From contig NC_013441.1 in assembly GCF_000024785.1 (NCBI RefSeq), forward strand, positions 1,426,001 through 1,490,000: a stretch of 64,000 bases of DNA, written 5' to 3'. A program made the position numbers and the translations under genes. This DNA comes from Gordonia bronchialis DSM 43247 (GTDB taxonomy: Bacteria; Actinomycetota; Actinomycetes; Mycobacteriales; Mycobacteriaceae). The stretch's first letter is position 1; every line of letters starts with the position of its first letter. The notes under the pieces are model-generated. The model worked only from the letters and a program-made list of their open reading frames with translations. It had not been told where the DNA came from and did not search any database. Below, piece after piece: positions 1-64,000 of this stretch.

Positions 1-1118
1 TCATCGCCAGCGTGCGCGACTTCGCGCAGTCGGTGGTGGCACCGGTGTCGGCCAAACACGATGCCGAGCACAGCTTTCCGTACGAGGTCATCGCCCAGAT
101 GGGTCAGATGGGGCTCTTCGGCCTGCCGTTCCCCGAGGAGTACGGCGGCATGGGTGGCGATTACTTCGCCCTGTCGCTCGCGCTCGAGGAACTCGGCAAG
201 GTGGATCAGTCGGTCGCCATCACCCTGGAGGCCGGCGTCAGTCTCGGGGCGATGCCGATCTTCCGGTTCGGCAGTGAGGAGCAGAAGCAGCAGTATCTGC
301 CCGATCTCACCTCGGCGCGGGCGCTGGCCGGCTTCGGACTGACCGAACCCGGCGCCGGCTCCGATGCGGGGGCCACCGCGACCACCGCCAAGGACGACGG
401 CGATTCGTGGATCATCAACGGCGCCAAGCAGTTCATCACCAACTCGGGCACCGACATCACCTCGCTGGTCACCGTCACCGCCGTGACGGGCACCAAAGAC
501 GATGGCCGCAAGGAGATCTCGACCATCATCGTGCCGTCGGGCACCCCCGGATTCACCGCCGAGCCGCCCTACAACAAGGTCGGCTGGAACGCGTCGGACA
601 CCCACCCGCTCTCGTTCGCCGATGTGCGTGTGCCCAAGGAGAACCTGCTCGGTACCCGGGGCCGCGGCTACGCGAACTTCCTGTCCATCCTCGACGAGGG
701 ACGTATCGCGATCGCCGCGCTGGCCACCGGTGTCGCCCAGGGCTGCGTCGACGAAAGCGTGAAGTATGCCAAGGATCGCAAGTCCTTCGGCAAGCCGATC
801 GGCGAGTACCAGTCGGTGTCGTTTGCGATCGCCCGGATGGAGGCCCGGGCCCACGTCGCCCGTACCGCCTACTACGATGCGGCGGCAAAGATGCTGGCGG
901 GCAAGCCGTTCAAGAAGGAGGCCTCCATCGCGAAGATGATCGCGAGTGAGGCAGCGATGGACAACGCGCGGATGGCCACCCAGATTCACGGCGGGTATGG
1001 CTTCATGAACGAGTACCCGGTGGCCCGGCACTACCGTGACTCCAAGATCCTCGAGATCGGTGAGGGCACCACCGAGGTGCAACTCATGCTGATCGCCCGG
1101 GAATTGGGGTTCGCATGA
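1..1118 (+). CDS. Acyl-CoA dehydrogenase, FadE19/isovaleryl-CoA type (5' end outside window)
   Basis: FAD-dependent acyl-CoA dehydrogenase, probably acting on a branched short acyl-CoA from leucine or isoleucine breakdown. The frame is open to base 1 and 368-372 residues are visible against about 385 for the family, so only some 15 residues are missing. Visible family marks are LTEPGAGSDAG near residue 113 (FAD/substrate contact), the HGGYGFMNEYP segment and the C-terminal EIGEGTTEVQ, whose glutamate is the usual catalytic base. It overlaps the next gene by ATGA, so the two are translationally coupled. In M. tuberculosis the same order (fadE19, MaoC, CitE, fadD35) lies in the leucine-degradation cluster; substrate identity here is inferred from that context. 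Confidence 0.93.
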   Translation, partial: IASVRDFAQSVVAPVSAKHDAEHSFPYEVIAQMGQMGLFGLPFPEEYGGMGGDYFALSLALEELGKVDQSVAITLEAGVSLGAMPIFRFGSEEQKQQYLPDLTSARALAGFGLTEPGAGSDAGATATTAKDDGDSWIINGAKQFITNSGTDITSLVTVTAVTGTKDDGRKEISTIIVPSGTPGFTAEPPYNKVGWNASDTHPLSFADVRVPKENLLGTRGRGYANFLSILDEGRIAIAALATGVAQGCVDESVKYAKDRKSFGKPIGEYQSVSFAIARMEARAHVARTAYYDAAAKMLAGKPFKKEASIAKMIASEAAMDNARMATQIHGGYGFMNEYPVARHYRDSKILEIGEGTTEVQLMLIARELGFA

Positions 1119-1597
1119 GTGAGCCGCAGCGGATCGTCCAACGCGGACTGTGGTTCGACGAGTTCGAGGAGGGCACCGTCTACGAGCACCGGCCGGGCCG
1201 GACGGTGACCGAGGCCGACAACGTGCTCTTCACGACGCTGACCATGAACACGCAGGCCCTGCATCTCGACGCGGCGTGGTCGGCGCAGCAGCCCGGCTTC
1301 GGTGGGCAGCGGCTGATCAACTCGATGTTCACCCTCTCGACCATCGTCGGGCTGTCGGTGTCGCAACTGACCCAGGGCACCCTGGTGGCCAATCTCGGGT
1401 TCTCCGAGGTCGCGTTTCCGGCGCCGCTGTTCGCCGGCGACACCCTGTACGCGGAAACCGAATGCACCGGCAAGCGTGAATCGCGGTCGCGGCCCGGTGA
1501 GGGCGTGGTGAACTTGACGCACATCGGTCGCAACCAGCACGGCGAGGTGGTCGCCCGGGCGGCCCGGGCGACGCTGGTGCGCAAGAAACAGGAGTGA
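1115..1597 (+). CDS. MaoC-family hot-dog dehydratase (Rv2499c-like)
   Basis: 160-residue single hot-dog-fold enoyl-CoA hydratase of the MaoC family. The hydratase motif is present in variant form as TMNTQALHLD (residues about 43-52), keeping the asparagine and histidine but not the usual Gly-Asp. It begins inside the stop codon of the dehydrogenase and is followed after 4 bases by the CitE-like lyase. The homologous mycobacterial enzyme is reported as an itaconyl-CoA/methylglutaconyl-CoA hydratase acting with Rv2498c in leucine and itaconate breakdown. That role is inferred here from gene order and length, not from sequence alone. Confidence 0.88.
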   Translation: MSEPQRIVQRGLWFDEFEEGTVYEHRPGRTVTEADNVLFTTLTMNTQALHLDAAWSAQQPGFGGQRLINSMFTLSTIVGLSVSQLTQGTLVANLGFSEVAFPAPLFAGDTLYAETECTGKRESRSRPGEGVVNLTHIGRNQHGEVVARAARATLVRKKQE

Positions 1598-1601
1598 GCG
1601 A

Positions 1602-2489
1602 ATGCAATTCGACGCCCCTATCAGCGTCGCAGCACAACTGACCAGCGCATGGCTGCCTCCCGGGCCGGCGATGCTTTTCTGTCCGGCCGATCGCCCTGAC
1701 CGGTACGAGAAGGCGATGGAGCGGGCCGATGTGGTGATCCTCGACCTCGAGGATGCGGTCGCACCGGAGAACCGGGTGGCCGCCCGTGAGGCGATGATCG
1801 CGCATCCGATCGATCCGGACCGGACCGTGGTGCGGATCAACCCGGCGGGCACCGGCGACTACCGCCGTGACCTCGCCGCCGTCGTCGAGACCAACTACCG
1901 CGTCGTCATGCAGGCCAAGGCGCAGGACACGGCGTCGATCCTCGACACCTCGCTGCAGACGATCGCGCTCATCGAGACCCCGCTCGGCGCGACCCGCGCC
2001 CACGAGATCGCCGAAACCGTCAACTGCATCGGGTTGATGTGGGGCGCCGAGGATCTGGTGGCCGGTCTCGGTGGGAAGTCGAGCCGCTTTGGCCCCGACG
2101 AGAAACACCCGGGGCAGTACCGCGACGTCGCCCGCTGGGTGCGTTCGATGACCCGCATCGCGGCCGCGGCCCACGGCAAATTCTCGATCGATTCGGTCCA
2201 CCTCGACATCAACGACACCGCCGGCCTCATCGACGAGGTGCGTGACGCGGTGGCTCTCGGGTACACCGCGACCGCCTGCATCCATCCCTCCCAGGTGCCC
2301 TACGTCCGCGACGGGTACCGGCCGTCCGACGACGAGATCGACTGGGCCAGGCGGGTCGTCGACGGATCGGCGGCCGCCGGCGGTGGCGTGTTCAGCCTCG
2401 ACGGACAGATGATCGACGGTCCGGTCCTGCGGCAGGCAGAGGTCGTCCTGACCAGAGTCAACGCGGCATCTCCCGACACCACCGAATGA
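1602..2489 (+). CDS. HpcH/HpaI aldolase / citrate-lyase beta-like beta-hydroxyacyl-CoA lyase
   Basis: 295-residue CitE-like TIM-barrel enzyme. Metal- and CoA-site marks are visible: LDLEDAV near residue 50, RINPAGT near 85, IETPLG near 127 and WGAEDL near 147. There are no citrate-lyase alpha or gamma genes next to it, so it is not part of an ATP-independent citrate lyase. In mycobacteria the orthologue Rv2498c is described as a bifunctional lyase for leucine and itaconate catabolism that releases acetyl-CoA plus acetoacetate or pyruvate. This fits the acetoacetyl-CoA synthetase two genes downstream. The ATG at 1602 follows GAGTGAGCGA closely; no better start exists downstream. Confidence 0.88.
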
Positions 2490-2505
2490 GAATCGGAGCG
2501 AGAAC

Positions 2506-4134
2506 ATGACCGAATTGGCCTATGCGCGTGGCGAAGAGAACCCCGCGCTGCTGACCGAGACCATCGGGGCCACGCTGGCCTTCACCGTCGAGGCCTACCC
2601 GGACAACGTCGCACTGGTGGACGCGGCGGCCGGGCGGCAGTGGACCTATCGTGAATTCCACCGGGAGGTACGCGCGCTGGCGGCTGGGCTGCTGCGGCTC
2701 GGCGTGGGTGTCGGCGATCGCGTGGGAGTGTGGTCCCCGAACCGATACGAGTGGGTGTTCACCCAGTACGCGACCGCCGAGATCGGCGCGATCCTGGTCA
2801 ACATCAACCCGGCCTACCGGCAGAACGAGGTGGAATACGCGCTGGCGCAGTCGGAGATCGGCGTCGTGATCGCCGCCGAACGGTTCAAAGACTCCGCCTA
2901 TGCGCAGATGCTCGACGAGGCCCGGCCGAAGTGTCCCGAACTGCGTGAGGTGGTGCTGTTCTCCTCGTCGCAGTGGGATGAGTTGACCGCGGACCCCACC
3001 GACGCCGAGTTGGCGCAGGTGGCCGACGTCGCGGCGACGCTCTCGCCCGACGACGCGATCAACATCCAATACACTTCCGGCACAACCGGATTCCCCAAGG
3101 GTGCCACGCTGACCCACCGCAACATCGGCAACAACGGCTACCTGGTGGGGGAGTTGCTCAACTACACCGACGCCGACCGTATCTGCATCCCGGTGCCCTT
3201 CTATCACTGCTTCGGGATGGTCATGGGCAACCTCGCGGCCACCAGTCACGGTGCGGCCATGGTGATCCCGGCCCCCGCCTTCGACCCGGAGGCCACGCTA
3301 CGGGCGGTCGCCGAGTACCGCTGCACCAGTCTCTACGGCGTGCCCACCATGTTCATCGCCGAACTCGCGCTGCTCGACGGTGGGGCATCGCACGACCTGT
3401 CGTCACTGCGCACCGGGATCATGGCCGGCTCACCGTGTCCCGAACACGTGATGCGTCAGGTCATCGACCGGATGAACATGGGGCAGGTGTCGATCTGCTA
3501 CGGCATGACCGAGACGTCGCCGGTGTCGACGCAGACCCGCGTCGACGACCCGCTGGAACTGCGCGTCACCACCGTGGGGCGGGTGGGTCCGCATCTGGAG
3601 ATCAAGGTGGTCGACCCCGTCACCGGAGAAACGTTGCCGCGCGGCGAAACCGGCGAGTTCTGCACGCGCGGGTACAGCGTCATGAAGGGCTACTGGAATC
3701 AGCCGGAGAAGACCGCGGAGGCCATCGACGGCGACGGCTGGATGCACACCGGCGACCTCGCGGTGATGGCGCCCGACGGCTACGTGGCCATCACCGGACG
3801 CATCAAGGACATGGTGATCCGCGGCGGCGAGAACATCTACCCGCGCGAGATCGAGGAGTTCCTCTACACCCATCCCGACATCCTCGACGCCCAGGTGATC
3901 GGGGTGCCCGACGAGAAGTACGGCGAGGAACTGATGGCGTGGGTGCGGTTGCGTAAACCGGCCACCGATCTGACCGCCGAAGACGTCCGCGAGTTCGCGA
4001 CAGGCAAGATCGCCCACCACAAGATCCCGCGGTATGTGCACGTGGTCAAGGAGTTCCCGATGACGGTGACCGGGAAGGTGCGTAAAGTCGCGATGCGCGA
4101 AGAGGCGGCCGAGATCCTCGAGCATCTTCGATGA
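2506..4134 (+). CDS. Acyl-CoA synthetase (FadD35-like AMP-forming ligase)
   Basis: 542-residue ANL-superfamily ligase that adenylates a fatty or branched acid and transfers it to CoA. The P-loop core [12 protein letters not shown] is at about 189-200, the A5 region CYGMTETSP near 332, the hinge [16 protein letters not shown] near 432-447, and the A10 lysine in GKVRKVAMR near 525. All catalytic motifs are intact. The start ATG is preceded by GGAGCGAGAAC at normal distance. The stop overlaps the next start by 4 bases (ATGA). Same position as fadD35 in the mycobacterial leucine cluster; the acid substrate cannot be read from sequence. Confidence 0.92.
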
Positions 4135-6095
4135 GCGAACCCACCGTGCAATCCTTCCTGCAACACCTGCACGACAACGGCATCGACGTCGGCGAGGGTT
4201 ACGACGCGCTCTGGCAGTGGTCGGTGGACTCGCCGGCGGCCTTCTGGCGCGCGGTGTGGGATTTCTTCGATCTCGATGCCATCGCGGCGGCGCCCCTCGG
4301 TGACGGTGACGCCGCGGTACTCGCCGATGACCGGATGCCCGGCGCCCGTTGGTTTCCCGACATCCGGCTGAACTACGTCGAACAGATCCTGCGGCATGCG
4401 GATCTGCCGGGCGCGGCGATCGTCGGTGTCGACGAGACGGGTGCACGCACCGAGATCGCCTGGTCTACGTTGCCCTCGATGGTCGGTGCGCTGGCGGCCA
4501 CACTGGCCGAACTCGGTGTGGGGGAGGGAGATGTGGTGGCCGCCTATCTTCCCGACATCCCCGAGGCCGTCATCGCCTTTCTGGCCACGGCCAGTCTGGG
4601 CGCCATCTGGTCGGGCTGCGGACAGGACTACGCGCCGGGAGGGGCCGCGGGCCGCCTGGCACAGCTCGAACCCAGGGTGCTGTTCTCGTGTGACGGATAC
4701 CGCTACAACGGCAAGAACATCGACAAGGCGGCCGACAGCGCTGCCCTGGCCGCGCTGCTTCCCGGATTGCGGGGGCACATCGTCGTGGGCACGGGAGAGG
4801 TTGCCGCACAATCCGATCCGCAGCTCGCGGTGCTGTCGTATCGGGAGGCGGCCGAGCGTGAGGTGTCGGCTCCGGCACCGCGCGCGGTCGCCTTCGATCA
4901 TCCGCTGTGGGTCCTGTTCAGCTCGGGTACCACCGGGCGCCCCAAGGGCATCGTGCACGGCCACGGCGGAGTGGTGATCGAACACCTCAAGGCGGCCGGA
5001 CTGCACGGCGGTCTGGGGCCGGGCGACGTGTTCTTCTGGCAGACGGCTCTGAGCTGGATGATGTGGAACTACCAGGTGGCCGGGCTGCTCGTGGGCGCAC
5101 GCATTGTCTGTTACAGCGGGTCGCCGCTGTATCCCGACGCCGATCGGCTGTGGCAGATCGTCGCCGACGAGCACGTGACCTATTTCGGCACCAGTCCCGG
5201 GCAGCTGCAGGCCTCCCGCAAGGCGGGCCTGGCACCCGGACGCGACCACGACTTGTCGGCGTTGCGCACCCTGGGCAGTACCGGGTCGTCGTTGGCGAGC
5301 GACCTGTTCACCTGGGTCGACGACAATGTCAAAGCCGGCCTGCCGATCTCGTCGATCAGCGGCGGCACCGACGTGGTGACGGCGTTCGCGGGCGGGTCGC
5401 AAGGTGAGCCGGTGGTCGCGGGTGAGCTGTCGGTTCGCTATCTCGGGGTGGCACTGGAGAGCTGGGCGCCCGATGCCACCCCGTGGATCGGTGAGGTCGG
5501 CGAGATGGTGGTGACCGCGCCGATGCCGTCGATGCCGGTCGGATTCTGGCGTGACGACGACGGATCACGCTATCGCGCAGCCTATTTCGAACACGAATGG
5601 GAGGGTGACGGACCGGACGGCCCGGTGTGGCGGCACGGTGACTGGGTGACGGTGACCGAGCGCGGATCGCTGATCATCCACGGCCGCAGCGACGCCACCC
5701 TCAATCGGCAGGGCATCCGGATGGGGTCGGCCGACATCTACGAGGTCGTCGAGGGCCTCGACGAGATCGCGGAGGGCTTTGTCCTCGGCGTCGACGGCCC
5801 CGGCGGCGCCTATTGGATGCCGTTGTTCGTCACGCTGGTGCCGGGCGCGACGCTCGACGACGATCTGCGCGCCCGCATCGCGTCGGAGATCCGACGCCGG
5901 TTGTCGCCGCGACATGTCCCGGATGAGGTGATCGAGGCGCCGGGGATTCCGCACACGCGTACCGGCAAGAAGCTCGAGGTGCCCATCACCGCCATCCTGG
6001 CCGGTCACGCCGAGGTCAACGTCGACCCGAAGGCCGTCGACGATTTCGCGCTGATCGACTGGTACGCCGCCCGGGGACGCGAACACCGCTGGTGA
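4131..6095 (+). CDS. Acetoacetate--CoA ligase
   Basis: 654 residues, the normal length for acetoacetyl-CoA synthetase (about 650-660). The N-terminal [17 protein letters not shown] segment is the ACS-N domain, [15 protein letters not shown] near 260-275 is the P-loop, GGTDVVTAF near 413 is a family-specific block, and [15 protein letters not shown] near 520 is the hinge. [11 protein letters not shown] near 607 carries the acetylatable catalytic lysine. It activates acetoacetate to acetoacetyl-CoA in the cytosol, closing the pathway after the CitE-like lyase. This cluster therefore salvages acetoacetate with ATP, whereas the M. tuberculosis cluster carries scoAB transferase genes. No transferase genes are visible here, though they could lie left of the window. 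Confidence 0.94.
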
Positions 6096-6236
6096 GCGCA
6101 CTGCGGGCGGTCACGTGGTGGTGCTCTCCGGCCCGCCACGGAGGAGACGGTGTCGCCTCGCGGGACGACGACGGTAGCGTGTGCACAGACAAGTAGTCAC
6201 CTGTTACTCCACCGATCCGCGAGCAGGAGAGAACAC

Positions 6237-7433
6237 ATGAGCTATCAGTCCGGGGGATACGGGCAGCAGCCCGGGTCCGGCCAGACCTACGGCCAGGGCG
6301 GTCAGGCGGGTTACCCGCAGGCCGGGTCGCAGGAGTCCGGTGCCGCACAATCCGGTTCCCAGCCCTACGGCCAGTACACCGACCCCTCTGCGCAGTCGGG
6401 CTCCGGCCAGCAGGATTCGGGGCAGCAGTCCTACGGGCAGTACGGCCAGCAGCCGTATGGCCAGCAGTACGGTGATCAGTCCTACGGTCAGCAGTCCTAT
6501 GGCCAGCAGGGCTACGGCCAGCAGGGTTACGGCCAGCAAGGCTACGGGTACGGCTACGCCCAGCCCGCACCCAGCCAGGGTCTGCCCGCGATCACGCCGG
6601 TCATCGTCGCCGGTGCGCTCGGCCTGTTCGGGCTGATCGTGCTGTTCTGCGGCTTCGCCACCGCCTGGAGCTACGAGTCGTCGTACTCGTCGAGTTCGAT
6701 CAAGGTCTTCGACTCGAACTACGCGGTTCCGTACGCGCTGGTCGTGGTGGCCGGTCTGCTGGCGCTCGTCACGCTGATCCCGAAGATCGCCTACCGGGCC
6801 GCACCGGTGGTCGCCGCACTCACGGTCGCTGCCGCCTTCATCGTGATCTTCCAGTTCGCCACGGACGACAGCGACACCGGTGCCGGTGCCATCATCCTGC
6901 TGATCCTGGCCATCCTGATGGCTCTGATCGCCATCTTCTGGCTGATCATCGAAGCCGGGCTCGTGAAGGTTGCACCCGGCGCGGGTGCAGCCGCGGCCGG
7001 TGTCACGGCCGCCTCGACGGGTACGGGCACCTCGGCGGCGCCGGCGGAGACCGCCGGCTACGGCGAGGGACAGACCACCGCCTATGGCACCGGTGCCGGT
7101 CAGGGTCAGGCGGCTTCGGCGTACACGTCGCAGCCGCAGGCCACCGACTCGGCGCAGGGGTCCTATGGCGAGTCCACCGCGCAGGGGAACTACGAGACGC
7201 AGTACTCGTCCGGTCAGTCGTATGCGCAGCAGCCCTATTCGCAGCCCTACGGATCGCCTTACGGGCAGGCCCAGGCTGCTCCGTCGTCGGGATACTCGGC
7301 GGGCGACGCCTCGTCGGACAGCGGTTCGGCCGGGTCCCCGCAGGCGGGTGAGTCGGCCGCCGGCGACGCGTCGTCGGGCACCGACCACGCAACCACGGTC
7401 TACAAGCGTCCGGAGCCCCCACAGGGCAACTGA
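6237..7433 (+). CDS. Gly/Gln/Tyr-rich DUF5336 membrane protein (34-kDa antigen, Rv0954-like)
   Basis: 398 residues. I chose the ATG at 6237 because GCAGGAGAG lies just upstream and MSYQSGGYGQQ is a natural N-terminus; an in-frame start at 6150 has no such support. Residues 1-118 are low complexity with many GYGQQ/SYGQQ units. About 120-245 hold four hydrophobic segments (DUF5336). The C-terminal 150 residues are again Gln/Ser/Gly rich and end in TTVYKRPEPPQGN. It matches Rv0954 of M. tuberculosis in layout and lies in the same order before the Rv0955-like gene and purN-purH. The aromatic Gly/Gln-rich tails suggest a disordered cytoplasmic scaffold; function is not established. Confidence 0.85.
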   Translation: MSYQSGGYGQQPGSGQTYGQGGQAGYPQAGSQESGAAQSGSQPYGQYTDPSAQSGSGQQDSGQQSYGQYGQQPYGQQYGDQSYGQQSYGQQGYGQQGYGQQGYGYGYAQPAPSQGLPAITPVIVAGALGLFGLIVLFCGFATAWSYESSYSSSSIKVFDSNYAVPYALVVVAGLLALVTLIPKIAYRAAPVVAALTVAAAFIVIFQFATDDSDTGAGAIILLILAILMALIAIFWLIIEAGLVKVAPGAGAAAAGVTAASTGTGTSAAPAETAGYGEGQTTAYGTGAGQGQAASAYTSQPQATDSAQGSYGESTAQGNYETQYSSGQSYAQQPYSQPYGSPYGQAQAAPSSGYSAGDASSDSGSAGSPQAGESAAGDASSGTDHATTVYKRPEPPQGN

Positions 7434-7585
7434 CGTCCACGCATGCGGCCCCGCCCGGGAACAAACATCCGGGCGGGGCCGCTCGCGTGTGGCGGGTACC
7501 GTCGCGGTGATCACACTGTCTTCTCAGGCCGTGACGCGGCGCGTCTACGAGGCACGCGAGAACGATCGTGCGAACCTCGTAATCG

Positions 7586-9112
7586 ATGCCCACCTTCTCC
7601 ACGACGCAGACCACCGAGAACCTGGCGTCGCAGCTGCGCCGGCTGCGGCGATCCCATCGTGCGCAACGGGATGCGTCGGACGGGTCGGCACGCGAACTCG
7701 TGCTGGTGGCCTTCGCGGTCCCCGCGATCGCGCTGGTGGTGCTGGCCATCGTGGTCCTGACCGTCCTGCTGATGGCGGGCAGTTCGATGACCGGGCTCGG
7801 TACCGCGGTCGCCTCCTGTTGGCTCGCCATTCACCAGGTGCCGGTGACGCTCAGCGGCGTGACGATCGGTGTGCTGCCGCTGCTGCCCACCCTCGTGGTG
7901 GTGGCTGCCACCGGACGGTTGTGCGCGCGGGCCGCGCACGGGCGTCGCGCGCCGTCGGAACTGGTGGCGGTGGCGCTGTCGGCAGTGGCCGGGCCCTTGC
8001 TGATCACGGCGATGTCGTTGGCCGTGGTGATGGACGGGGCCACGGTGCTGCCCGTCCAATCGCCGAATCCGCTGCTCGCCTTTGCCTACACGCTCGGCAT
8101 TCATGTGGCCGGCGCCGTCGGGGGGATCGCCTGGAGTCGCCGACGCGACCCGGCGCTTCGTCGTCGGCTGTCCGCGGCCGACCGTCGCGGTGTCCGATGG
8201 GGGCTGGCTGCGGTACTCATGCTTTTCGTCGTCGGCGCGGTGCTGGTGACGGTGCGGCTGGTGATGCGCCACGACATGCTGGGACAGCTGCTCGAGACCG
8301 GCAACGGCTTCGACGGTTACCTCGGGCTGACGATGCTCTCGCTGCTGTATCTCCCCAACCTGATGGTCGGTGCGGTCGCGGTGCTCGTCGGGTCCGACGC
8401 CCACGTCGGGTCGGCCGGCTTCGATCTGTTCGCGGTCCACGGTGGTCCGCTCCCGCCGGTACCGGTGCTGGCCGTCCTGCCCGATGTGCCGGGGGCGGGA
8501 AGCCTGGGACTGCTCGGTTTCGTGGTCCCGCTGGCGGTCGCCGGAGTCGTCGCCTGGCGGTGCCGTGACATCGATCCGCTCGCCAACGTGCGTTCGGTGG
8601 GGGTCGCCGGTGCCGTTGCGGCATCGATCATCGCGGTCCTGAGCGCCGTCGCGGGCGGGCAACTCGGCGAGTTCGGCGACGTCGGTATCACCGTGTCATC
8701 GGCGTGTGTGTACACCCTCGGCTGGATCGTCGTGGTCGGCATGCTCACCGCGGTCATCTACGGGTTGCTGCCGGCGACCAGACTCGCGCGCGCCGACGCC
8801 GTCGACGCGTCTGACCCCCTGCCCGACTGGGACGACGAATCCTTCGACGACGACTACGTGATCGTCAGTGACGCCGAGCTCGACGGTGAGTACGGGGACG
8901 ACGGCGAGTACGGCGACGAGTACGACTATGAAGATGAGGACGTCGTCGACGACCCTGATGACGCCGACGACCATGATGACGCCGACGACGAGCCATCGGA
9001 GCCCGAGCCAGCGCCGCGCCCGCGCGCGGGTGTGCGTCCCGAGGACCTGGAGATCCTCGATGACGACGAGGCCTACGATCTGTATCCGGCGAATCGTCGG
9101 GGTGACGGCTGA
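7586..9112 (+). CDS. DUF6350 polytopic membrane protein (Rv0955-like)
   Basis: 508-residue integral membrane protein. A basic N-terminus (RRLRRSHRAQR) is followed by about ten hydrophobic segments up to residue 410, then a strongly acidic tail from about 415 to 508 with runs such as GDDGEYGDEYDYEDED and repeated DD/DA. The tail is probably cytoplasmic. It sits in the conserved order Rv0954-Rv0955-purN-purH. No enzyme motif is visible and the function is unknown. The start ATG at 7586 has no obvious ribosome-binding site. Confidence 0.82.
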   Translation: MPTFSTTQTTENLASQLRRLRRSHRAQRDASDGSARELVLVAFAVPAIALVVLAIVVLTVLLMAGSSMTGLGTAVASCWLAIHQVPVTLSGVTIGVLPLLPTLVVVAATGRLCARAAHGRRAPSELVAVALSAVAGPLLITAMSLAVVMDGATVLPVQSPNPLLAFAYTLGIHVAGAVGGIAWSRRRDPALRRRLSAADRRGVRWGLAAVLMLFVVGAVLVTVRLVMRHDMLGQLLETGNGFDGYLGLTMLSLLYLPNLMVGAVAVLVGSDAHVGSAGFDLFAVHGGPLPPVPVLAVLPDVPGAGSLGLLGFVVPLAVAGVVAWRCRDIDPLANVRSVGVAGAVAASIIAVLSAVAGGQLGEFGDVGITVSSACVYTLGWIVVVGMLTAVIYGLLPATRLARADAVDASDPLPDWDDESFDDDYVIVSDAELDGEYGDDGEYGDEYDYEDEDVVDDPDDADDHDDADDEPSEPEPAPRPRAGVRPEDLEILDDDEAYDLYPANRRGDG

Positions 9113-9120
9113 GCCGAGGC

Positions 9121-9179
9121 TTCGCGTTCTGTATGACGTTTGGTTCGGAATCCGGACCTTTTGTCATACGGAACGCAAA
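9121..9179. terminator. 59-nt nested hairpin between the DUF6350 gene and purN
   Basis: Outer arms TTCGCGTTCTGTATGAC (9121-9137) and GTCATACGGAACGCAAA (9163-9179) pair at 15 of 17 positions. After a symmetrical 4/4 internal loop (GTTT/TTTT), inner arms GGTTCGGA and TCCGGACC pair around a single A. The whole element is one self-complementary structure, low in GC for this genome. It probably ends transcription from the DUF6350 gene, whose stop is 9 bases upstream. No T-run follows, so it could also be a mobile palindrome or an mRNA-stability element. Confidence 0.6.
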
Positions 9180-9233
9180 CGCCGACGACAGGACCGCCAC
9201 CAACCCCCGATCGGCGTCGCCGAGCGCTCCGAC

Positions 9234-9239
9234 TACGCT
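9234..9239 (+). promoter_or_regulatory. Probable -10 box (TACGCT) for leaderless purN
   Basis: TACGCT fits the actinobacterial -10 consensus TANNNT and lies exactly 7 bases before the GTG at 9247. Transcription would begin at or next to the start codon. No Shine-Dalgarno sequence is present before the GTG. Confidence 0.5.
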
Positions 9240-9246
9240 CAATGCC

Positions 9247-9882
9247 GTGATCACCGCCCCCGATTCGGCTACGCCGGGCCGCCGCGTATCCGTGGTGGTG
9301 ATGGCCTCGGGGACCGGGTCGCTGCTGGGATCACTGCTCGATCGCGCGGCCGCGCCCGCCACACCGTTCGACATCGCGGCCGTGGTGACCGATCGCGAAT
9401 GCCGTGCGGAACAGATTGCCGCGGAGCGCGGCATCGCGCACATCCGCTGCCGGCTCGGTGATCATCCCGATCGCGCGGCCTGGGATCGCGCACTGACCGA
9501 ATCCGTCGCCGCATACGCCCCCGAATGGGTGGTGACCGCCGGCTTCATGAAGATCCTCGGGCCGGAGTTCCTCGCTTGCTTCGGCGGACGGGTGGTCAAC
9601 AGTCATCCCGCGTTGCTGCCGTCGTTTCCCGGTGCGCACGGTGTGGCCGAGGCGCTGGCCTACGGGGTGAAGGTGACCGGCGCGACGGTGCATCTCGTCG
9701 ACGACGGCATCGATACCGGACCCATCCTGGCCCAGCAGGTCGTCGAGGTGGAGCCCGACGACGACGTGGACACCCTGCACGAACGAATCAAGACGGTGGA
9801 GCGTGTTCTGCTCGCCGACGTGGTGACGGCCCTCGTCACCCATGGAGTTGACATCGACGGACGAAAGGCCCGCATTCCGTGA
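9247..9882 (+). CDS. purN: Phosphoribosylglycinamide formyltransferase
   Basis: Third step of purine synthesis: transfers a formyl group from 10-formyl-THF to GAR. From the GTG at 9247 the protein is 211 residues, the family norm; an in-frame ATG at 9133 would add 38 unconserved residues and begin inside the upstream hairpin. Visible marks are [13 protein letters not shown] (phosphate loop), [15 protein letters not shown] near 117-131 with the catalytic Asn-His, and [11 protein letters not shown] near 153 with the catalytic Asp. It overlaps purH by GTGA, so purN and purH are one operon. Confidence 0.96.
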
Positions 9883-11471
9883 ACGCCACTGATCCCGCAC
9901 GCCCCCAGCAATCCGCCGCCCGGCGGCCGATCCGCAGGGCACTGGTGAGTGTCTACGACAAGACGGGTCTGGTGGATCTGGCGACCGCACTGCACGCTGC
10001 GGGGGTGGAACTGGTGTCCACCGGGTCCACCGCCAAGACCATCGCGGGGGCGGGGGTGCCGGTGGTGGAGGTGTCGGAGGTGACCGGGTTCCCCGAGTGC
10101 CTCGACGGCCGGGTGAAGACGCTGCACCCCAACGTGCACGCCGGGATGCTCGCCGACACCCGCAAGGACTCCCACGTCGCCCAGCTCGACGAATTGGGCA
10201 TCGCCGCTTTCGATCTGATGGTCGGCAACCTGTACCCGTTCACCGAGACGGTGGCCTCGGGCGCCGGCCCCGACGAGTGCATCGAGCAGATCGACATCGG
10301 TGGCCCGGCCATGGTGCGCAGCGCCGCCAAGAACCATCCGTCGGTGGCGGTCGTCGTCGATCCCGTCGACTACGCCGCCCTGACCGACGCCGTCGGTGCC
10401 GGCGGATTCACCCTCGCGCAGCGACAAGCACTGGCCGCCAAGGCTTTCCGTCACGTCGCCGATTACGACGTGGCGGTCGCGGAGTGGATGTCGACGGTGG
10501 TCGCGCCGGCCGCCGAGCATCCCGAGTTCCCCGAGTGGACCGGTGCGACCTGGACTCGGTCCGCGGTGTTGCGGTATGGCGAGAACCCGCATCAGGCGGC
10601 TGCGCTGTACCTCGACAACGCGTCCGGCGGCGGTCTGGCGAATGCCGAACAGTTGCACGGCAAGGAGATGAGTTACAACAACTACACCGACTCCGACGCC
10701 GCGTGGCGCAGCGCACACGACTTCGACGCCCCGGCGGTCGCGATCATCAAGCACGCCAACCCATGTGGGATCGCCGTCGGCGCCGACATCGCCGAGGCCC
10801 ATCGCAAGGCGCACGCCTGCGACCCGGTCAGCGCCTACGGTGGCGTGATCGCAGCAAACCGTGAGATCACTGTCGAGATGGCCGAGCAGGTCGCGGAGAT
10901 CTTCACCGAGGTCATCATCGCGCCCGGCTTCGCCGATGGCGCGCTGTCGGTGCTGACGCGCAAGAAGAACATCCGGGTGCTCGTCGCGACACCACCGACC
11001 GGCGGCGGTCTGGAGACCAAACCTGTTTCGGGCGGCCTGCTCGTCCAGCAGCGCGATGTTCTCGACGCCGACGGTGACAACCCGGCCAACTGGACGCTCG
11101 CCGCCGGCGAGGCCGCCGATGCCGCCACCCTAGCCGACCTCGAGTTCGCTTGGCGCGCGTGCCGTTCGGTGAAGTCCAATGCGATTCTGCTGGCGTCGGA
11201 CGGCGCATCGGTCGGCGTGGGTATGGGGCAGGTCAATCGCGTCGACTCCGCGCATCTCGCCGTCACGCGTGCCGGTGACCGGGCCGCCGGCAGCGTCGGT
11301 GCCTCCGATGCGTTCTTCCCCTTCCCGGACGGCCTGCAGGTGCTGTTGACCGCCGGCGTGAAAGCGGTTGTGCAGCCCGGCGGTTCGATCCGCGACAACG
11401 AGGTCATCGCGGCGGCCGCGGACGCCGGTGTGACCCTGTACCTCACCGGGGCACGGCATTTCGCTCACTGA
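9879..11471 (+). CDS. purH: Bifunctional AICAR transformylase / IMP cyclohydrolase
   Basis: 530 residues, catalysing the last two steps to IMP. The N-terminal MGS-like cyclohydrolase domain starts at [17 protein letters not shown] and includes STGSTAKTI and [15 protein letters not shown]. The transformylase domain carries the catalytic Lys-His in IIKHANPCG near 290 and ends with [19 protein letters not shown]. It starts on a GTG that overlaps the purN stop, and its 3' end is overlapped by the next gene if that gene uses its most natural start. Confidence 0.97.
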
Positions 11472-12201
11472 CCTGGCTCTGCTGGTCGTCGCCGGATTCG
11501 GCGCCGGCCTGATCGGCTACATCACCGGCCTGGCGTCGGTGGTCAGCTACCCGGCTCTGCTCGCCGTCGGTCTGCCACCGATCGCGGCGAACGTTACCAA
11601 CACCGTCGCCCTTGTCGCGGTGGGAGTGGGCAGTACGGCCCAGTCGGGTCGCGCATTACTCGACGGCGATCGTCGTCAACTCGTCGGAGGCAGCATCGCG
11701 TCGTTGATCGGCGGCGTGGCCGGGGCGGTGCTGCTGCTGGTGACACCGGCCGGGGCGTTCGAGGTGATTGTGCCCTATCTCGTCGCGATCGCCGCGATTG
11801 CCCTTCTGGTGCAACCGATGCTGCGGCGATGGGCCACCAGCCACGAGGACCGGCCCTGGGTGTTCGTGGTCGGGGTGGCGATCATCGGCATCTACGGCGG
11901 GTACTTCGGCGCCGGTGCCGGCATCATGATCCTGGCGCTGCTCCTGGTGGTCACCAGCGAACCGTTATGGCGTGCGGCACTGTCGAAGTCGCTGTTCCTC
12001 GGAATCGCCAACACCGTGGCCGCGGTCGGATTCATGATCTTCGGCCCGGTGCACTGGTGGGCGGCACTGGCGATGGCGATCGGGTGCCTGCTGGGCGGGT
12101 GGTGCGGCCCGCCGGTGGTGAAACGACTGCCCGCCGGGCCCCTGCGTATCGCGGTGGGACTCGGCGGGCTGGGTCTGGCGTTGTGGCTGGGCCTGCGCTG
12201 A
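11458..12201 (+). CDS. TauE/SafE-type sulfite/organosulfur permease
   Basis: Integral membrane protein of the TauE/SafE family with about eight hydrophobic segments, likely moving sulfite, sulfonates or related anions. The best-fitting N-terminus is [20 protein letters not shown], which requires an ATT start at 11458 (247 residues) inside the last codons of purH, or a CTG at 11473. The first ATG/GTG in frame is a GTG at 11539, which would delete most of the first membrane segment. Gly-rich [10 protein letters not shown] is a typical repeat-2 motif. It heads the organosulfur genes that follow but is coupled to purH by overlap. Confidence 0.78.
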
Positions 12202-12417
12202 GCCACGGTGGGGACCACTAAGCGCCGTGGCGTGAGTGGCTTGCCGTTCTCGTCAGTGTCCGGGCCGTGATCGCGAAGGGCAACACCCGGTAGGGGATCA
12301 GGAACGAAAGGTTCACGGTGCGTAGAAGGATTCACCCGTGCCGTGATGATGGTCAGCATGGCTGTAGCGGCCCATCGGAATCCTCCGGAGCCCCACCGAA
12401 AGGACCCTGCCCACAAC

Positions 12418-13782
12418 ATGTCTCGACAATTGCATCTGAACGCCTTCGTGATGGGCGTCGGCCACCACGAAGCAGCGTGGCGGCACCCGCGCACCGACGA
12501 GCGGCGACTGCTCGATCCGCGCCACTACATCGAGGTGGCGCGGATCGCCGAGCGTGGACTGCTGGACTCGGTGTTCTTCGCGGATGTACTCGCCGTCGGA
12601 CCCAACGTCGCACGCAATTCGCAGCAGGTGTTCGAGCCGATCACCCTGTTGTCGGCGATCGCGACGGCGACCGAACGCATCGGACTGATTGCCACAGCGT
12701 CGACGAGTTACAACCATCCGTACTCGTTGGCCCGCGCCTTCGCCTCGCTGGAGCACATCAGCGGGGGCCGCGCGGGATGGAACGTGGTGACCTCCGCGAC
12801 CCGTGACGAGGGACGCAACTTCGGCGTCGACGACACCGTCGCCCATGCCGACCGGTACGTGCGTGCCGAGGAATTCGTCGACGTCGTCACCGCACTGTGG
12901 GAGAGCTGGGAGCCGGATGCGCTTCGCCTCGACGCGGATGCCGCGACCTTCGCCGAGCCGGGCAAGGTCCACACCCTCGACCACCGCGGTGCACACTTCG
13001 CGGTCCGCGGGCCGTTGAATTCGCCGCGTTCACCGCAGGGCAGACCCGTTCTGGTGCAGGCGGGTTCATCGGAGGCCGGGAAGGAACTCGCGGCCCGGAT
13101 CGCCGAGGTGGTGTTCACTGCGCAACGGTCGGTCGCCGACGGGGTCGCGTTCTACGACGATCTCAAAGCCCGTGCTCGGCGGTACGGACGGGGCCGCGAC
13201 GACATCGCCATCCTGCCCGGCGTGGTGCCCTACCTCGCCGACACCGAGGCGCAGGCGCGCGAGCTCGAACGTGAGTTCACCGACCTCATCTCACCCGACT
13301 ACGCACTCGGCCAGCTGTCCGGCTTCTTCGGATTTGACCTTACCGGAATCGATCTCGATGACCGGCTACCACCGCTGCCCGCAGAGACCGACATCGAGGG
13401 CCACAAGAGCCGCTCCAGCCTGGTGCGCGCACTTGCGCTGAGCGAGGACCTGACCGTCCGCCAACTCATCGGGCGACTCGGCGGAGGGCGCGGGCACCGC
13501 ACCTTTGCCGGGACACCGGAACAACTCGCCGACGACCTGATCGGTTGGGTCGATGCCGGGGCCGCGGACGGCTTCAACATCATGCCGCCCTACCTGCCGG
13601 GCGGGCTCACCGACTTCGTCGACCGTGTGGTCCCGATCCTGCAGGACCGCGGGCGTTTTAGGACCGAGTACTCCGCGACGACACTCGCCGGGCACTACGG
13701 ATTGGTCCGTGGCACAGCGGATTCGGGGAGCGCGGGCGACCGGGCGCCGGTGGGTGAGCGTGAGTCTGTGCTCGTCGAGTAG
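12418..13782 (+). CDS. FMN-dependent LLM-class monooxygenase (NtaA/SnaA/DszA family)
   Basis: 454 residues from the ATG at 12418, which follows GAAAGGACC; upstream in-frame ATGs give an unlikely N-terminus. The fold is the bacterial-luciferase-like TIM barrel of the NtaA/DmoA/DszA group: LNAFVMGVGHHEAAWRHP, GLLDSVFFAD, TASTSYNHPYSLAR and GRAGWNVVTSA are family blocks. These enzymes use FMNH2 from a separate reductase and O2 to cleave C-S or C-N bonds. Between a TauE-type permease and a TauABC-type transporter, the likely job is releasing sulfur from an organosulfur compound. The flavin reductase partner is not in the window. Confidence 0.88.
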   Translation: MSRQLHLNAFVMGVGHHEAAWRHPRTDERRLLDPRHYIEVARIAERGLLDSVFFADVLAVGPNVARNSQQVFEPITLLSAIATATERIGLIATASTSYNHPYSLARAFASLEHISGGRAGWNVVTSATRDEGRNFGVDDTVAHADRYVRAEEFVDVVTALWESWEPDALRLDADAATFAEPGKVHTLDHRGAHFAVRGPLNSPRSPQGRPVLVQAGSSEAGKELAARIAEVVFTAQRSVADGVAFYDDLKARARRYGRGRDDIAILPGVVPYLADTEAQARELEREFTDLISPDYALGQLSGFFGFDLTGIDLDDRLPPLPAETDIEGHKSRSSLVRALALSEDLTVRQLIGRLGGGRGHRTFAGTPEQLADDLIGWVDAGAADGFNIMPPYLPGGLTDFVDRVVPILQDRGRFRTEYSATTLAGHYGLVRGTADSGSAGDRAPVGERESVLVE

Positions 13783-13837
13783 CGTCCGTCTGCAGGTCAT
13801 GTCGCCTCGTCCTGCTGGGCGAGCCACGGCGACGAGT

Positions 13838-13911
13838 GACTGAGATCGGGCCCCTGACGGCTCACATCGGGATTATTCCCGAGGTGACCGCTCAGGGGCC
13901 CGTCGTCAGTC
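13838..13911. terminator. Large nested hairpin after the LLM monooxygenase
   Basis: GACTGA (13838-13843) pairs with TCAGTC (13906-13911). After a 3/3 internal loop, CGGGCCCCTGA (13847-13857) pairs perfectly with TCAGGGGCCCG (13892-13902). Inside lies a third hairpin, TCGGGA-TTAT-TCCCGA. It is 55 bases beyond the monooxygenase stop and probably ends that transcript. Confidence 0.6.
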
Positions 13912-14106
13912 ATTTCCGATTCGGCCCGTCGGCGTTCGGGTGTCCTGATGCTGGGAAAGCGTTGGTGACGAAAAGTGGAAGACCCGAATGCTTCTCAGAA
14001 TTGGCCGGGTGTTGCGCCGTGAAACTGAACCGCCCGTGGTGGTGGGCGGCGACCCGAGAGTGTCGGCGATCGGTTGGGTTCTGGTTGCGGACATGGTTGT
14101 CTCGCT

Positions 14107-14158
14107 TGTGGTTTCGACACGCGGCGGACTCGCAAGCTCGTCCGACGCGGCTCAACCA
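14107..14158. repeat. Dispersed palindromic repeat, family B copy 1
   Basis: The block opens with a 19-base segment (TGTGGTTTCGACACGCGGC) and closes with GCGGCTCAACCA. Both ends recur, in the same orientation and at the same spacing (52 versus 53 bases), at 38518-38570 inside the nitrate reductase gene; the middle differs. Such GTTTCGACAC...CTCAACCA elements are common between genes in this group of bacteria. Confidence 0.7.
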
Positions 14159-14318
14159 GCATTGGGGGTGGGCGGCACGACCAGCATATGGGTTGGGCGG
14201 CTCAACCAGCAGGTGGGGTTGGGCGGCTCGACCAGCAGGTGGGGGGTTGGGCGGCTCGACCAGCAGGTGGGGGGCGGCTCGACCAGCAGGGGGTGGGGGC
14301 GGTGCGTCCGGCAGGTGA
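14147..14318. repeat. Minisatellite of about seven 23-28-bp units
   Basis: Successive units share the core GGCGGCTCRACCAGCAGGTG followed by a variable G/T-rich tail, so unit length drifts between 23 and 28 bases. The first unit is the 3' end of the family B palindrome, which suggests the array grew by slippage from that element. The last unit (GGCGGTGCGTCCGGCAGGTG) is degenerate. Unit length and lack of constant spacers rule out CRISPR. Confidence 0.8.
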
Positions 14319-14476
14319 GCATAAGGGATGCTCGGTCGGGCAGGGATGAGGTCTCCTGCCGGGGAGGGGAAGGACGGCCCCACCATTGACGGAGCCCAAC
14401 GCCAACTCGGAATCGTCTTTTGATCATCGAGAAGCAAACTCTGTCCAGGTTGCGGTGGCCAGGCTACTAATTTCCG

Positions 14477-15340
14477 GTGACCTTGTTTGTCGACATCACG
14501 CCGGAGGAGTCCGGCGACCAAGCGCCGGTGCGGGGCCCGTCGGGTTCCCGGTGGCGGCGAGCCGCGACGACGATCGGGCTCCCGCTCGTGTCGCTCGCGG
14601 TCTTCCTCGTGGCGTGGCAGATCGCCGCCGTCTCCGGGATCTGGACCGAGACCTTTGTGCCCCGGCTGGGCACGGTGTGGGATGCCTTCGTCGACATGTC
14701 GACGACGCACGACGGAGTCCGCGGCTACGCCGACTACTTCTGGTGGGAACACCTGTACATGACCCTGCGGCGGGTGGCCGCCGGTGTCGTCATCGGGGTG
14801 GCGATCGGGGTGACGCTGGGGTTGGCCATGGGCACCATCGGCTGGCTGCGCAGGCTGCTGGAACCGTGGCTCACGTTTCTGCGCGCCCTGCCGCCGTTGG
14901 CCTACTTCTTTCTGCTGGTGATCTGGCTCGGCATCGACGAGGCACCCAAGGTGACCCTGCTGGCGCTGGCCGCTCTGCCACCGGCCGCGGTGGCCACCAC
15001 GGCCGCCGTCAGCGCCGCGCCGCTGGGGTTGATCGAGGCCGCCCGAGCGCTCGGTGCACGTCGCCGAGAGGTCATCACCGATGTGGTGATACCGTCGGCG
15101 CTGCCCGAGACCTTCACCGGCATAAGGCTTTCGGTGGGTATCGCGTACTCGTCGGTGGTCGCCGCCGAACTGTTCAACGGAATTCCCGGGATCGGCGGCG
15201 TCGTCAAGGACGCCAGCAACTACAACAACACTCCCGTCGTGCTGGTCGGCATCGCCCTCATCGGCTTGTCCGGTCTCGTCATCGACGGTGTTCTACGGGC
15301 AATCGAGCACCGAGTGGTGCCGTGGCGAGGAAAGGTCTGA
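14477..15340 (+). CDS. ABC transporter permease, sulfonate/taurine type (SsuC/TauC)
   Basis: 287-residue inner-membrane permease with about six membrane segments. The BPD transporter EAA-type loop is visible as EAARALGARRREVITDVVIPSALPE, the contact site for the ATPase. LRALPPLAYFFLLVIWLGIDEAPKV is typical of the SsuC/TauC group. The GTG start at 14477 has only a weak ribosome-binding site. It is followed after 8 bases by the binding-protein gene, giving the order permease, lipoprotein, ATPase. Confidence 0.9.
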   Translation: MTLFVDITPEESGDQAPVRGPSGSRWRRAATTIGLPLVSLAVFLVAWQIAAVSGIWTETFVPRLGTVWDAFVDMSTTHDGVRGYADYFWWEHLYMTLRRVAAGVVIGVAIGVTLGLAMGTIGWLRRLLEPWLTFLRALPPLAYFFLLVIWLGIDEAPKVTLLALAALPPAAVATTAAVSAAPLGLIEAARALGARRREVITDVVIPSALPETFTGIRLSVGIAYSSVVAAELFNGIPGIGGVVKDASNYNNTPVVLVGIALIGLSGLVIDGVLRAIEHRVVPWRGKV

Positions 15341-15348
15341 GGAGACAC

Positions 15349-16404
15349 GTGAACATCACCCGATCGAGGAGAACCCTGACTGCCGTGATCGGCGCGCTGG
15401 GCGCGCTGATTCTCGTGGTCACCGGCTGCTCCGTGGACCATTCCGGACAGGACGATTCCAAACCCACCATTCGCCTTGCCTACCAGGCGTTTCCGAGCGG
15501 AGACCTGATCGTCAAGAACAACCGCTGGCTCGAAGACGCGCTGCCGGGCTACAACATCAAGTGGACCAAGTTCGACTCCGGCGCCGACATCAACACCGCC
15601 TTCGTGGCGGGTGAGGTCGACTTCGCCGCGATCGGGTCGTCGCCGGTGGCGCGCGGACTCTCGGCACCGCTGAACATCGCCTACCAGGTCGCCTTCGTCC
15701 TCGACGTCGCCGGCGACAACGAGGCACTCGTGGCGCGAAATGGCACCGGTATCAACACGATCGCCGATCTCCGCGGCAAGAAGGTGGCGACCGCGTTCGC
15801 GTCCACCGCGCACTACAGCCTGCTCGCTGCGCTGAATCAGGCCGGGGTGGACCCCAAGGATGTGGATCTCATCGACCTGCAGCCGCAGGCCTCTCTGGCG
15901 GCATGGAAGCGCGGGGACGTGGACGCCGTCTACACCTGGCTGCCCACGCTCGACGAACTGCGCAAGGACGGAAAGACTCTCATCGCGAGCCGGGAGCTGG
16001 CCACCGCCGGCAAGCCGACCCTGGATCTCGGGGTGGTGTCGACGGCCTTCGCCAAGGATCATCCCGATGTGGTCGACACCTGGCGTCAGGTGCAGGCGCG
16101 GGCGCTGACGCTCATCAAGACCGATCCGGATGCCGCCGCGACAGCCGTCGCGGCACAACTGAACACCTCCAAGGAGGATGCGGCCAACCAGCTCAAGCAG
16201 GGCACTTATCTGACCGTTGCCGAACTGACCTCGCCGACCTGGCTCGGCGTCGACGGCCGGCCGGGCAATGTGGCCGAGAACCTGCACAGCGCAGCGGTGT
16301 TCCTCGCCGAGCAGAAGCAGATCCCGGCCGCGCCGCCGCTGTCGACCTTCCAGTCCGCCATCTACACAAGGGGATTGCCGAGTGTCGTCGACCAACAGCG
16401 CTGA
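15349..16404 (+). CDS. Sulfonate/taurine ABC transporter substrate-binding lipoprotein (TauA/SsuA)
   Basis: 351 residues from the GTG at 15349, preceded by GAGGAGACAC. It has a lipoprotein signal: basic NITRSRR, a hydrophobic stretch and lipobox LVVTGC with the lipidated Cys near residue 27. The mature part is a NMT1/TauA-like periplasmic-binding fold (IRLAYQAFPSGDLIVKNN, EVDFAAIGSSP, LRGKKVATAFASTAHYSLL, DLQPQASLAAWKRGDVDAVYTWLP). It would sit on the outer face of the cytoplasmic membrane. An apparent much longer reading frame begins upstream but is only an accidental in-frame extension across the permease gene. Confidence 0.92.
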   Translation: MNITRSRRTLTAVIGALGALILVVTGCSVDHSGQDDSKPTIRLAYQAFPSGDLIVKNNRWLEDALPGYNIKWTKFDSGADINTAFVAGEVDFAAIGSSPVARGLSAPLNIAYQVAFVLDVAGDNEALVARNGTGINTIADLRGKKVATAFASTAHYSLLAALNQAGVDPKDVDLIDLQPQASLAAWKRGDVDAVYTWLPTLDELRKDGKTLIASRELATAGKPTLDLGVVSTAFAKDHPDVVDTWRQVQARALTLIKTDPDAAATAVAAQLNTSKEDAANQLKQGTYLTVAELTSPTWLGVDGRPGNVAENLHSAAVFLAEQKQIPAAPPLSTFQSAIYTRGLPSVVDQQR

Positions 16405-17212
16405 CGTGATCGAGGGCGCCACCTCCGGCCCGGGAGCGGTCGCCCCGGGAACGATCAGCCTGCGCAACGTTTCTCAGCGGTACGGCAAGGGTGCCGACGA
16501 GGTGACCGCGGTCGGCCCTGTCGATCTCGACATCCCGTCGGGCGAGTTCCTGGTCTTGGTCGGGGCGTCGGGCTGCGGGAAGTCGACGCTGCTGCGTCTG
16601 ATCGCGGGTTTCGAGTCGGCCACCGTCGGGGAGGTGAGCGTCTCCGGCGGCAGGCCGCTGCCGGGGGTGACCTCGGGCGTGGTCTTCCAACAGCCGCGGC
16701 TGTTCCCGTGGCGATCGGTCGGCGGCAACGTGGAGCTCGCCCTCAAGTACGCGCGGGTGCCCAAGTCCGACCGTCGGGAACTGCGTGATCAGCTACTCGA
16801 ACGTGTCGGACTGGAAGGGACTGCCCGACGGCGCATCTGGGAGATCTCGGGTGGTCAGCAGCAACGCGTGGCCATCGCCCGCGCACTCGCCGGCCAGACG
16901 TCGTCGTTGCTGCTCGACGAACCGTTCGCCGCGCTCGACGCCCTGACGCGAGAACGCCTGCAGGAGGACCTGCGGGCGGTCAGTTCGGACCTGGGCCGTA
17001 CCAACGTGTTCGTCACGCACAGCGCCGACGAGGCAGCGTTCCTGGGCTCCCGGATCGTGGTGTTGACCAGCCGCCCCGGCCGCGTTGCGCTCGACATCAC
17101 CTCGCCGTTGCCGCGGACCGGTGTGGCACCCGACGAGCTGCGCGGCTCGCCGGAGTACGCGGAATTGCGGGCCCAGGTCGGTGCGGCCGTCAAACAGGCG
17201 GCCGCGGCCTGA
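16382..17212 (+). CDS. Sulfonate/taurine ABC transporter ATP-binding protein (TauB/SsuB)
   Basis: 276 residues from the GTG at 16382, which overlaps the end of the binding-protein gene and has AAGGGG upstream. Walker A GASGCGKST is near residue 60, the signature SGGQQQRVAIARAL near 157, Walker B LLLDEPFAALDA near 177 and the switch VFVTHSADEA near 209. All motifs are intact. It powers uptake through the permease at 14477. The C-terminal VALDITSPLPRTG is typical of the nitrate/sulfonate/taurine group. Confidence 0.93.
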   Translation: MSSTNSADVIEGATSGPGAVAPGTISLRNVSQRYGKGADEVTAVGPVDLDIPSGEFLVLVGASGCGKSTLLRLIAGFESATVGEVSVSGGRPLPGVTSGVVFQQPRLFPWRSVGGNVELALKYARVPKSDRRELRDQLLERVGLEGTARRRIWEISGGQQQRVAIARALAGQTSSLLLDEPFAALDALTRERLQEDLRAVSSDLGRTNVFVTHSADEAAFLGSRIVVLTSRPGRVALDITSPLPRTGVAPDELRGSPEYAELRAQVGAAVKQAAAA

Positions 17213-17331
17213 GCCGGACTTTCGATCGCACTGGCGCAAAGGGTGTGCGCTGATCGGATCGGCCGCTAGAAATGCCTGGTGAGAGTGATCCGGCCGAGTC
17301 GAGCCGGAGCCGAGACGGCGGGAGGTGTGAG

Positions 17332-17409
17332 ATGAGCCGACACGATGCGTGTCACGCGATGAATTGGTCGGACGGGTCACACCATGGGTCGCCGCCCCGC
17401 GTCCGCTGA
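17332..17409 (+). CDS. Possible 25-residue upstream peptide before the TauD-like gene
   Basis: A 25-codon frame (MSRHDACHAMNWSDGSHHG...) starts at an ATG with a strong ribosome-binding site, GGGAGGTGTGAG, and stops 50 bases before the dioxygenase start. It contains one cysteine and four histidines. Short upstream frames regulating sulfur genes by cysteine-dependent attenuation are known in mycobacteria, but those carry several adjacent cysteines. The ribosome-binding site is the main evidence; I cannot exclude chance. Confidence 0.3.
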   Translation: MSRHDACHAMNWSDGSHHGSPPRVR

Positions 17410-17459
17410 TCCGACGCCCCCGCATCCTCGACACGTCCCAGCTCCGGGAGGGAACCCTC

Positions 17460-18380
17460 ATGACCATTTCTGCTCAATCCGTAACCACCGCCCCCACCAG
17501 CGGCATCATCTCGTCCGGCATCGTCTCCTCCGGTGTCGAACTCGACGTCGACGAGTTCGGACCCAGCTTCGGTGCCGAGCTGCGCGGCATCGACGTCGCC
17601 TCGGCCTCCGACGACGAGGTCCGCGCCATTCGCCGCGCGCTCATCGAGTACAAGGTGATCGTGCTGCGCAATCAGCACCTCGACGACGCCGCCCACATCG
17701 AGTTCGGCCGCCGGCTGGGCGATCTGACCGTGGGACATCCGGTCTGGGACAGCGGGGACGTACCCGACGAGGTGTACTCGCTCGACAGTGCCGACAACGG
17801 TTTCGCCGACGTCTGGCACACCGACGTCACGTTCATGCCGCGGCCGCCGATGGGGTCGATCCTGCGTCCGGTTGTGTTGCCCCGCAACGGTGGTGACACC
17901 AACTGGGCCGACGCCGAACTGGCCTATCTGTCGCTGTCGGAGCCGGTGCGCACCCTGATCGAGGGATTGCGGGCCGTTCACGACGGCAGCCGTGAGTTCG
18001 GGTACTACCTCAAGCAGCGCCGGGGTGGCAAGGGCAACGAATGGGACGGCCGCGAGGTCACCGAACTGCCCCCCGTCACCCATCCGGTGGTGCGTGTGCA
18101 TCCCGAGACCGGGCGCAAGTCACTGTTCGTCAACCCGGGTTTCACCTCCCACATCGAGGGTGTCTCCGACGCGGAGAGCCGCGGCATCCTCGATCTGCTG
18201 TACGCGCATCTGACCAAGCCGGAGCATATCGTACGGCACCGGTGGCGCCTGGGCGATCTGGTGTTGTGGGACAACCGCAACACCCTGCACTACGCCAATC
18301 GCGACTACGGCGACAACCGTCGGGTCATGCACCGCATCACGCTGCGTGGCGACGAGCCGGTGGGGCCGTCCGCCGCCTGA
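17460..18380 (+). CDS. TauD/TfdA-family alpha-ketoglutarate dioxygenase
   Basis: 306 residues from the ATG at 17460, with GGGAGGGAACCCTC just upstream. Iron ligands are visible as WHTDVTF (His and Asp, near 120) and the distal His in VMHRITLRG near 293; the 2-oxoglutarate-binding Arg follows in the same segment. FGAELRGIDVA and KVIVLRNQHLD are family blocks. It hydroxylates a sulfonate or similar compound next to sulfur or oxygen, releasing sulfite or sulfate. Together with the adjacent transporter it forms a second sulfur-release route beside the flavin monooxygenase. The 247-bp gap upstream suggests its own transcript. Confidence 0.9.
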   Translation: MTISAQSVTTAPTSGIISSGIVSSGVELDVDEFGPSFGAELRGIDVASASDDEVRAIRRALIEYKVIVLRNQHLDDAAHIEFGRRLGDLTVGHPVWDSGDVPDEVYSLDSADNGFADVWHTDVTFMPRPPMGSILRPVVLPRNGGDTNWADAELAYLSLSEPVRTLIEGLRAVHDGSREFGYYLKQRRGGKGNEWDGREVTELPPVTHPVVRVHPETGRKSLFVNPGFTSHIEGVSDAESRGILDLLYAHLTKPEHIVRHRWRLGDLVLWDNRNTLHYANRDYGDNRRVMHRITLRGDEPVGPSAA

Positions 18381-18398
18381 TCACGCGCGTCAACCGTC

Positions 18399-18468
18399 CA
18401 GAAAGGTCACCGCTGCGGGTGCCGGTGTGCACCGGTGCAGGTCTGCCTGCTCAGCGGTGACCTTTCTG
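18399..18468 (+). terminator. Hairpin terminator after the TauD-like gene
   Basis: Perfect 17-bp inverted repeat CAGAAAGGTCACCGCTG / CAGCGGTGACCTTTCTG with a 36-base loop, starting 18 bases after the stop codon. It separates the sulfur genes from the ArsR promoter. Confidence 0.7.
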
Positions 18469-18484
18469 TACGTCGATCCCTTAT

Positions 18485-18546
18485 TCAACCAAAGGGTTGA
18501 CAAAGATTCGGATGCCGCGCAGACTCGTACTCAACCAAATGGTTGA
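18485..18546 (+). promoter_or_regulatory. Two ArsR-type operators in the promoter of the ArsR/SRPBCC genes
   Basis: Two 16-base inverted repeats with identical half sites lie 46 bases apart: TCAACC-AAAG-GGTTGA (18485-18500) and TCAACC-AAAT-GGTTGA (18531-18546). A -35-like TTGACA (18497-18502) overlaps the first. This is the classic arrangement for self-repression by the ArsR protein encoded 34 bases downstream. Confidence 0.7.
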
Positions 18547-18579
18547 ATACAGACCAGATGGTGAAGGTGAGGGGCCGAG

Positions 18580-18958
18580 ATGACCGATCAGCTGTCCAAG
18601 GTGTTCGCCGCACTGGCGGATCCCACGCGTCGCGACATGGTGGCGCGGCTGACCGACGCGGATGCGACGGTCGGGCAGCTGGCGCAACCGTATGACGTGA
18701 GGCATCCAGGCGGTGTCGAAGCATCTGAAGGTGCTCGAAGACGCCGGACTGGTGACACGCACCCGGGAGGCCCAGACCCGACCGGTGCACCTGGAAGCGG
18801 AGGTGTTCGACCTCATGACCAAGTGGATCGAGCGGTATCGCCGGCGAGCGGAGGAGCGCTATCAGCGTCTCGACGCCGTGCTGGCGGAGATGAACGACGG
18901 CCCCGCGGCAACCGGCGGCGAGGCCGAACAACCCGACACCGAAGGACAGGCATCATGA
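18580..18958 (+). pseudogene. ArsR-family winged-helix repressor, split by a one-base insertion
   Basis: The first frame gives MTDQLSKVFAALADPTRRDMVARLTDADATVGQLAQPYDV. The expected continuation, (S)IQAVSKHLKVLEDAGLVTRTREAQTRPVHLEAEVFDLMTKWIERYRR, is in the next frame. Removing one G at 18701/18702 restores a 125-residue protein with the complete recognition helix. In the sequence as given, translation from the ATG runs out of the correct frame and continues, without a stop, in frame with the next gene. The full-length protein would be the autorepressor for the two operators upstream and would overlap the SRPBCC gene by ATGA. Either a true loss or a sequencing error; the intact operators favour an error or a very recent event. 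Confidence 0.8.
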
Positions 18959-19443
18959 GCAGCACCCGTTACCCCGAGGCCACCATCGAAGCCGACAAGG
19001 AGGTGCCGATCATCCGGATCACCCGCGACTTCCGTGGCACCCCAGCGCAATTGATGAAGGCCCACACCGACCCGGAGCTGTTCGTCCGGTGGATCGGCCC
19101 CGACGCCATCAGCAGTCGCATCGTCGACTGGGATGTCCGCGACGGCGGCAGCTGGCGCTATGTCTCCAGTCACGACGGTCAGGAGTTCGGCTTCCGTGGC
19201 TGCTTCCACACCGTTGGTGAGGACAAGATCGTGCAGACCTTCACCTTCGAGGGCATGCCCGACCAGGTTTCGCTGGAGACCCTCTGGTTCGAGGACCTCG
19301 GCGACGGCACCACGCGACTGCACGCACAGTCACTCTGCGACAGCTTCGAAGCGCGTGACGGCTGGCTCGCGTCGGGCATGGAAGTCGGTGTCAACGAGGG
19401 CTACGCCACGCTCGACAAGCTCATCGCCGAGGGTGAAGTGTGA
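18955..19443 (+). CDS. SRPBCC (AHSA1-like) ligand-binding domain protein
   Basis: 162 residues. EADKEVPIIRITRDFRGTPAQLMKAHTDPELFVRWIGPD and the later DGGSWRYVSSHDGQEFGFRGCFHTV are hallmarks of the AHSA1/START-like cavity fold usually encoded with an ArsR regulator. It starts at ATG 18955, overlapping the ArsR stop, and its own stop overlaps the next GTG start. Role unknown; ArsR-SRPBCC pairs are common in stress or toxic-compound responses. Confidence 0.9.
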   Translation: MSSTRYPEATIEADKEVPIIRITRDFRGTPAQLMKAHTDPELFVRWIGPDAISSRIVDWDVRDGGSWRYVSSHDGQEFGFRGCFHTVGEDKIVQTFTFEGMPDQVSLETLWFEDLGDGTTRLHAQSLCDSFEARDGWLASGMEVGVNEGYATLDKLIAEGEV

Positions 19444-20024
19444 TCGTGAATCTCACGGAACTCTCTGCGGCACAACGTCATCAGCAGGTCAGTAGGCACT
19501 TCGGTGACGTCGTGTCCGCGGTGGGCGACTGGGACGCGCCGTCGCCGGTGGACGGTTGGGCGGCACGCGATGTTGTCGGACACCTCGTCGAATGGTTCCC
19601 CGGGTTCCTCGCCGGTGGTGGCGTGTCACTGCCGGCGGGGCCGTCGGTCGTCGACGATCCGGCCGGAGCGTGGGCGGCTCGTGCGGCCGCGGTGCAGACG
19701 TTGCTCGACGGTCCCGGCGCCGACGCCGATTTCACGCACCCGATGGCCGGCACGCATCGGCTCGAAGATGCCATCGACCGCTTTTACACCGCCGATGTCT
19801 TCATGCACACCTGGGATCTCGCCGAGGCGGCCGGTGTGGCTGCCGACCTCGATCCCGGATACGCCCGGCAACTGCTCGACGGAATGACGGGGATCGAGGA
19901 GATGCTGCGCGCGTCGGGGCAACACGGACAACCGGTCGCCGTGCCCGACGACGCCGACCCCGTCACCCGCCTGGCCGGATTCATCGGGCGCGATCCGCAC
20001 TGGCGATCGAGCGCCGCCGAGTGA
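19440..20024 (+). CDS. DinB-like TIGR03086-family metal-binding protein
   Basis: 194 residues starting on a GTG that overlaps the previous stop. The four-helix mycothiol-dependent/maleylpyruvate-isomerase-like fold is suggested by DGWAARDVVGHLVEWFPGFL (metal-ligand His) and RFYTADVFMHTWDLAEAAG (second His pair region), with the third region at GQPVAVPDDADPVTRLAGFIGRDP, typical of TIGR03086. It forms one transcript with ArsR and SRPBCC. Probably a thiol- or stress-related enzyme; substrate unknown. Confidence 0.87.
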   Translation: MIVNLTELSAAQRHQQVSRHFGDVVSAVGDWDAPSPVDGWAARDVVGHLVEWFPGFLAGGGVSLPAGPSVVDDPAGAWAARAAAVQTLLDGPGADADFTHPMAGTHRLEDAIDRFYTADVFMHTWDLAEAAGVAADLDPGYARQLLDGMTGIEEMLRASGQHGQPVAVPDDADPVTRLAGFIGRDPHWRSSAAE

Positions 20025-20047
20025 GGTCACCAGGCACAGTTGCGGAG

Positions 20048-20053
20048 TACCGT
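20048..20053 (+). promoter_or_regulatory. Probable -10 box (TACCGT) for the leaderless MoxR-type gene
   Basis: TACCGT lies exactly 7 bases before the GTG at 20061, the same layout seen before purN and six other starts in the window. No ribosome-binding site precedes the GTG. Confidence 0.45.
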
Positions 20054-20060
20054 GGACGGG

Positions 20061-21494
20061 GTGCCAGAGGATTTCACCACACACACCTCCCAGACCACCG
20101 AGACCCGCCATCCGTCGCCCCGCACCCTGGGTGAACTGCGCGCGAGTGGTCACATCCAACGCAGCATCCGCGACGAGATCCGCCACAACCTGCTGAACGC
20201 GCTCCGCGCGGGCGACGACCCGTGGCCGGGCATCGTGGGTTTCGAGGCGACGGTGCTCCCGCAGCTCGAGCGGGCGCTGATCGCCGGCCACGACGTCGTG
20301 ATGCTCGGTGAGCGCGGTCAGGGAAAGACGCGCATCCTGCGCACGCTGGTCGGGCTGCTGGACGAGTGGACGCCGGTGATCGCCGGTTCCGAACTCGGCG
20401 AGCATCCGTACGAACCGATCACGCCGGCCTCGATCCGCAAGGCCGCCAACCTGCTCGACGACCTGCCCATCGAATGGCGTCACCGCAGTCAGCGTTACAG
20501 CGAGAAGCTGGCCACCCCGGACACGTCGGTGGCCGATCTCGTCGGCGACATCGATCCGATGAAGGTGGCCGAGGGTCGCAGTCTCGGTGATCCCGAGACC
20601 ATCCACTTCGGGCTCATCCCGCGCGCCCACCGGGGCATCGTCGCGATCAACGAGCTGCCCGACCTCGCCGAGCGCATCCAGGTCTCGATGCTGAATGTGA
20701 TGGAAGAGCGCGACATCCAGGTGCGCGGGTACACGCTGCGACTGCCGCTCGATGTCCTCGTGATGGCCAGCGCCAACCCCGAGGACTACACCAACCGCGG
20801 CCGCATCATCACCCCGCTCAAGGACCGCTTCGGTGCCGAGATCCGCACGCACTACCCGCTGGAGCTCGACGACGAGATCGCGGTGATCGAGCAGGAGGCC
20901 GACCTCACCGCATCCGTGCCGACCTTCATCACCGAGATCCTGGCCCGGTTCACCCGCTATGCCCGCGACCATCCGTCCATCGACCAACGATCCGGCGTGT
21001 CCGCACGCTTCTCCATCGCCGGTGCCGAAACCGTTGCCGCAGCGGCACTTCACCGCGCGGCGGTGGCCGGCGAGGAGCAGGCCGTCGCCCGCGTCGTCGA
21101 TCTCGAGTCGGTGGTGGAGGTGTTGCGGGGCAAGATCGAGTTCGAGTCCGGCGAGGAGGGGCGCGAACTGGAGATCCTGGAGCACCTGCTGCGAAAGTCG
21201 GTGGCCGACACCGTCCGCGCACACCTGGGTGGCATCGACATGGCGCCGCTCGTCGGCGCGCTGGAGGAGGGCGAGCCCGTCGTCACCGGCGACCGGGTCA
21301 CCGCCACCGACTTCCTCGGCTCCATCCCGGCGCCGGAGACGACGGCCGGCGTGCTCGACGAGATCGCCGAGCGGCTCGACGCCGATGCCGAGGGTGAGCG
21401 CGCCAGCGCCGTCGAACTTGCCTTGGAGGGCCTCTACCTGGCCCGCCGGATCGGCAAGGAGGCCGATGAGACCGGACAGACGCTGTATGGCTGA
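20061..21494 (+). CDS. MoxR/magnesium-chelatase-like AAA+ ATPase (Rv0958-like)
   Basis: 477 residues from the GTG at 20061, chosen for the -10 box at 7 bases; a TTG at 20040 is in frame but would lie before that box. Walker A GERGQGKTR is near residue 84. The family segment FGLIPRAHRGIVAINELPDLAERIQVSMLNVMEERDIQVRG covers Walker B and the pore region, and MASANPEDYTNRGRI is sensor 1. It is followed 27 bases downstream by a VWA protein, the usual MoxR-VWA pairing, where the ATPase and the metal-binding VWA partner form a chaperone-like complex. In M. tuberculosis it directly follows purH; here about 8.6 kb separate them. Confidence 0.92.
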   Translation: MPEDFTTHTSQTTETRHPSPRTLGELRASGHIQRSIRDEIRHNLLNALRAGDDPWPGIVGFEATVLPQLERALIAGHDVVMLGERGQGKTRILRTLVGLLDEWTPVIAGSELGEHPYEPITPASIRKAANLLDDLPIEWRHRSQRYSEKLATPDTSVADLVGDIDPMKVAEGRSLGDPETIHFGLIPRAHRGIVAINELPDLAERIQVSMLNVMEERDIQVRGYTLRLPLDVLVMASANPEDYTNRGRIITPLKDRFGAEIRTHYPLELDDEIAVIEQEADLTASVPTFITEILARFTRYARDHPSIDQRSGVSARFSIAGAETVAAAALHRAAVAGEEQAVARVVDLESVVEVLRGKIEFESGEEGRELEILEHLLRKSVADTVRAHLGGIDMAPLVGALEEGEPVVTGDRVTATDFLGSIPAPETTAGVLDEIAERLDADAEGERASAVELALEGLYLARRIGKEADETGQTLYG

Positions 21495-21521
21495 GTTGTC
21501 GGCCTTCTACTAGGAGAACTC

Positions 21522-23525
21522 ATGGCGCGCAAGGGTTTCCACCGATCACGCTATCAGCGCTACACCGGCGGTCCCGATCCGCTGGCACCCCCGGTCGATC
21601 TCCGGGAGGCGCTCGGTGAGATCGGTGACGACGTGATGGCCGGGGTGTCGCCGCAGCGTGCGCTGCGCGAGTTCCTGCGGCGCGGTACGCAGAACATGCG
21701 TGGCCTGGACAAGCTGCGCGAGCAGGTGAACCGGCGTCGGCAGGAACTCCTCAAGCGACGCAACCTCGACGGCACCTTCGCCGAGATCCGCGAGTTGCTC
21801 GACCGCGCCGTTCTCGAGGAACGCAAACAACTCGCCCGTGACCTCGACGACGACGCCCGGTTCGCCGAGATGCAGATCGGGAGCCTCCCGGCGTCGACCG
21901 CGCAGGCCGTCGAAGAACTCGCCGACTACGAATGGCGTTCGCGGCAGGCCCGGGCGGACTACGAGAAGATCAAGGACCTGCTCGGCCGCGAACTGCTCGA
22001 CCAGCGTTTTGCCGGCATGAAACAGGCCCTCGAAGGTGCCACCGAGCAAGACCGGCAACGTATCTCGGAGATGCTGGCCGACCTGAACAAGCTTCTCGAC
22101 GCACACAACCGTGGTGAGGACACCACGCAGCAGTTCGAGGAGTTCATGGATGCCCACGGGGAGTACTTCCCCGAGAATCCGCGCAACACCGACGAACTCA
22201 TCGATTCGCTGGCGCAGCGCGCCGCCGCGGCGCAGCAGTTCTACAATTCGCTGACACCCGACCAGCGTGCCGAACTCGACCAGCTCGCCCAACAGGCGTT
22301 CGGTTCACCGGACCTGATGAGTCAACTGGCGCAGATGGATTCGGCGTTGCGGCAGGCCCTGCCGGGGCTGGACTGGGATGACGCGCAATCCTTCTCCGGT
22401 GATCAGCCGATGGGTCTGGGGGAGGGGGCGGCTGCGCTGCGCGACATCTCCGAACTCGAAGCGCTCTCCGAGCAGTTGTCACAGCAGTACGCGGGCGCGC
22501 AGATGGACGACATCGACCTCGATGCGCTTGCCCGTCAGCTGGGCGACGAGGCCGCGGTGGATGCCCGCACGCTGCAGGAATTGGAGCGGGCGCTCAATGA
22601 GGAGGGCTTCTTCGATCGCACGTCCGACGGTCAGCTGCGGCTGAGTCCGAAGGCGATGCGGCAGTTGGGGCAGACGATCTTCCGTGATGTCGCCGAACAG
22701 CTCAGCGGGCGCCGTGGCGATCGTCAGACGCGACGCAGCGGACTACTCGGTGAGCCGTCGGGTGCCACGCGCGAGTGGGTGTTCGGTGACACCGATCCGT
22801 GGGATGTCACCCGTACCGTGTCGAATGCGGTGTTGCGCACCATCTCCGAGAGCACCGAACCGGCGTTGGCCAGCGCCGAGATGGCCCGCGACGGGGTGCG
22901 GATCACCGTGCGCGACGTCGAGGTCGCCGAGACCGAGAGCCGCACCCAGGCCGCGGTGGTCCTGCTCGTGGACACTTCCTTCTCGATGGAGATGGAAGGT
23001 CGCTGGACGCCGATGAAGCGCACCGCGATCGCGCTCAACCATCTGATCTCCACCCGATTCCGCAGCGACGAACTGCATCTCATCGCGTTCGGACGCTACG
23101 CCCGCTCGATCGACATCGCCGAACTGACCGGACTGCAACCACGGATGGAGCAGGGCACCAACCTGCACCATGCACTACTTCTCGCGCAGCGTCATCTGCG
23201 TCGATTCCCCAATGCGCAGCCGGTGGTCCTGGTCGTCACCGACGGTGAGCCGACCGCACATCTCGATCCCAGCGGCGAACCGTTCTTCTTCTACCCACCG
23301 CACCCGCAGACGATCGCTCTGACCGTGCGCGAACTCGACCACGTTGCACGACTCGGTGCGCAGGTCACCTTCTTCCGGCTCGGTGAGGACCCGGGGCTGG
23401 CCCACTTCATGGACCAGATCGCGCGGCGGATCGGCGGACGGGTGGTGGCACCCGACGTGGACGGACTCGGTGCGGCCGTCGTCGGCGACTATCTGCGCTC
23501 CCGCCGGGGTCGTCGGCGCGGCTGA
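21522..23525 (+). CDS. VWA-domain protein (Rv0959-like), partner of the MoxR-type ATPase
   Basis: 667 residues with AGGAGAACTC before the ATG. The first 400 residues are helical and charged, rich in DLL/EEL, likely coiled. The VWA domain starts near 480 with an intact MIDAS motif VDTSFSMEME, a further TNLHHAL threonine and VVTDGEPTAH. It ends in the basic SRRGRRRG. MoxR-VWA pairs assemble or activate metal-dependent or multi-subunit partners; the client here is unknown. Confidence 0.9.
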   Translation: MARKGFHRSRYQRYTGGPDPLAPPVDLREALGEIGDDVMAGVSPQRALREFLRRGTQNMRGLDKLREQVNRRRQELLKRRNLDGTFAEIRELLDRAVLEERKQLARDLDDDARFAEMQIGSLPASTAQAVEELADYEWRSRQARADYEKIKDLLGRELLDQRFAGMKQALEGATEQDRQRISEMLADLNKLLDAHNRGEDTTQQFEEFMDAHGEYFPENPRNTDELIDSLAQRAAAAQQFYNSLTPDQRAELDQLAQQAFGSPDLMSQLAQMDSALRQALPGLDWDDAQSFSGDQPMGLGEGAAALRDISELEALSEQLSQQYAGAQMDDIDLDALARQLGDEAAVDARTLQELERALNEEGFFDRTSDGQLRLSPKAMRQLGQTIFRDVAEQLSGRRGDRQTRRSGLLGEPSGATREWVFGDTDPWDVTRTVSNAVLRTISESTEPALASAEMARDGVRITVRDVEVAETESRTQAAVVLLVDTSFSMEMEGRWTPMKRTAIALNHLISTRFRSDELHLIAFGRYARSIDIAELTGLQPRMEQGTNLHHALLLAQRHLRRFPNAQPVVLVVTDGEPTAHLDPSGEPFFFYPPHPQTIALTVRELDHVARLGAQVTFFRLGEDPGLAHFMDQIARRIGGRVVAPDVDGLGAAVVGDYLRSRRGRRRG

Positions 23526-23534
23526 GACCCTCGC

Positions 23535-24142
23535 TCAGCGTCGTGCGGAGCGCGCTCCCACCACCCACAGCACGATCCCGATGATCGTGAGCAGGAAACC
23601 GAAGCCTCCGCCGAGGATGGCGATCATTCCGGCGGCCGCGGCGAATACCTGACGGCCGGTCAAGGCGGGCGCGGCGAAGGTCTGCTCGTCGCAGGTGATG
23701 GTGTAGCTGCCGTCCACCGGGATCGTCACGGTGCGAAAGGTTTCGATGGACTGCCCGTCGTGGTGGATGGTCGAGGTGACGTCGGGCCCGGACTGCACCG
23801 GTGCGGGACGTCGAAGCGGCAATTGGGTCGACGGGAAGCGTCCTCGCCGGCGAACAGTTGCAGCGAGTCGCCTGCCGAGAAGGATCGCGTGGCGGTGGTG
23901 TTGATCTCGAAGACGTTGTCGGTCTGGGAAGCGACCTTGCCGAAGCCGAAGACGGCGAGCACGACCCCCGCCGCGACACAGCCGACCAGGATGATGACGC
24001 CGATCCAGGTCATCCACTTGCCCGCCCGCCGCATGCCGGATCGGTTCTTGGTCGGCGGCGGCCCGTAGGGCTGGTAGCCGGCCGGACCGTAGGGTGCGGC
24101 CGGCGGTACCGGCGGGTGATCGGGATCGGCGGGCGAATTCAT
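23535..24142 (-). pseudogene. Pro-rich two-segment membrane protein, split by a one-base deletion
   Basis: The start ATG at 24142 gives MNSPADPDHPPVPPAAPYGPAGYQPYGPPP, a basic stretch, a membrane segment (MTWIGVIILVGCVAAGVVLAVFGFG) and an extracytoplasmic part up to about NCRFDV. Near 23805 the frame changes. The other frame continues naturally as PAPVQSGPDVTSTIHHDGQSIETFRTVTIPVDGSYTITCDEQ and ends with a second membrane segment (ILGGGFGFLLTIIGIVLWVVG). Length 608 bases is one base short of a codon multiple, consistent with a single deletion. An intact version would be about 202 residues. Function unknown. Confidence 0.72.
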
Positions 24143-24257
24143 GGCGAATCTCCTCGGCAGGGTGCTGCCGATTATGCCCGCAGTCCGACTGATTCGCGGG
24201 GCACCTCGGGGACGATTCAGGGTGATCTCGGGGTGGTCGGCCCGGCCGGTCGACCGT

Positions 24258-24263
24258 TAGGCT
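24258..24263 (+). promoter_or_regulatory. Probable -10 box (TAGGCT) for the leaderless DUF1707 gene
   Basis: TAGGCT lies exactly 7 bases before the GTG at 24271. Confidence 0.45.
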
Positions 24264-24270
24264 GGTGAAC

Positions 24271-24924
24271 GTGTCAACTCCCGGGGAACTGCCTCCGCCC
24301 GACGACCGGCGTGCCCGACTGCGCGCCGCCGACGCCGACCGTGAGCTCGTCCACGAGATCCTCTCGGCCGCCATGGCCAACGGGAATCTCTCGCCCGACG
24401 AGTACGAGGAGCGCGCCGGTAAAGCGGTGATGGCCAAGACCTTTGGTGATCTCGACGAATTGACCGACGATCTGCCGGTGGCTCAACTCGGGGTGGTGAT
24501 GCCGTCGTGGTCGGCCGTCGGCGATCGGCCGCCGGCGGTCGCGGGCACCAGAGTCAACTCCGCGTCGTCTCGTCGTCCCACCCATCACTCCTTCGCCCTG
24601 ATGGCGGCCTCGGAGGTCAAGGGCAACGCCGTCGTCGACGACTCGCTGACCGCGACCGCGATCATGGGGGGCGTCGAGATCGATTTGCGGGCAGCGGAAT
24701 TCACGTCCGGTCAGCTGACCATCCGATGTTTCGCGCTGATGGGCGGCATCGACATCGTGGTGCCCGACGACGTCACCGTGGAGATCAGCGGCATGGCCGT
24801 GATGGGAGGCTTCTCCAAACGCGCCGACGGTCAGGGCGCCCCGGGGGCTCCGTCGATCCGCGTCGTCGGCTTCGCTCTGATGGGTGGCGTGGACGTGAAA
24901 CGCAAAGCGCGGGAAGAGGACTGA
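24271..24924 (+). CDS. DUF1707 protein with LiaF-like C-terminal domain
   Basis: 217 residues from the GTG at 24271; another in-frame GTG sits 6 bases upstream. The N-terminal DUF1707 block is LRAADADRELVHEILSAAMANGNLSPDEYEERAGKAVMAKTFGDLDELTDDLP. The C-terminal half is a beta-repeat region with MGG-containing turns (AIMGGVEIDLRAAEF, ALMGGIDIVVPDDVTVEISGMAVMGGFSKR, GFALMGGVDVKRK), like the LiaF/YvqF cell-wall-stress sensor domain. No membrane segment, so it is cytosolic or membrane associated. Likely envelope-stress related, by family. Confidence 0.87.
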   Translation: MSTPGELPPPDDRRARLRAADADRELVHEILSAAMANGNLSPDEYEERAGKAVMAKTFGDLDELTDDLPVAQLGVVMPSWSAVGDRPPAVAGTRVNSASSRRPTHHSFALMAASEVKGNAVVDDSLTATAIMGGVEIDLRAAEFTSGQLTIRCFALMGGIDIVVPDDVTVEISGMAVMGGFSKRADGQGAPGAPSIRVVGFALMGGVDVKRKAREED

Positions 24925-24937
24925 CCCGCAGAGCCCC

Positions 24938-25896
24938 TCAGGCCAGCAGCACCGAGATGATGGCGATCGCCGGGATGGAGGCGAGCGTGGTGATCAGCGC
25001 GGTGTCGCGGGCTGGCCGCGACGGTAGCGGGTGGCGTACACCATCACGTTCTGCGCGGTCGGCAACGCGGCGATCACAACCTGCGCGAACAGCTGGTGGC
25101 CCGTCTGGCCGAAACCCCATCGGGCGATCACGTACACGAGTGTGGGCATCGCCAGCATCTTGAGGACGGTCGCGAGTGCGATGTCGCGGCGCGGGCTCTG
25201 ACCCTTCTTGAAGACGGTCACGCCGGTCAGCGACAGCCCGAACGCCAGCAACGCCGCCGGCACCGACGCGTTGCCCAGCATCCTCAACGGTTCGAGGACC
25301 GGAGCGGGCGGCATCACGCCGACCATCGAGACGATCAGCCCCGCCACACCGCCGACGACGATCGGATTGGCCAGCGGAGTCACCACCACGTCACGGAGCA
25401 GCGAGCGATCGGCGCCGCGATCGAGTGCGGTGAGGTCCAGGGCGAGCAGCGCCATCGGGGAGTAGATGAGGATCTGGAACAGCAGCAGTGGGGCGATGAA
25501 CGTCGCGTCGTCGAGCACGAAGATGGCGATCGGCAGACCGAGATTCACGCTGTTGACATACGACGACGACAACGCCCCGATGACCAGTTCGGGAACGGCG
25601 CGACGTAACCACAACCGGGCGACGAGCAGATAGAGCAGCCCGATGATCAGGGCGGCGCCGCCCGCGATGACCAGGGTGGACGAGAACACCACCGACAGGT
25701 CCGTGGTCACCAGTGACGCGAACAGCAGGGCCGGGGTGCAGACGAAGAAGACCAGGCGAGAGAGGACCTCGTGGGCGTGCTCACCCAGTAGGTGCGTCCG
25801 TCCGAGCACGTACCCTATGCCCACCACGATGAAGATGACGGTGAAGCCGGAGATGACGCCTGACACCGTCTGAGCGTATTCACTACCCTGAAGCAC
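24938..25896 (-). pseudogene. AEC-family (auxin efflux carrier-like) permease, frameshifted near its 3' end
   Basis: From the GTG at 25896 the frame encodes about ten membrane segments typical of AEC transporters (SGFTVIFIVVGIGYVLGR..., NSVNLGLPIAIFVLDD, LPTAQNVMVYATRY), but it stops at 24994 after RRGQPATPR. The expected last segment, RDTALITTLASIPAIAIISVLLA, is in the adjacent frame and ends at 24938. One missing base near 25011 (restoring GQARDT) would rejoin them into about 319 residues. The last membrane segment is lost as the sequence stands. Substrate unknown; small organic anions are typical. Confidence 0.82.
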
Positions 25897-25948
25897 GAAT
25901 CAACGGGTCGACCGCACCGAGTCCGGCCCAGGGGAGAGGACCGGACGA

Positions 25949-26578
25949 GTGACCAACCCGCAGGGACCGGAGTACGGGCGCGACCCAGACGACACCTGGA
26001 GTCCGGCCGCGCCGGCCGGCCAGCCCTACGCGCCGACGGAGTTGTCGCCGACCTATCAGAATCCATCCGACCCCTACGGTGCGGCGCCCGGCTACGCCCA
26101 GACGCCCGACCCGTATCTGACGAAGGATCCGTACGGCGCCAATCCGCAGCTGCCGCCGGTGGCCCCGCCCGGGTCGGACCCGTCGTACGGGCCCGGATAT
26201 TCGACGCCGTATGGCGCCGGGTACACGCCGTACCCGCAATACGGGGCCGCGTCACACTACCCCTACGGAGCGTCGCCGTACGGGTATCCCCCGGTGGCGC
26301 AGTCCAACGGTCATGCCACGACGGCGCTGGTCTGCGGGATCGTCAGCCTGGTCAGTGTGTTCGTCCTGAGCTGCTTCTCGCTGCCGGTGTCCGGGCCGAC
26401 CGGCATCGTCGCACTTGTGATGGGATTCAAGGCCCGCCGCGAGATCGAGGACTCGGTGGGTACCCAGACCGGGGGCGGCAACGCGCTGGCCGGACTCATC
26501 ACCGGTGGCATCGGACTACTGCTCTCGGTGATCCTGACGGTGCTGATCATCGTGCTCTTCGCCGCCGAGTCGGTCTGA
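25949..26578 (+). CDS. DUF4190-type membrane protein with Pro/Tyr-rich N-terminus
   Basis: 209 residues from a GTG with GGGAGAGGACC upstream. Residues 1-120 are Pro/Tyr/Gly rich (DPYGAAPGYAQTPDPY, YGPGYSTPYGAGYTPYPQYG). The C-terminal part has two membrane segments flanking the DUF4190 signature GFKARREIEDS and TQTGGGNALAGLITGGIG. A second protein of the same design is encoded 132 bases downstream, so the pair is a local duplication. Function unknown; such proteins are frequent in this order and probably membrane scaffolds. Confidence 0.85.
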   Translation: MTNPQGPEYGRDPDDTWSPAAPAGQPYAPTELSPTYQNPSDPYGAAPGYAQTPDPYLTKDPYGANPQLPPVAPPGSDPSYGPGYSTPYGAGYTPYPQYGAASHYPYGASPYGYPPVAQSNGHATTALVCGIVSLVSVFVLSCFSLPVSGPTGIVALVMGFKARREIEDSVGTQTGGGNALAGLITGGIGLLLSVILTVLIIVLFAAESV

Positions 26579-26710
26579 CAGACGACACTTGGCGAGTTCA
26601 CCCGGCAAACGGGGGTCGGTTGACTAGGGTTGACGGCGATGTGCCGCGCCAGCGGTGCCGAATCCTTTGCGCGCTCACAACGGGGGTTGCGCACTTCGAA
26701 AGGCAAGCCG

Positions 26711-27559
26711 ATGACCAATCCGACCGGTGACCGGGACCCCGAGGACTCCACTCCCGGGGGCAACCCCGAATCCCACGAGCCGCCACCGTCGTCGCCGACG
26801 GGCGGGCCGACGCGCTTCATCAAGACCGGCCCGGGCGGACAGACCCCGCCGCCTTCGACCCCGCCGCCGTCCTATGGCCAGGGCACCCCGCCGCCGTCGT
26901 ATGGCCAGGGCACGCCACCGCCGTCGTACGGCCAGGGGACCCAGCCGCCGTCGTATGACCCGACGCAGATCGGGACGCCGGGATCGTCGGGAACCCCGTC
27001 GTACGGTCAGGGGACCCAGCCGCCGTCGTACGACCCGACGCAGATCGGGACGCCCGGAGCGTCGGGAACCCCGTCGTACGGGACACCACCGCCGTCCTAT
27101 GGCGATTCGGGGACACCGTCGTACGGTGACTCGGGCACGCCGTCGTACGGGACGCCTCCGTCCTACGGTGACTCAGGGACGCCGTCGTATGGAGCCGCGA
27201 GCACGCCGTCGTACGGAACGCCACCCGCGTCGCCGTATGGGCAGCCGGGATACGGGGCTGCCGGCTATCCGGGCGGAGTCGGTGCCACGCCACCCAAGAC
27301 CAACCCGCTGGCGATCGCTTCGTTGGCGTGCTCGATCGCGGGCTTGGTATGTTGCGGCATCGTGAGTGTCGTCGGGCTGATCCTCGGCTTCGTGGCCCGC
27401 AAGCAGATCAGCGAGTCCAACGGGACACAGACCGGCGATGGGCTGGCTCTCGCCGGCATCATCGTGGGCGCCGTAGTCGTGGTCCTGTTCATCATCTATT
27501 GGGTGTTGGTGTTCGCCGGGGTCATCGGGAGCTTCGCGTTCGACGCCAGCACCAGCTGA
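26711..27559 (+). CDS. DUF4190-type membrane protein with PPSYGQGT tandem repeats
   Basis: 282 residues from the ATG at 26711, which has GAAAGGCAAGCCG upstream; in-frame starts at 26630 and 26639 give an unconvincing leader. Residues about 50-185 are tandem repeats of PPPSYGQGT, a longer unit around QPPSYDPTQIGTPG, and GTPSYGDS. The DNA is correspondingly repetitive (26,870-27,240) and likely to vary in copy number between strains. The C-terminal two membrane segments with GFVARKQISESNGTQTGDGLALAGIIVG match the preceding gene's DUF4190 block. Confidence 0.86.
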   Translation: MTNPTGDRDPEDSTPGGNPESHEPPPSSPTGGPTRFIKTGPGGQTPPPSTPPPSYGQGTPPPSYGQGTPPPSYGQGTQPPSYDPTQIGTPGSSGTPSYGQGTQPPSYDPTQIGTPGASGTPSYGTPPPSYGDSGTPSYGDSGTPSYGTPPSYGDSGTPSYGAASTPSYGTPPASPYGQPGYGAAGYPGGVGATPPKTNPLAIASLACSIAGLVCCGIVSVVGLILGFVARKQISESNGTQTGDGLALAGIIVGAVVVVLFIIYWVLVFAGVIGSFAFDASTS

Positions 27560-27704
27560 CGGTCCGTTTTGGAGGTTGCCGACCTCGCCGGGTAGTCTGG
27601 TGAGGTTGTGTGACGCGCCCTGGGGGCTGCAGGCGCACTGACCAGGGACAACAGTCGTGGCTGATGATCCCGGACGAATACCACCGTAGGAGAAGGGCTC
27701 AACC

Positions 27705-27878
27705 ATGGCTGTACCGAAGCGCCGGATGTCGCGGGCCAACACCCGTAGCCGTCGTTCGCAGTGGAAGGCGGACAACCCCGCACTGCAGGAAGAGAAGATC
27801 AACGGCGTCTCGCAGCGCATCCCGCGTCGCCTGGTGAAGGCCGCTCGCGCCGGCCTCATCGATCTGGATCGCCGCTGA
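27705..27878 (+). CDS. rpmF: 50S ribosomal protein bL32
   Basis: 57 residues: [23 protein letters not shown]... with AGGAGAAGG at ideal distance. This is the cysteine-free, zinc-independent short form of bL32 seen in this order; the CxxC pairs of zinc-binding bL32 are absent. In M. tuberculosis rpmF lies shortly before mprA; here about 13 kb of redox genes lie between. Confidence 0.95.
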
Positions 27879-28010
27879 GCGCAGCCGCCTGACGGCTCGC
27901 ACCGAGTCGTCTGCGACACGATTTCTCGACGACCGCCCCCGGAGACATTCACCGGGGGCGGTCGTTCGTGTCGGTGTACGCCCGCGCGGGCGGACTGACA
28001 TCATGATCGG

Positions 28011-28628
28011 GTGCTGCTGGATGTGTTGAACTACGCGGGCATCGTGGTGTTCGCCGCATCGGGTGCCACCGTCGGCGTCCGCAAGGACTTCGACCTCTGG
28101 GGCATCGTCACGGTGGGTGTTCTCACGGGGGTGGGCGGCGGCATTCTGCGCGACGTGTTGTTGGGCCTCACCCCGCCCGCGTCGGTGCAGAACTGGACGC
28201 CGGTTCTGGTGGCGTTGCTCGCGAGCCTCCTCGCTTTCTTCTTCCATCCGGCTTTCAGTCAGCTGCGGCGCACGATCCTGGTGCTCGACGCCTTCGGGAT
28301 GGGATTGTTCGCGACAACGGGTGCGGTGATCGCGCTCGATGTCCATGCCAGTCCGTTCGCGGCGACACTGGTGGGCCTGCTGACCGCGATCGGTGGCGGC
28401 ATCCTGCGCGATGTGCTCGCCAACGACGTTCCCCTGCTGTTGCAGCCGGCCGATCTCTACGCGGTGCCCGCTGCGCTCGGAGCGACGGTGGTCGCTGTCG
28501 GCAGCACGAATACCGATGTCCCGCACTGGGTGTGGCTGATCGTCGGCAGTGTGCTCGCCACCGGGCTGCGGCTGGCCGGTCTTGCGTTCAAGTGGCGATT
28601 GCCGACGGCGCCGCGTCGTCGAAGCTGA
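28011..28628 (+). CDS. TRIC-type (UPF0126) cation channel family protein
   Basis: 205 residues, seven hydrophobic segments in two homologous halves, each holding the family motif: GVGGGILRDVLLG near 40-53 and AIGGGILRDVLAND near 125-138. The family includes the bacterial trimeric intracellular cation channels; older annotation calls them YadS. The GTG at 28011 begins MLLDVLNYAGIVVFAASGA with no clear ribosome-binding site. Confidence 0.92.
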   Translation: MLLDVLNYAGIVVFAASGATVGVRKDFDLWGIVTVGVLTGVGGGILRDVLLGLTPPASVQNWTPVLVALLASLLAFFFHPAFSQLRRTILVLDAFGMGLFATTGAVIALDVHASPFAATLVGLLTAIGGGILRDVLANDVPLLLQPADLYAVPAALGATVVAVGSTNTDVPHWVWLIVGSVLATGLRLAGLAFKWRLPTAPRRRS

Positions 28629-28633
28629 TTTGG

Positions 28634-28698
28634 GTCCATCACTCTTCTCCCAGATCCACCACCCTGGGACCCGGTGGGTTTGCCGAAAAGTGGTGGAC
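28634..28698. repeat. Dispersed palindrome family A, copy 1 (terminator-like)
   Basis: Arms at 28634-28660 and 28673-28698 form an imperfect inverted repeat with right-arm core GGTTTGCCGAAAAGTGGTGG. It lies between convergent genes (the TRIC-type gene and the dehydrogenase), where a two-way terminator would be expected. Its last 28 bases are identical to the reconstructed IS3 target at 48.16/49.52 kb. Confidence 0.7.
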
Positions 28699-28707
28699 GG
28701 AAACGGC

Positions 28708-29478
28708 CTACTGCGCGATCAGTTTGTTCACCGCGCGGTTGAGGACGTTGGGGATGAACTTCGCCGCGTTGCCGAGCACCAGGGTCTGGGCGCCCACCGA
28801 GTAGCTGGTGCGGTGCAGTAGTTTGTCCTGCCGGGTCGGGTGCACCGATTCCCACACCTTGTCGGCCACCTGCTCGGGGGTGATCCGCACGCCGAGCGTC
28901 TTGGTGGACTTGGCGTCGTTGGCGGCCAGCGCGGTCTTGGCCCACAGCGGCCAGATGCTGACGACTCGGATGTCGTCGTGCTCCCACTCGAGTTCCAGTG
29001 CCTCGGTGAGACCGGCGACAAAGAATTTGGTGGCTGAGTAGACGGCGATGCCGGGCTGCCCGTAGATCGCCGACGCCGAGGCGATGTTCACCAGATGTGA
29101 GCCGGGCGTCGCCTTGAGGTAGGGGTGGGCGGCCTGCGCACCGAGTGCGACGCCGAGCGCATCGATGTCGATCTGGCGCTTGATCGCGTCGGGATCGATC
29201 TCGGTGATCAGCCCCTCGTGCAGGATGCCGGCGTTGTTGTCGAGGACGTCGAGCTTCCCGCCGGTCGTCTCGGTGAACTCGCCGAGAGCGTGTGTCCACT
29301 GTGCTGAATCGCGTACGTCGAGTTCGCCGATGATCCAATCGGGGTGGTCGGCCTTGACCTGGTCGAGGGCTTCTTTGTTGACGTCGTAGACCCCGACTGT
29401 CCAGCCTTCCCGGCCGAACCGTTCTGCCGTGGCGAGTCCGATGCCCGCCGCGCCGCCGGTGATGAAAATCGATGACAT
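28708..29478 (-). CDS. Short-chain dehydrogenase/reductase
   Basis: 256 residues from the ATG at 29478, which has GGAGACGG upstream; an in-frame start at 29616 would run through the shared promoter. Cofactor motif TGGAAGIG at 7-14, DNNAG near 90, catalytic Ser in NIASASA near 135 and YSATK near 150. The acidic residue after strand 2 (VYDVNKE) suggests NAD rather than NADP. It is divergent from the diiron oxygenase across a 158-bp region with three near-perfect palindromes. It may oxidise or reduce the product of that oxygenase (inference). Confidence 0.92.
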   Translation of the reverse strand: MSSIFITGGAAGIGLATAERFGREGWTVGVYDVNKEALDQVKADHPDWIIGELDVRDSAQWTHALGEFTETTGGKLDVLDNNAGILHEGLITEIDPDAIKRQIDIDALGVALGAQAAHPYLKATPGSHLVNIASASAIYGQPGIAVYSATKFFVAGLTEALELEWEHDDIRVVSIWPLWAKTALAANDAKSTKTLGVRITPEQVADKVWESVHPTRQDKLLHRTSYSVGAQTLVLGNAAKFIPNVLNRAVNKLIAQ

Positions 29479-29636
29479 ATCCGTCTCCTGCTCTGACCTG
29501 CGTGGACGAGGCCCGTCCGCAAACTTACCGGTGAGTATATTCCGTGGTCTGTTTACCACGTCACACTCCAGTGCTATCGTTACAACATACGTTGTCATGA
29601 CATCAAACGTTGTCACGATTTTGGGAGGCGAAGTCC
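29479..29636. promoter_or_regulatory. Divergent promoter with three palindromic operator candidates
   Basis: Three short inverted repeats lie in the shared region: ACTTACCGGTGAGT (29523-29536, one mismatch), CGTGGT-CTGTTT-ACCACG (29543-29560, perfect) and ACAACATACGTTGT (29582-29595, two central mismatches). ACGTTGTCA also recurs as a direct repeat 20 bases on. TetR-family operators look like this, but no regulator gene is adjacent. GGGAGGCG at 29623-29630 is the oxygenase ribosome-binding site. Confidence 0.5.
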
Positions 29637-30569
29637 ATGACCGCCGCGATGGAGAACACCGATACCAGCGCCACCGTCATCAGCATGCGCGACCAGGGCA
29701 CCCAGGAGGTGTCCGAGCGTCTGCTCGCCTCGGCTGCGCGTCTGTCGCGCAACGCCATGACCGAGATCGACTGGTCGCTGCCGATGGACCCCACCAAGTA
29801 CGGATGCAGCCCGGAGTGGTCATCGCTGTACGGCACCGCCTACTGGGACGAGCTGACCGAGGAGCAGCGCATCTCGGTGACCCGCCACGAGTTCGCGTCG
29901 ATCATGAACATCGGGATCTGGTTCGAGATGATCCTGCAGGAGATGGTGATCCGCGACCAGTACCTCGGTGCCTATCACAGCCCCGAGTTCCAGTTCGCGC
30001 TGACCGAGATCGCCGACGAATGCCGCCACTCCATCATGTTCGCCAAGGCGTCGGAGAAAATGGTCGGCACCTCCTATAAGCCCACCAAGTGGGTGGGCCG
30101 TCTGGGCAAGCTGTTCAAGCGGACCGCCAAGAACGAGGTGGCCTTCGCCGGCATCCTGGTGGCCGAGGAGGTCCTCGACGTCTTCCAGCGCGGCTGCATG
30201 CGCGATGACAGGGTCCTCGATTTCATCCGGACCGTCAACGAGATCCACGTGCTCGAAGAGTCCCGGCACATGAAGTTCGCGCGCGAAGAAGTGCGTGAGT
30301 CGATGGAGGGCGTCGGCTGGGCGCGTCGCCAGTTCAGCGGCTTGTACGTGGCCCTCGGTGCCTACTTCATCGTCACCAGCCTGGTGCAGAAACAGGCCTT
30401 CGCCGATGCCGGGCTCGACGCGGATCGTGCTGTGCGCGAGATGAATTCCAACTCGCACTTCCAGTCGATGATCCGTGGCAGCTGTGCACATCTGATGGAG
30501 TTCCTCGACGAGGTGGGTCTGCTCACCCGCCCGGCCATGCACTACTACCGGAAAGCGAACATGCTCTGA
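29637..30569 (+). CDS. AurF-type diiron oxygenase
   Basis: 310 residues from the ATG at 29637. Ligand spacing matches the non-haem diiron N-oxygenase AurF: ExxH in ADECRHSIMF near 127, a Glu in VAEEVLDVF near 180, and HxxxExxH in EIHVLEESRHMKF near 206. Such enzymes oxidise amines or C-H bonds with O2 and two electrons. The stop overlaps the start of a ferredoxin-ferredoxin reductase fusion by one base, which supplies the likely electron source within the same operon. The substrate is unknown; no biosynthetic genes are adjacent. Start alternatives upstream (29610) lack a ribosome-binding site. Confidence 0.88.
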   Translation: MTAAMENTDTSATVISMRDQGTQEVSERLLASAARLSRNAMTEIDWSLPMDPTKYGCSPEWSSLYGTAYWDELTEEQRISVTRHEFASIMNIGIWFEMILQEMVIRDQYLGAYHSPEFQFALTEIADECRHSIMFAKASEKMVGTSYKPTKWVGRLGKLFKRTAKNEVAFAGILVAEEVLDVFQRGCMRDDRVLDFIRTVNEIHVLEESRHMKFAREEVRESMEGVGWARRQFSGLYVALGAYFIVTSLVQKQAFADAGLDADRAVREMNSNSHFQSMIRGSCAHLMEFLDEVGLLTRPAMHYYRKANML

Positions 30570-32152
30570 TGTTCGTCATCACCCAATCATGTTGCAGCGA
30601 TGCGGCATGTGTCTCGGTCTGCCCCGTCAACTGCATCCATCCGACGCCGGAGGAGCGTGGCTTCGGGTCGTCGGACATCCTGCACATCGACCCGGAGGCC
30701 TGCATCGACTGCGGCGCCTGCGCCGATGCCTGCCCGGTGGACGCCATCTATCCGGCCGATCGGCTCGGCACCCGCGACAAGGTGTTCATCGACATCAACG
30801 CCGACTTCTACAAGAACAACCCCGCTGTGAAGTCCGGATGGAGCAGCGTCGAGTACCCGGAGATCCCGAAACTCCCTGCCGGGCTGCGGGTCGCGCTGGT
30901 CGGAACCGGGCCGTCGGGCGGGTATGCGTTGCGTACTCTGCTCGATCGGACCGAGGCGCAGATCACCGTCATCGACAAGCTGCCCACGCCGGGTGGTCTC
31001 GTACGCGCCGGGGTGGCCCCCGACCATCCCGGCACCAAGGGTGTGCTGCGTGGCTTCGACCTGCTCTACCGCGACCCACGCGTCACTATGCTCACCAATG
31101 TGACGGTCGGCGAGGATGTCTCGCCCGCCGAGCTGGCCGAGCACTTCGACGCGGTGTTCTACGCCGTCGGCGCCAGTGAGTCCCGCAGGCTCGGCATCCC
31201 GGGTGAGGATCTCCCCGGCTCGACATCGGCCACCGACCTGGTTGCCTGGTACAACGCGGTGCCCGGTGCGGACGACGGACCGTCCATTCGCGGTGCCGCC
31301 GAAGGTGTTTCGGCCACCGGCCGTGCCGTGGTGGTGGGTACCGGCAACGTGGCGCTCGACGTGGCGCGGATCCTGGTGTCGCCGCCGGAGTTGTTGGCCA
31401 CCACCGACATCGCCGACCGTGCCCTGCGCATACTGCGCGAGCAGAACGTGCACGAAGTGGTGCTGCTAGGTCGTCGAGACCCGGCCGCGGCAGCCTACAC
31501 GGCGGCGGAATACCGTGCGCTGTCGGAGATCCCGGGTGTGCAGGTCGAGGTGATCGACGGCGCCGACGGCGTCACACCCGATTTCACCGCACCCGCCGAA
31601 CCGGCCCGCCGTAGGATCGTCTTCCTGTTCCACTCGGCGCTCGAGGAGATCGTCGGGACCGAGGCCGTCGACTCGGTGCTCGTCCGCACCGGAGAGGGCA
31701 TGCACAGCATCGTGACCGATCTGGTCGTCCGATCCATCGGCTACCGGTCGACGCCCATCCGCGGACTCGCCTTCGACGACGAGCGCGGCGTGTTCCCCAA
31801 TGTCGACGGCCGGATGGTCGACGACGCGGGCGAGGTGATCCCCGGCGCGTACGTGCTCGGCTGGGCCAAGCGCGGCCCGAGCGGCGGGATCGGCGCCAAC
31901 AAGATGTGCGCCGTGGCCACCGTCGAGGATTTCATTGATGACGCTGCTCACGGCAGGCTACGACGGACCACACATGATGCACGCGACTTCGGCGCCCTGG
32001 TGCGTCGCCGCGTCCGAACCGTCATCGGCTACCGGGGAATGCGCGCCATCGACCGCACCGAGCGGCGTCGGGGTGCGCAACAGGGACGTCCGCGGGTGAA
32101 GTTCACCAAGGTCGCCGACATGGTCGGCGCGGCGGGGTGGCGCAAGCGCTGA
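30569..32152 (+). CDS. Ferredoxin-NADP(+) reductase with N-terminal ferredoxin (FprB-like)
   Basis: 527 residues. The N-terminal ferredoxin holds two cysteine clusters, CCSDAACVSVCPVNCIHP (8-25) and CIDCGACADACPVDAIYP (45-62), for two iron-sulfur clusters. After residue 105 comes an adrenodoxin-reductase-like FAD/NADP module: ALVGTGPSGGYALR, PTPGGLVRAGVAPDHPGTK, VVGTGNVALDVARIL, and the C-terminal GWAKRGPSGGIGANK. It would carry electrons from NADPH to the diiron oxygenase encoded just upstream (one-base overlap), possibly also to other acceptors. M. tuberculosis FprB has the same architecture. Confidence 0.92.
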   Translation: MFVITQSCCSDAACVSVCPVNCIHPTPEERGFGSSDILHIDPEACIDCGACADACPVDAIYPADRLGTRDKVFIDINADFYKNNPAVKSGWSSVEYPEIPKLPAGLRVALVGTGPSGGYALRTLLDRTEAQITVIDKLPTPGGLVRAGVAPDHPGTKGVLRGFDLLYRDPRVTMLTNVTVGEDVSPAELAEHFDAVFYAVGASESRRLGIPGEDLPGSTSATDLVAWYNAVPGADDGPSIRGAAEGVSATGRAVVVGTGNVALDVARILVSPPELLATTDIADRALRILREQNVHEVVLLGRRDPAAAAYTAAEYRALSEIPGVQVEVIDGADGVTPDFTAPAEPARRRIVFLFHSALEEIVGTEAVDSVLVRTGEGMHSIVTDLVVRSIGYRSTPIRGLAFDDERGVFPNVDGRMVDDAGEVIPGAYVLGWAKRGPSGGIGANKMCAVATVEDFIDDAAHGRLRRTTHDARDFGALVRRRVRTVIGYRGMRAIDRTERRRGAQQGRPRVKFTKVADMVGAAGWRKR

Positions 32153-32201
32153 GTGGTCGCACCGCCGCGAGCGGGTCCGGTGAGCGCCTGACAACGCCGC
32201 C

Positions 32202-32217
32202 GTAACATCACGGCAAG
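32202..32217 (+). promoter_or_regulatory. Weak GlnR-like box upstream of the nirBD genes
   Basis: GTAAC-ATCACG-GCAAG has the spacing of the actinobacterial GlnR site (GTnAC-n6-GAAAC) with an intact first half and three of five matches in the second. It lies about 35-50 bases before the small gene that heads the nitrite reductase operon, a place where nitrogen control is expected. Confidence 0.3.
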
Positions 32218-32251
32218 TGGCATTTCACGCGTGCTGGGGATAGTGGCAGTT

Positions 32252-32599
32252 ATGTCCAGTACCCCGCATTTCCTTCAGGGCGTGTTCGCGTTCACCGGCT
32301 CCGGTCTCACCAAGCCGGGCCCGATCGACCCGTCCCTCACCTACACGGTGCCGTCGGGGCTGACCGCGCAGCCGCTGTACTTCCGTGGCGGCAACAGTTC
32401 CGACGAGCTCATCTATGTGACGTTGACCCGGGACGGTTCGCCGATGCGGATCTTCCCGATGGGCGCCAAGTCCTCGGTCAACGTGCCGCTGCGGGTGGTG
32501 GAGGACGTCGACCCGGACAGCGTGCTGGAGTTGGTGATCGCCGCGCCCGAGGGGACCGCCGGTGAGGTGGTCGTCGACTTCGGGATGGTCACCTTCTGA
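32252..32599 (+). CDS. Small beta-rich protein of unknown function heading the nirBD operon
   Basis: 115 residues from the ATG at 32252; an ATG at 32231 would add 7 residues. Sequence is hydrophobic/beta-rich with no cysteines, signal peptide or membrane segment (LTYTVPSGLTAQPLYFRGGNSSDELIYVTL; VLELVIAAPEGTAGEVVVDFGMVTF). Its stop overlaps the nirB start by one base, so it is made with nitrite reductase. I do not recognise the family. Coupling suggests an accessory, chaperone or scaffold role for NirBD. Confidence 0.75.
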   Translation: MSSTPHFLQGVFAFTGSGLTKPGPIDPSLTYTVPSGLTAQPLYFRGGNSSDELIYVTLTRDGSPMRIFPMGAKSSVNVPLRVVEDVDPDSVLELVIAAPEGTAGEVVVDFGMVTF

Positions 32600-35118
32600 T
32601 GCGCAATCCGCAAGCGGCGGTGTATGACCCGGATGCCGCACCCAAACGTCGTCTCGTCGTGGTCGGCAACGGGATGGCCGGCGCGCGCACCGTCGAGGAG
32701 ATCCTCGCCCGCGGTGGTGGCGATCAGTTCTTCATCACGATGATCGGCGACGAGCCATACGGGAACTACAACCGCATCATGCTCAGCCACGTCCTGGCCG
32801 GTGAAACCGCCACCGACGACGACGATCTCATGCTGAACCCGATGGCCTGGTACACCGAGAACGGTGTCACCCTGCACGCCGGTGACCGAGCGGAGTCCAT
32901 CGACCGATTCGCCAAGACCGTCAGCTGTGCCAGCGGCCGCGTCATCGGATTCGACGTGCTGATCATCGCGACCGGGTCGCACACCTTCTTCCCCAACATG
33001 GACGGTCTGCGCGAGGCCGACGGCCGACTTGCCCGCGGCGTCTTCGGGTTTCGGACCATCGAGGACACCAACGGGATGCTGCAGATGGCACTGTCCCGCG
33101 ACGACGTCAAGGCGGTGGTGATCGGCGGCGGTCTGCTCGGGCTCGAAGCCGCCTACGGGTTGAAGACGCAGGGTGTGGACGTCGATGTGGTGCATTCGCC
33201 CGGACACCTGATGAACCAGCAGCTCGACGAGCGCGGCGGGAAGGTGTTGCGCAACAAGATCGAGGAACTCGGGGTGGGGGTGTACACCGGTAAGCGGACC
33301 ACCTCGGTGCTGCGCGCCGACGACGGCAGCGTCGCCGGAGTGGGATTCACCGACGGCGGGAGCCTGCCCGCCGACATGATCGTCGTGACCGCCGGCATCC
33401 GGCCCAACGTCGAGATCGCCCGCGGTGCGGGGCTGGTGGTGGAACGCGGGATCGTCGTCGACGATCAGATGCGTTGTGAGGATGAGGCATTCATCTATGC
33501 GGTGGGCGAATGTGCGCAGCACCGCAGTGAGGTCTACGGTCTGGTGGCACCGCTCTGGGAGCAGTCGGTGGTTCTCGCCGACGTGCTCACCGGTGCCAAT
33601 CCGCAAGCGGAATACCATGGTTCGCGTCTGACCACCAAGCTCAAGGTCGCCGGCGTCGACGTCGCGGCGATGGGCGTAAAGGGTCCGGAGCGCGAGGACG
33701 ACGAATTCGTGCAGTTCTACGAGCCGCGCAACGGCATCTACAAGAGCGTGGTGGTGCGCGACAACAAGCTGATCGGTGCGATGCTCCTCGGTGACATCTC
33801 CAAGGCGAGCTTCCTGACGCAGGCCTTCGACGAGAAGGTGCCGTTGCCCGAGGAACGGATCTCGATGCTCTTCGACCTCGGGACACCCAGTGCGGCAACA
33901 GGTGCCGCCGAACTCGCCGACGACGCACAGGTCTGCAACTGTAACGGCGTCACCAAGGGTGACATCGTGGCATGCGTCGCTTCGGGCTGTACCAGTGTGA
34001 GTGACGTGTGCGCGAAGACACGTGCCGGCAAGGGATGCGGGTCGTGTAAGGGTATGGTCGCCGACATCGTCGAACTCGCCGCCGGTGACGCGCTCACCAT
34101 CGACCGCTCGGCAGACTGGTATGTGCCGTGCATCCCGTTGACGAAACCCGAACTGATCGACGCCATTCGGCGCCAGGATCTGCGTTCGGTGAGCGAGGCG
34201 TTCGAGCATCTCGCACCGTCCGGCGAGGACGCGACCGCCAAGATGCCGTTGGCGTCGTTGCTGCGGATCATCTGGGGGCCGGACTGGAAGCGTGAACCGG
34301 GTGCGCTCTTTGTCAACGATCGTGTGCACGCGAACATCCAGCGCGACGGCACCTTCTCCGTGGTTCCGCAGATGAAGGGCGGGGTGACCTCGCCGGAGCA
34401 GCTACGCAAGATCGCCGATGTGGCCGAGAAGTACGACATCCCGATGATCAAGGCCACCGGTGGGCAGCGGCTGGATCTTCTCGGTGTCAAGAAGGAGGAC
34501 CTGCCCAAGGTGTGGGACGACCTCGGCATGCCGTCCGGATACGCCTACGGCAAGAGTTTCCGGACCGTGAAAACCTGTGTCGGGACCGACTATTGCCGAT
34601 TCGGTCTGGGGGATTCGACGCAGCTCGGCATCGACATCGAGTCCCGCTATCAGGGGTTGGAGTCCCCGGCGAAGCTGAAGCTCGCGGTGACCGGCTGCCC
34701 GCGCAACTGCGCTGAAGCGCTGTGCAAGGACTTCGGGGTGGTGGCCATCGGCAACGGACTCTGGGAGATCTACGTCGGCGGTGCCGCGGGTGCACACATC
34801 CGCAAGGGTGATCTGCTGGCGACCGTCGACTCGGCCGATGAGGTGATCCGCCTGTGCGGCATCTTCATCCAGTACTACCGTGAAGACGCGAAGTGGCTGG
34901 AACGCACCTATGCGTGGGTGCCGCGACGCGGGATCGAGGAATTGCGCGCCATCCTCGTCGACGACCGCGACGGGCTGGTGGCCGGCCTCCAGGACCGTAT
35001 CGAGGAGGCCGTCGCGGGGTACGTGGACCCCTGGCTGGATCGCGAAACCCCCAAGTCCCCGGCCCAGTTCGAGTCCGCGTTGCCGTTGCTGCCGCTGCCG
35101 CAGGTGCCGGTCCGATGA
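32599..35118 (+). CDS. nirB: Assimilatory NAD(P)H nitrite reductase, large subunit
   Basis: 839 residues, normal for NirB. Order: FAD/NAD(P)H oxidoreductase domain (VVVGNGMAGARTVEEIL near 15; VIGGGLLGLEAAYGL near 173), BFD-like [2Fe-2S] domain (CNCNGVTKGDI near 446 plus GKGCGSCK near 477), then the sulfite/nitrite-reductase half. The siroheme-[4Fe-4S] cysteines are CVGTDYCRFG near 659 and CPRNCAEALC near 699. It reduces nitrite to ammonium with six electrons from NAD(P)H in the cytosol. Overlaps nirD by ATGA. Confidence 0.96.
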   Translation: MRNPQAAVYDPDAAPKRRLVVVGNGMAGARTVEEILARGGGDQFFITMIGDEPYGNYNRIMLSHVLAGETATDDDDLMLNPMAWYTENGVTLHAGDRAESIDRFAKTVSCASGRVIGFDVLIIATGSHTFFPNMDGLREADGRLARGVFGFRTIEDTNGMLQMALSRDDVKAVVIGGGLLGLEAAYGLKTQGVDVDVVHSPGHLMNQQLDERGGKVLRNKIEELGVGVYTGKRTTSVLRADDGSVAGVGFTDGGSLPADMIVVTAGIRPNVEIARGAGLVVERGIVVDDQMRCEDEAFIYAVGECAQHRSEVYGLVAPLWEQSVVLADVLTGANPQAEYHGSRLTTKLKVAGVDVAAMGVKGPEREDDEFVQFYEPRNGIYKSVVVRDNKLIGAMLLGDISKASFLTQAFDEKVPLPEERISMLFDLGTPSAATGAAELADDAQVCNCNGVTKGDIVACVASGCTSVSDVCAKTRAGKGCGSCKGMVADIVELAAGDALTIDRSADWYVPCIPLTKPELIDAIRRQDLRSVSEAFEHLAPSGEDATAKMPLASLLRIIWGPDWKREPGALFVNDRVHANIQRDGTFSVVPQMKGGVTSPEQLRKIADVAEKYDIPMIKATGGQRLDLLGVKKEDLPKVWDDLGMPSGYAYGKSFRTVKTCVGTDYCRFGLGDSTQLGIDIESRYQGLESPAKLKLAVTGCPRNCAEALCKDFGVVAIGNGLWEIYVGGAAGAHIRKGDLLATVDSADEVIRLCGIFIQYYREDAKWLERTYAWVPRRGIEELRAILVDDRDGLVAGLQDRIEEAVAGYVDPWLDRETPKSPAQFESALPLLPLPQVPVR

Positions 35119-35477
35119 CCAGCATGTCGGCGGGTGGTGTCGATTCGGCCCGCTCGTTTCGCTCCCGGCGCAGCGCTGCCGTCGCGGTGGGCGCGATGGA
35201 GGACCTGCAGCTCGGCGAGGGGCGGGCCTACGTGGTGGGCGGCAAGCAGATCGCGGTGTTCCGGATGACCGACGGAACCCTGCACGCCACCGACGCGGTG
35301 TGTCCCCATCGGGGTGGTCCCTTGGCCGACGGCCAGTTCGATCTCGGCGCTGTGGTGTGCCCACTCCACCAGTACGCGTTCTCCTTCGGCGACGGCAGCT
35401 GCCGAAACGGTGACGTCGGGGCGGTGGGGGTGTACCGGGCCGAGGATCGGGACGGGCAGATCCTGGTGTGGGTCTGA
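35115..35477 (+). CDS. nirD: Nitrite reductase small subunit (Rieske-like)
   Basis: 120 residues from the ATG overlapping the nirB stop. Unlike most NirD proteins it keeps Rieske-type ligands: CPHRGG near 64 and CPLHQYAF near 82. Electron flow from NirB FAD to siroheme is helped by this subunit. The frame is open upstream inside nirB, but ATG 35115 is the natural coupled start. Confidence 0.93.
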   Translation: MTSMSAGGVDSARSFRSRRSAAVAVGAMEDLQLGEGRAYVVGGKQIAVFRMTDGTLHATDAVCPHRGGPLADGQFDLGAVVCPLHQYAFSFGDGSCRNGDVGAVGVYRAEDRDGQILVWV

Positions 35478-35534
35478 GGCCGGGCAGAACCTCCACGTAT
35501 AGGGTCCGGCGCGGTCATATGTGCCACGCTGGGG

Positions 35535-36422
35535 CTAGCCGGTGGGGTTTGTGCCCAGGTTGGCGGGTGACTCCCACCGTTGGGGCTGTCGCAGGTGCTC
35601 TCGGCGCCGGGTGATGGCGAGAATCATCGATTCGCACTCCTCCCACTCGTAGACGACCTGTGCGTAGGTGAGTCGCAGTGGAATGTAGTTGAGCGCGTGG
35701 GCAACCAGGTCGCGGTGGTGGTCCCGCTCGTACTGGTGCGCACTGAGATGGAAGGCGGCCCCGTCCACCTCGATGATCAACCGGTGTCCCACCAGGAAGT
35801 CCACCCGTCCGATGCCGGGGATGGTCACCTGCGGGGTGAGCCCGAGGTTGCGGGCGCGCAACCGCAACCGGACCATCGTCTCGGTGCCGGACTCCGCGCG
35901 GTCGGTCTTGTCGAGGAGAGCACGCACGTCGCCCGGACAGTCCCGCAACAACTCGGTGATCTCCTCGAAGGACAGGAGGCGGAGGTTGAGGATCGAATCG
36001 AGCATGATCACAATGCTCTCCTCGTCGAGGCACCGGATCGCATGCCGCAGCGCGGTCGGTACGTCGTCGACAGAGCCGTCCTCGGCCTGCGGTCGGCCGT
36101 GCTGTCGGCAGAAGCGAGTCTTCGAGGTCCGGTGGGCGGTCTCGGTGGCACGGACGTGGGTGGTATTGCGGCATGTTTCGGGGATCCACACGCCGCGCAG
36201 GGCGAGGGCAGACACGCAGCTGAGGACTCCACCGGCGCTCACCGCCTGCACCACCAGGTGATGGGCGGAGTCGGTGGCGTACCAGCCGCGGCGCACCGGG
36301 CGCAGCGTGCCGGCACGTACGGCCTGTCGGAGTTCGGCGCGGGTCATCCCGGCGGCCTGCAGGATTCGCCAGGAGGCCACGCCGTGGCCGCGGGCGAGGG
36401 CGGATCGAACGTGCGGGTCCAT
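35535..36422 (-). CDS. AbiEi-like winged-helix plus DUF559/Vsr-type endonuclease-domain protein
   Basis: 295 residues from the ATG at 36422; an in-frame extension to 36545 looks non-coding. The N-terminal part (GVASWRILQAAGMTRAELRQAVRAGTLRPVRRGWYA) is the AbiEi-type helix-turn-helix found in type IV antitoxins. The C-terminal part carries PD-(D/E)xK nuclease marks: TETMVRLRLRARN, VDFLVGHRLIIEVDGAAFH, and EYERDHHRD-like basic residues. Such proteins are common as orphans in this order; no AbiEii toxin partner is adjacent. It lies downstream of narB on the same strand. Defence or DNA-repair roles are possible but unproven. Confidence 0.82.
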   Translation of the reverse strand: MDPHVRSALARGHGVASWRILQAAGMTRAELRQAVRAGTLRPVRRGWYATDSAHHLVVQAVSAGGVLSCVSALALRGVWIPETCRNTTHVRATETAHRTSKTRFCRQHGRPQAEDGSVDDVPTALRHAIRCLDEESIVIMLDSILNLRLLSFEEITELLRDCPGDVRALLDKTDRAESGTETMVRLRLRARNLGLTPQVTIPGIGRVDFLVGHRLIIEVDGAAFHLSAHQYERDHHRDLVAHALNYIPLRLTYAQVVYEWEECESMILAITRRREHLRQPQRWESPANLGTNPTG

Positions 36423-36612
36423 ACCGCCGACCGTGGCAGGTTCCCGGCCGCAGGTCCGAAGTCGATGCACATGACATGTGCCGTTGTGGATAGCCGGGAC
36501 CGGTCGGTGAGTGCCGGCACTACGATCGTTGGGCACAAACCACACGGATACGCCTCGGCGCGTCGGAATTTCGCATGCCGAGGTCTATCTGTGGAGGTTG
36601 TGCCCGCAAGTG

Positions 36613-39600
36613 TCAGTACACGTCCCGCACGTACCGCTTGTCTGCGGCCAGCGCCTTGACGTAGGCTTCCGCGCTCTTGGGTGACAGCCGGCCATGCTGG
36701 GCCACAATGCCTTTCAGGGCCGCATCGACGTCCTTGGCCATCCGTGCCGCGTCGCCGCAGACGTAGACGTGGGCCCCGTCGTGGAGCCAGCGATAGAGTT
36801 CTTCGCCGTGTTCACGCATGCGGTCCTGTACGTAGATCTTGCGGTCCTGGTCGCGGGAGAAGGCGACGTCGAGGCGGGTGAGCAGGCCGTCGGAGAGCAT
36901 GGTGGTGAGCTCATCGCGGTAGTAGAAGTCGGTGGCCGAGTACTGTTCGCCGAAGAAGAGCCAGTTGCGGCCGGCGTGACCGAGAGCTTCGCGTTCGCGG
37001 AGGAACCCGCGGAACGGGGCGATGCCGGTGCCCGGGCCGATCATGATCATCGGCGTGTCGGGGTCGGCGGGCGGCCGGAAATGCGTTGTCGAGGTGACGA
37101 AGACGCCGATGTCGGTGTTCTCGGCATGGTCGGCGAGGAAGGTGGAGCAGACACCACCGCGTGGTGTGCCGAAGTGGTTGTACCGCACCGTAGACACGGT
37201 GAGCTGCACCTCGTCGGGCCGTTCCAGCGGGCTCGACGAGATCGAATACGACCGGGGGAGCAGCGGTTTGATCACGTTCAGCCAGTCCTCGGCCGGTGCG
37301 TGCACAGGGTGGTCGGCCAGCACGTCCACCGACTGTCGGCCCCAGGCCCATTCGGTGAGTTGCTGCTTGTTGCCCGCCGCGACCAACGAGTGCAACTCCG
37401 ACGACCCGGACCGCTCAGCGATGAACTTCACCAGATCTGGTGTGACGCGCGCGAATTCGAGGCGCTCGCGTAGTGCCCGGCGCAGCGGCATCTCGTCGCC
37501 GCCGACGGAGACGAGATGCGCCGCATCGAGTTCGGTGATGTCGAGGAACTCGTCGATGAGGGCCGGGTTGTTCAGCGGCCATACATTCAGCGCGTCACCG
37601 GCCTGATAGGTCACGGTGTCCGCCGGGAGCCGGAACCCGAAGTTGCGCACATCCTTCTGGGAGCCGTCGCGGTTGAGGCGGAGGTTGCGGGTGAGCGTGG
37701 TGACGAGCGGGTTCTTGCGCGAGTAGGAGGGCGCGGTGCGCACCGACGGGGCCGCCGCCGAGTCGGCGGGCTCGCTGACCACGGTGACCCGTTCGGGTGT
37801 CGTCGAGCTGCCCGGAGCTCGGGTGCCGAGTCGGGCGATGACCGCTTCGAGCCAGCCGCCCGCGGTGTCCTCGAAATCCGGTTCGCAGTCGGCGCGTTCG
37901 ACGATACGCCGACCGTCGAGGGCGTCGATGCGTTCGTCCAGTTTCCGTCCGTGCCCGCAGAAGTCGTCGTAGTTGGAGTCGCCGAAGGCGAGGACCGCAT
38001 ACTCGACGCCGGACAGGTCGGGCGCGTCGTCGGCGTTGAGTGCGTCCCAGAAGGCTGCACCGTTGTCGGGTGGATCGCCGTCCCCGGTGGTGGACGTGAC
38101 GAACAACGTTGTGCCGCGCAATGATCCGATGTCGAGTTCGTCCATGGGTGCCGCCGTGACCGCGGCCCCGGTCGATTTGACCCGCGCGACGCATTCGGTG
38201 GCGAACTCCTCGGCGTTGCCCATCTGGGAGGCCCAGGTGATGGTGATGGTGTCGGCCGGTTGCTCGATGGGAATCGGTTCGGACGGCGGAAGCTGCTGTG
38301 GCGCACGGGAGAACATGCCGGCCAGAATGCCGGCGGCCCAGACCGCGACGTCGTCGCGCAGGGGAGCGCCGGGCGGGATCGTCGGCACCCCCGGGGTCCC
38401 GGCCGCCACGCCGGCGACGATACCGGACAGGTAGCGTCGTTCGGAATCGGTGAGCGATGGCGGTGTGACGTCGGCGATTCCGAAGGCGGAGGCGAGGTCT
38501 GCCTGGAGTGTGCCGGCTGTGGTTTCGACACGCGGCTGTCTCGCTTCGCTCGCCAGTCGCGGCTCAACCAACGGTGGGGAGGCTTCGGCGTCGGCGACCT
38601 TGGTCAGCGTCACCGCACTCACCTTGAACTCGGGCTGCTGCGAGTCCGGGTCGATGGCGTCAGAGGTGACCGCGTTGATCGCCAGGTGTTCGCCGAAGAC
38701 GTCGTTCCAGTGAAAGGGCACAAAGCAATTGCCGGGCTGCACCCGGTTGGACACCTTGGCCGGAAGGACGGCATGACCGCGCCGCGAGGCGACCTCCACC
38801 CGATCGCCGGTCGCGACGTCCAGGGCGGTGGCGTCGTCGGGGTGGATCTCCACGAACGGTTCTGGGTTCAGCTTGTTCAGGGTGGCGACCTTCCCGGTCT
38901 TGGTCATGGTGTGCCACTGATGTGGCAGGCGTCCGGTGTTGAGCAGGAACGGGTAGTCGTCGTCGGGCATCTCGGCGGGGTCGATGTGGGGTCGCGCGAA
39001 GAACTGGGCACGCCTGCTGGGTGTGGCGAACGCCAGGCGCGGCACCGAGCCGTCGTCGCGTCGATGCAATTCCTGACTGCGGCCGTCGTTGAGGTACCGG
39101 ATCGGGTTGCGGTCGTCGGCGCCGGGCGGGCAGGGCCACTGCATCGGGGTTCGGCGCAGTTCGTCGTAGGTGACACCACGCAGGTCGTAACCTGTTCGGG
39201 GATTGGCGAATCGGCGGATCTCGTCGAAGATGTCCTCGGCGCAGGAGTAGTCGAAGGCGTCGGCGTAACCCATCTCCGACGCGATGCGGGCGATGATCTG
39301 CCAGTCCGGGATGGCCTGTCCGGGGGCGGGCACCGCAGGTTCGAATAGTGTCAGGTTCCGTTCGGAATTGACCATCACGCCGGTTGATTCGGTCCACAGT
39401 GCGGCGGGCAGGATCACATCGGCGTACGCGTTGGTCTCGGTGTCGGCGAAGGCGTCCTGGGTGATGACGAGGTCGGCACGTTCGAGGCCCTCGATGACGG
39501 TTTTCCGGTTGGCCACCGAGGCAACGGGATTGGTGCAGATGATCCAGCAGGCGCGGATCTCGCCGTCGGCCATGCGGCGGAACATGTCGATGGTGCCCCC

Positions 39601-40767
39601 GCCGGCGTCGGTGCGGATGGTGCCCGGCGGCACGCCCCAGATGTTCTCCACGAAGGCGCGGTCGTCGTCGGAGGTCACCGAGCGCTGGCCGGGCAGACCC
39701 GGTCCCATGTAACCCATCTCGCGTCCGCCCATCGCGTTGGGCTGGCCGGTGAGGGAGAACGGCCCGCTGCCGCGCCGGCAGATCGCGCCGGTGGCGAGGT
39801 GAAGGTTGATGAGCGCGTTGGTGTTCCAGGTTCCGTGCGTGGACTGGTTGAGTCCCATTGTCCAGCAACTCATCCAGTTGCGTGCGGTGCCGATCAGTTC
39901 GGCGGCCCGACGCAGGTCGTCCTCGGCGACGCCGGTGATCTCGGCGACCGTGCCGGGGAGATACTGCGCGGCGAAGTCGGGCATCTGCTCGAATCCGTCG
40001 GTGTACTCGGCGATGAACTCCTCGTCGAGGTGCCCGCCTTCGATCAGCAGGTGCAGCAGTCCGTTGAGCAACGCCAAATCGGTCCCCGAACGCACCTGTA
40101 GGTGGAGATCGGCCTTGTCGGCGGTCGCGGTGCGTCGTGGGTCGACAACGATGAGTGTGGCGCCGGACTTGACCCGGTCCATCATGCGCAGGAACAGGAT
40201 GGGATGGCAGTCGGCCATGTTCGCGCCGATCACGAGGAAGACATCGGCGTGATCGAAGTCCTGATAGGAGCCGGGCGGCCCGTCGGAGCCCAGCGACTGT
40301 TTGTACCCGGTACCGGCGCTGGCCATGCACAGCCGCGAGTTCGATTCGATCTGATTGGTGCCGATGAAGCCCTTCGCGAGCTTGTTGGACAGGTACTGCG
40401 CTTCCAGCGACATCTGGCCGGACACATAGAGCGCGACCGCATCGGGACCGTGGTCGTCGACGATGCCGCGTAACCGGCGGGCGGTGTCGGTGATGACCTG
40501 ATCGAGGTCGCCCGGCGCCAACTCGGCGCCCCGCTCGGCCCGCACCCGGGGTGCGTCGAGTCGTCCACCGGCGGCGAGCATCTCCGCCGTCGTCGATCCC
40601 TTGGTGCACAGGCGGCCGAAGTTGGTCGGATGGTCGGTGCGGCCGACGGCCTTGCTCACGATCGGCAGACCGGCGTCACCGTCGGTCTCGGGGACGGCGA
40701 CCTTGAGGACCATGCCGCACCCGACGCCGCAGTAGGCGCACAACGATTCGACGGAGGTGGTGCTCAC
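36613..40767 (-). CDS. Assimilatory nitrate reductase fused to a sulfite-reductase-flavoprotein-like module
   Basis: 1,384 residues from the GTG at 40767 (a GTG at 40821 adds 18 residues). Part 1 is a molybdopterin nitrate reductase: [4Fe-4S] cysteines [11 protein letters not shown] and [28 protein letters not shown], and a MopB C-terminal domain to about 720. Residues about 732-750 are encoded by a dispersed repeat. Part 2 is CysJ/P450-reductase-like: flavodoxin ([14 protein letters not shown] near 840), FAD domain ([11 protein letters not shown] near 1173) and NADPH site ([12 protein letters not shown] near 1243), ending DKRYVRDVY. One polypeptide thus carries NADPH electrons through FAD and FMN to molybdenum. 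Convergent with nirBD, which would take the nitrite on to ammonium. Confidence 0.95.
38518..38570. repeat. Dispersed palindromic repeat, family B copy 2, inside the nitrate reductase gene
   Basis: Shares the 19-base left end and 12-base right end of the intergenic copy at 14107-14158. On the coding (minus) strand it is read without a stop as part of [18 protein letters not shown], in the linker between the molybdopterin and flavodoxin parts. It adds about 18 residues without harming the frame. Confidence 0.7.
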
Positions 40768-40917
40768 GCCTCCAAGAGTCCGGAACACATGTTTCGCGGT
40801 TCTGCGCTCGCGGTTACGCACCTGTCAACGTGATCTCACAGGGGTGCGCGGCCGCTGTGCGCAGTCGTTTCGGCGTTGCTCAGACACATCTCAGCCGATC
40901 CGGTTAAGACTGTAGGC

Positions 40918-41604
40918 ATGCGCATCCTTGTGGTCGACGACGATCGGGCGGTTCGTGAGTCGCTCCGACGGTCGCTGACGTTCAACGGCTATGCGGTCGA
41001 CACGGCGGGTGACGGTATCGAGGCGCTGGAGAAGATCGTCTCCGACCGTCCAGATGTCGCCATCATGGATGTGATGATGCCGCGCCTCGACGGGCTCGAG
41101 GTCTGCCGGCGGCTGCGGTCGGCCGGCGACGACCTGCCGATCCTGGTGCTGACCGCGCGGGACACCGTGTCCGAGCGGGTCAGCGGACTCGACGCCGGCG
41201 CCGACGACTATCTCCCCAAACCTTTCGCGCTCGAAGAACTGCTCGCCCGTCTGCGGGCGTTGCTGCGTCGCGCCGTCCCCGACGAGGAGGCCGACTCGGA
41301 GACACTGCGCTTCGCCGACCTCTCACTGGATCCGGTGACCCGAGACGTCTCCCGCGGTGATCGGCACATCAGTCTGACGCGCACCGAGTTCGCGCTGCTC
41401 GAGATGCTGATGGCCAACCCGCGCCGGGTGCTCTCGCGCAGCCGCATCCTCGAAGAGGTGTGGGGATACGACTTCCCGACCTCCGGCAATGCCCTCGAGG
41501 TGTACGTGGGGTATCTGCGCCGCAAGACCGAGGCCGACGGTGAGGACCGGCTCATCCACACGGTGCGCGGCGTCGGATACGTCCTGCGGGAGACCCCGCC
41601 GTAG
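40918..41604 (+). CDS. mprA: Response regulator MprA
   Basis: 228 residues from the ATG at 40918. Receiver domain with acidic pocket DDD at 7-9, phospho-acceptor Asp51 in IMDVMMPR, and Lys near 101 in LPKPF; the C-terminal OmpR/PhoB winged helix runs from about 130 ([44 protein letters not shown]). With the next gene it forms the MprAB envelope-stress system, which in mycobacteria controls pepD and sigma factors. Divergent from narB across about 150 bp. A near -10 box, TAAGAC, lies 7 bases before the ATG. Confidence 0.92.
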
Positions 41605-41620
41605 TGGTGACGAGTTCGTA

Positions 41621-43117
41621 GTGGTTGATCAGGGCAAGCGCCTGTCCGGCTGGTCGATGCGGCGGGCGCTGCGGTCGGGGCGCGACGAGAATCGGGAGAT
41701 GCGGGCCCCGATCCCGCTGACCCGCGCGGTGTCGTTGCGCACGCGCGTCACCATGCTCTCGGCGACGGTCGTGCTGGTCTCGGTCAGTCTGATGGCCGGT
41801 GCCGCGTACTTCGTGGTCTACCGTGCGATGTACAACGAGGTCGACAAGCAACTCGAGAGCCGCGCCGACGGGATGACCGCGCTGGCCAAGACGGGTCTGC
41901 TCGACGACCGTCCGGAGTCGTTGGTGGCGGGCACCGTGTTCTCGACCAACATCTCGGTGGCGTTGGTGCGGCCCAACGGGCAGACATATCTGATCGGCGA
42001 CGTGCCCTTCGAGAACGTCGAACGCGACATCGCCCGATCCAAGGCTTCGCCGGGGAACAACCTGCAGAGTCTGCGGACCGTCCGCAATCAGCGGGTGCTG
42101 GCCCGCAAACTCGACGACGGCAACACCCTCATCCTGGCGCAGAGTCTGCTGCACACCGACCGGGTGCTGAAACGTCTGGCGTGGGTGTTGTTCATCGTCG
42201 GCTGCGGGGGTGTGGCGTTGGCGGCGCTGGCCGGCACCACGGTGGCCCGGGCCGGATTGCGCCCGGTGGCCCGGCTCACGCGCGCGGCCGAAAGGGTCTC
42301 GCGGACAATGGACCTCACGCCGATCCCGGTGTCGGGCAACGACGAGCTGGCGCGGCTGACGGAGAGTTTCAACACGATGCTCGGCGCGCTCGCGACGTCA
42401 CGGGACCGGCAGGCCCGTCTGGTCGCCGACGCCGGCCACGAACTGCGGACCCCGCTGACCTCACTGCGCACCAACCTCGAGTTGCTCATCGCGGCCAGCG
42501 AACCGGGCGCCCCGGCGGTGCCGACCGAGGACATGGTGGAGTTGCGCTCCGACGTGATGGCCCAGATCGAGGAATTGTCCACGCTCGTCGGCGATCTGGT
42601 GGATCTGGCCCGCGAGGATGCACCCGAGGTGGTCTACGAGGAGGTGGATCTGGTGCAGATCATCGAGCATGCCCTCGAACGGGTTCGGCGCCGGCGTAGT
42701 GACGTCGATTTCCAGACGACGCTGACTCCGTGGTTCGTCTTCGGGGAGGAACACGGTCTGAGCCGGGCGGTGCTCAACGTGCTCGACAACGCCGCCAAGT
42801 GGAGCCCGCGCGGACGCTCGGTGATCGTCGAACTCAATCAGGTGGCGATCTCCACGGCCGAATTGACCGTCGCCGACGCCGGTCCGGGTATCCCCGCCGA
42901 AGACCGGGAATTGGTGTTTGAGCGGTTTTATCGGTCGACGCAGTCGCGGTCGATGCCCGGTTCGGGTCTGGGACTGGCGATCGTCCGGCAGGTGGTGATG
43001 CGCCACGGTGGCTCGGTGCGGGCCGAACAGTCGCAGCTCGGCGGGGCACTCATCCGAATGACATTGCCGGGGCGGGCGACACCGGCGGAACCATCACCAC
43101 AGGTGGTTCGTCAGTAA
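41621..43117 (+). CDS. mprB: Sensor histidine kinase MprB
   Basis: 498 residues from the GTG at 41621; ATGs at 41657 and 41699 are alternative starts. Membrane segment 1 near 42-62, extracytoplasmic sensor loop to about 185, membrane segment 2, HAMP (RAGLRPVARLTRAAERVSRTMDLTPIPV), then the H-box DAGHELRTPLTSLRTNLELL with the autophosphorylated His near 273. N-box NVLDNAAKWSPRG and G-boxes DAGPGIP and GSGLGLAIV are intact. It senses envelope stress and phosphorylates MprA. Confidence 0.92.
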   Translation: MVDQGKRLSGWSMRRALRSGRDENREMRAPIPLTRAVSLRTRVTMLSATVVLVSVSLMAGAAYFVVYRAMYNEVDKQLESRADGMTALAKTGLLDDRPESLVAGTVFSTNISVALVRPNGQTYLIGDVPFENVERDIARSKASPGNNLQSLRTVRNQRVLARKLDDGNTLILAQSLLHTDRVLKRLAWVLFIVGCGGVALAALAGTTVARAGLRPVARLTRAAERVSRTMDLTPIPVSGNDELARLTESFNTMLGALATSRDRQARLVADAGHELRTPLTSLRTNLELLIAASEPGAPAVPTEDMVELRSDVMAQIEELSTLVGDLVDLAREDAPEVVYEEVDLVQIIEHALERVRRRRSDVDFQTTLTPWFVFGEEHGLSRAVLNVLDNAAKWSPRGRSVIVELNQVAISTAELTVADAGPGIPAEDRELVFERFYRSTQSRSMPGSGLGLAIVRQVVMRHGGSVRAEQSQLGGALIRMTLPGRATPAEPSPQVVRQ

Positions 43118-43287
43118 GGTGAGCGGCCACGCGGATCCGCTCGCCGTGGATGACTCGCTGTGGCCAGGTACCTGATCACCTAGTGTTGACCGCGGGAGTC
43201 CGCCCACCAGGGTGCGACGACCACTTCGGCTGCGTTTGCTGACGTGTCCGGTCATACCGACCGGACCCGAGGAGAAAGAGACTGGCG

Positions 43288-45192
43288 ATGACCACTGGCG
43301 GTTCGCAAGATGGCGGTCCGTTCGACGACGACCGGTCCGAGGGTGCGCGACGGCCAGACGCGCATCCGGGTGGGGCGGGCAACGGCGCCGACGCGGATTC
43401 CGCGTCGGCGAGCGCTGCCGAGACCTCCGGCTCTGATGCCGCCACCCCGGCCCACGGCCTGGACTACGGTCGGCCCGACGCCGAGCAGTCGCGGCCGGAT
43501 TCCGGCGCAGCGACCCCAAGCGCGCCGGCGTCGGGCGCGGGTGATCCGGACTCGGCGACGCGCGCGCACGGGACAACCGTGTCCGGGCCGCCCCACGGCT
43601 CGCACAGCGCCGGTGGTTACGGCGCGCCGTCGGCTCCGGGTTCTGAACTGCCGGGCGCCGCCAACTACGGATCCCATTCCCGCGGAGCAGGGTTCGGTGC
43701 GCCCGGGCAGGGTGACCCGTTTGCCCAGTCGGGTCCCACCGAGGCCTATCGGCCCGGCGCGGGTGGGTTCGGCCAGGCGTCCTACGGGCCGGGGGCGTCG
43801 TATCAGCAGCCGCCGTCGAGCTCACCGTTCGGCGCGGGACCCACAGCCGCCTACGGCCAGGGGGCCGGCCAACCTGGCTCGCACCAACCCGGCTACGGAC
43901 AGCCCGGTCCCACCGAGGCGTATGCCAAGGGCCCGACCGCGCAGATCCCGTCGGCATACAGCCAGCCGGGTTCGACGCACAGCTTCGGGCAGGGCACCGG
44001 CAACCAACCGCCGTCGGGGGCATTTCCCGCTGCCGGCACCGGCCAGGGGCCCGGCACGCTGCCTGAGACCCGGACCGAGCCGAAGAAGCGTTCGGGTGCC
44101 GGCAAGGCGCTCCTCGCGCTCGGGCTGGTACTGCTCGCGCTGGTGGCCGGCGGGGTCGGTGGCTTCGTCACCGCCAAAGTGACCGACGACGACGTCAAGA
44201 ACACCGCCGCCAACACTCCGCTCGGTGGTGACAAGAACACCGGTGATGATCCGGTCGCCGCGCCTGCCGGATCTGTGCAGGAGGTGGCCGCCAACGTCCT
44301 GCCGTCGGTGGTGTCCATCGACGTCACCGAGGGCAGCACCTCCGGTGAGGGTTCGGGCATCGTGCTCAGCGCCGACGGCATCATCATGACCAACAATCAC
44401 GTGGTCAGCGCGGGCGGCAGCCGTCCGGCCAGTCAGGTGACGGTGGACTTCTCCGACGGGTCGCGCGCCCCCGCACGTGTCCTGGGTGCCGACCCGATCT
44501 CCGATATCGCCGTCATCAAGGTGAATCGGACCGACCTCAAACCGATCAACATCGGCACGTCGGCCAACCTGGCGGTCGGTCAGAACGTGATCGCCATCGG
44601 CTCACCCCTGGGCCTGGCCGGAACGGTGACGACCGGCATCATCAGCGCGCTCAACCGGCCGGTTTCCACCTCGCGTGAATCGGGTACCACCTCGGTCATC
44701 GACGCCATCCAGACCGACGCTGCCATCAACCCCGGTAACTCCGGCGGTGCGCTGGTGAATGCGCGGGGTTCGCTGATCGGCGTCAACACAGCCATCGCCA
44801 CCCTCGGCGGGAGCGAGCAGCAGCAGACCGGCAGCATCGGCCTGGGCTTCGCGATCCCCATCGATCAGGCCATCCGCGTCGCGAACCAGCTCAAAGACAC
44901 CGGCAAGGCCACCCACGCGGGAATCGGCGTGACGGTCCGTCCCAACGCCGACGCCGACTCACCCGGCGCCCTGGTCAACGACGTCACCCCGGGCGGCCCG
45001 GCCGCTCAAGCCGGCATCCCCAAGGGTGCGATCATCACCAAGGTGGACAACCGGGTCATCACCTCCGGCGATGCGCTGGTGGCGGCGATCCGCTCGTACG
45101 CCCCGGGTGACCGCGTGAATGTGACCTACAGCTACCAGGGCCAGTCGAAGACCGTGCCGGTGACGCTGAGCGAGTTGTCGACGCCCAACTGA
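43288..45192 (+). CDS. pepD: HtrA-like serine protease PepD
   Basis: 634 residues with GAGGAGAAAGAG upstream. A Pro/Gly/Ser/Tyr-rich disordered cytoplasmic part occupies 1-265, a membrane segment lies near 272-294, then the extracytoplasmic trypsin-like domain. Catalytic triad: His in MTNNHVVSAGG near 370, Asp in DPISDIAVIKV near 406, Ser in INPGNSGGAL near 484. A C-terminal PDZ domain follows (VNDVTPGGPAAQAGIPKGAIITKVDNRVI). It handles misfolded envelope proteins and feeds back on MprB. The N-terminal disordered part is longer than in M. tuberculosis PepD. Confidence 0.93.
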   Translation: MTTGGSQDGGPFDDDRSEGARRPDAHPGGAGNGADADSASASAAETSGSDAATPAHGLDYGRPDAEQSRPDSGAATPSAPASGAGDPDSATRAHGTTVSGPPHGSHSAGGYGAPSAPGSELPGAANYGSHSRGAGFGAPGQGDPFAQSGPTEAYRPGAGGFGQASYGPGASYQQPPSSSPFGAGPTAAYGQGAGQPGSHQPGYGQPGPTEAYAKGPTAQIPSAYSQPGSTHSFGQGTGNQPPSGAFPAAGTGQGPGTLPETRTEPKKRSGAGKALLALGLVLLALVAGGVGGFVTAKVTDDDVKNTAANTPLGGDKNTGDDPVAAPAGSVQEVAANVLPSVVSIDVTEGSTSGEGSGIVLSADGIIMTNNHVVSAGGSRPASQVTVDFSDGSRAPARVLGADPISDIAVIKVNRTDLKPINIGTSANLAVGQNVIAIGSPLGLAGTVTTGIISALNRPVSTSRESGTTSVIDAIQTDAAINPGNSGGALVNARGSLIGVNTAIATLGGSEQQQTGSIGLGFAIPIDQAIRVANQLKDTGKATHAGIGVTVRPNADADSPGALVNDVTPGGPAAQAGIPKGAIITKVDNRVITSGDALVAAIRSYAPGDRVNVTYSYQGQSKTVPVTLSELSTPN

Positions 45193-45238
45193 TCTGCCCC
45201 GCCCATGAAGTCCAGCGAGTCTTGAGAAAGGTGCACCA

Positions 45239-45889
45239 ATGACCTCCTCCACTTCCCGAGTTCCCGCCACCGGCGGAACCACGACCACCGCCCGTTACGG
45301 CGCTGATGTGGCCGAAGCCGGGGACGTGGATCCGGCCGACATCGTCGCCGCGGACGCGGCGGCGCGCGAGTTCGTCGCCCGCCACACCGATGACGCCGCC
45401 GACGAGGTGAACGCCGAGGTGGGCCGCGCCCTGGTGGTGGTGGTCGACGACGACGCCGCCCACGGCGAGGATCACCGGCTGTTGGGCCCGCTGGTGGGTG
45501 AACTGTTGGCCGAGGCCGGTTTCCACGTGGACGCCACCGTGGCGGTCTCCGCCGATGAGGTGGAGATCCGCAACGCGCTGAACACCGCGGTGATCGGCGG
45601 CGTCGACCTGGTCCTGTCGGTGGGCGGTGTGGGCGTGGGTGCCCGCGACGTCACTCCGGAGGCCACCGAACCCTTGCTGGATCGTCGGCTGCAGGGCATC
45701 GAGGAGGCTGTCCGGAGCTCCGGTCTGGCCGCCGGCGCCACCGACGGTGGGCTCTCCCGCGGCCTCGCCGGCATCTCCGGTCAGACCCTGGTGGTCAATA
45801 TCGCGAACTCGCGGGCAGCGGTCCGCGACGGCATGGCCACGGTCGCGCCGCTGGCCAAGTTCGTGATCGAGAAGATCAGCGAGTTCTGA
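45239..45889 (+). CDS. moaB2: MoaB/Mog-like molybdopterin-binding protein (MoaB2)
   Basis: 216 residues with GAGAAAGGTG upstream. About 60 N-terminal residues are not conserved-looking; the MoaB/Mog fold starts at GRALVVVVDDDAAHGEDHRLLGPLV. Family blocks are LVLSVGGVGVGARDVTPEAT, where the usual GGTG is GGVG, and GISGQTLVVNIANSRAAVRDGM. It follows pepD by 46 bases as in M. tuberculosis Rv0983-Rv0984. Expected to adenylate molybdopterin, relevant to the molybdenum nitrate reductase nearby, though the altered GGTG motif leaves activity uncertain. Confidence 0.88.
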   Translation: MTSSTSRVPATGGTTTTARYGADVAEAGDVDPADIVAADAAAREFVARHTDDAADEVNAEVGRALVVVVDDDAAHGEDHRLLGPLVGELLAEAGFHVDATVAVSADEVEIRNALNTAVIGGVDLVLSVGGVGVGARDVTPEATEPLLDRRLQGIEEAVRSSGLAAGATDGGLSRGLAGISGQTLVVNIANSRAAVRDGMATVAPLAKFVIEKISEF

Positions 45890-46040
45890 GGCGTCTCCCA
45901 CGTTGCCTGAGGAGCTCTAGCGACGAGCCACGAAGGCCCCGGCAACCACCCGCGCACCCACTCCGTCCCGTCCTGGTCAGCCAGCGGAATATTGCGGAAA
46001 ACCCATGCACGATTCAACGAGCGGGCGTAAGGGGTGAACA

Positions 46041-46259
46041 GTGGGTGAAGACTCGATGACCCAGAACTCCGACGACGGCCAAAAACCCGCCGTGAACTGT
46101 GACGCTGACGATAGTTTGCGGCGCGGGAAGCGTCGTCGAATGCGCGACGAGATCTTTGGAGACGAACTCCCGGAGACCACCTCGGACGAACGTGACGAAG
46201 ATCACAGTGGGCGCTCACGGGGCTGGTACGAATCACAGCGTCCCCCGCATTACGAATGA
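46041..46259 (+). CDS. Small charged protein of unknown function
   Basis: 72 residues from a GTG with AAGGGG 6 bases upstream (an ATG at 46056 is the alternative). A basic patch RRGKRRRMRDE is followed by EIFGDELPETTSDERDED and ends GWYESQRPPHYE. The IFGD-LPETTSDERD block with a C-terminal W/Y-x-x-Q-PPH resembles small conserved actinobacterial proteins I have seen without assigned function. No membrane segment. Confidence 0.6.
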   Translation: MGEDSMTQNSDDGQKPAVNCDADDSLRRGKRRRMRDEIFGDELPETTSDERDEDHSGRSRGWYESQRPPHYE

Positions 46260-46647
46260 CGCATATATGTGCGGACATACCCGCATCAGCGTGTTTTCCT
46301 TTCGTTAACATTCTCAGGTTCGCCTATGCGGGATGTGAGATTCACGATCGCGAGTCTCAGGGTTCCAACACGCGTGATTCCTCCTGTTGCCGGTGTTGAT
46401 ATCGCTCCGATAACGTTCGCCCCGACAACGCTCGGTGCCCAAAGGTGGGGACCCGGGGGGAGTTCTGCGATCTGTCGCGAGTGACGACGCAGCAGTGACC
46501 AGAGTTCACGGATTCTTACTGTCTGGTAAGCCATGCGTAAGACACGGCTTAGCGCATACTGTGAGAGTCCGGGGACGACCGAGGGTCAATCTTGCGGGTA
46601 CGCGTGTGCCCGCGGGAAGTACAGCCGAATCCTGTGAGAGGGAACGA
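46260..46647. other. 388-bp region upstream of the porin genes
   Basis: No gene-like frame. It should hold the porin promoter; TACTGT at 46557-46562 fits a -10 box and would give a leader of about 80 bases before GAGAGGGAACGA and the porin ATG. AT content is higher than the surroundings, with ATATATG and GTTAACAT stretches near 46263 and 46304. Confidence 0.45.
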
Positions 46648-47292
46648 ATGAGCAAGTTCAGCAAGCTCGGACTGCGCCGGGTAGTCGGCGCAGCCGCCAT
46701 CGCGTCGGTGGCGGCCCTGGGCCTGGCCGGCATGGGGGCGGGCGACGCCGCCGCAGCAAAATTGCCGAATGGCTACAAGAAGGCCACCGGCATCGACGGT
46801 GAGGTCGTGCAGACCTGGCGCACCAATGAGAGCGCCTATGCGATCGGCACCGTCGCGAACAACCCAGCGGCGCGCGGTTTCGTGCTCTCGGGCACGTACC
46901 AGACCAAAGCGTCAGGCGGTGTCAACGGCAACCTTGCCGTGAAGTACATCATCGGCTGCCAGGTGAACGTCGAGGGTATCCAGCTCGGTCTCGGTGGCGC
47001 ACTCACGTTCGGACTGGAGAACATCGTGTCCGGATCGCTGACGATTCCGTTGTCGCCAGGGCAGGTGGCCGTGGTCGACATCACCGACAAGGACTTCAAG
47101 GCTGATAAGCCGCTGAGCATCCAGCTTTCCCAGCTCTCCTTCAACCTCAATGGCTGCGGAGGATTCGCGTCGGCCCGTTCGGCGGTTAAGGTGATTGCGG
47201 CCAAGGGCTACAACACCGACGACGGCACCGTCAACGGTGAGGGCACACTCATCCAGTCCACCCTGTACGGCAAGCCCTTCAGCATCAACTGA
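46648..47292 (+). CDS. MspA-family porin, paralogue 1
   Basis: 214 residues from the ATG at 46648. A cleavable signal peptide (MSKFSKLGLRRVVGAAAIASVAALGLAG...DAAAA) is followed by the MspA beta-goblet signature: VQTWRTNESAYAIGTVANNPAARGFVLSGTYQ, YIIGCQV, SGSLTIPLSPGQVAVVDI, LNGCGGFASARSAVKVIA and the C-terminal TLYGKPFSIN. It forms an oligomeric water channel in the mycolic-acid outer membrane. A second, divergent paralogue follows after 69 bases, so the two may form a mixed pore as described for Nocardia NfpA/NfpB. Confidence 0.92.
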   Translation: MSKFSKLGLRRVVGAAAIASVAALGLAGMGAGDAAAAKLPNGYKKATGIDGEVVQTWRTNESAYAIGTVANNPAARGFVLSGTYQTKASGGVNGNLAVKYIIGCQVNVEGIQLGLGGALTFGLENIVSGSLTIPLSPGQVAVVDITDKDFKADKPLSIQLSQLSFNLNGCGGFASARSAVKVIAAKGYNTDDGTVNGEGTLIQSTLYGKPFSIN

Positions 47293-47361
47293 CCGGGCGC
47301 AGATAACCAACTCTCGAGCCTTATCTGCCCTGAGCAGATCGATATTCCACGAAGGGGAATC

Positions 47362-48024
47362 ATGAAGAAGAACATCACGCGCCGCGTGGTCGCCGGCGCG
47401 GCCATCACCGGCGCAGCCGTGATGGGTGTCGCGACCCTCAGCGACGGTGTCGCGGCAGCGGGTCCGCTGCCGGGTGGCAAGATCACCAAGACGCTTGCCG
47501 ACGGCACTCCCATCACCGTCACCCTGTTCGACCAGTTTGCGAACCATCAGCGCGCAGTCACCAATGTCCAGACCTCGCGTGAGGTCTGGGTCAGCGGCAA
47601 GGTGCGCGTCAACGTGGGCGGCAAGGCTGACGGTGGATCCATCAAGGTGGGTTACGACGTCGGGTGCCAGGTCACATTTGGAGCGGAAGCCGGAGCTTAT
47701 GGCGGCGTCGACTCCACGAAGGATGGACTCCGACCGAACAGCGATACCGGTATCACCGGCGCGGTCACCCTCGGCCCCGGCCAGGTGAAGACCGTGTGGG
47801 TCATCAACACCACCTCGGGTGACAGCACCGCGTACGAGGACTACGAGGTCAACGACTACACCTTCAAGGGCAACAAGGGTGGCGTCGTCTACAGCCAGGA
47901 GAAGTTCGGTGTCGATGGTTGCGCCGGTTACGCCTCGGCTCGCCCGCGTATCCAGGTGACCGTCTCGACCGACTCGGTCAAGAGCGTCACCGTGCTCAAC
48001 GGCAAGCCGTTCAGCCTGGGCTGA
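47362..48024 (+). CDS. MspA-family porin, paralogue 2
   Basis: 220 residues; GAAGGGGAATC upstream. Signal peptide MKKNITRRVVAGAAITGAAVMGVATLSDGVAAA, then the same fold blocks as its neighbour: YDVGCQVTFGAEAG, GITGAVTLGPGQVKTVWVI, VDGCAGYASARPRIQV and VTVLNGKPFSLG. The two are clearly homologous but diverged, which argues for different subunits rather than gene dosage. A strong hairpin ends the pair downstream. Confidence 0.92.
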   Translation: MKKNITRRVVAGAAITGAAVMGVATLSDGVAAAGPLPGGKITKTLADGTPITVTLFDQFANHQRAVTNVQTSREVWVSGKVRVNVGGKADGGSIKVGYDVGCQVTFGAEAGAYGGVDSTKDGLRPNSDTGITGAVTLGPGQVKTVWVINTTSGDSTAYEDYEVNDYTFKGNKGGVVYSQEKFGVDGCAGYASARPRIQVTVSTDSVKSVTVLNGKPFSLG

Positions 48025-48046
48025 TCACTCGCTGAGTAGCACTTTC

Positions 48047-48086
48047 GCCGAAGGGCGGGAATCCGAAAGGGTTTCCGTCCTTCGGC
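48047..48086 (+). terminator. Terminator after the porin pair
   Basis: GCCGAAGG (48047-48054) pairs with CCTTCGGC (48079-48086), with further pairing of GGGAA and TTTCC inside, followed by TTTCTC. It is 23 bases after the second porin stop. Confidence 0.75.
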
Positions 48087-48120
48087 TTTCTCATGCTCCG
48101 AGTAGGCGGTCGTCACGGTC

Positions 48121-48166
48121 GCCCACCACCTTTCGACAAACCCACCACTTGGTCAGCCGGTGGGTT
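48121..48166. repeat. Dispersed palindrome family A, copy 2 (left part, split by the IS3 element)
   Basis: Left arm CCCACCACCTTTCGACAAAC, spacer, and the first bases of the right arm, GGTGGGTT. The rest of the right arm, TGCCGAAAAGTGGTGGAC, resumes at 49525 beyond the insertion sequence. Rejoined, the arms match at 22 of 24 positions. Confidence 0.75.
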
Positions 48167-48217
48167 TGATCCGTCCCGGTGTTTCCGGAGGGTTCGTCTC
48201 AAGGGAGAATGAAACCT

Positions 48218-48538
48218 ATGGCAGTGGCAGGATCGAAGCGATACTCGGATGAGTTGAAGCGCGACGCGGTGGACATGGTCGAGCAGTTGGTGGCTCAGGG
48301 GTCCACCGAGTGGGCGGCGATGGGCAAGACTGCGGATTTGCTCGGAGTCGGCTCGGCGGAGACGGTTCGCCAGTGGGTGCGCAAGGCGCCGTCGGGCGCC
48401 GCCAGCGCGCCAGCCAAGGCCGATAGCGAGGAGATTCGACGACTCAAGCGCGAGGTGGCCGAGCTCAAACGAGCGAACGGGATCCTGAAGGCGGCGTCGG
48501 CTTTCTTCGCGGCCGAGATCGACCGGCCACACCGCTAA
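48218..48538 (+). CDS. IS3-family transposase OrfA (helix-turn-helix subunit)
   Basis: 106 residues from the ATG at 48218 (an ATG at 48209 adds three; AGGGAGA lies upstream). KRYSDELKRDAVDMVEQL and TADLLGVGSAETVRQWVRKA form the DNA-binding helix-turn-helix; RRLKREVAELKRANGILKAASAFFAAEI is the leucine-zipper helix that meets OrfB. Confidence 0.92.
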   Translation: MAVAGSKRYSDELKRDAVDMVEQLVAQGSTEWAAMGKTADLLGVGSAETVRQWVRKAPSGAASAPAKADSEEIRRLKREVAELKRANGILKAASAFFAAEIDRPHR

Positions 48539-48540
48539 TT

Positions 48541-49494
48541 GTGGAGTTCATCCGCACTCACCAGGGACACCAGGTGGGTGCGGATGGCCTTGTCTGGGGC
48601 GTCGATTCGATGTGCGCCGTGCTCTGCGAGCATGGTATCCACATCGCCCCGTCCACTTACTATGATCACATCAACCGCGGGCCGAGCGCCCGCATGTTCG
48701 CCGATGCGCAGGTCATCGATGCGATCTTCGCTTTGCGCCGGAAGCGACCGCTGATGCGGGTTCTGGGTTCACGCAAGACATGGATAGTATTGCGCAGCAG
48801 TGGTATTGATGTTGCTCGATGCACTGTTGAACGAGTGATGCGGGAGATGGGATGGCATGGCGCGAGTAAGAAGAAGCGAGTGCGTACGACCATCCCTGAT
48901 GCGGCAGCGTCGCGGCCGGCGGATCTGGTCGACAGACAGTTCTATGCTGCGGCACCAAATCGGTTGTGGGTAGCCGATTTTACCTACTGCCGCACCAAGT
49001 CGGGGTGGGCGTACACGGCGTTCGTCATCGATGTGTTCGCCCGCAAGATTGTCGGCTGGAAAGTGGCCTCGGAAATGACAGTGAACCTGGTTACCGATGC
49101 CATCAACAACGCGATAGACAACCGAAAGCGTTGCGGTGTAGTTGATTTAACGAGACTCATACACCATTCAGACGCGGGATCGCAGTACACAGCGATTGTG
49201 TTCGGGCAGCGGTTGGCCGAGGAAGGCATCGCGGCTTCTATTGGCAGCGTTGGGGATAGCTACGACAACGCGCTCGCGGAGTCGGTGAACTCTGACTACA
49301 AGAACGAACTCGTCGACAACCAGCCGCGATTTCACGGCGCGACCGAACTGTCACTGGGCACGGCCGAATGGGTGGCGTTCTACAACCGTGAACGCCCACA
49401 CAGTTACTGCGACGACCTCACCCCCGACCACGCTGAGCGACTCCATTACGATCACATGCGCACCCTCAATCCGGAGGGGGCACTCACAACCTGA
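48541..49494 (+). CDS. IS3-family transposase OrfB (rve integrase domain)
   Basis: 317 residues, frame -1 to OrfA and starting on a GTG two bases after its stop; the frame is open into OrfA, so a programmed frameshift could give an OrfAB fusion. Catalytic residues: Asp near 146 in WVADFTYCR, Asp near 211 in HHSDAGSQY, Glu near 247 in NALAESVNSDYKNEL; exactly 35 residues separate the last two (DD35E). The C-terminal FYNRERPHSY is intact. Confidence 0.94.
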   Translation: MEFIRTHQGHQVGADGLVWGVDSMCAVLCEHGIHIAPSTYYDHINRGPSARMFADAQVIDAIFALRRKRPLMRVLGSRKTWIVLRSSGIDVARCTVERVMREMGWHGASKKKRVRTTIPDAAASRPADLVDRQFYAAAPNRLWVADFTYCRTKSGWAYTAFVIDVFARKIVGWKVASEMTVNLVTDAINNAIDNRKRCGVVDLTRLIHHSDAGSQYTAIVFGQRLAEEGIAASIGSVGDSYDNALAESVNSDYKNELVDNQPRFHGATELSLGTAEWVAFYNRERPHSYCDDLTPDHAERLHYDHMRTLNPEGALTT

Positions 49495-49674
49495 GCTCTC
49501 CGGAAAAGCCGGGGTGGATCAGTTTGCCGAAAAGTGGTGGACCAGCCGGAGAACTGGGGGACCGGTGCGGAGTTGCTGTGCGGTCGCTGAATCAGGCCTT
49601 CGCGCTTGGTGTTCGGTGGCGCGTCGCGGATAGGCTGCCAGAGTCGATCTCAACAGAGAGCAGAGAGTGAGTGC

Positions 49675-51651
49675 ATGGCCGGGTTGCGGAGGTCTCGCTG
49701 GAGTGTGACTCCGGAACCGGATGAGCTCTATGAGACGGAGACCGAGTTCGACGAGTTCGGCGTCGACTCCGATGACGTCGACGGGTACTCGGCGGAGTCG
49801 TCGCCCGCTCGGGGCCCTTCGGCCGTCGGTCCGGACGACCTCGCCGAGGACGCCGCCCAGCGTGAGGGTTCCGCGGGTATCGAGGACGACGGCATCACCG
49901 GCCGCCCCGATCCGCTCAACGTCATCACCACCATGCGCCGGTTCTCGCCGTTGCTGGTGGGGGAGCGATGGAAGCTCGTGCTGGCCATCGTGCTCTACCT
50001 CCTCGAGGTGGGCACCACGGTCATCACCGTGGCGGTCTTTGCCTACATCGTCGAGAACGTACTGGTCGACGGCGATCTCGGCGCACTCACCGAGCCGATG
50101 CTGATCTGGGTGGCCGTGTCGTTGATCGGCGCCGTGCTCTCCTATGCGGGGAACGTTCTCGGCGGCGCGGTCACCGAGAAGGTGCTGCTGCGGCTGCGGG
50201 ATCAGATGTACGCCCATACCCAGCGACTGGCTCCGCACACGCGCTCCCGCTTCGACACCGGCGATCTCATCGCCCGGCACAGCTCTGACGTCGAGGCCAT
50301 CGACAGCCTGCTCTCGTCGGGCCTCATCTCAGCGGTGGTCGCCATCGTCAGCTTGGTGATCTATGCGGTCGCAGCGTTCGTCACCCAGTGGGATCTGGCC
50401 CTGCTCGCGGTGGTTCTCGCTCCGCTGCTGTGGGTGATCGCCCGCTGGTTCGGCGTGGTGGTCAAACGCGCGTCGCGGCGCGAACGCTACGCCAACGGCA
50501 AGATCAGCACCCTCATCCAGGAGGGCCTCACCAACTCGCTTGCGATCCAGGCCGACAACCAGGTGGGCCGCGACCGGCTTCGCGTCCTTCGGCAGTCCCG
50601 GCGCTGGCGCAATGCCCGTATGTCGGAGATCAAGGCCAACGCCGCCTTCGCCGAAGCCGTCACCATCGCCGAAGTGTTGTGCATGATCGCCGTCCTCGCC
50701 TTCGGCGCGTGGCAGATCTCCACCGGACGAGCCACCATCGGGACGCTCATCGCGCTGACCGGTTACCTCGGATACCTGTACCCGCAGATCCAGACGCTCG
50801 GTTCGCTCGTCGTCGACGTCACCTCGGCTACCGCGAGCGCCGAACGTGTCGCCCAGGTGCTCGACGCCCCGATGGGCATCGTTGATGCCGACGACCCCGC
50901 CCTCGACGACCCGACCGTCGTCGCCGACGCCTCCGACGACGACGCCGCCCGGATGCTGACCGAACCGGTGATGGGTCCCGTCGCGGACACCGCGGCCTTC
51001 CGATTCAGTGGCGTCGGCTTCAGCTATCCGGGATCGACGCACCGCGTCCTCGACAACGCCGACCTGACCATCGCCGACGGCGACTTCGTCTCCATCCTGG
51101 GCGCCAGCGGTGCGGGCAAGAGCACCCTGACGTACCTACTGCTACGCTTCTACGATCCGGACACCGGATCGATCACGCTGAACGACAACGACATTCGATC
51201 ACTGGGATTGCCGACGCTGCGAGCCCACATGTCGGTTCTGCCGCAGCAGGTCGCATTGTTCGGCGGCACCGTGGCCGAGAACATCGCCTACGGCCGGCCC
51301 GACGCCACCGACGAGCAGATCCGACGCGCGGCCGACTCCGCCGACGCCACCGAGTTCATCGAGCGACTTCCCGGCGGACTCGACGCGCGGCTCGCCGAAC
51401 GCGGCGCCAACCTCTCCGGCGGGCAACGCCAGCGCATCGCGCTGGCCCGCGCCTTCCTGCGCGACACCCCGCTGCTCATCCTCGACGAACCCACCACCGG
51501 CCTCGACGCCAAGACCACCGCCCGCATCATCGAGCCGATGTGCCGTCTCGCAAGGTCCCGCACGACCCTCCTGATCACCCACGACCCACAGGTTGCCGCG
51601 CTCGCCGACTACACGGTCGAGGTGGATGACGCGCGGCTCGTGCGCCGCTGA
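49675..51651 (+). CDS. ABC exporter, fused membrane and ATP-binding domains
   Basis: 658 residues from the ATG at 49675 (CAGAGAGTGAGTGC upstream). An acidic N-terminal 80 residues precede six membrane segments (about 95-400). The nucleotide-binding domain has Walker A GASGAGKST near 480, Q-loop LPQQVALFGG, signature LSGGQRQRIALARAF near 580, Walker B LLILDEPTTGLDA and H-switch LLITHDPQVAA. It works as a homo- or heterodimer; no second half-transporter is adjacent. Substrate unknown. Confidence 0.93.
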   Translation: MAGLRRSRWSVTPEPDELYETETEFDEFGVDSDDVDGYSAESSPARGPSAVGPDDLAEDAAQREGSAGIEDDGITGRPDPLNVITTMRRFSPLLVGERWKLVLAIVLYLLEVGTTVITVAVFAYIVENVLVDGDLGALTEPMLIWVAVSLIGAVLSYAGNVLGGAVTEKVLLRLRDQMYAHTQRLAPHTRSRFDTGDLIARHSSDVEAIDSLLSSGLISAVVAIVSLVIYAVAAFVTQWDLALLAVVLAPLLWVIARWFGVVVKRASRRERYANGKISTLIQEGLTNSLAIQADNQVGRDRLRVLRQSRRWRNARMSEIKANAAFAEAVTIAEVLCMIAVLAFGAWQISTGRATIGTLIALTGYLGYLYPQIQTLGSLVVDVTSATASAERVAQVLDAPMGIVDADDPALDDPTVVADASDDDAARMLTEPVMGPVADTAAFRFSGVGFSYPGSTHRVLDNADLTIADGDFVSILGASGAGKSTLTYLLLRFYDPDTGSITLNDNDIRSLGLPTLRAHMSVLPQQVALFGGTVAENIAYGRPDATDEQIRRAADSADATEFIERLPGGLDARLAERGANLSGGQRQRIALARAFLRDTPLLILDEPTTGLDAKTTARIIEPMCRLARSRTTLLITHDPQVAALADYTVEVDDARLVRR

Positions 51652-51696
51652 TCGGCACCGTCCTCCACACCAGCGGTTCGCCGCACATCGAGACAG

Positions 51697-51730
51697 ACGA
51701 GTCCCCGTCGCTCCAGCGACGGGGACTCGT
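51697..51730. terminator. Two-way terminator between the ABC exporter and the small Pro-rich gene
   Basis: Perfect 16-bp stem ACGAGTCCCCGTCGCT / AGCGACGGGGACTCGT with a 2-base loop, lying between two convergent genes and followed by TTG on the plus strand. Confidence 0.85.
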
Positions 51731-51750
51731 TGTAGGTGGGCTGACGACGC

Positions 51751-51942
51751 TCAGCTGCCCCACCAGAACGGCGGGCGAGGGCGACGTGGCGGAGGTCCGA
51801 CAGGGCCGCGACGACGCGGCGGGGGGCCACCGTGACCGCGATGATGCGGCGGGGGTCCGCCGTGGCCGCCAGGTCCGCCGTGGCCGCCAGGTCCACCGGG
51901 GCCGTCAGGTCCACCGGGCCTACGGGGTGGGGGTGGGGGCAT
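51751..51942 (-). CDS. Tiny Pro/Gly/Arg/His-rich protein ending FWWGS
   Basis: 63 residues from an ATG with GGAGAATGAG upstream: MPPPPPRRPGGPDGPGGPGG..., then RGHGGPPPRRRGPVGPPPRRPRPPFWWGS. Entirely low complexity and very basic, with GGHGG/PPPRR units, no cysteine and an aromatic C-terminus. The ribosome-binding site and the perfect terminator downstream support expression. A shorter protein of the same design is encoded 400 bases away on the same strand. Confidence 0.6.
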   Translation of the reverse strand: MPPPPPRRPGGPDGPGGPGGHGGPGGHGGPPPHHRGHGGPPPRRRGPVGPPPRRPRPPFWWGS

Positions 51943-52341
51943 CTCATTCTCCTTCGTCCGGTGACCGTGTCGGATGACGCCGTCACAGCAGATCGTGCCG
52001 ATGAATACCGGTACGGAAAGGAACGTAGCCCCGAGATGAGGAGTGCTCAAGGGTGTGAGAGCCGATATCGTCAGATTGGTTCGCTCGAACGGAAGCTCCG
52101 GAACATGGTGTGGGACAGCGATTCTGACTGGTCGGCGCAGTGACCTGCGGTTCTGCTGATCGCCTGTGAATGTCCTGCTAATTCAGGCGGGTTCCTGTGA
52201 ATTCAACTCAGCTCGGTCGGATGACCCACATCGGAGGTGCAGACGCGTGAGCGCGGCCCTGCGTCGGGGGTGCAGGGCCGCGCTCAGTGGTGGTGACCGC
52301 CGCGTCCTGGCGATCACCGATCCGGCAGTGGGCTCGCCGGA
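51943..52341. other. 399-bp interval between two tiny Pro/Arg-rich genes
   Basis: No convincing gene. It contains a 15-bp-stem terminator (52248-52286) for the gene at 52342-52467 and an imperfect hairpin CGCCTGTGAAT...ATTCAGGCG at 52161-52189; the rest should hold the promoter of the gene at 51751-51942. Confidence 0.5.
52248..52286 (-). terminator. Terminator downstream of the 41-residue Pro/Arg-rich gene
   Basis: TGAGCGCGGCCCTGC pairs perfectly with GCAGGGCCGCGCTCA around a 9-base loop; it lies 56 bases past the stop codon of the minus-strand gene. Confidence 0.75.
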
Positions 52342-52467
52342 TCAGCTTCCGAAGAAGCCGAGCCACGGCCGACGACGGGGCGCCGGGCGGCGGGGCTGAC
52401 GGCGACCGTCCGGACGGCCCTGCGGGCCGCCGTCGAAACGGTTACCGGGACGCTGCTGCTGTGGCAT
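52342..52467 (-). CDS. Tiny Arg/Pro/Gln-rich protein ending WLGFFGS
   Basis: 41 residues with an excellent ribosome-binding site, AGGAGGTAGTCAC-ATG. The sequence opens MPQQQRPGNRFDGG and ends RRPAPRRRPWLGFFGS. Basic, low complexity, with an aromatic Gly-Ser C-terminus like the gene at 51751-51942 (FWWGS). Both have their own hairpin terminators. I do not recognise the family; membrane or nucleic-acid contact is possible. Confidence 0.55.
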   Translation of the reverse strand: MPQQQRPGNRFDGGPQGRPDGRRQPRRPAPRRRPWLGFFGS

Positions 52468-52644
52468 GTGACTACCTCCTGTGTTCGTTTGCGCCTTCCG
52501 TTGAGAGAAGACGCGGCCCCCTGCGGGCCGGCCGGGAGGGACTGCGTTGTGTCCCGCACCGACTCTGATGAAGGTAGGGAGCCAACCTTGGCGCCCACTG
52601 CCGGTCGCGCTGTCAACCCACTGGGAGACCGACCGGCCACATGA

Positions 52645-52682
52645 AGATCGGCCCCCACCTGCAATCAGGTGAGGGCCGATCT
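52645..52682 (-). terminator. Terminator of mscL
   Basis: AGATCGGCCCCCACCTG and CAGGTGAGGGCCGATCT pair at 16 of 17 positions around CAAT, 10 bases beyond the mscL stop on the minus strand. Confidence 0.8.
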
Positions 52683-52692
52683 GGTCGGTGGG

Positions 52693-53517
52693 TCAGCGCG
52701 AGTGCCGACCGGGGCCATCCGGTGGGTAGTCGCCCGGATACTGCGTGCCACGAGCCTCGCCGGAGCCCGGAGGCGGGTAGTTGCCGGGGGGCGGGTAGTT
52801 ACCCGGAGGCGGGTAATTGCCGGGCGGGGGATAGCTACCGGGGGCCGGCTGCGGAGTCGGGAAGGGCGGCTGGCCGATCGGTCCACCCTGTCCACCCTGT
52901 CCGCCCGGGCCACCCGGGCCGGACGGGGAAGCGGAGAGCGGACCCGACGGCGGTCCCTGCGGCGCCGACTGGGGCGCCGACGGGGGCTGGGTGCTGATGC
53001 GCTGGGTGGTCCCGGCCGCGCCCACGCCGGCGGCCGTTCCGGCCAGCGGGTAGGCCTCACCGCCCGAGGGCGGTCCGGCCGGTTCCGACAAATGATCGGG
53101 AAGGTTGTCCTCGGCGTGCTCTTTCGCGGCCGAGCTGCCTTCCGGGTCGAGCAGATCGCGGATCTCGGTGAGCAGCGCGACCTCGGTGACCTCGGATTTC
53201 TTGCCGAATCCACCGAGTTCGGCGAGCTTGTTGTACGGCATGATGATCAAGAAATAGACCACCGCGGCGATGATGATGAAATTGATGAATGCGGTGATCA
53301 CAGCGCCGATATCGACGTAGGTCGACGCCTTGTCGGTGATCTGGAAGCCGAGACCCTTGGCGGCGTCGGTCCCGACCGGGATCGAGTTGATGATCGGTTC
53401 GACGATGCCTGTTGTGAAGGCGGTGACGATCGCTGTGAAGGCAGTACCGACGATGACCGCGGTGGCCAACTCGACGACATTGCCCTTGAGTATGAACTCC
53501 CTGAATCCCTTGAGCAC
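52693..53517 (-). CDS. mscL: Large-conductance mechanosensitive channel with a long Pro/Gly-rich tail
   Basis: 274 residues, about twice the usual 130-150. Residues 1-135 are a standard MscL: MLKGFREFILKGNVVELATAVIVGTAFTAIV (gate helix), loop, second membrane helix FINFIIIAAVVYFLIIMPYNKL and the C-terminal bundle EVALLTEIRDLL. The following 135 residues are disordered, ending with tandem NYPPPG units and GPGRHSR. The DNA of the last part is a short tandem array (52,770-52,845). It releases solutes on hypo-osmotic shock. Same position after moaB2 as in M. tuberculosis Rv0985c. Confidence 0.94.
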   Translation of the reverse strand: MLKGFREFILKGNVVELATAVIVGTAFTAIVTAFTTGIVEPIINSIPVGTDAAKGLGFQITDKASTYVDIGAVITAFINFIIIAAVVYFLIIMPYNKLAELGGFGKKSEVTEVALLTEIRDLLDPEGSSAAKEHAEDNLPDHLSEPAGPPSGGEAYPLAGTAAGVGAAGTTQRISTQPPSAPQSAPQGPPSGPLSASPSGPGGPGGQGGQGGPIGQPPFPTPQPAPGSYPPPGNYPPPGNYPPPGNYPPPGSGEARGTQYPGDYPPDGPGRHSR

Positions 53518-53709
53518 GGTGCGCGGCCTCTCCTCGGTGTTTCCGCTCTATCTTGTTCTCGGCAATTCGATTGGTTTCGCGACTCTGCGAACTCGGCAAT
53601 GGCACTACCGAACGCACAAACCCTATCCAGGATCGTAAACCAATCGCACTTTTTCGCCGGAAAGCGTGTTTCGTGTCCCGAGATGTCGTCACCTATTGAG
53701 GCGTCGAAC

Positions 53710-54372
53710 TCAGTGCAGAACCACAGCGAGCGGTGCGTCGAGTCCGGCCGCGGCCACCCGATGCGCCGACGCCTCGGCCATCGCCAATAGCACGGGACGC
53801 GTCGCCGAACGTGCGGTCAGCCCGCCGCTGCCGGCGTCGCCGGCGGGCAGTGCCACCACCGCACCACGGGCAAGGACTTCGGCTTCCGGGGAGAGCACGT
53901 CGACGACGTCGCCGGATCGCAGCAGCGACGTCAGTGTCTCGTCGGCGAGGTGGACCGGGACCAGGCGAGCGTCGTCGAGGCCGGTGAGGTCGGCCGGGAG
54001 ATGCGCGGTGAGCAGGCGCGCGTCGGTGACGAGCTCACCCACGCGGACGCGGCCGGCCACCGTCCGGCCGAGGCCTTCGGCGGGTGAGACGAGCGCGCCG
54101 TCGGGCATCAGCGATGACGGAACGCGCACCACCGTCACGTCCTCTGCGGTCAACGGCTGTCCGGGCCGCAGCTCGTGGACGGCTACCAGGACCGGCTGCT
54201 CACCGGTCGTCCGTTGCCCGGCGACTCCCACCGCGACGGCGGCCACCAACAGGACGATCGATGCGCCGCGGCGCACCAGAACCGTGCGGGTCCACCCGGG
54301 CCGCAGCGCATAACCGAGGCGGTCACGCCAGCGAGGGGCCAGACCGGTACGACGGGGGAGTGCGGGTGCCAT
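53710..54372 (-). CDS. SAF-domain membrane-anchored protein (CpaB/RcpC-like)
   Basis: 220 residues. After a basic N-terminus comes one membrane segment (GASIVLLVAAVAVGVAGQ, about 36-53), then an extracytoplasmic SAF domain (VLVAVHELRPGQPLTAEDVTVVRVPSSLMPDG, TVAGRVRVGELVTDARLL) as in CpaB/RcpC pilus-assembly proteins. The GDVVDVLSP segment is also typical. No Flp-pilus genes are nearby. M. tuberculosis has a protein of this length at the equivalent place (Rv0990c, from memory). Confidence 0.83.
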   Translation of the reverse strand: MAPALPRRTGLAPRWRDRLGYALRPGWTRTVLVRRGASIVLLVAAVAVGVAGQRTTGEQPVLVAVHELRPGQPLTAEDVTVVRVPSSLMPDGALVSPAEGLGRTVAGRVRVGELVTDARLLTAHLPADLTGLDDARLVPVHLADETLTSLLRSGDVVDVLSPEAEVLARGAVVALPAGDAGSGGLTARSATRPVLLAMAEASAHRVAAAGLDAPLAVVLH

Positions 54373-54500
54373 ACGGGCACGCTACGTCCGCGTCGACCAT
54401 CATCCGCGCTGCTCAGCAGGTCTGTCCACAGGGTTGGGCGAGTTTGCGCGAAGTTGTGGTCAGCGATGTCGATTGGGCTCTGAGCGGTGAATCAGGAAGA

Positions 54501-55829
54501 ATGGTTGACGGTGTGCCGGGAAGTCTGGTCGGCCTCCGGCACTGCTGGAGCGACGTCGAATCGACCGTAAGGACTCCGTTGTCACCCCACGATCTTTCCC
54601 CGCCGACCCCCTCGGCCCGCCTGCGGCGTTGGGCGGCGCTCGACACCACCAGTGGTGCCCTGCTGCTGGTTTCCGCCGCGATCGCGGTGACCTGGGCCAA
54701 CTCGCCGTGGCGGGAGAGCTACCACCGGTTGCTCGAGGTGAAGTTCGGTCCGGCGTCGCTGCATCTGCACCTGTCCTTGGGCGAATGGGCCGCCGACGCC
54801 TTGCTGGCGATCTTCTTCTTCGTCGTCGGGGTGGAACTCAAACACGAGTTCGTCGCGGGTAGCCTGCGCGAGCCGCGGCTGGCCGGGGTACCGATTGCCG
54901 CGGCCGTCGGTGGCATGGTCACGCCTGCCCTGTTCTATGTGATCGTGGTGGCCGTCGGCGACCCCGCCGCACTGCACGGCTGGGCCATCCCGACGGCCAC
55001 GGACATCGCGTTCGCGCTGGGTGTCCTGGCGATCTTCGGCCGGGGACTACCGCTCGCGCTGCGGACCTTCCTGCTGACGCTCGCCGTCGTTGACGATCTG
55101 CTCGGCATCACCGTGATCGCCACCTTCTACACCGAGCACATCGACATCCTCGCGCTAATCGGTGCGATCACCTGCGTCGTCGCCTTCGGCGTGCTGGTGC
55201 GTCTGTCGCGGCGGTGGTGGATTGCGCTGTTGCCGCTGGCCCTGGTGGCCTGGGCACTGATGCACGCCTCGGGGGTTCACTCGACCGTCGCCGGTGTACT
55301 GCTCGGCTTCACCGTGCCCGCCCTGGCCATCCGCGGTGAATCCCTGCCCCGCACAACCGTGTTCGACGAGGCGATCCGGCCCTACTCGGCGGCGCTTGCG
55401 CTGCCGCTGTTCGCGTTCGCGGCGGCCGGGGTGACGGTGATCGGTGGTTCGGGTCTGGTGCAGGCGGCGTCGATCGGCATCGTGGTGGGGCTGGTGGCCG
55501 GCAAGGTCGCCGGCGTGCTCGGCGCCACCTGGCTGATGACCCGGTTCACGCCGCTGCGGCTACCGGACTCGATCGGCATCCGCGACCTGCTACCCATCGG
55601 CATGCTGACCGGCGTCGGATTCACTGTCGCGCTGCTCATCGCGGAGCTTTCCTTCGACGCCGAGGACGACCCACACGCCGCTGCCGCGAAAGCTGCCATC
55701 CTGCTGGGATCGGTCCTATCCGCAGGGCTCGCCGCCGCGCTGCTGCGCTGGGATGCCCGCCTGGCACGCGACGACGACATGAACCGTGACGGTGTCCCCG
55801 ACGCCGACCGGGATGTCATCGGTGGGTGA
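54501..55829 (+). CDS. nhaA: Na+/H+ antiporter NhaA
   Basis: 442 residues from the ATG at 54501 with AGGAAGA next to it. Twelve membrane segments in NhaA order: AALDTTSGALLLVSAAIAVTWANSPW, ADALLAIFFFVVGVELKHEFVAGSLR, the conserved PTATDIAFALGVLAIFG, and the ion-binding aspartate pair in LAVVDDLLGI near 197. GMLTGVGFTVALLIAELSF closes the family signature. It exchanges Na+ for protons, for pH and salt balance. A longer in-frame extension to 54084 covers the SAF gene antisense and is not coding. Confidence 0.93.
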   Translation: MVDGVPGSLVGLRHCWSDVESTVRTPLSPHDLSPPTPSARLRRWAALDTTSGALLLVSAAIAVTWANSPWRESYHRLLEVKFGPASLHLHLSLGEWAADALLAIFFFVVGVELKHEFVAGSLREPRLAGVPIAAAVGGMVTPALFYVIVVAVGDPAALHGWAIPTATDIAFALGVLAIFGRGLPLALRTFLLTLAVVDDLLGITVIATFYTEHIDILALIGAITCVVAFGVLVRLSRRWWIALLPLALVAWALMHASGVHSTVAGVLLGFTVPALAIRGESLPRTTVFDEAIRPYSAALALPLFAFAAAGVTVIGGSGLVQAASIGIVVGLVAGKVAGVLGATWLMTRFTPLRLPDSIGIRDLLPIGMLTGVGFTVALLIAELSFDAEDDPHAAAAKAAILLGSVLSAGLAAALLRWDARLARDDDMNRDGVPDADRDVIGG

Positions 55830-55926
55830 CCTCGAGCGCGCCTGAGCACCCGTTTAGCACTCGGAATGGATGAGTGCCAAGATCGGTTACACTTGTCAGC
55901 GATTCACTGACTTTTCGGAGGTATCG

Positions 55927-56250
55927 GTGCCCACTTACTCGTATGCGTGCACGGAGTGCGACAACAAGTTCGACATCGTCCAGTCGTTCTCGGACGACTC
56001 CCTCACCGAGTGCCCGCAGTGCACGGGCCGGCTGCGCAAGCTCTTCAACACCGTCGGCATCGTGTTCAAGGGCAGCGGCTTCTACCGCACCGACTCCCGG
56101 CCCGGCTCGTCGTCGTCGGACACCTCGTCGAGCGACAGCTCCTCGTCCTCGTCGAGCGATTCCTCGTCGAGCACCAAGTCGAGCGATAGCAGCAGCAAGT
56201 CGGAGTCCTCGACGTCGTCGACCCCGGCCAAGGCCGCAGCACCCGCCTGA
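55927..56250 (+). CDS. FmdB-family zinc-ribbon protein with Ser-rich tail
   Basis: 107 residues from the GTG at 55927 (CGGAGGTATCG upstream). Zinc ribbon: CTEC near 9-12 and CPQC near 32-35 in PTYSYACTECDNKFDIVQSFSDDSLTECPQCTGRLRK; then GIVFKGSGFYRTDSR. Residues 60-107 are nearly all Ser/Asp/Lys. The M. tuberculosis equivalent, Rv0991c, is described as a chaperone-like protein under stress control. TACACT at about 55892 fits its -10 box. Confidence 0.88.
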   Translation: MPTYSYACTECDNKFDIVQSFSDDSLTECPQCTGRLRKLFNTVGIVFKGSGFYRTDSRPGSSSSDTSSSDSSSSSSSDSSSSTKSSDSSSKSESSTSSTPAKAAAPA

Positions 56251-56270
56251 GCGGGACGGCCTTCGCGACT

Positions 56271-56338
56271 TCGCCCACCACTTTTCTGCACATCCACCAC
56301 CCAACGGTGTGGTGGATCTGCAGAAGAGTGGTGGGCGA
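56271..56338. repeat. Dispersed palindrome family A, copy 3 (two-way terminator)
   Basis: Two 30-base arms (56271-56300 and 56309-56338) pair at 28 of 30 positions around an 8-base loop, with core CCCACCACTTTTCTGCA. It sits between convergent genes (zinc-ribbon protein and 5-formyl-THF cyclo-ligase). Confidence 0.8.
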
Positions 56339-56352
56339 GTTGGTTTCCGCCG

Positions 56353-56931
56353 TCAGCCCAGCTCCTGGAACCCACCCTCGGGCGTGAGCACCCACCCGAC
56401 CGGCACGTCCAACGGCCCGGACGGCAGCGAGTCGACGATCTCGTCGTCGTACACGACGGCCACGACGTCGGCGGTCAGACCGGTCAATGTGCGGTCGTAG
56501 TAGCCGCCACCCCGCCCGAGCCGCACACCCGACTTGTCCACGGCGAGAGCCGGCACCAGGATCAAGGACGCCGCGCGGATGGCCTCGACGCCGAGTCGTG
56601 CGCCGGTCGGTTCCCAGAGTCCCCAGCGGCCGCGCGCCAGTGATTCCTGCCCGTGATAGCGTGCCCAATCCAGTGGCCCCGGTTCACCCGGCGGCACCAC
56701 CGGGATGAGGACGGTGACGCCGCGGTCGAGCAGCGCGTCGAGCACCGCCAGCGATCCGGGCTCGGAGCCCACGGGCACATAGGCGGCCACCGTGACGTCG
56801 TACTCCAGCCGGAACGGCGCCGCATAGATCCACTCGGCCAGGTTTCCCGCTGCCTGTTCGCGGGCGAACGGCGACATCGTGGACCGTCGCTCGATGCACT
56901 CGTCCCGTATCCGCTTCTTCAGTGTCCGCAA
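56353..56931 (-). CDS. 5-formyltetrahydrofolate cyclo-ligase
   Basis: 192 residues, starting on a TTG at 56931 (no ATG/GTG upstream in a better position). KKRIRDECIERRSTMS is the usual N-terminal substrate helix, PVGSEPGSL the middle block, and VPALAVDKSGVRLGRGGGYYDRTL the ATP/Mg site signature. It converts 5-formyl-THF to methenyl-THF using ATP. Divergent from galU; same order as Rv0992c-galU. Confidence 0.92.
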   Translation of the reverse strand: MRTLKKRIRDECIERRSTMSPFAREQAAGNLAEWIYAAPFRLEYDVTVAAYVPVGSEPGSLAVLDALLDRGVTVLIPVVPPGEPGPLDWARYHGQESLARGRWGLWEPTGARLGVEAIRAASLILVPALAVDKSGVRLGRGGGYYDRTLTGLTADVVAVVYDDEIVDSLPSGPLDVPVGWVLTPEGGFQELG

Positions 56932-57081
56932 CCCCGTCTACCCCTTGCGTCACAGAATCCATTGGTCTACGACCGGACTGTAGTCGATCGGCCTGCCCGC
57001 TGCGCCTGGTACCACATGGAATTCACCCGTTTGAACAGCTTGCGGTGAGATCGCCGACAGGCCGCTGACAGAGTCCTGAAT

Positions 57082-57087
57082 TAGGGT
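57082..57087 (+). promoter_or_regulatory. Probable -10 box (TAGGGT) for leaderless galU
   Basis: TAGGGT lies 6 bases before the galU ATG at 57094, with no ribosome-binding site between them. Confidence 0.5.
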
Positions 57088-57093
57088 AATGCC

Positions 57094-58038
57094 ATGACCT
57101 CTGCTGCACATTCCGACGAGTTCACCGAGTACGAAGCCGTGCCGAACACGCCGCCGATCCCGCGGACCGCGGTGGTCCCGGCCGCCGGTCTGGGTACGCG
57201 CTTCCTGCCCGCCACGAAGACGGTGCCCAAAGAGTTGTTGCCCGTCGTCGACACTCCCGGAATCGAGCTGGTGGCCGAGGAGGCCAAGGCCGCCGGCGCC
57301 GACCGTCTGCTCATCATCACCTCGCCCGGCAAGGACGGTGTGGTCGCGCACTTCGTCGAGGACCTCGTCCTGGAGAACACCCTCGCCAAGCGCGGCAAGG
57401 CCGCGATGCTGGCCAAGGTGCGCAAGGCCCCCTCGTTGCTCGAAGTCGCGTCCGTGGTGCAGGAGAAGCCGCTGGGCCTCGGGCACGCGGTCGGGTGCGT
57501 GGAGCAGTACCTCGACGACGATGAGGACGCCATCGCCGTTCTGTTGCCCGACGACCTGGTGCTGCCCGGCGGCGTGCTCGAGGTGATGGCGCGCACCCGG
57601 CAGCGTCGCGGCGGATCGGTGCTGTGCGCGATCGAGGTGCCCGGCGACCGGATCAGCGCCTACGGCGTCTTCGACGTCGAGGAACTGCCCGACGCCAACA
57701 ACCCGAACGTCAAGAAGCTCAAGGGCATGGTGGAGAAGCCCGAGCCGGCCGACGCGCCGTCGAACCTGGCCGCGGCGGGCCGATACATCCTGGACCGCAA
57801 GATCTTTGACGCGCTGCGCCGGATCAAGCCGGGCGCCGGTGGCGAATTGCAGCTCACCGACGCCATTGCGCTGCTGATCGAGGAGGGGGAGCCGGTGCAC
57901 GTCGTCGTGCATCGCGGTACCCGCCACGACCTCGGCAATCCGGGCGGATATCTCAAGGCGGCCGTCGACTTCGCGCTCGACCGCGACGATTACGGCCCCG
58001 AACTGCGGGAGTGGCTGACCAAGCGTCTCGCCGAATGA
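57094..58038 (+). CDS. galU: UTP--glucose-1-phosphate uridylyltransferase
   Basis: 314 residues. Nucleotide-binding signature AAGLGTRFLPATKTVPKELLPVVD at about 31-54, then EEAKAAGADRLLIITS, the sugar site LLPDDLVL, and GAGGELQLTDAI near 249. It makes UDP-glucose for trehalose, glycan and cell-wall synthesis. Followed by a nested hairpin and then glp. Confidence 0.96.
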   Translation: MTSAAHSDEFTEYEAVPNTPPIPRTAVVPAAGLGTRFLPATKTVPKELLPVVDTPGIELVAEEAKAAGADRLLIITSPGKDGVVAHFVEDLVLENTLAKRGKAAMLAKVRKAPSLLEVASVVQEKPLGLGHAVGCVEQYLDDDEDAIAVLLPDDLVLPGGVLEVMARTRQRRGGSVLCAIEVPGDRISAYGVFDVEELPDANNPNVKKLKGMVEKPEPADAPSNLAAAGRYILDRKIFDALRRIKPGAGGELQLTDAIALLIEEGEPVHVVVHRGTRHDLGNPGGYLKAAVDFALDRDDYGPELREWLTKRLAE

Positions 58039-58043
58039 CCCCT

Positions 58044-58101
58044 ATGACACCACTGCGCAACCACATGCGTAGCTGCGTGTATCGGCGTGCAGCGGTGTCA
58101 T
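58044..58101 (+). terminator. Nested hairpin between galU and glp
   Basis: ATGACACCACTGC (58044-58056) pairs with GCAGCGGTGTCAT (58089-58101) at 12 of 13 positions; the loop holds a second near-palindrome, ACATGCGTAGCTGCGTGT. It begins 5 bases after the galU stop. No T-run follows. Confidence 0.6.
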
Positions 58102-58220
58102 CCAGGTCAGCGGGGTGACGGTCCGATGCGCGTCTGCCGAGCGCGCCTGCCGTGAGTAATGCCGGTATCCGGTTACGGTGTCTGTCGTGGTGTATCCGGT
58201 GATGTCTGGAGAGCGGTGAG

Positions 58221-59525
58221 ATGCGGTCTGTCGAGGATCATCTGACGCTGGTGACCGCCGCGGCCGTCGCCCCGCGCCCGGTGCGTGTGGCGATCTCGGA
58301 GTCTCAGGGACTGATGTGCGCCGAAGAGGTGATCACCGAACTCCCGATGCCCGGCTTCGATCAGGCCGCGATCGACGGTTACGCGGTGCGGGCCGTCGAC
58401 GTGGCACTCGCGGGCACCATCGCACCCGAGGATGTCGAGGACTTCGACACCGGCGGAGCCGAACTCGTCGACCTCGAACCCAATGAGCCGATGATTGTGT
58501 CGCTGCCGGTGGTCGGGGAGGTGGGGCCCGGTGCCCGCACCCCCACCCGGCTGCAGCCGCGGCAGGCCGTCCGTGTCGAAACCGGTGCTCCCATGCCCAC
58601 TCTCGCCGACGCGGTGGTACCGCTGCGGTGGACCGACGGCGGTGATCAGAAGGTCAAGATCGGTCACGGGGTGGACAGCGGCGACTATGTGCGACGCGTC
58701 GGCGACGACGTGCAGCCCGGTGACGTCGCGGTGCGCGCCGGCTCGATCATCGGTCCCGCCCAGGTGGGTCTGCTCGCCGCGGTCGGCCAATCACGGGTGA
58801 TGGTGCATCCGCGGCCGCGGCTGTCGGTCATCTCGGTGGGCAGCGAACTCGTCGACATCGACCGCACACCCGGGCCCGGACAGATCTATGACGTCAACAG
58901 TTATGCCCTGGCCGCCGCTGCCCGCGACGCCGGTGCCGACGTCAACCGCGTCGGCATCGCCGAGCGTGACGCCTCCCGGATGCGGGAAGTGGTTGAGGCG
59001 CAACTCATCCGGTCGGAGATCGTGGTGATCTGCGGGGCCATCGGCGGTAGCGCGTCACGCGCGGTCGCCGACGCGCTGGCCGACCTCGGTGAGCTCGAGA
59101 TTGTCCGGGTGGCCATGCATCCGGGTTCGGTGCAGGGTTTCGGGCGCCTCGGCCGCGACGAGGTCCCGACCTTCCTACTGCCCGCCAACCCGGTGAGCGC
59201 GCTGGTGACCTTCGAGGTGATGGTGCGTCCGCTGATCCGCATCGCGCTGGGCAAACGGCAGCCGATGCGCCGGATCATCAAGGCGCGCACCATCGGACCG
59301 ATCGCGTCGGTGCAGGGCCGCAAGGGGTATCTGCGCGGGCAGTTGATGCGCGATGAACGATCCGGGGACTATCTGGTGCAGGTGCTCGGGGCGTCGCCGA
59401 CCGGGTCGTCGCATCTGCTTGCCGAGCTCGCCGAGGCCAACTGTCTGATCATGGTGGACGCCGACGTCGAGGAACTCGGCACCGGCGACGAGGTCGACGT
59501 GTCGTTCCTGGCGCAACGCGGCTGA
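58221..59525 (+). CDS. glp: Gephyrin-like molybdotransferase Glp (MoeA family)
   Basis: 434 residues with GGAGAGCGGTGAG before the ATG. MoeA architecture: MRSVEDHLTLVTAAAVAPRP, PMPGFDQAAIDGYAVRAVD, TGAPMPTLADAVVP, the MPT-binding domain (SVGSELVDIDRTPGPGQIYDVNSY) and the C-terminal beta domain. The motif after the MPT core, CGAIGGSASR, replaces the catalytic GGVS(V/R)G-type loop, so molybdenum insertion may be impaired. In Corynebacterium the equivalent Glp binds FtsZ and a membrane receptor, GlpR; the GlpR-like gene lies three genes downstream here. Role in cell division is inferred from that pairing. Confidence 0.9.
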   Translation: MRSVEDHLTLVTAAAVAPRPVRVAISESQGLMCAEEVITELPMPGFDQAAIDGYAVRAVDVALAGTIAPEDVEDFDTGGAELVDLEPNEPMIVSLPVVGEVGPGARTPTRLQPRQAVRVETGAPMPTLADAVVPLRWTDGGDQKVKIGHGVDSGDYVRRVGDDVQPGDVAVRAGSIIGPAQVGLLAAVGQSRVMVHPRPRLSVISVGSELVDIDRTPGPGQIYDVNSYALAAAARDAGADVNRVGIAERDASRMREVVEAQLIRSEIVVICGAIGGSASRAVADALADLGELEIVRVAMHPGSVQGFGRLGRDEVPTFLLPANPVSALVTFEVMVRPLIRIALGKRQPMRRIIKARTIGPIASVQGRKGYLRGQLMRDERSGDYLVQVLGASPTGSSHLLAELAEANCLIMVDADVEELGTGDEVDVSFLAQRG

Positions 59526-59574
59526 ATCACCTGCACAGACGGCCCATCGGCCACGGGCACCGTACCCCAGCGAA

Positions 59575-59580
59575 TAAGAT
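59575..59580 (+). promoter_or_regulatory. Probable -10 box (TAAGAT) for leaderless rimJ
   Basis: TAAGAT lies 8 bases before the GTG at 59589 with no ribosome-binding site between. Confidence 0.4.
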
Positions 59581-59588
59581 CCCATTCT

Positions 59589-60245
59589 GTGTTCAGGTGG
59601 TTGAGCGGCGATCAGGCCAGTCCGGGGTGGCCGGCGACTCTCGGCCCGTTACGCCTGCCCGCGGGTGGCGTGGTCCTGCGGCCGGTCAAGCTGCGCGACG
59701 GCAAGACGTGGAGCGAGTTGCGTATCCGGAATCAGAACTCGCTGCTGCCGTGGGAACCCACCGGCGTCGGGAGCTGGGCCGACCGACATCAACCGGGCTC
59801 GTGGCCGCCCCTGTTCGCGATCCTCAAATCGGAGGCCAAGCGTGGCACCATCCTGCCGTTCGTGATCGAACTCGACGGCGTCTACGTCGGGCAACTGACC
59901 GTGGGGAACATCCAGCGCGGCGCGGTACGCACCGCGTGGATCGGGTACTGGGTGGACGAGGCGCACGCCGGTAAGGGCATCGCGACCGCGGCGGTGGCCC
60001 TCGGCGTCGATCACTGCTTCGGTGCGGTGGGCCTGCACCGGCTCGACGCGACGGTCCAGCCGTCGAACATGGCGTCACAGAAAGTGTTGGGCAAGATCGG
60101 TTTTCGACGCGAGGGTCTGCTCGAACGCTATATGGACGTCAACAAACGCTGGCGCGATCATCTGCTGTTCGCGCTCACCGTGGAGGAAGTGGTGGGCAGC
60201 GCGGTGGAAACGCTGGTGCGATCGGGGCGGGCCAGTCTGCACTGA
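59589..60245 (+). CDS. rimJ: GNAT N-acetyltransferase, RimJ-like
   Basis: 218 residues. GNAT blocks: LPAGGVVLRPVKLRDGKTWSELR, PFVIELDGVYVGQLTVGNIQRGAVRTAWIGYWVDEAHAGKGIATAAVALGVDHCF (acetyl-CoA site) and LHRLDATVQPSNMASQKVLGKIGFRREGLLERYM, the RimJ/RimL signature. It probably acetylates the N-terminus of a ribosomal or other protein. Same place as Rv0995 after moeA1 in M. tuberculosis. Confidence 0.9.
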   Translation: MFRWLSGDQASPGWPATLGPLRLPAGGVVLRPVKLRDGKTWSELRIRNQNSLLPWEPTGVGSWADRHQPGSWPPLFAILKSEAKRGTILPFVIELDGVYVGQLTVGNIQRGAVRTAWIGYWVDEAHAGKGIATAAVALGVDHCFGAVGLHRLDATVQPSNMASQKVLGKIGFRREGLLERYMDVNKRWRDHLLFALTVEEVVGSAVETLVRSGRASLH

Positions 60246-60252
60246 TTGCCGG

Positions 60253-60258
60253 TATGTT
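60253..60258 (+). promoter_or_regulatory. Probable -10 box (TATGTT) for the leaderless SIMPL gene
   Basis: TATGTT lies 6 bases before the ATG at 60265. Confidence 0.45.
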
Positions 60259-60264
60259 GGGCCG

Positions 60265-60921
60265 ATGGCGCCACTGGAGATCGTCGTCCGGGGACGTGCG
60301 CGTGGCCGCTACCGGCCCGAGCGCGCGACACTGCACCTGTCCGTTCAGATCGAGGGTCCGGAGAAGCCCGAGGTCCGCACGCGTGCTGTCGTCGTGCAGT
60401 CCGAGCTGATCACCACCCTTGATGGGCTGCGCAACGACGGCGCGCTCACCACCTGGTCGTCGGACTCGATCCGTGTGTACTCCTACCGCCCGCACGATCG
60501 GGATGGCCGCCGGCTGGATCCGGTGTACACCACCACGATTGCGCTCGACGCCGAGTTCACCGATTTCGAGCTGCTCTCCGGCTTCATCGACGACTGGTCC
60601 GACCGCGACGGCGTGCAGGTGGGACAGATCGCCTGGGACGTCACCGATGACCATCGCCTCGACCACGAGCGGGACCTGCGACGGCAGGCCGTCGAGGACG
60701 CGGTCGCGAAGGCGCAGGCCTACGCCGACGCCGTCGGACGCGGGACGGTTGTCGCGACCCAGCTCGCCGATCCGAACATGCTCGCCGAGTCATCTCCCGC
60801 GCAACCGATGATGATGCGCGCGATGGTGGGCGACGACGGAGCCGGGCCGCCGTCGCTGGAACTGCGCTCCGACGACATCGAGATCGTCGTCGCGGTGGAT
60901 GCGCGGTTCGTCGCCGAGTGA
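60265..60921 (+). CDS. SIMPL-domain (DUF541) protein
   Basis: 218 residues from the ATG at 60265; the frame is open upstream inside rimJ but without a start signal. IVVRGRARGRYRPERATLHLSVQIEG begins the SIMPL fold, DGLRNDGALTTWSSDSIRVYSYRPHDRDGRRLDPVYTTTIALDAEF is the middle block, and RRQAVEDAVAKAQAYADAVGRG near 150 is the family helix. No signal peptide, so cytosolic, unlike many members. Function unclear; members bind partners in signalling or stress. Confidence 0.87.
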   Translation: MAPLEIVVRGRARGRYRPERATLHLSVQIEGPEKPEVRTRAVVVQSELITTLDGLRNDGALTTWSSDSIRVYSYRPHDRDGRRLDPVYTTTIALDAEFTDFELLSGFIDDWSDRDGVQVGQIAWDVTDDHRLDHERDLRRQAVEDAVAKAQAYADAVGRGTVVATQLADPNMLAESSPAQPMMMRAMVGDDGAGPPSLELRSDDIEIVVAVDARFVAE

Positions 60922-61057
60922 GCCGAGTGGTCCGGATAGCTGAGATCGGGGTGTGAACTTCGGGCTTCCCCGGCGCGTCTACGTGGGACGAGCGCTCTCG
61001 GGCCATACATTGTGCAGTGATCCCGTGTGACCAGAGTGAAAGAAAGGGAGAGTCGCC

Positions 61058-62245
61058 ATGCCCAACTCTGTTTTGTGGGTCTGCCTCGTCGCGGTCTGGC
61101 TCTTCGTGCTGGTCCCGATGGTGATCAAGGGCCGGCCGCAGATGCTGAAGTCCACCGACATCGCCCGCGCCACCCGGCTGCTGCACCGCGGCGGCTCCAA
61201 GACCGCCACCCCGCGTCGACGCGTTCCGACCCGGCGTAGCGAGGACGGCTCGTGGTCGCGAAAGACCAAGGAAGAGCGGCTCAAAGCCAAGCTCGCCGAC
61301 GACTCCGCGGACGTCGAAGACGCCGACGAGAAGACCACTCCGGTTCGCCGCGCCACCACCGAGAAGGTTGAGGCGCCGGTGGTCGAGGCGGCTGACGATG
61401 TCGCCGACGACGTCGATGACGCGGTTGTCGACGCCGATCTTGACGACGCAGATCTCGACGATGCCGACTCTGAGGGCGCCGACTCTGGCGATGCCGACTC
61501 CGAGTACGACGATGAGGATCTGACCGACGACGCCGAGTACGAGGACGCCGAATACGAAGACTCTGAGTACGAAGACGCGGACTATGAGGACGCCGAGTAT
61601 GAAGACGAGGACGACGCCGACTACGAGGAAGCCGACTACGAGGAAGCCGCGTACGAGGACGAGGACGACGATCTCGACGAAGACGAGTACGACGGGTATT
61701 CGCGTTCGGCCCACGTCGACTCCGACGACGCGCAGGACGTGGAACCCGAGCCGGCGCATGCGCGTGAATCGAGCCGGTCCCGCCGGTCGTCGGGCCGGAG
61801 CAGTGCCTACTCGGTGGAGGACGCCGACCGCGATGCGCGTTATCGGGAGCGGCAGCGCGTCACACTCGGCCTGCTGGTCCTGACTCTGCTGGCCGTTGTC
61901 GCCGGTGTGGTCTTCGGACTTGGCGGCTGGGTCGCCACCGGTGTGACCGCGATCATGCTGGTCGGCTACCTGTTCTACCTGCGGCGTGCGACCAGGACCG
62001 AACAGAAAATCCGGGCCCAGCGCGCGGCCCGTGCCGCACGCACCCGGCGGCAAGAGGCCGAGCGCCGTCGTCGCGAGGCCGAGACTCCCGAATTCGCTTC
62101 CGCCCCACCGCCTCCGCGTCTTCGGCGTCCGGGCGGGGCGGTTGTGCTGGAGATCGACGACGAGGACCCCGTCTTCGAGCATCTGCCGCAGTACCAGCGT
62201 CGACGCGTCATGCGCGAGGAGCCCGAATACCGTCGCGTCGGGTGA
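61058..62245 (+). CDS. glpR: Gephyrin-like molybdotransferase receptor GlpR (Rv0996-like)
   Basis: 395 residues with GAAAGGGAGAGTCGCC before the ATG. An N-terminal hydrophobic segment (SVLWVCLVAVWLFVLVPMVI, about 4-23) is followed by a basic stretch, then an extremely acidic repeat region (about 100-215; units near EYEDAEYEDSEYEDADYEDAEY encoded by tandem GAGTACGAGGACGCC-like DNA). Next come two membrane segments (about 268-305) and a basic C-terminal tail (RTEQKIRAQRAARAARTRRQEAERRRREAE). Corynebacterial GlpR is the membrane anchor for Glp-FtsZ. The acidic repeat may differ in length between strains. Confidence 0.85.
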   Translation: MPNSVLWVCLVAVWLFVLVPMVIKGRPQMLKSTDIARATRLLHRGGSKTATPRRRVPTRRSEDGSWSRKTKEERLKAKLADDSADVEDADEKTTPVRRATTEKVEAPVVEAADDVADDVDDAVVDADLDDADLDDADSEGADSGDADSEYDDEDLTDDAEYEDAEYEDSEYEDADYEDAEYEDEDDADYEEADYEEAAYEDEDDDLDEDEYDGYSRSAHVDSDDAQDVEPEPAHARESSRSRRSSGRSSAYSVEDADRDARYRERQRVTLGLLVLTLLAVVAGVVFGLGGWVATGVTAIMLVGYLFYLRRATRTEQKIRAQRAARAARTRRQEAERRRREAETPEFASAPPPPRLRRPGGAVVLEIDDEDPVFEHLPQYQRRRVMREEPEYRRVG

Positions 62246-62335
62246 GCATTCCCGGAACGGTCGCCCTCAGTGGTGCCCGAGGAGCGTATTGCCGTCGGAG
62301 GCCACTGAGAACGACCGCTCCGGACACCACCAGAG

Positions 62336-63094
62336 CTATGAGGATGGCTTGTCGTGCGGTCGCACGACGTCGGGATGCGCCACGATCCACGCCCGCCCCT
62401 GTTTGACGGCACGCGAAAGCGCAAGGCGCTCACCGACATACAGCGCCGGACCGCCGACCACGGGTATCCAGGTGAGCATCTCGAACGGTTTGCGGGGCTG
62501 CGGGCGGCGGTCGAGTTCGTCGGTGATCGCACGCAGTGTCTGAGCCGTGTCCCAGATCGCGCGGGTCATCGACTTGCGTCGCTCCTTGTTTCCGGCGGGC
62601 AATGCCGGCGCCGACTCGGCTCCCACCTCGGGGTCGACGAGGTCGCGGCCGCACAAGACGGCCGCGAGGAGCCGCACCTGGTCGGCGCGGTCGGTGACCC
62701 CGTACTCGCGGGCGACCGCCACCAACACCATGGCCTGATTGGCGAAGCCGAGAACGGAGGCGACCGGCAGCTTCTTGGTCCACGCCCCGAAGATCCCGGG
62801 GAACGCCACCGCGCTGGTGTTGATGGTCCCGATCCGGGTCACCCACCAGCTGGCACGTTTGTTCATCGGCCGCTCCGACCACCCTTTGGTGCCGGGCCAG
62901 TCGGCGGCGTCGACGACCTGCGCCAGATGGTGTTTGACCTGGTCGATGCGGGAATCGTGGTCGGCGGCGTCGTGGAAGGTGTGATCCTTCAAGCCCAGCG
63001 GATCGCGTTCGGCGAGGGCGTCGAGGACGGGGTTGATCCCGGCCACGGCGTTGTCGAGTACGGATGCGATGGTCTCGTCGGAAAGCTGGGCCAC
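62336..63094 (-). CDS. Conserved-looking hypothetical protein
   Basis: 252 residues from the GTG at 63094. Hydrophilic with one amphipathic/hydrophobic stretch (VAFPGIFGAWTKKLPVASVLGFANQAMVLVAVAREYG, about 90-126). Noticeable blocks are WPGTKGWSERPMNKRASWWVTRIGTINT and RKSMTRAIWDTAQTLRAITDEL. It has no signal peptide and no motif I recognise. It is probably leaderless and is the last host gene before the tRNA and integrase. Confidence 0.8.
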   Translation of the reverse strand: MAQLSDETIASVLDNAVAGINPVLDALAERDPLGLKDHTFHDAADHDSRIDQVKHHLAQVVDAADWPGTKGWSERPMNKRASWWVTRIGTINTSAVAFPGIFGAWTKKLPVASVLGFANQAMVLVAVAREYGVTDRADQVRLLAAVLCGRDLVDPEVGAESAPALPAGNKERRKSMTRAIWDTAQTLRAITDELDRRPQPRKPFEMLTWIPVVGGPALYVGERLALSRAVKQGRAWIVAHPDVVRPHDKPSS

Positions 63095-63101
63095 AGAGGT
63101 G

Positions 63102-63107
63102 ACCCTA
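63102..63107 (-). promoter_or_regulatory. Probable -10 box (TAGGGT) for the leaderless minus-strand hypothetical gene
   Basis: On the minus strand TAGGGT lies exactly 7 bases before the GTG at 63094. Confidence 0.45.
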
Positions 63108-63180
63108 TCGGCCCGGACGCGTTTGTGATCGGGCGGGGGAGGGCTGATAAAGTGACACGCGGCCGGTCGAGAGACCGCCC

Positions 63181-63256
63181 GGGGCTATGGCGCAGTTGGT
63201 AGCGCGACTCGTTCGCATCGAGTAGGTCAGGGGTTCGATTCCCCTTAGCTCCACCA
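63181..63256 (+). tRNA. tRNA-Ala (CGC anticodon)
   Basis: A full cloverleaf with encoded CCA. The acceptor stem GGGGCTA/TAGCTCC contains the G3-U70 wobble that identifies alanine tRNAs. The anticodon stem is ACTCG/CGAGT with loop TTCGCAT, giving anticodon CGC. The T arm is AGGGG-TTCGATT-CCCCT. Its 3' end is the likely integration site for the integrase gene 42 bases downstream. Confidence 0.97.
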
Positions 63257-63297
63257 GTAAAAGCCCAGTTCAGGGCATGTATTCGGACTCGTCGCGA
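63230..63297. other. Candidate attachment site (attL) at the tRNA 3' end
   Basis: The T-arm and acceptor 3' half of tRNA-Ala plus the 41-base gap to the integrase gene form the expected core region. The second copy needed to define it would be at the far end of the element, outside the window. Confidence 0.4.
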
Positions 63298-64000
63298 CTA
63301 CCTCGGAGTCGTCCCGTCCCGCAGTGGTCCCGCAGTAGTTCCGCTCGTGGCCCGGATCTTGGCATCGAGCGCACCGGCCACGAGGTCGAGATCGTCATCG
63401 AAGAGATCCGCGTAGGTGTCCAGGGTCATAGACGCCTTGGCGTGGCCAAGCATCCGCTGAACCGCCTTCACGTTGGCCCCGGCCGAGATCGCCAGGGATG
63501 CCGCGGTGTGGCGCAGGTCGTGCGGACTCAGCGAGGGGAACGTGTCGTCGGCCCGCTGGCAGCCCTTCACCGCCTTGTCGAACACGCGCGGCCGCCATAT
63601 CGAGTTCCGCAGCACGCCCCCGCTCTCGGCCGTGAACACCAGGTCATCGCGGCCCTTGCCCGCCATCAACGGCGCGATGGTCTCGGCCAGGACGGCAGGG
63701 AAGGGGACCGACCGGCGTTCGTGGGTCTTGGGCGTACCCCAGACCAGGTGACCCCTGACCTCGGTGACCGACCGCGAGACGTCGACCCGGCGGCGCAGCA
63801 TGTCGAAGTCGGACACGCGCAGCGCTGCCATCTCACCCCATCGCAGACCGGTGTAGGCCAGGAGCTCGACGACCTCGGGACGGAACGTGATCGCCTCGGC
63901 CAGCGCCTGCACGTGCGGCACCGACAGGTACGCCCGGTCAGGGTGCGAGCGCCGGGGCAGCTTCACGTTCACGCATGGGTTGGCCGAGATCCGCCGGTCA
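63298..64000 (-). CDS. int: Tyrosine recombinase/phage-type integrase (5' end outside window)
   Basis: The frame is open to the window edge; at least 234 C-terminal residues are visible, comprising the whole catalytic domain. Catalytic residues: Arg in YTGLRWGEMAAL, Lys in TPKTHERRS, HxxR in SPHDLRHTAA, His in LGHAKASMTLDTY and the nucleophile Tyr in the same block (DTYADLFDDDLD). The preceding ISANPCVNVKLPRRS is the usual linker after the core-binding domain. The gene ends 42 bases from tRNA-Ala, facing it, the standard layout of an integrated phage or genomic island whose body extends to the right. Confidence 0.95.
   Translation of the reverse strand, partial: DRRISANPCVNVKLPRRSHPDRAYLSVPHVQALAEAITFRPEVVELLAYTGLRWGEMAALRVSDFDMLRRRVDVSRSVTEVRGHLVWGTPKTHERRSVPFPAVLAETIAPLMAGKGRDDLVFTAESGGVLRNSIWRPRVFDKAVKGCQRADDTFPSLSPHDLRHTAASLAISAGANVKAVQRMLGHAKASMTLDTYADLFDDDLDLVAGALDAKIRATSGTTAGPLRDGTTPR

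Follow-up and report, generated by a model that had tools for sequence, protein, structure and literature searches.

A nuclease-like gene family of Gordonia and related genera is bracketed by private palindromes: a candidate REP/RAYT-like system on an unrelated enzyme

Genes of a nuclease-like family that is widespread in Gordonia and its relatives are each bracketed by palindromes whose sequence is private to that gene, and of this pairing we are nearly certain. The palindromes share a common design with a repeat at 19 bp, and they also occur as solo copies, which were seen for all three of the families that were searched. We think it rather probable that the gene, which encodes a putative AbiEi-EDxHD protein, its bracketing private palindromes of about 60-70 bp and the solo copies together form a two-part selfish system that is REP/RAYT-like but uses an unrelated enzyme. 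The point of entry was a window of 64,000 nucleotides from the genome of Gordonia bronchialis DSM 43247, in which an insertion sequence (IS) splits one such palindrome, belonging to what we call family A. The insertion itself adds little; the palindrome is the main finding.

Family A is present in the window as three elements. One is interrupted, with its first 44 nt (48123..48166) before the IS and its last 16 nt (49525..49540) after the IS and a GTT; an uninterrupted copy lies at 28637..28696, at a junction occupied by the nuclease cassette in other Gordonia genomes; and a third, complete copy lies between convergent genes at 56275..56334. A complete copy consists of 24 + 12 + 24 nt, with an additional outer GCAAAC in many genomes, and each arm reads GCAAACCCACC, 8 bp, GCAAACCCACC, which gives four motif copies per palindrome. 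With at most three mismatches, the 24-nt arm has four matches in the window (the three elements), where 100 shuffles give 0.00 on average, and nine matches at five places in the whole genome, against none for the reversed pattern, which bears out the proposal of the first-pass annotation that the palindrome is a dispersed family. The identity over 28 bases between the right arm of the split palindrome and the other copy, also claimed there, is confirmed by eye. The comparison copy is real, but it is longer than the 28671-28698 given for it, being a somewhat degenerate palindrome of 60 bp (28637-28696). Three of the five genomic palindromes lie within 27.7 kb of the window (28637-56334).

The third window copy is flanked on the left by a forward-strand gene (55870..56250) that we take, by eye, to encode an FmdB-like zinc ribbon and on the right by a reverse-strand gene (56353..56931) that is presumably, again by eye, 5-formyltetrahydrofolate cyclo-ligase-like. 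When neighbours were compared by eye, the same pair of genes was found to enclose a cassette with palindromes of a different family at a locus in another genome (L316, G011); hence, such junctions seem to be reused.

The IS occupies 48167..49521 on the forward strand (1,355 bp), with imperfect terminal inverted repeats TGATCC...GGATCA and a GTT target duplication (left copy 48164..48166, right copy 49522-49524), all as the first-pass annotation had it. Removal of the IS and one GTT restores a 60-bp palindrome (48123-48166 plus 49525-49540), and the empty site can be rebuilt as proposed. Membership of the IS3 family is indicated by the presence of both an orfA with a helix-turn-helix (HTH) and an orfB with an rve integrase core. 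orfA (48209..48538, forward; HTH_Tnp_1 in a domain scan run on 48218-48535) is open from a GTG at 48179, with the in-frame ATG at 48209 as the chosen start, and orfB (48541..49494, forward; HTH_21 and rve integrase core) matches NF033516 with 260.8 bits (cut-off 160). orfB lies in the -1 frame relative to orfA, and a programmed -1 frameshift, as in the IS3 family, may join the two. An unrelated hairpin at 48047-48086 (18-nt arms, 83% complementary), 3' of a gene ending at 48024, resembles an ordinary terminator.

The first-pass annotation also saw in the palindrome a target for insertion of this IS. IS3-family elements that choose REPs are indeed in print for other bacteria, as the annotation stated: by the criterion of PMC1525189, an element counts as REP-targeting when >45% of at least four copies lie inside the repeat, and ISPsy8 has 5/5 copies in REPs. 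The case here is alike in that an IS3-family element lies inside a REP-like palindrome, but differs in proportion. The genome (two contigs, 5,290,012 bases) contains seven full-length copies, all with 100% BLAST identity, and family A hosts only one of the seven, which falls short of that proportion. The mapping of the other copies, a check that accompanied the suggestion, placed all six at unrelated sequence, these being a tandem repeat, a region of short repeats and further unrelated flanks; this is the outcome that the annotation had named as refuting the suggestion. A 3-bp target duplication, short as in the IS3 family, surrounds six of the seven; the exception (L002, C1 4955039-4956396) has AGG/GTT, perhaps through recombination between copies. 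Neither the copy in the tandem repeat (L003) nor one near a repeated 15-mer (L004) scores as a strong palindrome. Among the matches listed for four other Gordonia genomes, with at most six candidates scored per genome, there are at least 11 full-length relatives (two in G031, six in G015, two in G008 and one in G032), of which three have a 3-bp duplication around them and none lies at a family A palindrome. Since family A holds one of the seven own copies and none of the 11 listed relatives, this palindrome is not chosen by the IS. The 18 IS sites likewise show no overall shift in palindrome strength against 660 background windows (KS p 0.26), and a target preference for family A was rejected on these figures. 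Recognition of the palindrome as a target, in the manner of IS1397 or ISPsy8 with REPs, would fit the one clean insertion and the fact that 2 of the 18 sites (the window copy, L001, and L186 in G008) are stronger palindromes than all 660 background windows, but in view of the same figures we consider it highly improbable. The IS may have a weak taste for strong palindromes generally. The relative at L186 sits mid-way in a long array of inverted short repeats. The insertion in the window is an ordinary IS3-family event that hit the palindrome by chance.

The uninterrupted copy at 28637-28696 lies between a forward-strand gene (28011..28628) that we take, by eye, to encode a TRIC-like channel and a reverse-strand gene (28708..29616), presumably an SDR dehydrogenase by the same kind of inspection. 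Thirty loci with TRIC were fetched, and both stop codons were visible in 18. Nine of these junctions contain an intact palindrome-gene-palindrome cassette (gaps 1,120-1,146 bp), G014 contains a frameshifted cassette (1,112), G055 an internally shortened one (872), this genome a solo palindrome (gap 79), G041 a solo palindrome of another family (113) and G012 110 bp without a recognised palindrome, while the junction is empty in four genomes (38-45). Filled, empty and remnant states are therefore all found at one junction, and, as nine relatives carry the intact cassette there, the window copy marks a site at which the complete unit is found in relatives. Loss of a cassette could account for the empty junctions. 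Of the nine intact cassettes, six have the gene directed at TRIC and three at SDR; these two orientations at one junction (L301-L309) look as if the cassette can invert between its palindromes.

In several genomes, palindrome pairs about 1.04-1.1 kb apart enclose this one gene. A profile of seven enclosed proteins finds the gene family in 58/59 Gordonia genomes (E <= 1e-20), and a profile of 49 finds it in 176/201 genomes and 28/31 genera of the taxonomic family (E <= 1e-25). The predicted structure (pLDDT 92.4) matches AbiEi over residues 1-192 and I-Bth0305I/Vsr over residues 197-310; on this model, the protein is an AbiEi-antitoxin fold joined to a homing-endonuclease (I-Bth0305I/Vsr) fold. 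Of the E, D, H and D expected in an EDxHD active site, candidates for the acidic residues (E200, D234, E244 and D246) are invariant in 49 sequences, and the AbiEi models of PADLOC match the first half of the protein. In the cassettes read at the TRIC/SDR junction, no AbiEii toxin gene stands beside the nuclease gene, which is alone in its 1.1-kb unit. Searches by sequence gave no match for the protein in PDB and none in NCBIfam for four of the proteins; among plasmids there were four partial matches (three Tsukamurella, one Collinsella), and among phages no match at E 1e-5. The palindrome-bracketed gene, read as a candidate for a RAYT-like mobiliser, is not of the RAYT fold.

Family A follows a subset of these genes. 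Among the 30 loci listed, the 11 best-scoring genes all have it on either side; none of the next 19 is bracketed by it, and a single weak, one-sided match (L318) occurs among them. Different palindromes were found by a hairpin scan beside many of these other 19. A covariance model built from 18 copies, with matches counted on both strands, detected family A among the matches listed in 26/59 Gordonia genomes (E <= 0.001, at most 77 candidates scored per genome) and in 16 of 201 genomes drawn from the taxonomic family, in 5/31 genera (E <= 1e-4, at most 22 candidates scored per genome). The 11 genomes with family A on both sides of the gene have 16-77 matches each among those listed, while 33 of the remaining 48 Gordonia genomes have none and five have at least eight on the same basis. 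Family A is thus co-distributed with its gene, with the limit that 9 of the 11 cassettes share one junction, so that their genomes are not independent and the p values calculated for this association are too small. The five exceptions (G014 with 25 listed matches, G043 with 18, G055 with 16, G021 with 11 and this genome with 8) have family A without an intact family A cassette, which counts against the proposed two-part system. Broken remnants of a family A cassette are present in G014 and G055, and a comparison of coordinates places a family A match in G043 beside a lower-scoring nuclease-like gene. Concerted evolution within genomes was also considered and is weak, with a palindrome similarity of 0.834 within genomes vs 0.799 between them.

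The bracketing of other genes by other palindromes was examined by comparing the 250 bp to the left of a gene with the 250 bp to its right, with no sequence assumed. The sample comprised the 30 listed loci, 20 hand-picked Gordonia genes, 28 new listed loci and 20 hand-picked loci of other genera, minus three repeats, and the controls, from Gordonia only, were 43 window genes (highest score 33) and 597 random spans in Gordonia loci (reaching 32). In 89 of the 95 loci the left and right flanks resemble each other more than in any of the 640 controls; the six failures are L314, L317 (at a contig end), L319, L326, L338 and L390. Besides Gordonia, 16 genus labels were sampled and 15 have at least one locus above these controls. 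The shared stretch is palindromic beyond all 200 shuffles in 72/89 loci and not in the other 17, one locus (L396) sharing a non-palindromic stretch. A 9-base stretch is repeated (at most one mismatch) at exactly 19 bp in 56/89, where shuffles expect 1.3; no other distance from 8 to 39 exceeds seven loci, and at the threshold used the 19-bp repeat is absent from 33/89. An Rfam search of seven loci gave only six sub-threshold matches, to miRNA and sRNA models and all in the L333 palindromes, which we take as hairpin chance.

The sequences of the palindromes are almost entirely private to closely related proteins. Palindromes are alike in 15/18 protein pairs at 80% or more identity, in about 7/71 pairs at 60-80% and in only 1/3,156 pairs at 30-60% mean identity (L345-L393, where the L345 stretch is only 24 nt), while across all 3,297 pairs the correlation of protein identity with palindrome similarity is weak (Spearman about 0.1). 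For proteins of unlike families, mean identity rises from 29% in the winged-helix (wHTH) part through 41% in the middle to 48% in the nuclease part. Such a gradient would be expected if the wHTH reads the palindrome, but the correlation over all pairs is, as noted, weak.

Solo copies are not limited to family A. The half-motif of a second family, B, is present in 9/59 Gordonia genomes (30 matches in G024, 28 in G054, 14 in G033, eight in G017, seven in G041, six in G040, three in G050 and two each in G012 and G049), with one control match in all. A comparison of coordinates shows it bracketing a gene in five of the nine (G024, G033, G040, G041 and G054) and standing on one side only in G017. 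G. bronchialis itself has five nuclease-like genes, of which four were read with their flanks (L331-L334). For the motif of one cassette of this genome (gene C1 4826162-4827079), two elements flank the gene and five stand alone elsewhere in the genome, with one control match. Two motifs from the genome's own cassettes have no copy in the window.

Where the palindromes lie bears on what they do. A sample of 60 family A copies with flanks (30 from G056 and three from this genome) was placed with a crude ORF caller; 13 overlap a predicted ORF and were excluded from the distances. Of the 47 intergenic copies, 33 lie between convergent genes, 14 between co-directional genes and none between divergent genes, compared with 7, 22 and 9, respectively, for 38 other intergenic gaps in the same loci. 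Stop codons lie at a median distance of 15 nt (80 distances), with 64 of the values within 7-24 nt and eight above 41 nt. Family A solo copies are thus mostly just behind the stop codons of convergent genes. Such positions are those expected of host transcription terminators, whose spread would be unrelated to the nuclease gene. This explanation is quite unlikely, as matching palindromes also occur upstream of the gene, the palindrome sequence differs from one gene to the next, a direct repeat at 19 bp is superfluous for a terminator and the palindrome families follow the gene across genomes.

It is also conceivable that the palindromes are operators of autoregulated AbiEi-like proteins, the solo copies being a regulon and the nuclease half serving defence or repair with no spreading involved. 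AbiEi is reported to bind inverted repeats in its own promoter (PMC3985639), and the PADLOC matches to the first half of the protein would fit; however, all 47 intergenic copies, solo or flanking, are beside at least one gene end and none is between divergent promoters, the palindromes are on both sides of the gene, and the 1.1-kb cassettes read contain no second gene. We regard regulation of this kind as possible though unlikely. Somewhat less likely still is a transposon with palindromic ends, moving by cut- or copy-and-paste and leaving solo palindromes as MITE-like remnants. The compact unit of about 1.1 kb, its filled, empty and remnant states at one junction and its two orientations there speak for a transposon, but the ends are private to each gene, whereas an IS has many identical copies; no target duplication could be identified; and the nuclease fold differs from that of any known transposase family. 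Some of the data would also be accounted for by a regulatory role alone, or by host terminators that the gene has enlisted.

By analogy, the closest known parallel would be the life style of REPINs and RAYTs, with the same logic and an unrelated enzyme and repeat design. REP/REPIN-RAYT systems (REPtrons) consist of dispersed extragenic palindromes and a flanked enzyme gene, with one private repeat family per gene (PMC3116915, PMC3733652); the palindromes described here are similarly dispersed and extragenic, bracket an enzyme gene and form private families. However, the modelled enzyme has AbiEi and EDxHD/Vsr-type halves rather than an HUH tyrosine fold, the palindromes are 60-70 bp long with a motif repeated at 19 bp, and the GTAG or CGTC tag of REPs is absent from the family A consensus. 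The predicted catalytic-domain fold is shared with the EDxHD homing endonuclease I-Bth0305I, but the gene here is not in an intron, an AbiEi-like half is joined to it, palindromes flank it, and its cutting is putative. An AbiEi antitoxin fold, again on the model, is the likeness to AbiE type IV toxin-antitoxin systems, from which the present unit differs in its extra nuclease-like half and in having no partner toxin gene inside the cassettes read. In the open-licence papers searched, none was found that links such palindromes to this protein.

How the nuclease-like protein and the palindromes of such a REP/RAYT-like system might act together is suggested by two of these relatives. I-Bth0305I forms a dimer on a target almost 60 bp long (PMC3943268), and the AbiEi promoter has two inverted repeats of 11 bp that AbiEi binds (PMC3985639); because of this, we propose that a dimer would read the motif copies through its AbiEi-like half and that the nuclease half would nick or cut DNA at the palindrome. 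Repair may then copy the palindrome, or the palindrome with the gene, into new sites, of which those behind stop codons may persist through doing little harm or through terminator action. Where the gene is missing, as for family A in this genome, the palindromes would be left to decay. The loci that fail the flank comparison or show no clear palindrome or 19-bp repeat weigh against the proposed system, as do the small gap between within-genome and between-genome similarity and the weak correlation of protein with palindrome. Whether the nuclease drives the spread of palindromes in this way is, in our judgement, an evenly balanced matter.

In summary, RAYTs are the enzyme proposed for REP-like palindromes, and the same association is seen here for a nuclease-like protein unrelated to them. 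The chances seem to us about equal that these genes are a very large and hitherto unrecognised class of selfish genes in the Mycobacteriales, whose AbiEi-EDxHD products act as dimers on a four-motif palindrome of 60-70 bp, homing into or converting sites and seeding private palindromes behind genes. If so, many actinobacterial proteins named 'type IV AbiEi antitoxin' would be palindrome-homing nucleases, and the REP/RAYT way of life would have been invented independently. Many private repeat specificities on one 19-bp design occur within one bacterial order, and they offer dozens of natural protein-DNA pairs for studying the origin of such repeats, their role behind genes and how the specificity of a winged helix changes.
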